From: a virus | Reading direction: 5' to 3' (one strand) | IMG/VR virus record: IMGVR_UViG_3300023202_000400 | Location: 1-24,319 of that record | DNA: 24,319 bases | Shown: in pieces, positions 1-24,319 of the stretch | Numbering within the stretch: position 1 is the first letter of the stretch | How the letters are laid out: each line of letters starts with the position of its first letter | Notes under the pieces: model-generated | Told to the model about the DNA's origin: nothing | The model's input: only the letters and a program-made list of their open reading frames with translations | Database searches by the model: none | Made by a program: the position numbers and the translations under genes

Positions 1-1077
1 TCAGCCGATCTTCGCGCCCCAGAACGAGGTCTGGTCGGCGGCGAAGTAGCCGTCTGCGGCGCGGAAGTTGCCCTGCAGCTCGACGGTGTCGCCGGCGGTG
101 AGGACAACCATCGTCTGCAGCCAGAGTGCCGTGGACTCGGAGACATGCGCGCCGCTGATCTCTCCGAATGAGCCGCGGATCTCGGTCGTGCCGTTCAGCA
201 CGAGCCGGCCGCTCATTCGCGCGGATGTGCTGGCGTTGATCTTGTAGAGCAGCGTCGCGCCGAACAGGTAGGTGCCGTCGACGGGTGCCACGAAGTGGTT
301 GTTCGCGGCGTCGAACACGCCCTGATCGTTGGTGTCGGTGTTGTTGAGGCCGATCTTCGTCCAGGTCCCCACGCCCACGTAGTTGTCGTAGTTGGTCCAA
401 GCCTTGAACCGCGGCAGCCGGGGCTGATCGACGATGCCGGTGGCGTTGTCGACGCTGAGGCCATCGAAGAAGGTGCTGCCGTCGGCCGAGACCGCGAGGC
501 GGGACCGGTCGGAGCCGAACAACCCCACCAGCGCCTTGGTCACGAAGCCGGTCTGCAGCGTCAGGCCGAGATCGTCGCCGGCCGCCTCCTTGTTCATGGT
601 GTAGAAGAGATCGCCGGTCCCGCCTTCGGCGATGGTCTTCGCCGTCCAGAGCGCGGCGTTGAGCTTGGCCGAGAACGGGTTCGCCCCATCCGCGGTGGTG
701 CCGAGCCCCAGCAGCGCGAGGTTCTGCAGCGTCGTGGGCGTGGTGCCGACCCAGCCCGCGCCGTCGTAGACGAACAGCAGGCCCTCATCCTCGACCCATG
801 CCCGCCAGCCAGTCCGTGGCGGCAGCCGCAGCCAGGCGCCGTCGGTCCAGAGTGCGACATTCAGGTCCCAGCCCGCCCAGTCGCCCGTCGCGCCCGAGCC
901 GACGATGTAACGGTCGCCATCGGCGGGGCTGGGAGGCGGCACGGTGAGGTCGCGGTCGAGCACCGAGAGCTGGACAAGCCCGTCGAGCAGACGCAGCGCC
1001 TCGTTGTGGGTGACGTGCTTCTGGGCCTGCGCCGCCAGGATGTAGGGCAGCAGCAGATGGGTCGTGACGTCGGACAT
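1..1077 (-). CDS. DUF2793 domain-containing phage protein
   Basis: A 358-residue protein whose stop codon is the first three bases of the window, so the gene is complete. The N-terminal third (about residues 8-115) fits the DUF2793 pattern of rhodobacteral prophages: a start rich in L, P and H with an AQAQKHVTHNEALR segment, then WDLN and WLRLPPRTGW-type stretches. The C-terminal part (about 225-358) looks like a small beta-sandwich: VDGTYLFGA, ARMSGRLVLNG, LWLQTMVVL and DTVELQGNFRA strands with a TSFWGAKIG end, similar to C1q/TNF-like tips of receptor-binding or fibre proteins. It is the last gene of the late operon, where host-range or fibre proteins are often found, so a surface-exposed tail accessory role is inferred. 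The ATG at 1077 follows a strong stem-loop at 1100-1122. Confidence 0.8.
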   Translation of the reverse strand: MSDVTTHLLLPYILAAQAQKHVTHNEALRLLDGLVQLSVLDRDLTVPPPSPADGDRYIVGSGATGDWAGWDLNVALWTDGAWLRLPPRTGWRAWVEDEGLLFVYDGAGWVGTTPTTLQNLALLGLGTTADGANPFSAKLNAALWTAKTIAEGGTGDLFYTMNKEAAGDDLGLTLQTGFVTKALVGLFGSDRSRLAVSADGSTFFDGLSVDNATGIVDQPRLPRFKAWTNYDNYVGVGTWTKIGLNNTDTNDQGVFDAANNHFVAPVDGTYLFGATLLYKINASTSARMSGRLVLNGTTEIRGSFGEISGAHVSESTALWLQTMVVLTAGDTVELQGNFRAADGYFAADQTSFWGAKIG

Positions 1078-1099
1078 GGGCGGTCTCCAGAACGAAGAA

Positions 1100-1122
1100 C
1101 GCCGCCTGCATGGCAGGCGGCG
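1100..1122 (-). terminator. Perfect 10-bp stem-loop between the last two tail genes
   Basis: The bases at 1100-1109 and 1113-1122 are exact reverse complements around a 3-nt loop. Read on the minus strand, the GC-rich stem is followed by TTCTTCGTT, a short T-rich tract. It lies between the hypothetical gene ending at 1153 and the DUF2793 start at 1077. An intrinsic terminator or attenuator is plausible, but the T tract is imperfect, so mRNA stabilisation or processing is also possible. Confidence 0.5.
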
Positions 1123-1152
1123 AACAATGGCGCGGCGATTGGCGGTGGCGGG

Positions 1153-1533
1153 CTACCCCGGTTCGGGCGTCTCCGATGGAATCGTCGAGAGAACCGGATC
1201 GGGCTTCGGCGCGTCCCACTTCGCGGTCATTGCGGCCCAGCGATCGATCTCCGCCCGGAAGGCGGGGTCGTCGATCCGCAGGTGGAAGGTGTAGAGCCGA
1301 TCCACGATCTCGCGCATGAGGGCACGCATTTCGTCGTCATTGATCCGCGAGACCTCGGACCACGGAATGCGTCTGCCCTCGGCGTCCTCGACGATGACGT
1401 CGGTGCCATCGCCGGTGTGCGAGACGGGCGTCAGGCCGGCATGCAGGGTCTCGAGCTGCGTGTTGCGCACGCAGGCCACGGCCATCACTCTGGCAAGCTG
1501 GGCGGCAATCCGGTCTTCGTCCTCGGGGTGCAT
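1153..1533 (-). CDS. Hypothetical phage protein, 126 aa
   Basis: A small, charged, probably soluble protein that I do not recognise by family. It starts MHPEDEDRIAAQLARVM and has a mainly helical, acidic profile. A central GDGTDVIVEDAEGRRIPWSEV stretch could form a short beta-hairpin, and a helical segment, DEMRALMREIVDRLYTFHL, follows. The C-terminus is proline-rich. There is no signal peptide or membrane segment. It lies 53 bases downstream of the megatron tail gene and 76 bases upstream of the DUF2793 gene on the same strand, so it is presumably co-transcribed with the tail-tip genes. Its codon use matches its neighbours (GC-rich third positions), which supports real coding. Function unknown. 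Confidence 0.7.
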   Translation of the reverse strand: MHPEDEDRIAAQLARVMAVACVRNTQLETLHAGLTPVSHTGDGTDVIVEDAEGRRIPWSEVSRINDDEMRALMREIVDRLYTFHLRIDDPAFRAEIDRWAAMTAKWDAPKPDPVLSTIPSETPEPG

Positions 1534-1586
1534 GTCCCGAGCCTACGCCGGAGAGCGCACGGCGGGCCAGAACTCATTGCGCGGCC

Positions 1587-4500
1587 TCAGAAGCTCAGCG
1601 TGGCGGTCTTGGGCGCTCCTCGCCCGACGAGGGCGGAGAGCTGGTAGATGCGGATGTCGAGCGTGTCGCCGGGGCCGAGCGGCGCGCCCCAATCGGCGGT
1701 CTGCTGGGCGGCGGTGTAGACCGCGCTGGTGGTGGTCGTACTGAGGACCCGTTTCACGGTGGCGCCATCGAGGATCTCGACCTCGTAGGCTTCCAGTTCC
1801 TCGCCGAGCGGCACCTCGAGTCCGCCCCAGCTGTCGGCCGCGAGGGCCCGAGACCGGCGTGTCCAGCGGATGGTCAGATCGCCGGGGCTCCGGGGCTTGC
1901 GCCACGGCTGCTCCACATGAGCGACCGAGAATGGCCGCAGCCCCGCGCCCGCGGGCGTGAAGGCCTGCGCGAGATAGGTTTCGTCGCTGACCGGGCGGCT
2001 GGCCGGGCCGATGCGCCAGTTCCACGGGATGCCGAGATCGGCCTCGGCGATCGGCAGGGACGCCAGCGCGGTGTCCAAGACCACAACCCGCGCGCCAGCA
2101 GGCGCCGGGTTGCCCATGGCGTTTTCGGTGCCGCGCTGGCCGCGCAGGAGCCGGGTGAGCTCATAACGGCCCGGCGCCAGCAATTCGGCCGCGCCCGCCT
2201 GCACGATCTCCCAGACGCCGGGCGCGTTCTCGATTGCCAGCGCGTTGGCTCCTCCGAACAGCGTCAGGTCCGTGACGCTTTCCAGCGTCGCGGTCAGCAG
2301 ATCCAACACCAGCGCATTGCCGAGGTCGAAGCGCGAGGTGGGCCCCGCGAAGAAGTCGGAGACCAGCGCCCCGATCCGGGCGCGGGACTGAGTCGTGGTC
2401 AGCAGCTCGAAGCCATCGGTCGAGGGGCTGCGGAAAACCGCCATCTCGCCCGGCCAAGGCACGGCGTGTGCCGCCACGAATGGCCGATGCGCGGGCTGGT
2501 CCTCGGTCAGCTGCGGCAAGTCCATCAGCACCGCATCCGGCGCGCCGAACACCACGGCCCGCGTCAGAGACGCCGCGCGGGGATCGCCGGGCGGCAGGTC
2601 GTAGGTCGCCCGGTCCTGGCGCACCGCCTCGATGCCGCGCGCCTCGGCGTCGGCGATCGAGACGAGCCGCAGATCGACCAGCCGCCCGTCGTACGTGAAC
2701 CGGATCGCGTCGGCCGGATCGAGCGCCAGGCGCGAGGGCAGCAGACGGAACGCCGCCGTCTCGCGCCCCACCCACGCCTCCATCAGCGCGCGGCGGCAGC
2801 GGCGCTCGGCCTCCTCGGGCGGCACGGCCATCGGGAAGGACTCCGAGGTGATCCGTGTCGTGTCCACGGTGATGCGCCGCGCCTCGACGAGGGCCGCGTC
2901 GTAATCCTCGTCGGCGCGGGCGACCTGCCATTTCAGGGCCTGCGGCAGTTCGGTCTCCTGGCCGCGGGTCAGTTCTAGCAGGTCGCCTTCGCGGGCGGCG
3001 ACCAGATCGTCCGGCCCGAGGGTGGCGACGGAGGCCCGCCCACGCATGACAAAACGGATCACCCCCTCGGTCTCAACGGCATCGAAGCCGAAATGCCGCG
3101 ACAGCGTGGTGATCGAGGCCCGCGGGCTTTCGAGCGCGGTGACGGCGTAGCCCTCGACCGCGCCCCAGAGGCCGGTGACATCGATCCGCGCCTCGGGCAG
3201 CCCGGCGCGCAGACAGAGGTGCCGCACAAGAGCCGCAAGCGAGACCGCCCCGAGCCGCCCCGTCAGCCAGTGGCCAAGCCGCCAGTTCGCGCCGTCCGTC
3301 CAGACATCGGTCAGCGCCGGGAAGAAGGGATAGGGCCGCGCGTCCCAGGTCCAGGCGGCACATTCCGGCACATGCACCATGCGACCGCCGTAGACCGAGG
3401 ACAGCGGGTTGTTCGCGGCCTCGCCCCACCAGAGATAGGTCGCCTCCAGATACGCTCGCTGGATCGCGTCGTCGCGCCAGCCCCGCGAGAAATGCGGCGT
3501 GAAGCTCTCCGACGACTTCGGGTCGAAGAACACGTTGGGCTGGTTGGTGCCCCGGTCGATGGCCGGGCAGCCCAGCTCGGTGAACCAGATCGGCTTGGAC
3601 TCGGGCGCCCATTCCGTCGGTGTGCCGCTCTCCACCCCACCCGGGCGATTGTAGTGCGGGTTCGACCACCAGGCGCGCAGATCCTTGTAGCGGAAGACCC
3701 ACGGCTTGGCCGCCGCGCCATCCGTGATCGGGGTGCGGACCTGCGCGGACCGGTCGGCGGCGCTGGCATAGAACCAGTCGTAGCCTTCGCCGCCCGCGAT
3801 GTTGCCCTGCAGATAGGCCCGGTCGTAGATCGCGGGCCAGCCCTCCTGCGCGTCGGCATGCTCGAACCCGTCGCGCCAGTCGGAGAGCGGTATGTAGTTG
3901 TCGATGCCGATGAAATCGATCTCCGGATCGGCCCAGAGCGGATCGAGGTGGAAGAACACGTCGCCCGAACCATCGCCCGGCTGGTGCCCAAAATACTCCG
4001 ACCAGTCGGCGGCATAGCCGATCCTGGTGCCGGACCCGAGGATCGAGCGCACATCCGCGAGGAGGTCCCGATAGGCCTGCACCGCCGGATAAGTGCTGGC
4101 GTTCGAGCGGATCGTGGTCAGCCCCGGCATCTCGGTGCCGATCAGGAAGGCATCGACCCCGCCCGCCGCTGCGCAGAGATGGGCGTAGTGCAGCACCATG
4201 CGCCGAAGACCCCAGTCGCCAGATGGCCCGGTCCAGAAGACCGACTCACCCGAGACGCTGAAGCTGGCAGGCGTGGCCGATCCGAACAGCGCTGCGACCT
4301 GGCTTGCGGCCGTGGCGGTCTTGTCCACGGTCCCTGCGAAACCCGCCGCCGGGGAACAGGTGATCCGCCCCCGCCATGGGAAGACTGGCTGACCCGTCTC
4401 GGTGGCGTTGTCGGAATACGGGTTCGGCAGGGTGTTGCCGGGCGGCACGTCCATCAGGATGAAGGGATAGAAGGTGACGCGCAGCCCGCGCGCCTTCATC

Positions 4501-5552
4501 TCCTGGATGGCCTGCACCACCGCGAAGTCGGACGGCGTGCCGCCATAGACCGGGCGGTCTTGGTCGTCGCGGCTGACGAGGAAGGCATTGGCGCGGCTGA
4601 CGCCATTGACCGACCAGGTGGCGGGCGTCGTCGACTTCGCGGACACCTCGACGCCCGGCCGCACCTTGCACGATCCCGCGCGCAGGTCGTCGCCGAACCA
4701 GGCCACCACGAGGCTGACGCTCTCGACCGCAGGCGCCATCGCCTGCAGCCTGTCCAGCGCCTCCACCATGTCGGTGGAGTCGGCCAGCGCGTTCAGGTTC
4801 TCAGGGATCTGCGCGCCGCCATCGGTCTTCCGGATCGCCTGCGTGGCATAGGTGAACTCGCCCGAGGCCGGGATCATGGTGACGGCGCGGGTCAGCCCTT
4901 CGGCGGTGTCGGGATCGGCCAGCGGCCGGAACACCTCGAAGGAGAGCTGCGGCAGGCGGTTGCCGTAGGTCGAGAGCGCCAGCTCCTCGAAGACCACATA
5001 GGCGGTGCCGCGATAGGCGGGGGTGTTCGCCGCACCCATCTTCGCCGCGATGAACGGGTCCGCCGTCTGCGCCTCGCCGCCGGGATACCAGCGCCAGGTG
5101 ACGCCGGAGAGGTCCATCGGCTTGCCGTCCGCCCAGATGCGGCCGATGCCGGTGATCGGTCCCTCGCAGAGCGCAACGGCGAAGGAGGCGTAGTACAGAT
5201 ACTCGGTGGTCTTGACCTTGCCGCCCCCGCCGCCCTTGCCGCCGCCTTGGGTGGTGGTCTTCGTCTCCTCGCGGAAATCCGTTGCCCAGATGATGTTGCC
5301 GCCCATCCGCATCCGGCCGTAGAGCCGCGGGATGACCGCGCCTTCGGTGGCCGAGGTGATGCGCAGCGTGTCGAGCCGCGCGCCTTCGATGCGCTGCGTC
5401 GGCGCCAGCGACGAGATGATCCAGCTGTCAACGACCGAGCCGATGCTGGAGCCGATGAAGCCGCCGATGGTGGCGGCGCTGACACCAAGGATCGCGCCGC
5501 CGATCGAACCGCCAATGGCGGCGCCAACGGCACCGAGGACGAGCGTTGCCAT
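1587..5552 (-). CDS. GTA-like 'megatron' tail tip / host-specificity protein (GTA TIM-barrel domain)
   Basis: A 1321-residue baseplate protein related to GTA g15 (Rcc01698), whose homologues are close to this length. In the GTA particle this family forms the tail tip that contacts the cell. The N-terminus (MATLVLGAVGAAIGG, about residues 1-50) is a glycine-zipper-like hydrophobic segment. A GTA_TIM-type barrel spans very roughly 420-720, with glycosidase-like acidic spots at FLIGTEMPG (about 470) and WFTELGCP (about 655). A phage-tail domain and an Rcc01698-like C-terminal region follow, ending in a beta-sandwich. The frame stays open up to 5702, but everything upstream of 5552 is IS110 right-end sequence, and MATLVLG is the typical family start. 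The ATG directly abuts the inverted repeat of the insertion element, with GGAG 10 nt upstream supplied by that repeat. Confidence 0.9.
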   Translation of the reverse strand: MATLVLGAVGAAIGGSIGGAILGVSAATIGGFIGSSIGSVVDSWIISSLAPTQRIEGARLDTLRITSATEGAVIPRLYGRMRMGGNIIWATDFREETKTTTQGGGKGGGGGKVKTTEYLYYASFAVALCEGPITGIGRIWADGKPMDLSGVTWRWYPGGEAQTADPFIAAKMGAANTPAYRGTAYVVFEELALSTYGNRLPQLSFEVFRPLADPDTAEGLTRAVTMIPASGEFTYATQAIRKTDGGAQIPENLNALADSTDMVEALDRLQAMAPAVESVSLVVAWFGDDLRAGSCKVRPGVEVSAKSTTPATWSVNGVSRANAFLVSRDDQDRPVYGGTPSDFAVVQAIQEMKARGLRVTFYPFILMDVPPGNTLPNPYSDNATETGQPVFPWRGRITCSPAAGFAGTVDKTATAASQVAALFGSATPASFSVSGESVFWTGPSGDWGLRRMVLHYAHLCAAAGGVDAFLIGTEMPGLTTIRSNASTYPAVQAYRDLLADVRSILGSGTRIGYAADWSEYFGHQPGDGSGDVFFHLDPLWADPEIDFIGIDNYIPLSDWRDGFEHADAQEGWPAIYDRAYLQGNIAGGEGYDWFYASAADRSAQVRTPITDGAAAKPWVFRYKDLRAWWSNPHYNRPGGVESGTPTEWAPESKPIWFTELGCPAIDRGTNQPNVFFDPKSSESFTPHFSRGWRDDAIQRAYLEATYLWWGEAANNPLSSVYGGRMVHVPECAAWTWDARPYPFFPALTDVWTDGANWRLGHWLTGRLGAVSLAALVRHLCLRAGLPEARIDVTGLWGAVEGYAVTALESPRASITTLSRHFGFDAVETEGVIRFVMRGRASVATLGPDDLVAAREGDLLELTRGQETELPQALKWQVARADEDYDAALVEARRITVDTTRITSESFPMAVPPEEAERRCRRALMEAWVGRETAAFRLLPSRLALDPADAIRFTYDGRLVDLRLVSIADAEARGIEAVRQDRATYDLPPGDPRAASLTRAVVFGAPDAVLMDLPQLTEDQPAHRPFVAAHAVPWPGEMAVFRSPSTDGFELLTTTQSRARIGALVSDFFAGPTSRFDLGNALVLDLLTATLESVTDLTLFGGANALAIENAPGVWEIVQAGAAELLAPGRYELTRLLRGQRGTENAMGNPAPAGARVVVLDTALASLPIAEADLGIPWNWRIGPASRPVSDETYLAQAFTPAGAGLRPFSVAHVEQPWRKPRSPGDLTIRWTRRSRALAADSWGGLEVPLGEELEAYEVEILDGATVKRVLSTTTTSAVYTAAQQTADWGAPLGPGDTLDIRIYQLSALVGRGAPKTATLSF

Positions 5553-5566
5553 GTGTGGATGGCTCC
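5553..5566. repeat. Subterminal inverted repeat of the IS110 element, transposase 3' side
   Basis: This perfect 14-base partner of 6911-6924 abuts the ATG of the megatron gene (5550-5552). Read on the minus strand it gives GGAG followed by 10 nt and then ATG, so the repeat itself may serve as a weak ribosome-binding site for the interrupted operon's next gene. Confidence 0.85.
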
Positions 5567-5820
5567 GGTTTTGCAAGGGATATTTCGGGTGACCGTGATC
5601 TCTGCGGATTGCGGTCATGTGTTCGGCCTGTTGGCGCGGTACTGTCTGACCGCTGGCCTTGATGAAGTCCGCAGGCTGGGTCCCAATCATGTTGACGAGC
5701 AATGATGCCCAGGCAACTGCTTCGGCGTGTCCCAGCTACGGTCTTTCCTATCGGATCATCATCACCGTCCATGCCCTCGCAAGTCAAGCGGCGCGCAAGT
5801 TATCCGCGCCGCACTGTTTC
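5567..5820 (-). ncRNA. Candidate bridge RNA region in the right end of the IS110 element
   Basis: This is the long non-coding segment between the transposase stop and the right inverted repeat. IS110 elements encode a structured bridge RNA in a non-coding end, and in the IS1111 group it is in the right end. On the minus strand, three foldable units are visible: an 8-bp perfect hairpin (5788-5795 with 5805-5812); a two-part stem (5671-5674 with 5717-5720, then 5686-5690 with 5702-5706) enclosing an internal loop; and a 5-bp stem (5591-5595 with 5612-5616). Short matches of the loops to target and element ends are described in the findings. The folding was done by eye, and no RNA boundary can be given. 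Confidence 0.4.
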
Positions 5821-6840
5821 TCAGCCTATTGCAGGCGCCTTGTAGTCTTCTTCGCGCAACATCACGGCCCAGGCGATGCGCGCAGTCTTGTTGGCGATTG
5901 CCACCGAAGCGACCCGTGCCGGCTTCCTGTCCAGCAGCCGCCGGATCCAGATCGCGGTCCGGCCCTCCGCTTTTTCGATCCGCCGGATCACGGCAGTCGC
6001 CCCATTCACAAGCAAGGTTCGCAAATAGGGATCGCCCATCTTGGAGATCCGCCCAAGTCGGTCCTTGCCGCCGGTCGAATTCTGTCGCGGCACGATCCCG
6101 AGGAACGCGGCGAAATGCCGGCCCGACTTGAACACCGACGCGTCGGGGATGCTGGCGGCCAGCGCCGTCGCTGTGATCACGCCGATGCCGGGGATCGTCT
6201 GCAGCCGCTGGCTGACCGGATTGTCGGCGTGCCAGGCGCGGAGCTGCCGGTCGAGCGACTTGATCTCCGCCGCCAGCGCCGCGAGCTGGTCGGCGAACCC
6301 GATCAGCGCCCGGCGCGCGACCTCCGGGAGGTCGTGCTCTCCCTCGCGCAGCGCCTTGGCCAGTTGCATCACGTGATACGGGCCCTTCGGCGCGACGATG
6401 CCGAACTCGGCCAGGTGACTGCGGAAGGCGTTGAGTATCATGGTGCGCTGGCGCGACAGCATCTTGCGGGTGCGATGCAGAATGAGCACGCCCTGCTGCT
6501 CCGGCGTCTTGATCGGCACGAAGTGCATGTTCGGCCGCGTCACCGCCTCGCAGATCGCCTCGGCATCGGCCATGTCGTTCTTCTGCCGCTTTACATAGGG
6601 CTTCACGTAGGCCGGCGGGATCAGACGGACCTCGTGGCCGAGCGCCGCGATCTCCCGCGCCCAGTGATGCGACGTCCCGCAGGCCTCGATGCCCACGAGG
6701 CAGCGGGGCAATTGGGTCATGAAGTCCAGCACCTGATTGCGGCGCAGGCGCTTTTTCAACACGACCTGACCCGCGGCGTCGACGCCGTGCAGCTGAAAGA
6801 CGGACTTGGCGATATCGATCCCGAGTGTTGTAATCTCCAT
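5821..6840 (-). CDS. IS110 family transposase (DEDD recombinase)
   Basis: A 339-residue transposase and recombinase of the IS110 family, apparently intact. The N-terminal RuvC-like DEDD domain shows GIDIAKS (D9), GIEACGTSHHW (E52) and KNDMADAEAI (D89, D92). The C-terminal Transposase_20 domain has the helix-hairpin-helix-like IPGIGVITA (about 216-224) and FLGIVPRQNSTGGK, in which S255 aligns with the expected catalytic serine. The frame is open to 6930, but MEITTLGIDIAK at 6840 is the normal family start, and GGGAG lies 8 nt upstream of it within a third copy of the terminal-repeat sequence (6841-6852). It reads in the same direction as the prophage late operon, so transcription passing through it would reach the megatron gene. 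Confidence 0.95.
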   Translation of the reverse strand: MEITTLGIDIAKSVFQLHGVDAAGQVVLKKRLRRNQVLDFMTQLPRCLVGIEACGTSHHWAREIAALGHEVRLIPPAYVKPYVKRQKNDMADAEAICEAVTRPNMHFVPIKTPEQQGVLILHRTRKMLSRQRTMILNAFRSHLAEFGIVAPKGPYHVMQLAKALREGEHDLPEVARRALIGFADQLAALAAEIKSLDRQLRAWHADNPVSQRLQTIPGIGVITATALAASIPDASVFKSGRHFAAFLGIVPRQNSTGGKDRLGRISKMGDPYLRTLLVNGATAVIRRIEKAEGRTAIWIRRLLDRKPARVASVAIANKTARIAWAVMLREEDYKAPAIG

Positions 6841-6910
6841 GTGGATGGCTCCCGTTCCTTTGTTGGTCGATGACAGCACCAGCATGGCACATCGCGATGC
6901 CGTCGGGGGA

Positions 6911-6924
6911 GGAGCCATCCACAC
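6911..6924. repeat. Subterminal inverted repeat of the IS110 element, transposase 5' side
   Basis: GGAGCCATCCACAC here is the exact reverse complement of 5553-5566. Twelve of these bases (6911-6922) can also pair with 6841-6852, just upstream of the transposase ATG, giving a potential hairpin with a 58-base loop over the start region. Confidence 0.85.
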
Positions 6925-6939
6925 CATCATGGGTGGGTC

Positions 6940-7374
6940 TCAGCGTTGCGGGAACAGGAAGGCGAAGGCGATGCGCCGTCGCCAGGATGGAGTGAGCGGT
7001 TCCTCGATCACGCCGAGCCGCTCGTAGGCGTGGAGGAAGGTGTCGGGCCCGGTCAGGATCCCGACATGCTTGGCGATGGCGCGAGGCTTCATGCGGAAGA
7101 GGACCAGCGCGCCCGGACCGGCCGCTGCCGGTTCCACCTCGGTCATCATCCGCCGCGCGCCCTCGGCCAGAACCTCGCGCGGCCCGGTCTCGCCCCAGTC
7201 GCGACTGTAGGGCGGGATCGGGAACGGCTCGGGGCCGACGACCTCGCGCCAGACGCCGCGGGCCAGCCCGAGGCAGTCGCAGCCGATCCCGCGCAGGCCC
7301 GCCTGGTCGTGGTAGGGCGTGCCGAGCCAGGCCCGCGCGGAGGCGATGACCCGATCCGGATCGGCCGGCTTCAC
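6940..7374 (-). CDS. NlpC/P60 family phage cell-wall peptidase (GTA g14-like)
   Basis: A 144-residue NlpC/P60 cysteine peptidase of the phage tail type, expected to cut peptidoglycan peptides during DNA delivery. The catalytic pattern is visible: GCDCLGLARG gives nucleophile C34, AKHVGIL gives H103, and H115 in FLHAYERL may be the third polar residue. The N-terminus ARAWLGTPYHDQ is typical. In the GTA particle the equivalent protein (Rcc01697) sits at the tail tip between the hub and the megatron. The start is GTG at 7374, overlapping the stop of the DUF2163 gene (GTGA), which implies translational coupling. Its natural downstream partner is now 1.4 kb away because of the IS110 insertion. Confidence 0.92.
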   Translation of the reverse strand: MKPADPDRVIASARAWLGTPYHDQAGLRGIGCDCLGLARGVWREVVGPEPFPIPPYSRDWGETGPREVLAEGARRMMTEVEPAAAGPGALVLFRMKPRAIAKHVGILTGPDTFLHAYERLGVIEEPLTPSWRRRIAFAFLFPQR

Positions 7375-8255
7375 AGCACGCCCCCGTCGTGGCCGCCGTC
7401 CTTGCTCGCGTAGCGCAGAATCGTGTCCTGGCCGGGGATGTGCGGGAAGCCGCGGAAGTTGGCGGTGTTCGTGAACTTCGCACCACAGGTCTCCATCCGC
7501 TTGTCGCAGCCCGCGCGAATGGTGAAGCCGTCGTCCTCGGCGATCGCGCGCACCGGCGCTTCGAGCAGCGTCAGTACGGCGATGCCATCCGCGACGTCAT
7601 GGCCCAGCACCTCGGTGCGCCGTCCCGCATTTGCGCCGCTCGTCCAGTCCAGCGTGCCGAAGGTGAACCAGCCGGAGGCGAACCCACTGAGCCCCGAGGC
7701 GGTGAAGGCCCGATCGCGCAGCAGATCAATCACGGCACCGGTGCCCTTGAAGGCGGGATCCTCCAGATCGACGCCGCAGCGCGCATCGCCGAGCGCGGCA
7801 TCGCAGGTCGCCTGGAACGTCCGCCCGACCGTCTGGCCGAGGACGTGGGCGAGCGAGCGGACCTCGGCGACGAAGGCCAGCCGCCCGCGCCGGATCTGCC
7901 CGATGGCGCCGCGCCGCATCAGAACGCGCTGGCCGGTTTCGGCCCAGTTCACCCGCCAGACCTCGACCTCGGCGTTGTCCCAGCGGCCGTCGAGGATGTC
8001 GGTCTCGGTGATGCGGTCCGAAGTCAGCACGCCCTCGGTGTCCTGCGCATCGACCGACAGGTCGGAGCCCGAGCGCACCTCCGAGGCCGTCAGGCCGCTC
8101 TCCGGCTCGAAGTCCGTCCCATCGAAGCTGAGCGTCCGGTCGTGATCGGTGAAGCCGAAGGTGACGGCATCGGTGCGGGTGATCCGCCAGCACCAGGCGA
8201 GCGTGGTCGTGCCTTCGTCGAGATGGGCCTGCAGGTCAGGGTCGAGGGTCTTCAT
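7371..8255 (-). CDS. DUF2163 tail hub protein (GTA g13-like)
   Basis: A 294-residue baseplate hub protein of the DUF2163/phage_BR0599 family. The N-terminal half starts MKTLDPDLQAHLDEGTTTLAW. The C-terminal half has FQATCDAALGDARCGVDL and IRAGCDKRMETCGAKFTNTANFRGFP, and ends with PHIPGQDTIL. Cysteines 151, 160, 250 and 257 are the four expected ligands of the iron-sulfur cluster known in the related GTA hub and lambda gpL-type tip proteins; assigning them here is inference. The reading frame is open well upstream to 9296, but the ATG at 8255 overlaps the stop of the DUF2460 gene (ATGA), and the upstream frame runs through the DUF2460 and tape measure genes. The operon order DUF2460, DUF2163, NlpC/P60 is that of the GTA. 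Confidence 0.9.
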   Translation of the reverse strand: MKTLDPDLQAHLDEGTTTLAWCWRITRTDAVTFGFTDHDRTLSFDGTDFEPESGLTASEVRSGSDLSVDAQDTEGVLTSDRITETDILDGRWDNAEVEVWRVNWAETGQRVLMRRGAIGQIRRGRLAFVAEVRSLAHVLGQTVGRTFQATCDAALGDARCGVDLEDPAFKGTGAVIDLLRDRAFTASGLSGFASGWFTFGTLDWTSGANAGRRTEVLGHDVADGIAVLTLLEAPVRAIAEDDGFTIRAGCDKRMETCGAKFTNTANFRGFPHIPGQDTILRYASKDGGHDGGVL

Positions 8256-8878
8256 CGGCGCAGTTCCAGAAGCGGAATGGAGATGATCGAGCCGAGCCGC
8301 TCGAGGTCGAGCGTCACGTCGAGCGCATCGGTGTCGAAGCGGACGGGCACGTCGAACTCGAAGCCCGCAGTGATGGAGACGCCGGAGCTTGGCGCGGCCC
8401 CAAAGCTGACGACGCCGGTCGTGGCGTCGACCGACCAGCCGGAGGGCTGCTCGATCCCGCCAAGCGCGATGCGCACGGTCCCCGCCACTGGCTTGGCGAT
8501 GGCGCGCGTCCACGATTGCGCGCCCGAGGCGTAGCGCTTCACCAGATGGAAGGCGGTCGTCGCGCCGTCGCCGGTGCCGATCGACTGATCGGTGGGCGAT
8601 GGCGTGCCCGAGGGCAGACAGGACTTGTGGTCGCCCCAGTCCTTGAAGCGGAAACCGTGCAGCCGACCGTTGCGCGCCTCGAAGAAGGCAACCACCGCCG
8701 CCAGATCGTCGGCGCGGCGAATGCCATAGGCGACGTCGTAGCGGCGGCGCGAGTTCGCCCAGCTGGCGTTCCTCTCCTCGTCTCCCGAGGCGAGCTCGAC
8801 GATCTGGGTGCGCCGCTCCGGCCCGCCCCTCGCGCCTCGGCTGATGTTGTCGGGAAACCGGACCTCGTAAAACGCCAT
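8252..8878 (-). CDS. DUF2460 distal tail protein (GTA g12-like)
   Basis: A 208-residue protein of the DUF2460 (TIGR02217) family, the distal tail protein that joins the tail tube to the hub in GTA-type particles. Recognisable features are the N-terminal MAFYEVRFPDNISRGA, the arginine-rich RRYDVAYGIR, and the FFEARNGRLHGFRFKDW motif at about residues 65-81. The C-terminus is beta-rich, with FEFDVPVRFDTD and a hydrophobic LERLGSIISIPLLEL end. The ATG at 8878 is chosen because it overlaps the tape measure stop codon; a GTG one codon upstream (8881) is the alternative. Older annotations label this family 'glycoside hydrolase family 24', but no lysozyme catalytic motif is visible. Confidence 0.9.
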   Translation of the reverse strand: MAFYEVRFPDNISRGARGGPERRTQIVELASGDEERNASWANSRRRYDVAYGIRRADDLAAVVAFFEARNGRLHGFRFKDWGDHKSCLPSGTPSPTDQSIGTGDGATTAFHLVKRYASGAQSWTRAIAKPVAGTVRIALGGIEQPSGWSVDATTGVVSFGAAPSSGVSITAGFEFDVPVRFDTDALDVTLDLERLGSIISIPLLELRR

Positions 8879-11295
8879 CACATACCCCTCCGCCCGAGCG
8901 AGACCGCACGGGCGATGTCGGCGGCGACCTGCGTCCGGGACTGGCGGAAGCTCTCGGCGTCACGGGTCTGGATGGTGACGTTGACGCCGCCGCCCGCGCC
9001 GTAGGCCTGCGCCTCGCGGCGCGACAGCACCCGCTCGCCGCGCTGCAGGATCGCGGGCACCTCGTCGTGGCGTAGCCCCGCCATGCCGCCTGAATGCATC
9101 CGGGGCGCGGCGGCGAAGGCCATGGCCGGGACCAAGCGTGAGGGCCCCGCCGATCCGACCATCCCGCCCGCGTGCAGGACGTTGGCGAAGATGCCGCCAG
9201 CACCGGCGAAGACACCCGAAAGTGCATTGGCGATCGGCCCGAGGATGAACCGCCGCGCCGCGAGCTGGGCGAGATCGGCGAGCAGCGAGGTGACAAGGTC
9301 GCGGAAGTTCAGCTTGCCGGTCTTCACGAACTGGCCCACCGCGTTCTCGGCCGACTGGAAGGCGCCGACGAGGCTCTGGCCGATATCGCCACCGATGTCG
9401 CGGGCCTTGCTGGCGTAATCCGACAGCGCTGCCGTGACCGCCCGCCAGCCCGTGACGGACGTCTCGACGCTGGGTTCAGCGGCGGCAGCCGCTGCGCCTG
9501 CGGCAGCGCCGGCATCGGTCGCGGCTTGTCCGGCGCCGTCGAGCGCGGTCTCGAACCGCTCCGCTGCGGCCGTGGCCTCGGTCAGCGCATCGGCACTGGC
9601 CTCGTCGGTGCCGCGCACAGCGTCGCGCAGCGCCTGCCAGCTTTCGAGGGGCGCGCGGGCCCCTTCGGCCAGGTCGCGCGCGGCGCCACGGTAGACATTC
9701 GCGGACTCGAGCGCCCGGTTCGCCGCGTCGGTCAGGCCGAGGTCCGGGGCCGTGAGCGGGTTGTCCTCGAATGCCCGGTCGAACGCCGCCTGCGCAGCTG
9801 TCGTGGCAGCGCTGGCCGCGCCCTCGAAGCGGTTCTCGATCTCGCCGAGATCGAGGTCGGGCACCAGCGAGATGCGCCGCTCAGACCCGAGCGCTTCCAG
9901 CCCCTGGTTGATGCCGCCGATGAAGCCGTTGATGCGCGAGACCACGCCGTTCAGCATCGCCTCGACGCCATCGACCACGCTGTTGGCCGCCTGGAACGCC
10001 AGATCGCCGATGGCGGCGGGCAGCAGACCCCAGATCGCCTTGATCGCCTCGTAGGCGCCTTCGAAGGTGTTCGCCGCGGTGTTGCCGAATCCGACGACGC
10101 TCTCGATGGCGCTCCGCATGCCCGAGGCGGCATCGGCCTTCAGGTCGAAGAACATCGCCGTGGCGGCCGCGCCCGCCGCCGCCGCGCCCATCCTGATGCG
10201 TTCCCAGACCTCGACCGCGAGGTACTTCAGGAGCGACATCGCTTCTCCGAAACTGCCGGCGCCGGAGACGAGCCGGGTGAACTGGTAGACGAGCTCGCCC
10301 GCGCCGACGATCAGCGCGCCGATGCCGGTGCGGATCAGCGCCCCACGCAGGACGACCAGCGCCGTGGCGAGGCCCCGGACCGAGAGCGCCGCGGCGGCCA
10401 TCCCGGCGACCCAGCGGCCCGCGAGGAAGGCGGCAAAGGTGGCGGCGTAGGTCGTCAGGCGACCGATGCTGTCGAAGAGGCCGCGAATTGCGATGCCGAG
10501 CGGGCCCGTGCGGCTGGCGACCGCCGCCATGGCATTGGCGACCGCTTCCAGCGCGGGGGCCGCGGCGACCGCCAGCTGGTTCGACAGCCCGCGCCAGATC
10601 AGACCGAGCCGGGAGATGGCGTCGTTCGTCCGTTCGATCTGGTCGGCGTCCTGTTCGGAGACGACGACACCGAAGGCGAGCACGTCCTCGGTCGCCTGGC
10701 GCAGCGTCGCCGTGTCGATCCGCGACATGGCGATGGAGCCTTCCTCGCCAAAGAGCTGGCCTGCCACGGCAGCGCGCTCGGCGGCAGGCACGAAGCTCTC
10801 GATGGCGGCGTTGATCGCGCCCACGCGCTGATCCAGCGGCAGCGCAATCAGGTCGGTGGCGGAAAGCCCGAGCCGGTCCAGCGCGTCGGCCGCGGGGCCA
10901 GTCCCTGCGGCCGCCTGGCTGAGCCGACGCGTCAGATCCTTGGTCGCCTGCTCGATGCCGGACATCGACACGCCGGCCAGCTCGCCCGCTCGCTCCAGCG
11001 TCTGGATCGAGGCGACGGTGGTGCCGAGCGACTGCGCGAGCTTGGCCTGCGCATCGACCGTCTGCAGCCCGGAGCGGACCATCGCCACGCCAGCGGCGGC
11101 TGCGGCGGCCACGGCAGCGGCTGCCGCGACCCGGACCCGGCGCGAGAAAGCCGCAAGCCGGGCGTTCGCCGCCTCCATCTCGCGGCTCAGCCGTCCGAAG
11201 CCGCGCGATCCGGCTTCGCCCACGCCTTCCAGTTCGGCGCGCACTTGTCGGCCGCCCACGGCCGCGAGGCGAACGCTGACCCTCTTCTCAGCCAT
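8878..11295 (-). CDS. Phage tail tape measure protein (lambda-type C-terminus)
   Basis: An 805-residue tape measure protein that sets tail length and is ejected during infection. The N-terminus (about 1-75) is helical and basic, followed by an alanine-rich hydrophobic stretch (about 57-75). The middle is long and helical, alternating alanine-rich amphipathic segments with hydrophobic segments near 290-345. The C-terminus has the lambda-family pattern: GAFQSAENAVGQFVKTGKL, FRDLVTSLLADLAQLAARRF, then glycine-rich HAGGMVG and HSGGMAGLRHDEVPAIL motifs. At the usual 0.15 nm per helical residue, the length predicts a tail of roughly 120 nm. The ATG at 11295 overlaps the end of the frameshifted chaperone frame (stop 11288-11290), a common arrangement that couples tape measure translation to the chaperone. 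Confidence 0.93.
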   Translation of the reverse strand: MAEKRVSVRLAAVGGRQVRAELEGVGEAGSRGFGRLSREMEAANARLAAFSRRVRVAAAAAVAAAAAAGVAMVRSGLQTVDAQAKLAQSLGTTVASIQTLERAGELAGVSMSGIEQATKDLTRRLSQAAAGTGPAADALDRLGLSATDLIALPLDQRVGAINAAIESFVPAAERAAVAGQLFGEEGSIAMSRIDTATLRQATEDVLAFGVVVSEQDADQIERTNDAISRLGLIWRGLSNQLAVAAAPALEAVANAMAAVASRTGPLGIAIRGLFDSIGRLTTYAATFAAFLAGRWVAGMAAAALSVRGLATALVVLRGALIRTGIGALIVGAGELVYQFTRLVSGAGSFGEAMSLLKYLAVEVWERIRMGAAAAGAAATAMFFDLKADAASGMRSAIESVVGFGNTAANTFEGAYEAIKAIWGLLPAAIGDLAFQAANSVVDGVEAMLNGVVSRINGFIGGINQGLEALGSERRISLVPDLDLGEIENRFEGAASAATTAAQAAFDRAFEDNPLTAPDLGLTDAANRALESANVYRGAARDLAEGARAPLESWQALRDAVRGTDEASADALTEATAAAERFETALDGAGQAATDAGAAAGAAAAAAEPSVETSVTGWRAVTAALSDYASKARDIGGDIGQSLVGAFQSAENAVGQFVKTGKLNFRDLVTSLLADLAQLAARRFILGPIANALSGVFAGAGGIFANVLHAGGMVGSAGPSRLVPAMAFAAAPRMHSGGMAGLRHDEVPAILQRGERVLSRREAQAYGAGGGVNVTIQTRDAESFRQSRTQVAADIARAVSLGRRGM

Positions 11296-11952
11296 GGGAA
11301 TGATCCATCTGTTCGTTGAGCTTGGTGACCATCACCGCCTCGATGACGGGCAGCAGTTCGGCCATGGCGAGGGGCGGCACGCCGAGCGCGTCACCGAGCG
11401 CGAGCGCCGCCGACATGTCCCAGCCGATCACCGCGCCGGGCAGGACGCGCAGCTGTCCGCCGAGACGGCTGACGAGGTCCCAGACCTGCCAACCTTCCGG
11501 CGTTTCCGGGCGGTTCAGCCGCGCCGGGCAGTCCGGACAGGCTTGCGCGCAGGCTTGGCAGTATCGATCGCCCCCACCGAAGGACCATTCGGCGAGAGCG
11601 CGGAGGCGTTTTTTTCCTGCTCCAGCAGCAGGCCCTTGGAGACGTAGGTCAGCTGGAAGGCCTCGAAGATCGGCCAGATGTCGAGCAGCGCGTCGATGGA
11701 CTCGGGGCTCGGGTCGATGGGCTCGCCCTCGGTATCACCGATGCCTTCCCAGGCGAGCACCGCTCGCCGCGCCAGCGCTTTCGCGAAGGCAACGGCGCGT
11801 TCCTCGTCGGAGGCCTCCTCGGACACCGCCTCGACGGCCGGATCGCTGCGCGTCGCCACCATCAGCGCGGTGGTCAACGGGCGCAGCTGCACCCCTACGC
11901 CGGGCGCGAGGTCATGCCAGCGCGGGGCGTTGGTCAGGTCGAGCGTCAGCAT
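11288..11952 (-). CDS. Frameshifted tail assembly chaperone (lambda GT-like), joined 11609..11952 and 11288..11608
   Basis: The longer product predicted from a programmed -1 frameshift: 115 residues in the first frame, then 106 in the -1 frame, 221 in total, decoded by slipping one base at 11608-11614. The -1 segment has no stop from the slip site to TGA at 11288-11290. It also has no in-frame ATG, GTG or TTG before a GTG at 11431, so it cannot be translated independently over its first 59 codons. Its sequence looks coding: RPETPEGWQVWDLVSRLGG, GWDMSAALALGDALGVPP and ELLPVIEAVMVTKLNEQM. Four cysteines (132, 135, 139 and 142, spaced C-x2-C-x3-C-x2-C) resemble a zinc knuckle. In lambda, GT is made this way between the tail tube and tape measure genes, exactly the position here, and recruits tube protein to the tape measure. 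Confidence 0.82.
11515..11952 (-). CDS. Tail assembly chaperone, short form (lambda G-like)
   Basis: A 145-residue unshifted product that starts MLTLDLTNAPRWHDLAPGVG. It has an acidic, helical middle (AVSEEASDEERAVAFAKAL), then IDALLDIWPIFEAFQLTYVSKGLLLEQEKNA, and a basic tail that ends ARKPVRTARRG. Its position between the tail tube gene and the tape measure gene, together with the slippery A AAA AAC inside it, identifies it as the G-type chaperone that coats the tape measure during assembly and is absent from the finished particle. The ATG at 11952 lies just 2 bases beyond the tail tube stop codon (11955). The frame is open to 11994, but that would overlap the tail tube coding end. Confidence 0.85.
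   Translation of the reverse strand: MLTLDLTNAPRWHDLAPGVGVQLRPLTTALMVATRSDPAVEAVSEEASDEERAVAFAKALARRAVLAWEGIGDTEGEPIDPSPESIDALLDIWPIFEAFQLTYVSKGLLLEQEKNASALSPNGPSVGAIDTAKPARKPVRTARRG
11569..11614 (-). promoter_or_regulatory. Programmed -1 ribosomal frameshift signal
   Basis: The heptamer A AAA AAC (11614 down to 11608) is in the right phase: zero-frame codons GAA AAA AAC encode E-K-N. A 7-nt spacer (11607-11601) leads to a stem of 13 consecutive pairs (11600-11588 with 11581-11569; 10 Watson-Crick and 3 G-U) closed by a 6-nt loop (11587-11582). Heptamer, spacing and stem all fall within the canonical range for -1 frameshifting. Confidence 0.85.
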
Positions 11953-11954
11953 TC

Positions 11955-12896
11955 TCAGTACACCTCGATGTCGTTGATCAGGGTTGCCGTGCACATCCGG
12001 CCGACGACGCTGTCGCGGGCGGCCTGCCAGTCGAAGGTGGCCTGCACGCCCTGCGGCCCGGAAATCTCGATGCGCGGGCGCGGCAGGTAGACGGCGTGCA
12101 CGGTGAAGGTGAAGCTCTCGCCGGAGGGCAGGATGTAGGCGAATTCCATCTCGCAGGCCTCGCCGTTGATCGCCTGCGTCACCAGTGTCTGGTCGGCAAA
12201 GCGCACCTCGATCCGACCGGTGAGCGCGGCAATGGACGGATCAGCCCCGTCGATGCGGCCATCGCTCCGGATGGTCTCGATCCGGTCGAGGTTGTTGGCG
12301 TAGGTGATCTCGGCCGAGACCACATTGCCGAGTGCGGTGCCGTTCCGGCTGATCGCTCCGTTGAAATGACCGAAGCGTTTCAGCTCCAGCGCAGCGGGCG
12401 TTCCAGCGCTGGTGGTCGTGCCCACCGTCTCGCCCTGCGCCACCAGTCGCGCGGTAGCCGTCAGCAGGCCAGACCGCTGCATCTGCCAGGTGATCTGGTC
12501 GAGCACGCAGCCGGAATACATCGCGTATCGCGGAACCTCCGGCATGCCGGTCTCGATAGACATGCTGGGCAGCGTCCAGGACCCGGACTGGAACTCGTGG
12601 CTGTACGGGGCCTCTGCGCCCGTGGTCGTGGGCGTGCCGAAGGCCGCCTTCAGCCAGAAGCCGAAGGCCTCTGCGTCGAGCGGCACGACCACGTCACCGT
12701 CGGCCGTCACCGCGTCCTTGATCGGCGCCAGCGGATCGCGGCCGTACCCGAGAAGCTCCGAGTTCAGCAGAGGCTGCTCCGCGCCGAGCGAGGTGCTGGC
12801 GAAGGGCATGCGGGTGAAGCCGCTCACGGGCGGCGTTCCATAGGTCGTCTCGAACGCAAGCGCCATCAGCGCCCGCGCCCCCTGGGCTCGTGCCAT
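11955..12896 (-). CDS. Major tail tube protein
   Basis: A 313-residue phage tail tube protein that polymerises into the tail tube. It begins MARAQGARALMALAFETTYGTPP. The strand-rich body includes EAFGFWLKAAFG (about 76-87), YSHEFQSGSW, SMSIETGMPEVPRYAMYSGC, ALELKRFGHFNGAISRNG and ITYANNLDRIETIR, a pattern of long-tailed-phage tube proteins. Its C-terminal region (about 225-313) forms a second beta-rich part with FTFTVHAVYLPRPRIEISG. It lies 24 bases downstream of the tail terminator gene and 2 bases upstream of the chaperone gene, the classical order terminator, tube, chaperone, tape measure. No frameshift or truncation is seen. Confidence 0.9.
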   Translation of the reverse strand: MARAQGARALMALAFETTYGTPPVSGFTRMPFASTSLGAEQPLLNSELLGYGRDPLAPIKDAVTADGDVVVPLDAEAFGFWLKAAFGTPTTTGAEAPYSHEFQSGSWTLPSMSIETGMPEVPRYAMYSGCVLDQITWQMQRSGLLTATARLVAQGETVGTTTSAGTPAALELKRFGHFNGAISRNGTALGNVVSAEITYANNLDRIETIRSDGRIDGADPSIAALTGRIEVRFADQTLVTQAINGEACEMEFAYILPSGESFTFTVHAVYLPRPRIEISGPQGVQATFDWQAARDSVVGRMCTATLINDIEVY

Positions 12897-12920
12897 GGTG
12901 TTCTCCTCGGGTTGTCGGGG

Positions 12921-13340
12921 TCAGCCGAGCGGATCGGCCGTGGAATAATGCAGGATCACCGGGATCACGGCGGCCTTCAGGCTGGCCGCGCCCTCAACGG
13001 GCAGATCAACAGGCCGTGGCGCCTCCGCCTCGACCCAGTCGCAGAGCCCGCCCAGCGTGCGGTCGGTGGCGAGCGCCGTCGCGATGCTGGCGGTCAGTAT
13101 GTCGAAGGCGGCGTCACGGTCGGGGCCCTGCACGACCGCCTCGATCTCCGCCCTCTGCTGGTAGTGGTAGGCCAGCGGCGACAGCGTGACCTCGGGCTCC
13201 CCCGGCTCGCCGTCGCGCAGGATCAGCAGCCCCTCGGCCGGCACGCGCTCGGGCAGCACCTCGCCGCGCAGGGCCGTGGCGGGCAGCGACGACAACCGCA
13301 CATGCAGCGCGGCGAGGATGGTTTCGCGGGGGGTGGGCAT
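12921..13340 (-). CDS. Tail terminator protein (gpU-like)
   Basis: A 139-residue protein that starts MPTPRETILAALHVRLSSLPA. It has the expected pattern of a small alpha/beta tail terminator: an N-terminal helix, a strand EGLLILRDGEPGEPEVTLSP, a strand AEIEAVVQGPD, a helix DAAFDILTASIATAL, and a final strand VIPVILHYSTADPLG. Such proteins form the hexameric ring that stops tail tube growth and joins the tail to the head. Position supports this: it is directly upstream of the tail tube gene. The match is from general pattern, not a diagnostic motif. Its upstream neighbour in the operon should be the DUF6441 gene, but a reversed GST-like gene is inserted between them. Confidence 0.75.
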   Translation of the reverse strand: MPTPRETILAALHVRLSSLPATALRGEVLPERVPAEGLLILRDGEPGEPEVTLSPLAYHYQQRAEIEAVVQGPDRDAAFDILTASIATALATDRTLGGLCDWVEAEAPRPVDLPVEGAASLKAAVIPVILHYSTADPLG

Positions 13341-13380
13341 TGGTTGTCACTATGTCGAAAGTGCGGCGAACGTCCGCTCA

Positions 13381-13451
13381 ATGCCCATGGACAAGTCTGC
13401 CGCACGATGACAGACATCGTTAATCTGCTGCGAAAGAACATGCATGTCTGA
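13381..13451 (+). other. Two overlapping micro-ORFs upstream of the GST-like gene
   Basis: On the plus strand a 9-codon ORF (13381-13410) overlaps a 14-codon ORF (13407-13451, MTDIVNLLRKNMHV) by ATGA. The second overlaps the GST start at 13444. They could couple translation into a gene that has no clear Shine-Dalgarno sequence, or be the remnant of another gene, or be chance. Confidence 0.25.
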
Positions 13452-14088
13452 TGGAATCACTATTTGGACGTTCGATTGGGTGCCGGAGGGGCCGCGCGGG
13501 TTTGTGCGCGATCTGCGCCTGAGATGGGCAGCAGAGGAGGCCGGGCTTTCTTATGACGTTCGCACCGTTCCGTTTGACGATCGCGATACCAATCATTTTG
13601 TCCGCCAGCCCTTCATGCAGGTGCCTTTTCTCACAGATGGCAACATTAAGATCTTCGAAAGCGGTGCGGGCTTGCTTCATTTGGCGCGCAAGAGTGAAAG
13701 GCTCATGCCGCACGATCCGATCGGCGAGGCCGAAACACTGCAATGGACTATTGCCGCACTCAATTCGATTGAGATGGTTTCAGTCCCTTGGTGGTTCTTG
13801 GAAGTGACCGGCGCAAGGGAAAACGGCCTGACGGGTTGGTTGGAAAGCCGCCTGGGCCACATGGAGCGAGTTCTGAGTGAGCGAGAATGGCTGGCGGCCG
13901 ACCGCTTCACCGTCGCTGACCTTGTGATGGTCGATGCCCTCCGCGTGGCAATAGTTCGTTCGTTTGGAGATCGGCCAGCGGCAGAGCGGTATATTACGAG
14001 GATTACAGAGCGACCTGCGTTTAAGAAGGCCCATGCTGATCAGATGGCGCACTTCGAATTCGCAGATCTAGCTAGAACTCAGGCTTAA
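13444..14088 (+). CDS. Glutathione S-transferase-like protein (phage cargo / moron)
   Basis: A 214-residue glutathione S-transferase family protein. The N-terminal thioredoxin-like domain (about 1-85) contains RLRWAAEEAGLSYDV, then the QVPFLTDG cis-proline motif and IFESGAGLLHLA, which matches the glutathione-binding E-S pair of the G-site. The C-terminal helical domain has WLAADRFTVADLVMVDAL, the N-capping box of the GST fold. Cytoplasmic glutathione conjugation or peroxide handling is possible; the substrate is unknown. It is the only gene on the plus strand within the late operon and has lower GC: one 60-base line inside it (13561-13620) is 55% GC versus 70% for one in the next gene (14221-14280). 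This fits horizontally acquired cargo expressed from the prophage. No obvious promoter or Shine-Dalgarno sequence was found. Confidence 0.88.
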   Translation: MSDGITIWTFDWVPEGPRGFVRDLRLRWAAEEAGLSYDVRTVPFDDRDTNHFVRQPFMQVPFLTDGNIKIFESGAGLLHLARKSERLMPHDPIGEAETLQWTIAALNSIEMVSVPWWFLEVTGARENGLTGWLESRLGHMERVLSEREWLAADRFTVADLVMVDALRVAIVRSFGDRPAAERYITRITERPAFKKAHADQMAHFEFADLARTQA

Positions 14089-14120
14089 CTTAGGCGGCGT
14101 CAGTGTGCGTAGCGCCATTT

Positions 14121-14759
14121 TCAGTACCGCACCTCCACCCAATTGACCACGATCAGCCCCGGCACCCTGTCCAATGCCCGGTCTGCATCTCGTGCCAGGT
14201 CCAGCCGCTTCGGCAGCTTGACCTGCGGCACGAGCAGGAAGATCGGCGCGCTGACCTTGCCGCGCCCGGTCTTGGAGCGAGACACGACCGCCTGACCCTT
14301 CGTGTTGAGCCGCCCCTCCGCCACCAGGAGGCTCGGCCCCGTGCGGCGATAGACGAAGCGCAGACGCAGCCCGCGTCGCCGTTCCCATTCACCGGGCGTG
14401 ATCCGGCCGCCGCGCAGGGATTTGCCTGCGGCGGGCAGCGGGATCGCCAGCCAGAACCCGTCTTTGGAGCGGATCAACGGCCCCGTGTCATGCGCGCCCA
14501 CGATGACTGGCGCCTTGGACCAGACCAGCGCCGCGGCATCGAGGCTCTCGCCCGACCTCGGGAAGTTCTGGCTCCGGATCGAATTGGCCAGCCGCGTGCC
14601 GAGCCCCGCGCCGGTGATCTGCAACCGCCAGGCCGACTTCAGACCGGTCCCGGCCTCGCGCATGGCGGCGGTGACGGCGCGTTCGCCCGCTGCCACCTCC
14701 GCCGCCATCATCGCGACGATGTCGGGATCGATGTCGAGCTTCAGTTTCATCACGGTCAC
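14121..14759 (-). CDS. DUF6441 family phage protein (probable head-tail connector)
   Basis: A 212-residue protein of the DUF6441 type found in rhodobacteral prophages. The start is either GTG at 14759, which overlaps the stop of the gpFII-like gene (GTGA), or ATG at 14750 (MKLKLDIDPDIV). The N-terminal helix contains GERAVTAAMREAGTGLKSAWRLQI, and GLGTRLANSIRSQNFP follows. The middle has a DGFWLAIPLPAAGKSLRGG stretch, and the basic C-terminal half has strands LRLRFVYRRTGPSLLVA and APIFLLVPQVKLPKRLDL. Placement after the head-joining gene and before the tail terminator suggests a connector or tail-completion role similar to HK97 gp10; this is inferred from position only. It was presumably adjacent to the tail terminator gene before the GST gene arrived. 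Confidence 0.75.
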   Translation of the reverse strand: MTVMKLKLDIDPDIVAMMAAEVAAGERAVTAAMREAGTGLKSAWRLQITGAGLGTRLANSIRSQNFPRSGESLDAAALVWSKAPVIVGAHDTGPLIRSKDGFWLAIPLPAAGKSLRGGRITPGEWERRRGLRLRFVYRRTGPSLLVAEGRLNTKGQAVVSRSKTGRGKVSAPIFLLVPQVKLPKRLDLARDADRALDRVPGLIVVNWVEVRY

Positions 14760-15067
14760 GCCGGGCGCAGATCGACGGTCCAGACCAGCCGTTCGCGGTC
14801 CCGGACCGGCTCGCCCTGAATGAGGAAGGCGTCACTGTCGATCTCTATGCGGTCGCCCGGGCGCGGGTTCGTCACCTCGGCGACGCGCAGGTCGATCCGG
14901 GTGGTCTCGGACCAGAGCCGTGCGTCGCCGAAGTCGGTGACGGCATCCGCGCGCCGGGCGACGACGCGCACCAGCATGGGCGCGCCGCCTTCGGCAATGT
15001 AGACCGCGTCCCGGCCGACGTTCGGATCGGCGAAGAGCGCGCCCACGGCGGCGGCGAAGGCGCTCAT
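14756..15067 (-). CDS. Head-tail joining protein, lambda gpFII-like
   Basis: A 103-residue protein that starts MSAFAAAVGALFADPNVGRDAVYIAEGG and continues with strands PMLVRVVARRAD, TTRIDLRVAEV, GDRIEIDSDAFLIQGEPVRDRERLVWTVDLRP. This is the pattern of the small beta-barrel Phage_attach (gpFII) family, which sits at the bottom of the head vertex and provides the tail attachment surface. The ATG at 15067 overlaps the stop of the DUF2190 gene (ATGA type), and its own stop overlaps the GTG of the next gene. The frame is open further upstream to 15565, but that segment runs through the DUF2190 gene and is not coding. Place in the operon agrees with lambda's order capsid, decoration, joining. Confidence 0.82.
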   Translation of the reverse strand: MSAFAAAVGALFADPNVGRDAVYIAEGGAPMLVRVVARRADAVTDFGDARLWSETTRIDLRVAEVTNPRPGDRIEIDSDAFLIQGEPVRDRERLVWTVDLRPA

Positions 15068-15402
15068 CAGAAGGTCGCGTTCAGGCGCACCCGACCGATG
15101 GTGTCGCCCGCGCCGCTCGCCACCGCCTCGACGGCCGCGCCGATGAGGGTGTTGTCGGTGGCGACTGTGGTGCAGCGCTTGTTGGTGTCGTCCCAGTAGA
15201 CCTTGGCGCCGACGGTCCACGCCTGCGAGCCGACCTTGGTGATGTCGAAGACGCCGACGAGCGCAGCCTCGACGGGCTCGGCGATGGCGGCGTCTCCGGC
15301 GGCGATGCCGAAGATCGAGCCGACGAGCAGGCCATCGCCGGAGGCGACGGCATAGGGCGCGGTCAGGGTGATGGTGTTGCCGGGCTGGACGTAGTTTTTC
15401 AT
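15067..15402 (-). CDS. DUF2190 family capsid-associated protein (probable decoration protein)
   Basis: A 111-residue protein with the DUF2190 pattern: MKNYVQPGNTITLTAPYAVASGDGLLVGSIFGIAAGD, then VEAALVGVFDITK, the WTVGAKVYWDD stretch and a C-terminal GRVRLNATF. Members are small beta-rich proteins beside major capsid genes, believed to decorate or cement the capsid. Automatic annotation as 'RecA/RadA recombinase' is a known mislabel and nothing here supports it. The gene starts 75 bases downstream of the capsid gene stop, across a stem-loop at 15429-15450, and overlaps the next gene. A GGAG lies shortly upstream of the ATG at 15402. Confidence 0.88.
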   Translation of the reverse strand: MKNYVQPGNTITLTAPYAVASGDGLLVGSIFGIAAGDAAIAEPVEAALVGVFDITKVGSQAWTVGAKVYWDDTNKRCTTVATDNTLIGAAVEAVASGAGDTIGRVRLNATF

Positions 15403-15428
15403 GGGAGTGATCCTCGTGGAAAGACGAA

Positions 15429-15450
15429 GGGCGGCCCGATTGGACCGCCC
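15429..15450 (-). terminator. Stem-loop downstream of the capsid gene
   Basis: On minus-strand RNA, nine consecutive pairs form (15450-15442 with 15437-15429, one of them G-U) with a 4-nt loop, followed by TTCGTCTTTCC. On the plus strand the same position would be a C-A mismatch, so the structure favours leftward RNA. It may be a partial terminator that lowers expression after the highly expressed capsid gene, or an mRNA-stabilising structure. Confidence 0.5.
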
Positions 15451-15476
15451 GTGTGTCAGGGTTCAGGAAGCGCGCC

Positions 15477-17534
15477 TTACGCGCCCGGGTTCTTGTAGAG
15501 GCCGCGCCAGTCGATGGCCTTGGCGCCGAAGTCGAGCCGACACTTGATCTCGACTCCATCGACATCGAAGCCGTTGCGCGTCTCGATGTACGCGCCCTGC
15601 TGACCCTCGAGATAGGCGTACTCGATGGTGTCGATCTGGTTCGGGCTGGCCGCCAGATACCAGGCGGTCTCGCTGGCGGCGTCGAGCCGGGGCTCGCTGA
15701 TCGGCGCGAGGGTGCGGATCGACTGCGGCACCACGTTGCCGCTCGCGGCGGGCACGAGGTTCTGGGCGACCAGCTGCTCGGCTTTCAGTTCCAGCGAGGC
15801 GGGCACGATCAGAAAGGCAGGCCGGACGTTCAGCACCGTCTTCTTGTCGAGCCCCGTCTGCTTGGCCATCGCCGCCCGCGCCGCTCCGACGCTGCTCACG
15901 TCGAGCGCCGCGCCGGTGCCCGCGAGGTTCTTGTGCGTGGTGTGGAACAGCGCATTGCCGTCGGCCATCGCCGGGTTGGCGGTGATGATGCCCCAGACCA
16001 CATCGCTTTCCAGCTGCGCGATGGAGTTGCCGTACATCGCCGGGATCCGGGTGAAGGCGTCGAGATCGTCGTTGATCAGCGTCTGGCGGGTGATCGCGAC
16101 GACCCGGCCATAGGTCTTGACCTTGTAGCTCTCCTTGCTCTCGCCGAGCGTGCCGCGCTTGAACTCGCCGCTCTCGCCGACCTCGAGCAGCTGAGGGGCC
16201 TCGCCCAGCTGGACCCGGTGCATGGCCTTGAAGTCGGTGGCCAGCACCTGGCGGCAGAACAGCATGAACGTGCGGGGATAGGCCTCGTAGGCCTGCCGCA
16301 GGGTCTTGTTGGTGACCGCCGACAGGATCTCGGGGACGTCCGAGGTCGAATGCAGCGCGCGCGTCGCCACCTCGTCGCGCGAGAGCCCCCGCGTGTTGAC
16401 CCCGGCGTTGCCGAGGCTTTCGCGGGCCAGCTCCAGCAGCGTCATGCCGCGATACTGGCGCGCGGCGTCCTCCAGCTGGAACAGCGTCGGGCTGTAGCGG
16501 TGCAGCAGCGCATTCGCCACCGCGTCGCGGCGGGTGATGTGCTCGTCCCGGCCGCCGAGCGGTACGGAGACATGGGGGAAGGTCCGGGTCTCGTCCGACT
16601 TCGCCGCGACCTGGTCGAGGATCAGGCGGCGGGACTCGTCGACGCTGACGCCGCGTTTCACCAGATCCTCGGCGAAGCCGCGCTCGAGGTTCAGGCGGCC
16701 CGCGAGATCGTAGATGGTGGAGACGCGGTCGCGCTCGGCCTCTCGGGCGCGGTTGGCAACCGCTTCGGTGTCGGGCGCGGGAGTTGCCTGCGTCTTCGGC
16801 TGGCTGCGGGTCGCGCTGGCGGCGATCTTAGGCTCGGGCGAAGCCGCTTTCGGCTCGGTCATGGGTGTGTCCTCGGTTTCGACCGGCTCGGTCGGCTGGG
16901 TGGTGGCGGGGGTTGCGGCGTCGCTCGCCGGGGTCTGGGTCTTGTCCGTCATCGGGATCGGTCCTTTCGTTGTGGAAGGGGCGTCCCGGCGGTGAAGGAC
17001 GCAGTCGTGAAGGGGATGCTGGGCGCGGAAGCCCGCGGCGGGATCTGCGCCAACCGCGACGGCGGAGACCTCGAACGGCGTCCAGTCCACCGCGCGCCAA
17101 AGCTCGCGGGCGGCTTCGGGCTTCGAGACCTCGAACCGGTGGACCTGGTAGCCGATTGAGACCGCCCGGATGTGCCCGGCCTGGATGTCGCGCCAGATCG
17201 GCTCGACGTCGGCGCGTTCGCTGATCCGCACCAGCGCGATCCCGCGGCCGTTCTCGATCCGGGCCGAGCCCGGCACGACCGAACCGATGACCGCGTCGAG
17301 CGTGTCGAGCTCGTGCACCTTCAGGAACGGCGCGCCCGCGTTCAGCCGGTCGAGCCGCACATGGGCCGGGTCGAGGCTCAGTTCCTCGTCATAGGGCTCG
17401 CCGAAGAAGGTGGCGCGTCGGACACGGGCCCCTGCCGACCAGACCACCTCGACGGTGCGGCTGTCGGAATCGGCCGTGTTCGGCGCAAGCTCCGCCGACC
17501 GGCGCATGGCCGGCAGTTCGATCATCGTGTCCAT
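15477..17534 (-). CDS. Prohead protease / major capsid protein fusion
   Basis: A 685-residue fusion. The N-terminal part (about 1-175) is an HK97-like prohead protease (family U35): FLKVHELD gives H74, HIRAVSIGYQV gives S126, and FEVSAVAVGADPAAG is the typical end of the domain. A low-complexity linker rich in T, P, A and E (about 190-260), which may act as scaffold, is followed by a helical delta-like segment (about 260-330). The C-terminal part (about 340-685) is a Mu gpT-like major capsid protein, with TFMLFCRQVLATDFKAMHRVQLG, ARAAMAKQTGLDKKTVLNVRPAFLIVP and a C-terminal RLDFGAKAIDWRGLYKNPGA. The ATG at 17534 has AGGA 8 nt upstream and directly follows the portal stop. An internal start near residue 195 is possible. 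Confidence 0.9.
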   Translation of the reverse strand: MDTMIELPAMRRSAELAPNTADSDSRTVEVVWSAGARVRRATFFGEPYDEELSLDPAHVRLDRLNAGAPFLKVHELDTLDAVIGSVVPGSARIENGRGIALVRISERADVEPIWRDIQAGHIRAVSIGYQVHRFEVSKPEAARELWRAVDWTPFEVSAVAVGADPAAGFRAQHPLHDCVLHRRDAPSTTKGPIPMTDKTQTPASDAATPATTQPTEPVETEDTPMTEPKAASPEPKIAASATRSQPKTQATPAPDTEAVANRAREAERDRVSTIYDLAGRLNLERGFAEDLVKRGVSVDESRRLILDQVAAKSDETRTFPHVSVPLGGRDEHITRRDAVANALLHRYSPTLFQLEDAARQYRGMTLLELARESLGNAGVNTRGLSRDEVATRALHSTSDVPEILSAVTNKTLRQAYEAYPRTFMLFCRQVLATDFKAMHRVQLGEAPQLLEVGESGEFKRGTLGESKESYKVKTYGRVVAITRQTLINDDLDAFTRIPAMYGNSIAQLESDVVWGIITANPAMADGNALFHTTHKNLAGTGAALDVSSVGAARAAMAKQTGLDKKTVLNVRPAFLIVPASLELKAEQLVAQNLVPAASGNVVPQSIRTLAPISEPRLDAASETAWYLAASPNQIDTIEYAYLEGQQGAYIETRNGFDVDGVEIKCRLDFGAKAIDWRGLYKNPGA
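16952..16968 (-). promoter_or_regulatory. Internal ribosome-binding site and ATG within the protease-capsid gene
   Basis: On the minus strand GAAAGGA (16968-16962) lies 9 nt upstream of an in-frame ATG (16952-16950), codon 195 of the fusion (MTDKTQTP), at the junction between the protease domain and the linker. A second pair, GAGGA 7 nt before an ATG at codon 225, is nearby. Initiation here would give a protease-free scaffold-capsid product of about 490 residues. Confidence 0.5.
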
Positions 17535-17538
17535 GGGG

Positions 17539-19068
17539 TCAGTCCTGTTGGTCGGCCTGCGCCGGGTCGGTTTCATCCGCTTCGGCGGAGGGGTCGTCGG
17601 CGGCGGGATCAGTCTGCGCGCTGCCGGTTTTCGTGACGCGCCGCGGATCGCTGTCCAGCACAAGCCCCAGCGCGTCGAGCTTCGCGTTGGTCGCTGCGAT
17701 CTCGGCCAGCACCGCGTCGGGGTTGCGGCCCTGTTTCGCGATCACTTCGGCCAGCGTCATGGTGCCGGAACGGATCGACAGCAGGTTCGCCATCGCGTCC
17801 TTCTGCGGATCGACCGCCTCGAACTTCGGCGGCGACCATTCGACAGGCACGATCGGCGACGGGATCTGGCCCGCCGCCCATGCGGCTTCCGTGAACCAGC
17901 GCCAGACCGGCGCGCAGAACATCGGGATGAAGAGCTGCCACTGCACCGCGTCGATCTGGCGGCGGAATTCCACCAACCCCGCCCGGATCGAGGAATAGTT
18001 GACCTGGCTGAGATCGCCGGTCAGCAGCTCGTAGGGCACGCGGAAGCCCGCCGAGATCGTGTGCAGGCTCGCCCGCTTGTACTCACCGTAGCCCCCGGTG
18101 GCCGAAGGCTGGTTGAAGCGAATGTCCTTTCCGCCGCGGGCATAGGCGATCAGCCCCGGCTCGAACTGCTCGACGCGATTGCCGTCGGCGTCGACCACCG
18201 AGGGCGCGATGCCCTGCTGCGCCTCGTCGTCGCCGAAGACGATGGCGGTGACGCAGGCCTCGGTCTTCTTGCGGACCAGTTCGGCCACCTCGTAATCGTC
18301 GAGATCGCGCAAGCTGCGGATCACCGGCGCGCCCCAGGGAACGCCGCGCGCCTGCGTGCGCTGCTTCTCGTAGACATGGGCGATCTCGGTCGCGGGGACC
18401 GGGCGGCTCTGCAGACCGTTCTGCAAGGCGCCGTACGCATCGCCCGGATGCTCGGCGTGCAGCCAATAGGCCCGGCGCTTGCCGACCGGGTCGAACTCGA
18501 TCCCCTGCACGAGGCGTCCTGCGCCGATGGCGCCGGATTTGGTGGCGTCGAGGAAGTCGGCCTCCAGCACCTGCAATTGCAGCGGCACCGGCGGACCGTC
18601 GCTCGCGCGCCGCAGGCGGCGGCGCGCCAGGACCTCGCCCGCCTCTACCATCTCGCGGCAGATCAGCGTCTGCAGACCGTAGAAGTCGAGCTGTCCATCG
18701 GCGTCGCACTCCGCAGTCCAGCGCTCGAACAAGGCATCGACCTTGCGGTCGAGCTTGTCGTCTCCGCTCGCGGCGCGCGGCATGATGCCCGCGCCGATGA
18801 TGTTGTTGACCAGCACCGCCACGGCCTTGGCCGCATGCGGGTTGTTGCGCACGAGATCGCGCATCCGGTCGCGCAGCAGCGCCCCGGCCACGCCGATCTC
18901 GGTGTCGGCCGAGGATCCCGGCGCGCGCCAGCCCTCGGTCCGCCGCCCGCGCGCCGCCCCGTCATAGCCGCGCGTCAGGGTCTCGAAGGCCTGCCGGGCC
19001 ATCACGCGGCGCGCGGCCATGCGCGGCGCCACCGTGGCGATGGCGTGATCGAACCAGGTCGCCGACAT
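17539..19068 (-). CDS. Phage portal protein, lambda family
   Basis: A 509-residue portal protein that forms the dodecameric ring through which DNA is packaged and ejected. The family pattern is clear: RMRDLVRNNPHAAKAVAVLVNNIIGAGI (about 67-95), VLEADFLD, GIEFDPVGKRRAYWLH, PATEIAHVYEKQRTQARGVPW (about 225-245), SLRDLDDYEVAELVRKK and FRVPYELLTGDLSQVNYSSIRAGL (about 352-375). The C-terminal tail (about 470-509) is acidic and low-complexity. It begins at an ATG at 19068 overlapping the gpW stop (TGATG) and ends 4 bases before the protease-capsid start. The combination GpA terminase, gpW, lambda-type portal is that of a lambda-like head. Confidence 0.95.
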   Translation of the reverse strand: MSATWFDHAIATVAPRMAARRVMARQAFETLTRGYDGAARGRRTEGWRAPGSSADTEIGVAGALLRDRMRDLVRNNPHAAKAVAVLVNNIIGAGIMPRAASGDDKLDRKVDALFERWTAECDADGQLDFYGLQTLICREMVEAGEVLARRRLRRASDGPPVPLQLQVLEADFLDATKSGAIGAGRLVQGIEFDPVGKRRAYWLHAEHPGDAYGALQNGLQSRPVPATEIAHVYEKQRTQARGVPWGAPVIRSLRDLDDYEVAELVRKKTEACVTAIVFGDDEAQQGIAPSVVDADGNRVEQFEPGLIAYARGGKDIRFNQPSATGGYGEYKRASLHTISAGFRVPYELLTGDLSQVNYSSIRAGLVEFRRQIDAVQWQLFIPMFCAPVWRWFTEAAWAAGQIPSPIVPVEWSPPKFEAVDPQKDAMANLLSIRSGTMTLAEVIAKQGRNPDAVLAEIAATNAKLDALGLVLDSDPRRVTKTGSAQTDPAADDPSAEADETDPAQADQQD

Positions 19069-19277
19069 CAGCGATCCCCGCGCGAGAAGCCCGCCAAGCC
19101 GGCCACCGGCAGCGGCCGTGTGGTGCCCGCGATGGCCCGCTCGATGGTGCGGATGCGGGCGAGCAGGTCCTCGGCCGAGCCGTAGTCGACGGACTTGCCG
19201 TCATAGCTGACGCGTGTCGTGCCGCTGGCATAGGCCCGGCGCAGCGCCGAGAGTTCGGTTTCCGTCCAGTCAGTCAT
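19068..19277 (-). CDS. gpW-like head-tail joining protein
   Basis: A 69-residue protein that starts MTDWTETELSALRRAYASGTTRVSYDGKSVDY and ends with a helix DLLARIRTIERAIAG and a short basic tail. The size, the opening helix, the beta-hairpin with YDGKSV and the second helix match the gpW fold, which binds the head vertex after DNA packaging. Position between large terminase and portal, as in lambda (A, W, B), supports this. The ATG at 19277 has GGAGG 12 nt upstream; an alternative start four codons upstream (19289) would overlap the terminase stop. The frame is open far upstream (to 19667), but that runs inside the terminase gene. Confidence 0.88.
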   Translation of the reverse strand: MTDWTETELSALRRAYASGTTRVSYDGKSVDYGSAEDLLARIRTIERAIAGTTRPLPVAGLAGFSRGDR

Positions 19278-19279
19278 GT

Positions 19280-21406
19280 TCAGAACCATCCTCCGCGCCG
19301 TCCGAGCCAGTCGGAGCGGCGCTTGCCCTGCGGGGCCTGTCCCGGCCGGTTGATCTGTCCCGCGGGATCGCTGTCGGTGGGCGCGGCCCCGAGCTGATCC
19401 TCGAGATCGCGCCATTTCTCGTCGGGCCAGCGGTCCGCGCCCGCGATCCAGGCGGCGGCGCGGGCGTAGACGCGGCAGTCCAGCGACTCGTTGCGCTCGC
19501 GCAGCTTCTGCCATTCCAGCCGGGCAAAGCCGCGCTTCGTGCGCACCGTCACCAGCTGTTCCGCGACGAACTGCTTCAGCCATTCGTTCTCGACCCAATG
19601 CGGCAGATGCACCGAGCCGGGCGGGAACGCGGCACCGTCGGCGTTCGGCCGGCTTTCGCCGCGCCACTGGCGCGACGGTCCGGCCTCACCCTCCTCGGTC
19701 GGCCGCGCCAGACGCAGGAAGCGGTAGGTCTCGGCCTTGAAAGTGGAGACCGCCACGGTCCAGAGCCGCGCCCCGCGCCGCAGGCGTTTGCCGCCCTCGG
19801 TCGCGTCGACGAAGGTCGGGCCCGAGACCGGGCTCGATCGGTTGAACTCCTCGACGCCCTTCACCGGCGATACCTGCGCGAACCCCTGAGCCCGCGACCA
19901 AGAATAGACCGCCGGGGCCTCGTAGCCGGTGTCGATGGCGAGCCGTGCAATCCGCAGATGCGCGCCGCGCTCGTGGGGCCAGGATCGGTCCAGCAGCTTC
20001 GTCAGCTCCGACCAGGCGTCATGCCGATCAGGCCCGCCCTCGATCACGACGTGATCGACCAGCCAGCTTTCCAGCCCGCGGCCCCAGGCCCAGACATCGA
20101 CCTCGATCCGGTCCTTCTGCACATCCGCCCCGGCGGTCAGGAACAGCCCGCCAGCAGGCACCGTGCCCGGTTTCCAAGCCTCGCGCCGGTCGTAGAGCCG
20201 CTGCCAGTCCGGCGCTTCCCCGGTCTCGACCCATGTCTCGCCGAGGATCGTGTTGCGAAACGCCTTGATCGCCTCGTCCGACCCCTGCGCCGCGTCCCAT
20301 GCCCGCACGATCCGCTCCCAGCTCAGCCAGCCGATCGGCGAATAGAGCGCCGAGAGGTGGTAGCCGACCGTGGTCGGATCGGCGGCCGTCGCGGTCGCCC
20401 GCCAATCGCCGCCCTCCAGCATCGCCGTCTTGTGGTGTTCCGCGATTGCCGCGTCGCACCCCTCGCAGTGATATTCCGCCGTCTCCGGACGACCCTTCTG
20501 CCAGCGCAGGCGGTCGAACTTCAGCCACTGCATCGCGCCGCAATGCGGGCACGGCACGAAGAACCGCCGCTGGTCGCTGGCCTCGTACTCGCGTTCGATG
20601 CGGCTCAGCCCCCGGATCGTGGGCGTCGAGACCAGGAACACCTTGCGCCGGTGGGCGAAGGTCAAGGATCGGGCCTCGGCCAGCGTCACCGGATCGCCTT
20701 CCTCGTCGGCAGACGCCGGATAGGCATCGACCTCGTCGAGGAAGATGTACCGCGCCGGGGTGGAGCGCAGGCCCACCGCCGAGTTGGCCCCGGTCATGAT
20801 CAGGATGCCGCCCGCGAACTCCTTCGACAGCATCGTGTTGCCCGCGTCGCGCGAGCGCGCGGGCTTCACCCGCTCCCGCAGATCCGGGCTTTCGTCGATC
20901 AGCGGATCGATCCGCTGGCGCGAGTTCCGCTTGGCGAGCTCCACCGTCGGCTGGACAGCCAGCATCGGGCCCGGCGCCTGGTGGATGGCGAACCCGATCC
21001 AGTTGTTGCCCGCCTCGGTCGCCCCGACCTGCGCGGCCTTCATGAACACGATCCGCTGCGTGGGATCGCCCGGCGACAGCCGGTCCATGATCTCGCGCAT
21101 GTAGGGCGTGCGCACCGTGCGGTATCGCCCCGGTTCGGCCGAGGCGCGGCCCGAGAGCATCCGGTGCCGGTCCGCCCACTCCGAGACGGTCAGGTCCGGG
21201 TCGGGCCGCAGCCCGTTGCCCCACGCGCGCAGGATCTCGCCCGCGCCGTCGAAGTCCGTCAGGCCTGGCCCTTCGCTGGCGCTCCGGGCGTTCGGCCCTC
21301 GCAAGGGTCCACTGGACCCTTGCATTTCGCTGTCGCGAAACCGGCCCTCACTCTCACCGGAAGTCGGGCCGGACCTCGGCGAGTTCGTCGAGGTGGGCGC
21401 GTACAT
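19280..21406 (-). CDS. Phage terminase large subunit, GpA family
   Basis: A DNA-packaging motor of 708 residues from the ATG at 21406. The ATPase domain shows KAAQVGATEAGNN (residues 123-135, the Walker A-like loop), RYIFLDEVDAYP (219-230, Walker B with D224-E225) and LVSTPT (258-263, coupling motif). A four-cysteine zinc finger follows (C286, C289, C314, C317; CPHCG and CEGC). The RNase H-like nuclease domain begins with AGADVQKDRIEVDVWAWG (D428) and continues with LAIDTGYEAP. The start is uncertain: the first 27 residues overlap the small-subunit gene and are low-complexity, and an ATG at 21325 (681 residues) is equally in frame. Two palindromes at 21301-21340 cover this alternative start. 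Confidence 0.93.
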   Translation of the reverse strand: MYAPTSTNSPRSGPTSGESEGRFRDSEMQGSSGPLRGPNARSASEGPGLTDFDGAGEILRAWGNGLRPDPDLTVSEWADRHRMLSGRASAEPGRYRTVRTPYMREIMDRLSPGDPTQRIVFMKAAQVGATEAGNNWIGFAIHQAPGPMLAVQPTVELAKRNSRQRIDPLIDESPDLRERVKPARSRDAGNTMLSKEFAGGILIMTGANSAVGLRSTPARYIFLDEVDAYPASADEEGDPVTLAEARSLTFAHRRKVFLVSTPTIRGLSRIEREYEASDQRRFFVPCPHCGAMQWLKFDRLRWQKGRPETAEYHCEGCDAAIAEHHKTAMLEGGDWRATATAADPTTVGYHLSALYSPIGWLSWERIVRAWDAAQGSDEAIKAFRNTILGETWVETGEAPDWQRLYDRREAWKPGTVPAGGLFLTAGADVQKDRIEVDVWAWGRGLESWLVDHVVIEGGPDRHDAWSELTKLLDRSWPHERGAHLRIARLAIDTGYEAPAVYSWSRAQGFAQVSPVKGVEEFNRSSPVSGPTFVDATEGGKRLRRGARLWTVAVSTFKAETYRFLRLARPTEEGEAGPSRQWRGESRPNADGAAFPPGSVHLPHWVENEWLKQFVAEQLVTVRTKRGFARLEWQKLRERNESLDCRVYARAAAWIAGADRWPDEKWRDLEDQLGAAPTDSDPAGQINRPGQAPQGKRRSDWLGRRGGWF
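21301..21323. repeat. Perfect 10-bp palindrome at the 5' end of the large terminase gene
   Basis: The bases at 21301-21310 and 21314-21323 are exact reverse complements around ACT. A second hairpin, 21325-21330 with 21335-21340 (TTTCGC / GCGAAA, 4-nt loop), follows immediately. Together they resemble REP-type palindromic units or a protein-binding site. Confidence 0.6.
21325..21340. repeat. Second palindrome, TTTCGC / GCGAAA
   Basis: A 6-bp perfect stem with loop TGTC, one base from the 21301-21323 palindrome. It overlaps the alternative terminase start at 21325. Confidence 0.55.
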
Positions 21407-21950
21407 GTTTTTCCAGGACCTTCTGCATCGCGGCTGGCTCCACGGTGATCTGCTGGCCCGTCGCGTCGCTGCACGAGGCAGAAAGCTCGGCCGCCATCAG
21501 CGCCGCCGCACGCGCGGGCCAGTTCACCCATGCGTCCCGTTCCTCCCGCGCCAGCCGGAACACCAGCGCCAGCGCGCGGGCCCGCTCGGTCAACTCCCCC
21601 TTCAGTTTCTGGAGCCGGATGCGTCGCTCCTGCGCCTTCAGCACCTCGTTCGCGGTCTTGGCCTGCAGGAAGGTTGTCCCGCCGCCGACCGCCGGGACCG
21701 CCAGCCCCTGTTCGCGGAGCGTGTCGCCGACCGCGGCCACCGCCGCCTCGGGGACGGGCTTCAGCTTCGGCGCGGGCGGCTTGCGGGTCTTGGACGGGTC
21801 CGTCGTCTCGGCCCGTCTGGCGTCGCTGGCCGCCGCGTTGATGCTGCCGTCGGGATAGAGGACGAGCCGCTCGGCCGTCTTCGCCTTCTGGATCGCACCG
21901 CGCGACAGCCCGACATGCGCGGCGTACTGGCGCTCGCTCATGCCCTGCAT
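21354..21950 (-). CDS. Terminase small subunit-like DNA-packaging protein
   Basis: A 198-residue protein at the head of the late operon. The N-terminus MQGMSERQYAAHVGLSRGAIQKAK is a helix-turn-helix, as expected for the DNA-recognition domain of Nu1-type small terminase subunits. The following RLVLYPDGSINAAAS pattern is typical. A proline-rich linker (about 55-68) precedes a long charged helix (QAKTANEVLKAQERRIRLQKLKGEL region, about 97-121), then a helical C-terminal part with AREERDAWVNWPARAAALMAAEL. The ATG at 21950 has GGAG with 6 nt spacing on the minus strand, better than the internal ATG at 21941. The function is inferred from the HTH and from the position directly upstream of the GpA-type large subunit. 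Confidence 0.8.
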   Translation of the reverse strand: MQGMSERQYAAHVGLSRGAIQKAKTAERLVLYPDGSINAAASDARRAETTDPSKTRKPPAPKLKPVPEAAVAAVGDTLREQGLAVPAVGGGTTFLQAKTANEVLKAQERRIRLQKLKGELTERARALALVFRLAREERDAWVNWPARAAALMAAELSASCSDATGQQITVEPAAMQKVLEKHVRAHLDELAEVRPDFR

Positions 21951-21982
21951 CGACGGCTCCGATTATCATTCAGGATCATGTG

Positions 21983-21999
21983 CTTATCGAGTTGATAAG
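21983..21999. promoter_or_regulatory. Operator-like palindrome between divergent genes
   Basis: CTTATC (21983-21988) and GATAAG (21994-21999) form a perfect inverted repeat with 5-base spacing. It sits in the 111-base gap between the leftward small terminase gene (start 21950) and the rightward gene starting at 22062, where divergent promoters would lie. It is AT-rich compared with its surroundings. A regulator binding site is plausible; the factor is unknown. Confidence 0.35.
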
Positions 22000-22061
22000 T
22001 GTCGCGGACAGAGGGAACGTGTCTCCAACGAAATGATGCAACTCACCAAGGAGCCACCCCG

Positions 22062-22286
22062 ATGACCCGCCGCGCGACCGACAACATGAAAGCCCTCGAC
22101 GCCTTCCTCGCCGCCAAGTTCGAGATCGACGCGATGCTGGAGCGGCTCGCCGCCCTTAGCGCGGACCATTTCGAGACCAGCCCCGACGAGATCAACTGGG
22201 GCCACGTCGGCACCCTGAACCACTACGGCGCCAAGCTGCGCGAGATCACCGACATGGCCTTCCACGAAGGCGAACACGCCGAGTGA
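22062..22286 (+). CDS. Hypothetical small phage protein, 74 aa
   Basis: A 74-residue protein that starts MTRRATDNMKALDAFLAAKFEIDAMLERLAALSADHF and continues with TSPDEINWGHVGTLNHYGAKLREITDMAFHEGEHAE. It is entirely helical in character, acidic at its end, with no membrane segment. The start is fixed by AAGGAG (22048-22053) with 8-nt spacing; the same frame is open from 21999 but without such a site. I do not know a function. It is transcribed away from the late operon, just upstream of the DUF3489 gene, a pair often found together in alphaproteobacterial phages and plasmids. Confidence 0.8.
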   Translation: MTRRATDNMKALDAFLAAKFEIDAMLERLAALSADHFETSPDEINWGHVGTLNHYGAKLREITDMAFHEGEHAE

Positions 22287-22306
22287 AACGACCCGCTCCC
22301 GGTCCC

Positions 22307-22324
22307 GCCCGCCGACTGGCGGGC
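22307..22324 (+). repeat. 7-bp GC stem-loop between the two rightward genes
   Basis: GCCCGCC (22307-22313) and GGCGGGC (22318-22324) pair around GACT. No T tract follows, so it is more likely an mRNA structure than a terminator. Confidence 0.4.
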
Positions 22325-22376
22325 TCGACCTCGTAGAAGGGCCCGCATCCCGCGCGCCTCGATACGGGAGACGACG

Positions 22377-22949
22377 ATGACCAAGCTTTCCGACACCCAA
22401 GCCCTGATCCTGAGCGCCGCCGCACAGCGGCCCGAGCACATCGCGCTGCCGCTGCCCGAGAGCCTGCGCGGTGGCGCCGCCGCCAAGGTGGTCGGCGCGA
22501 TGCTCGCCAAGGGCTTCCTGCAGGAGGTCGACGCCGACATGCGCAAGGGCGAGCTCTTCTGGCGCGAGACCGGCGACGGCCACGGCGTCACACTGATCGC
22601 CACCGACGCGGGCCTCGCCGCCATCGGCATCGAGACCGAGGACGCGAACACCGCGCCCGTGTGCACGACGGACGCGCCGACCGAGGAGCCCGCGCCGGAC
22701 ACCCCCACCGAACCGAAGGCTGCGCCCAAGACGCGCACACCGCGCGAGGGAACGAAGCAGGCCACGCTGATCGCCATGCTGCGCGCTCCGGACGGCGCGA
22801 CCGTCGAGGAGATCATGGCCGCCTTGCAGTGGGCCCCACATACGATTCGGGGCGCGATGGCCGGGGCGTTGAAAAAGAAGCTCGGGCTCGAGGTGACCTC
22901 GGAGAAGGTCGAGAACCGGGGGCGCGTGTACAAACTCCCTGCCGCCTGA
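22377..22949 (+). CDS. DUF3489 domain-containing protein
   Basis: A 190-residue protein. The N-terminal domain (about 1-85) starts MTKLSDTQALILSAAAQRPE and has a winged-helix feel: KVVGAMLAKGFLQEV, then LIATDAGLAAIGI. A low-complexity P/T/E/A linker (about 88-122) follows. The C-terminal DUF3489 domain (about 124-190) includes TKQATLIAMLRAPDGATVEEIMAALQWAPHTIRGAM, then KKKLGLEV and NRGRVYKL, a helix-turn-helix pattern. DNA binding is a reasonable inference, but the family has no established role. GGGAG with 6-nt spacing precedes the ATG. It is convergent with the DUF7220 gene. Confidence 0.88.
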   Translation: MTKLSDTQALILSAAAQRPEHIALPLPESLRGGAAAKVVGAMLAKGFLQEVDADMRKGELFWRETGDGHGVTLIATDAGLAAIGIETEDANTAPVCTTDAPTEEPAPDTPTEPKAAPKTRTPREGTKQATLIAMLRAPDGATVEEIMAALQWAPHTIRGAMAGALKKKLGLEVTSEKVENRGRVYKLPAA

Positions 22950-22974
22950 CACACCGGACCCCGACAGGTTGTTG

Positions 22975-22996
22975 GCCGCCGTCCCGCCGGGGCGGC
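22975..22996. terminator. Stem-loop between convergent genes
   Basis: GCCGCC (22975-22980) and GGCGGC (22991-22996) pair around a 10-base loop, in the 53-base gap between the rightward DUF3489 gene (stop 22949) and the leftward DUF7220 gene (stop 23003). A bidirectional terminator is plausible from position, but the T-rich tract expected of an intrinsic terminator is weak. Confidence 0.4.
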
Positions 22997-23002
22997 GGTC
23001 GA

Positions 23003-23227
23003 TCATTTGGCGCTCCGCATCCGGATCGTCTCGAACACCCGCCGCAGGGCGAAGGATCGTGTGATGCTCACCACTGTGAACACCGCGCCCATCTTCAGGT
23101 TCTGCGCCAGCGTCGTGTGCAGCCCGAAGATTGGGAAGATAAGGATCTGCGTGACCACGGCGACGCCGTAGCCGACAATCACGTTGGCGACGGACTCGAC
23201 CAGCGACATGAGGCGGGACTGCTTCAT
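23003..23227 (-). CDS. DUF7220 family small membrane protein
   Basis: A 74-residue protein with two hydrophobic segments: about residues 14-35 (ANVIVGYGVAVVTQILIFPIF) and about 45-58 (KMGAVFTVVSITRS). It starts MKQSRLMSLVES and has a basic C-terminus, ALRRVFETIRMRSAK. It is likely an inner-membrane protein of unknown role; the pattern matches the DUF7220 family seen in alphaproteobacterial prophages and in similar positions beside methyltransferases. The ATG at 23227 has GAGG 7 nt upstream and follows the methyltransferase stop by 9 bases, so the two are in one operon. It is too short for a holin assignment, although two membrane segments are compatible with one. Confidence 0.75.
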   Translation of the reverse strand: MKQSRLMSLVESVANVIVGYGVAVVTQILIFPIFGLHTTLAQNLKMGAVFTVVSITRSFALRRVFETIRMRSAK

Positions 23228-23236
23228 GCCGCCACC

Positions 23237-24319
23237 TCATCCATCGGCCAGCAGTTCAGCCGCCAGAGCTCGCAGCGCATGCGCCGCAACCAGGGGGACC
23301 ACGCCGTTGCCACAGAGCCGAAGCCGGTCCACCCGGTGGGCCAACCCATCAGCGCCTCGACGAACAGCGGGTTCAAGGTCCGGCGCACATCGGAGGTATT
23401 CGGCCCAGCCATCGGCGTCACCAGGACCTGGCGGCCAAGCAGGCCGTTCACTGGCGTGTTGGCAAGGCTCGTCGCCCCGTCCTTGTGATCGCGGGCCGTC
23501 GGCGTCATCCACATCCCAGCCGAATGGGTCAGGTCCGCTGTCCGCCGGTTGCCCGCGCTCGGCTTGCAGCCATCGTTCGCCATCGGCGTGGGCCACATCG
23601 CGGCCGTCGTAGCGAGGTTCATCCCGTGCTGGCCTGCTTCCTGCGACGGCGTGGGTTTCGTCTGCCGGTTCTCGTTGGCGCTGGCGCGGGGCGTCGGCCA
23701 GAGCCGGAGCAGTTCCGTCCGGTTCCCGCCACTCGACCGGATGCCAGAGCAGGCGCGCGGGGTCGGCCAGCGCGTCCCCCTCGCGGATGGCGAGGATGAA
23801 GAGCCGCTCGCGCTTATGGGGCGCGCCGACTTCCGCCGCCGTGAAGAGGCCTGCCGCAAGGCGGTACCCCATGCCGACCAGTCCTCCGGCGACTTCGGGG
23901 AAGCCGAGGCGGAGATGATGGGCGACGTTCTCGAGGAAGACGAAGGGCGGCTCGGTCTCGCCGATGATGCGGGCGACATGCGGCCAGAGGTGGCGCGGGT
24001 CGTCCACGCCCCGGCGCTTGCCCGCGACGGAGAACGGCTGGCACGGATAGCCCGCAGTGACGATGTCCACCGCGCCGCGCCACGGGCGGCCGTCGAAGGT
24101 TCCAATGTCGTCCCAGACAACAGCCTGATCCAGGGACGCGTCTTCCATCCGCGCCACGAGAGTGGCTGCGGCGTAGGTTTCCCGTTCGACATGGCCCACA
24201 GCACGATATCCGGGGATGGCGATGGCGAGCCCGAGGTCGAGGCCGCCCGCACCGGAGCAGAGGGAGAGGCCGAAGAGGCATGCGTCTCCGGCCCCGGACG
24301 CGCGTCCGGAGGAAGGTAA
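23237..24319 (-). CDS. DNA (cytosine-5) methyltransferase, 5' end beyond the window
   Basis: A C5-cytosine methyltransferase, 360 residues of which lie in the window; the frame is open at the right edge and no start codon precedes motif I, so the gene starts outside. Motifs in order (window numbering): I LCSGAGGLDLGL (20-31, S-adenosylmethionine binding), IV AGYPCQPFSVAG (catalytic cysteine 93), VI FVFLENVAHH (E130), VIII KRERLFILA (169-177). A variable target-recognition region (about 180-325) follows with several spaced repeats of ADA/ADG followed by R. Motif X, LCGNGVVPL, is near the C-terminus, so all core motifs are present. Prophage-encoded Dcm-type enzymes protect phage DNA from host restriction; the target sequence cannot be read from the protein. 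No restriction endonuclease partner is visible. Confidence 0.92.
   Translation of the reverse strand, partial: LPSSGRASGAGDACLFGLSLCSGAGGLDLGLAIAIPGYRAVGHVERETYAAATLVARMEDASLDQAVVWDDIGTFDGRPWRGAVDIVTAGYPCQPFSVAGKRRGVDDPRHLWPHVARIIGETEPPFVFLENVAHHLRLGFPEVAGGLVGMGYRLAAGLFTAAEVGAPHKRERLFILAIREGDALADPARLLWHPVEWREPDGTAPALADAPRQRQREPADETHAVAGSRPARDEPRYDGRDVAHADGERWLQAERGQPADSGPDPFGWDVDDADGPRSQGRGDEPCQHASERPAWPPGPGDADGWAEYLRCAPDLEPAVRRGADGLAHRVDRLRLCGNGVVPLVAAHALRALAAELLADG

Follow-up and report, generated by a model that had tools for sequence, protein, structure and literature searches.

Can a mobile element occupy the start codon of a phage structural gene without breaking that gene? The question is raised by IMG/VR virus record IMGVR_UViG_3300023202_000400, of which positions 1 to 24,319 were analysed (the window). 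Its minus strand carries a phage late operon with lambda-type terminase and portal, capsid, tail tube, tape measure and DUF2460 genes, together with an NlpC/P60 peptidase gene and the gene for a GTA-type tail-tip protein of 1,321 amino acids ('megatron'), and the element sits between these last two genes (Table 1). The tail-tip protein contains the domains PF13547, PF13550 and PF23666 and is matched over its full length by phrog_4271. We consider it probable, at roughly 0.87, that the element is an insertion sequence of the IS1111 type, directed by its own RNA to a conserved phage structural gene at the start codon of that gene.

Table 1. Features of the interrupted late operon, in window positions
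Feature	Position	Strand	Remarks
'Megatron' GTA-type tail-tip gene	1587..5552	(-)	1321 aa, intact; start now coincides with element border
Target-side core dinucleotide TG, in the start of the tail gene	5550..5551	(-)	
IS1111-type element, 1378 bp	5552..6929	(-)	ends from empty-site relatives and 7/3-bp extension rule (PMC11187229)
Right sTIR proper; 3-bp extension ACA	5555-5566; 5552-5554		
Right inverted repeat GGAGCCATCCACAC	5553..5566	(-)	Shine-Dalgarno-like, now ahead of tail gene
Putative structured non-coding RNA region (seekRNA / bridge RNA)	5567..5780	(-)	conserved structure, fold z
Candidate donor guide ACACATGA	5615..5622	(-)	identical to right end ACACA plus left end TGA
Candidate left target guide GTCAACATG	5688..5696	(-)	same sense as left target half; ends CA plus core TG
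Candidate right target guide GAAGCA-GTTGCC-T	5711..5723	(-)	GTTGCC pairs with GGCAAC of target (ATG GCA AC)
DEDD transposase, 339 aa	5821..6840	(-)	PF01548 and PF02371; NF033542
Third repeat copy GGAGCCATCCACA	6840..6852	(-)	placed as ribosome-binding region of transposase
Left inverted repeat GTGTGGATGGCTCC	6911..6924	(-)	perfect 14-bp repeat
Left sTIR proper GTGGATGGCTCC; 7-bp extension TGATGGT	6911-6922; 6923-6929		
NlpC/P60 tail peptidase gene	6940..7374	(-)	PF00877; intact, upstream of element

The insertion point and the empty site

The element splits the start codon of the tail-tip gene at A^TG. Its borders were placed by the IS1111 convention of a 7-bp left and a 3-bp right extension (PMC11187229), a rule that fits here with a 12-bp subterminal inverted repeat (sTIR). 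In relatives with other targets TG is the only sequence common to both borders, and it therefore marks the core. The preliminary description of this DNA had reported a 14-bp inverted repeat and an ATG on both sides of the element, and both are found in the sequence, the repeat being perfect: the ATG at 5550-5552 is the tail-gene start and the left copy lies in the 6929-6931 region (minus strand CATG ATGG). By chance, a 1.7-kb stretch would be expected to hold about 0.005 perfect inverted repeats of 14 bp (a hand estimate), and these repeats coincide exactly with the borders that the empty sites define.

The peptidase stop codon and the split start codon are 9 bases apart, and without the element the flanks join as TGA-GACCCACCC-ATG-GCA-ACG, as had been described. 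The same junction is uninterrupted in 77 of 80 related viral contigs, usually in the form CGCAACGCTGAGACCCCGAC-ATG-GCCACC (also given as TGAGACCCCGAC-ATG-GCCACC), and therefore the insertion was clean and neither flank lost bases, as previously proposed. There is no target site duplication, and the flanks rejoin to the state of the 77 empty sites. In the other three relatives the upstream sequence differs from the usual empty site; a check of all 80 for an empty-site relative with a deviating N-terminus or upstream sequence left the insertion reading standing. The element had no DNA match in the phage collection searched, and among isolated phages the tail protein is only about 70% identical or less.

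Assignment to the IS1111 family

By every sequence criterion that could be tested, the element belongs to the IS1111 family of the IS110 superfamily, in agreement with its first assignment. The transposase has both the DEDD (RuvC-like) N-terminal domain (PF01548, E=8e-14) and the C-terminal domain PF02371 (E=1.4e-26), and scores 348 bits against a cut-off of 140 for NF033542, 'IS110 family RNA-guided transposase'. The C-terminal GL-P----S(T)G motif is present as GIVPRQNSTG in the window, with L changed to I, and as GLVPRQNSSG or GLVPRQNSTG in relatives. The family's repeats of 11-13 bp with 7/3-bp extensions are represented by GTGGATGGCTCC and GGAGCCATCCAC, with TGATGGT and ACA, and its long downstream non-coding region by some 254 nt (5567-5820), compared with about 70 nt upstream of the transposase gene. 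The right guide precedes the left guide, which is the order expected of a seekRNA, and the match of the guides at the window site is partial.

Recurrence at the same nucleotide and at capsid gene starts

Relatives of the element, with transposases that are 81-99% identical, occupy that very nucleotide in four other phages (L088, L002/L173, L003/L090 and L004/L176, the third being from Tabrizicola thermarum). Between the window and L088 the element is 96.7% identical and the flanks 88% and 91%, and between L173 and L176 the values are 90.9% and 78%; differences between the flanks of carriers begin at the element border. In a tree of the upstream flanks the carriers are scattered among empty-site phages, some of which are nearer to a carrier than other carriers are, and the tree requires four changes, with supported branches forcing at least three. 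Carrier rows in the downstream-flank alignment have one extra first base, which does not affect the tree. Elements more alike than their flanks, in scattered carriers, point to repeated insertion rather than one inherited event, and these sequence comparisons indicate at least three separate insertions at the tail-tip start codon. No further same-site carriers were found in overlapping genome draws of 395, 391 and 296, nor by the guide-loop pattern in viral contigs.

A sister lineage uses a different gene. In L169, which is an IMG/VR contig, and in L204, a genome that belongs to the same family as the Tabrizicola carrier, elements with 73% protein identity to that of the window split, at A^TG, the start codon of a major capsid gene of the lambda-E type (Phage_cap_E), the product of which begins MATMDIFEGD and which in L169 directly follows the gene for decoration protein D. 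These two elements are 97.4% identical and their flanks 88-92%. The megatron-type and capsid-type elements form one transposase clade with the decayed relative L089 (support 99/97), and seven of its eight members lie at A^TG of phage gene starts, L089 being the exception. Since the clade is single and supported, start-codon targeting appears from the sequences to have arisen once and to have been re-aimed later between tail-tip and capsid genes. Both the tail-tip and the capsid start-codon carriers are phages of alphaproteobacteria.

A putative RNA with target and donor guides

The region downstream of the transposase gene is predicted to encode a structured RNA, for which 14 aligned relatives gave a conserved fold made up of an outer stem and two hairpins, the first of them long and interrupted by an internal loop, with two-sided (compensatory) changes at 13 of the 50 pairs. 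The fold of the window RNA has z = -2.9 and beats all 200 shuffles; an Rfam search returned chance matches only, with no family above threshold. The candidate target guides are the two sides of the internal loop of the long hairpin. Across 12 distinct target groups, the guides matched the elements' own targets much better than permuted ones (p = 4e-5 for the left guide and p < 1e-5 for the right), and the right guides are perfect over 8 letters in L091, L092 and L207. Among 67 elements, the ends of which vary, the donor guide in the second hairpin matches the right end exactly over 7 letters in 63, and it follows such changes of the end as ACAAATG, ACATATG, ATACATG and ACACACG. A single predicted RNA thus holds both kinds of information, for the target and for the donor, as bridge RNAs do (PMC11208160).

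At the megatron site the ungapped match is weaker than elsewhere in the family, at 4-5 of 8 for the right guide and 2-4 of 7 for the left, compared with 7-8 of 8 for the right guide in the capsid and nearest outgroup elements; the capsid-type right guide TGGTGGCC pairs with GGCCACCA of the capsid gene start. Within the window phage the insertion site only ties for the best guide score, 6 of 2406 TG sites scoring at least as high. The RNA alignment places a 1-nt insertion in the right guide loop of the start-codon elements, and improved pairing at the megatron site requires an unpaired nucleotide in the guide. Read with such a bulge, three distinct guides (GCA-AC[T]G-CT, GCG-AC[G]A-CT and GCT-AC[G]A-CT) match all non-wobble positions of codons 2-4; they read GCN-ACN-CTN, differ from one another only at third codon positions, and all pair with codon positions 1 and 2, which are invariant in all 77 empty sites. 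This post hoc comparison of three guides suggests that the extra loop nucleotide is left unpaired in the megatron guides. The decayed L089 has nearly the same guides, yet does not lie at a tail-gene start.

Translation of the interrupted gene and of the transposase

The right end of the element puts GGAGCCATCCACAC directly ahead of the tail-gene ATG. At the tail gene the predicted anti-Shine-Dalgarno energy is -5.8 kcal/mol, compared with a native median of -2.7 in the 77 empty sites, and in the capsid type it is -8.2 compared with -9.5; the spacing of 10 nt from GGAG to the tail-gene ATG is long. The target frames are open over 1,321 codons in the window, at least 1,243 in L088, at least 1,245 in L090 and 337 in the capsid gene of L204. 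The element is co-oriented with the late operon, and a scan for terminators and promoters found terminator-like sites only on the strand opposite the operon and no sign of a polar stop. It is plausible that the right repeat drives translation of the tail gene, and the interrupted gene is likely to be expressed still.

The same repeat had been credited with the starts of both genes, by GGAG-N10-ATG at the tail gene and GGGAG-N8-ATG at the transposase. Both motifs are present; the transposase-side copy differs from the left terminal repeat and is a separate, third one within the element. That it is separate had gone unnoticed in the preliminary description, as had the guide RNA, the repeated insertion at one and the same base and the capsid-gene sister lineage. 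The transposase-side copy is closer to the right repeat of its own element than to those of others (33 relatives; p = 2e-5, uncorrected for kinship), in a comparison for which the right-end repeat of L173 was mis-picked, an error that weakens the test and does not inflate it. Since it tracks the right-end repeat, the third copy seems to be a maintained feature. The right end and the transposase leader have a repeat-plus-ATG module in common, GGAGCCATCCAC(AC)ATG. It is conceivable, if improbable, that the transposase-RNA complex binds this repeat and so jointly controls its own gene and the captured late gene, whether tail tip or capsid, in which case the element would act as a regulator of a phage structural gene as well as occupying its start.

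A proposed mechanism and its rivals

By analogy with the seekRNA (PMC11187229) and bridge RNA (PMC11208160) relatives, the transposase-RNA complex would excise a circle joining the element ends, which would then be recombined in one orientation at the TG of CA^TG GCN AC. With the core TG inside the ATG and GGAGCCATCCACACA as the end of the right repeat, insertion would recreate the ATG and supply a new ribosome-binding sequence to the gene downstream, which would thus be re-headed rather than broken. Lying in the sense of the late operon, the transposase gene and RNA could be transcribed along with it, and the first codons (Met-Ala-Thr) would offer a near-invariant target across many phages that tolerates insertion.

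Guidance could also be real and its position functionally accidental, the element recognising CATGGCNAC, which is a common start by chance, with the tail gene silenced or reduced and the prophages defective. The GGAG of the sTIR occurs also in relatives that do not target starts, so the Shine-Dalgarno sequence is not obviously tailor-made, and the long spacing to the ATG points the same way; against this, one clade holds seven insertions at phage structural gene starts and in three carriers the frame stays open beyond 1,200 codons, and we regard an accident of this kind as unlikely. Far less credible is a single ancient insertion, inherited vertically or spread by homologous recombination between phages, with precise losses elsewhere. 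Such a history would suit the single clade of the carriers' elements and the mosaicism of phages, but the elements are more alike than their flanks, with differences that start at the border, the carriers are scattered among empty-site phages, and excision of an IS1111 element did not regenerate the empty site in the ISEc11 assay (PMC11187229).

The insertion might instead serve the transposase, by translation from the left ATG in frame into a 369-aa form. That open frame exists in the window and L088 only and is broken in L173, L090, L169 and L204, and the transposase has a stronger ribosome-binding site of its own. As the frame is not conserved, start capture was rejected as a general design, and we give it very little chance as a general mechanism.

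Significance

Insertion by RNA guidance at the start codon, our preferred reading, would describe a clade of RNA-guided elements that has specialised on start codons in phage structural genes and has naturally switched its programme between tail tip and capsid. From phage to phage the start codon and the first two codons after it are near-invariant, and they can be divided and restored; this would account for the presence of a guided element in essential genes. The 77 empty and seven occupied sites form a natural data set on IS1111 RNA guide rules, from which core TG, guide loops and tolerated mismatches could be learned, with relevance to programmable recombinases.

Comparison with known systems

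IS621 has the core CT. The bridge RNA systems of the IS110 group (IS621; PMC11208160) resemble the window element in that one RNA holds the guides for target and donor, arranged around a short core; the window element differs in having its RNA in the right end, TG as its core and a long sTIR. The IS1111 elements with seekRNA (ISEc11, ISKpn4, ISPst6 and ISPa11; PMC11187229) are alike in the 339-aa DEDD transposase, the 12-bp sTIR with 7/3-bp extensions, the downstream non-coding region with its top-strand complement 5' of the bottom-strand match, the absence of target duplication and natural re-targeting by guide change. Compared with these, the window element targets a phage late-gene start codon and repeats the sTIR a third time where the transposase gene starts, and in the start-codon elements the right guide loop is longer by one nucleotide. 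In the literature searched, outside which most subscription papers lay, no IS1111 lineage devoted to phage start codons was found.

Targeting of start regions as such is already known for one case, the IS110-family element IS900 of Mycobacterium avium subsp. paratuberculosis, which targets translation initiation signals according to Doran 1997, as cited in PMC8141618. Insertion at translation initiation regions, seen here in seven of eight clade members, is thus shared; IS900 is without terminal inverted repeats (PMC8141618), whereas the window element has a 12-bp sTIR, a similar behaviour in a different group. IS900 was described at bacterial genes, whereas here one orthologous phage gene is used repeatedly, with the core inside the ATG. 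What is new, judged from these sequences, is a specialist on phage late-gene start codons with natural re-targeting.

An IS110-like element amid virion genes is also known from mycobacteriophage Omega (PMC3706429); it is an isolated case, bordered by a 5-bp repeat, without inverted repeats and without guide analysis. Helper-embedded PICIs (PMC10111431) offer a parallel in that a recombinase clade repeatedly chooses phage late genes, capsid E among them, in the same orientation; those are integrase-based satellites that disrupt the gene, whereas the element described here is a 1.4-kb RNA-guided insertion sequence that leaves the frame whole.

Donor guide and promoter-like sequence

Across the family (67 relatives), a 7-letter stretch in the second hairpin of the element's structured RNA exactly tracks the right end together with the core, for cores that include TG, CG and others. 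Judged from these sequences, the exact correspondence between RNA and right end is a donor-guide rule for this IS1111 branch. A promoter-like sequence lies just upstream of the RNA hairpin and could, from its sequence, be a source of RNA transcription separate from the circle-junction promoter.

Coordinates of the features discussed
Feature	Sequence	Positions	Strand	Detail
Donor guide	Window	5615-5622		
Promoter-like sequence	Window	5758-5787	-	TTGACT-18-GATGAT; 9/12 matches
Decayed relative	L089	1850-3300		
Depolymerase/esterase-like gene	L086	2500-3060		Read by eye
Transposase/tail-tip join	L045 (contig IMGVR_UViG_2740891861_000011)	2500-3060		At about codon 4 of tail-tip gene
Distant IS110 relative	L189 (viral contig)	about 2380-2520; 3499-3850		TG core

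Variation among relatives

The element of L089, whose guides are nearly the same as those in the window, is located outside any tail-gene start, and its transposase stop and right repeat are both mutated; it is probably a decayed off-target copy. L088, a same-site carrier, comes from a MAG labelled Sphingomonadales, yet the genomes drawn for its family are those drawn for the Tabrizicola family, which casts doubt on either its labelling or its binning.

In L086 the upstream peptidase gene is replaced by the depolymerase/esterase-like gene, which ends just before the tail-tip start. The tail-tip gene of L045 is joined to a truncated transposase, by eye of a different IS110 subgroup, possibly through rearrangement or as an assembly chimera. 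In L189, the core of the more distant relative lies at an apparent TGA/ATG stop-start junction between two genes.
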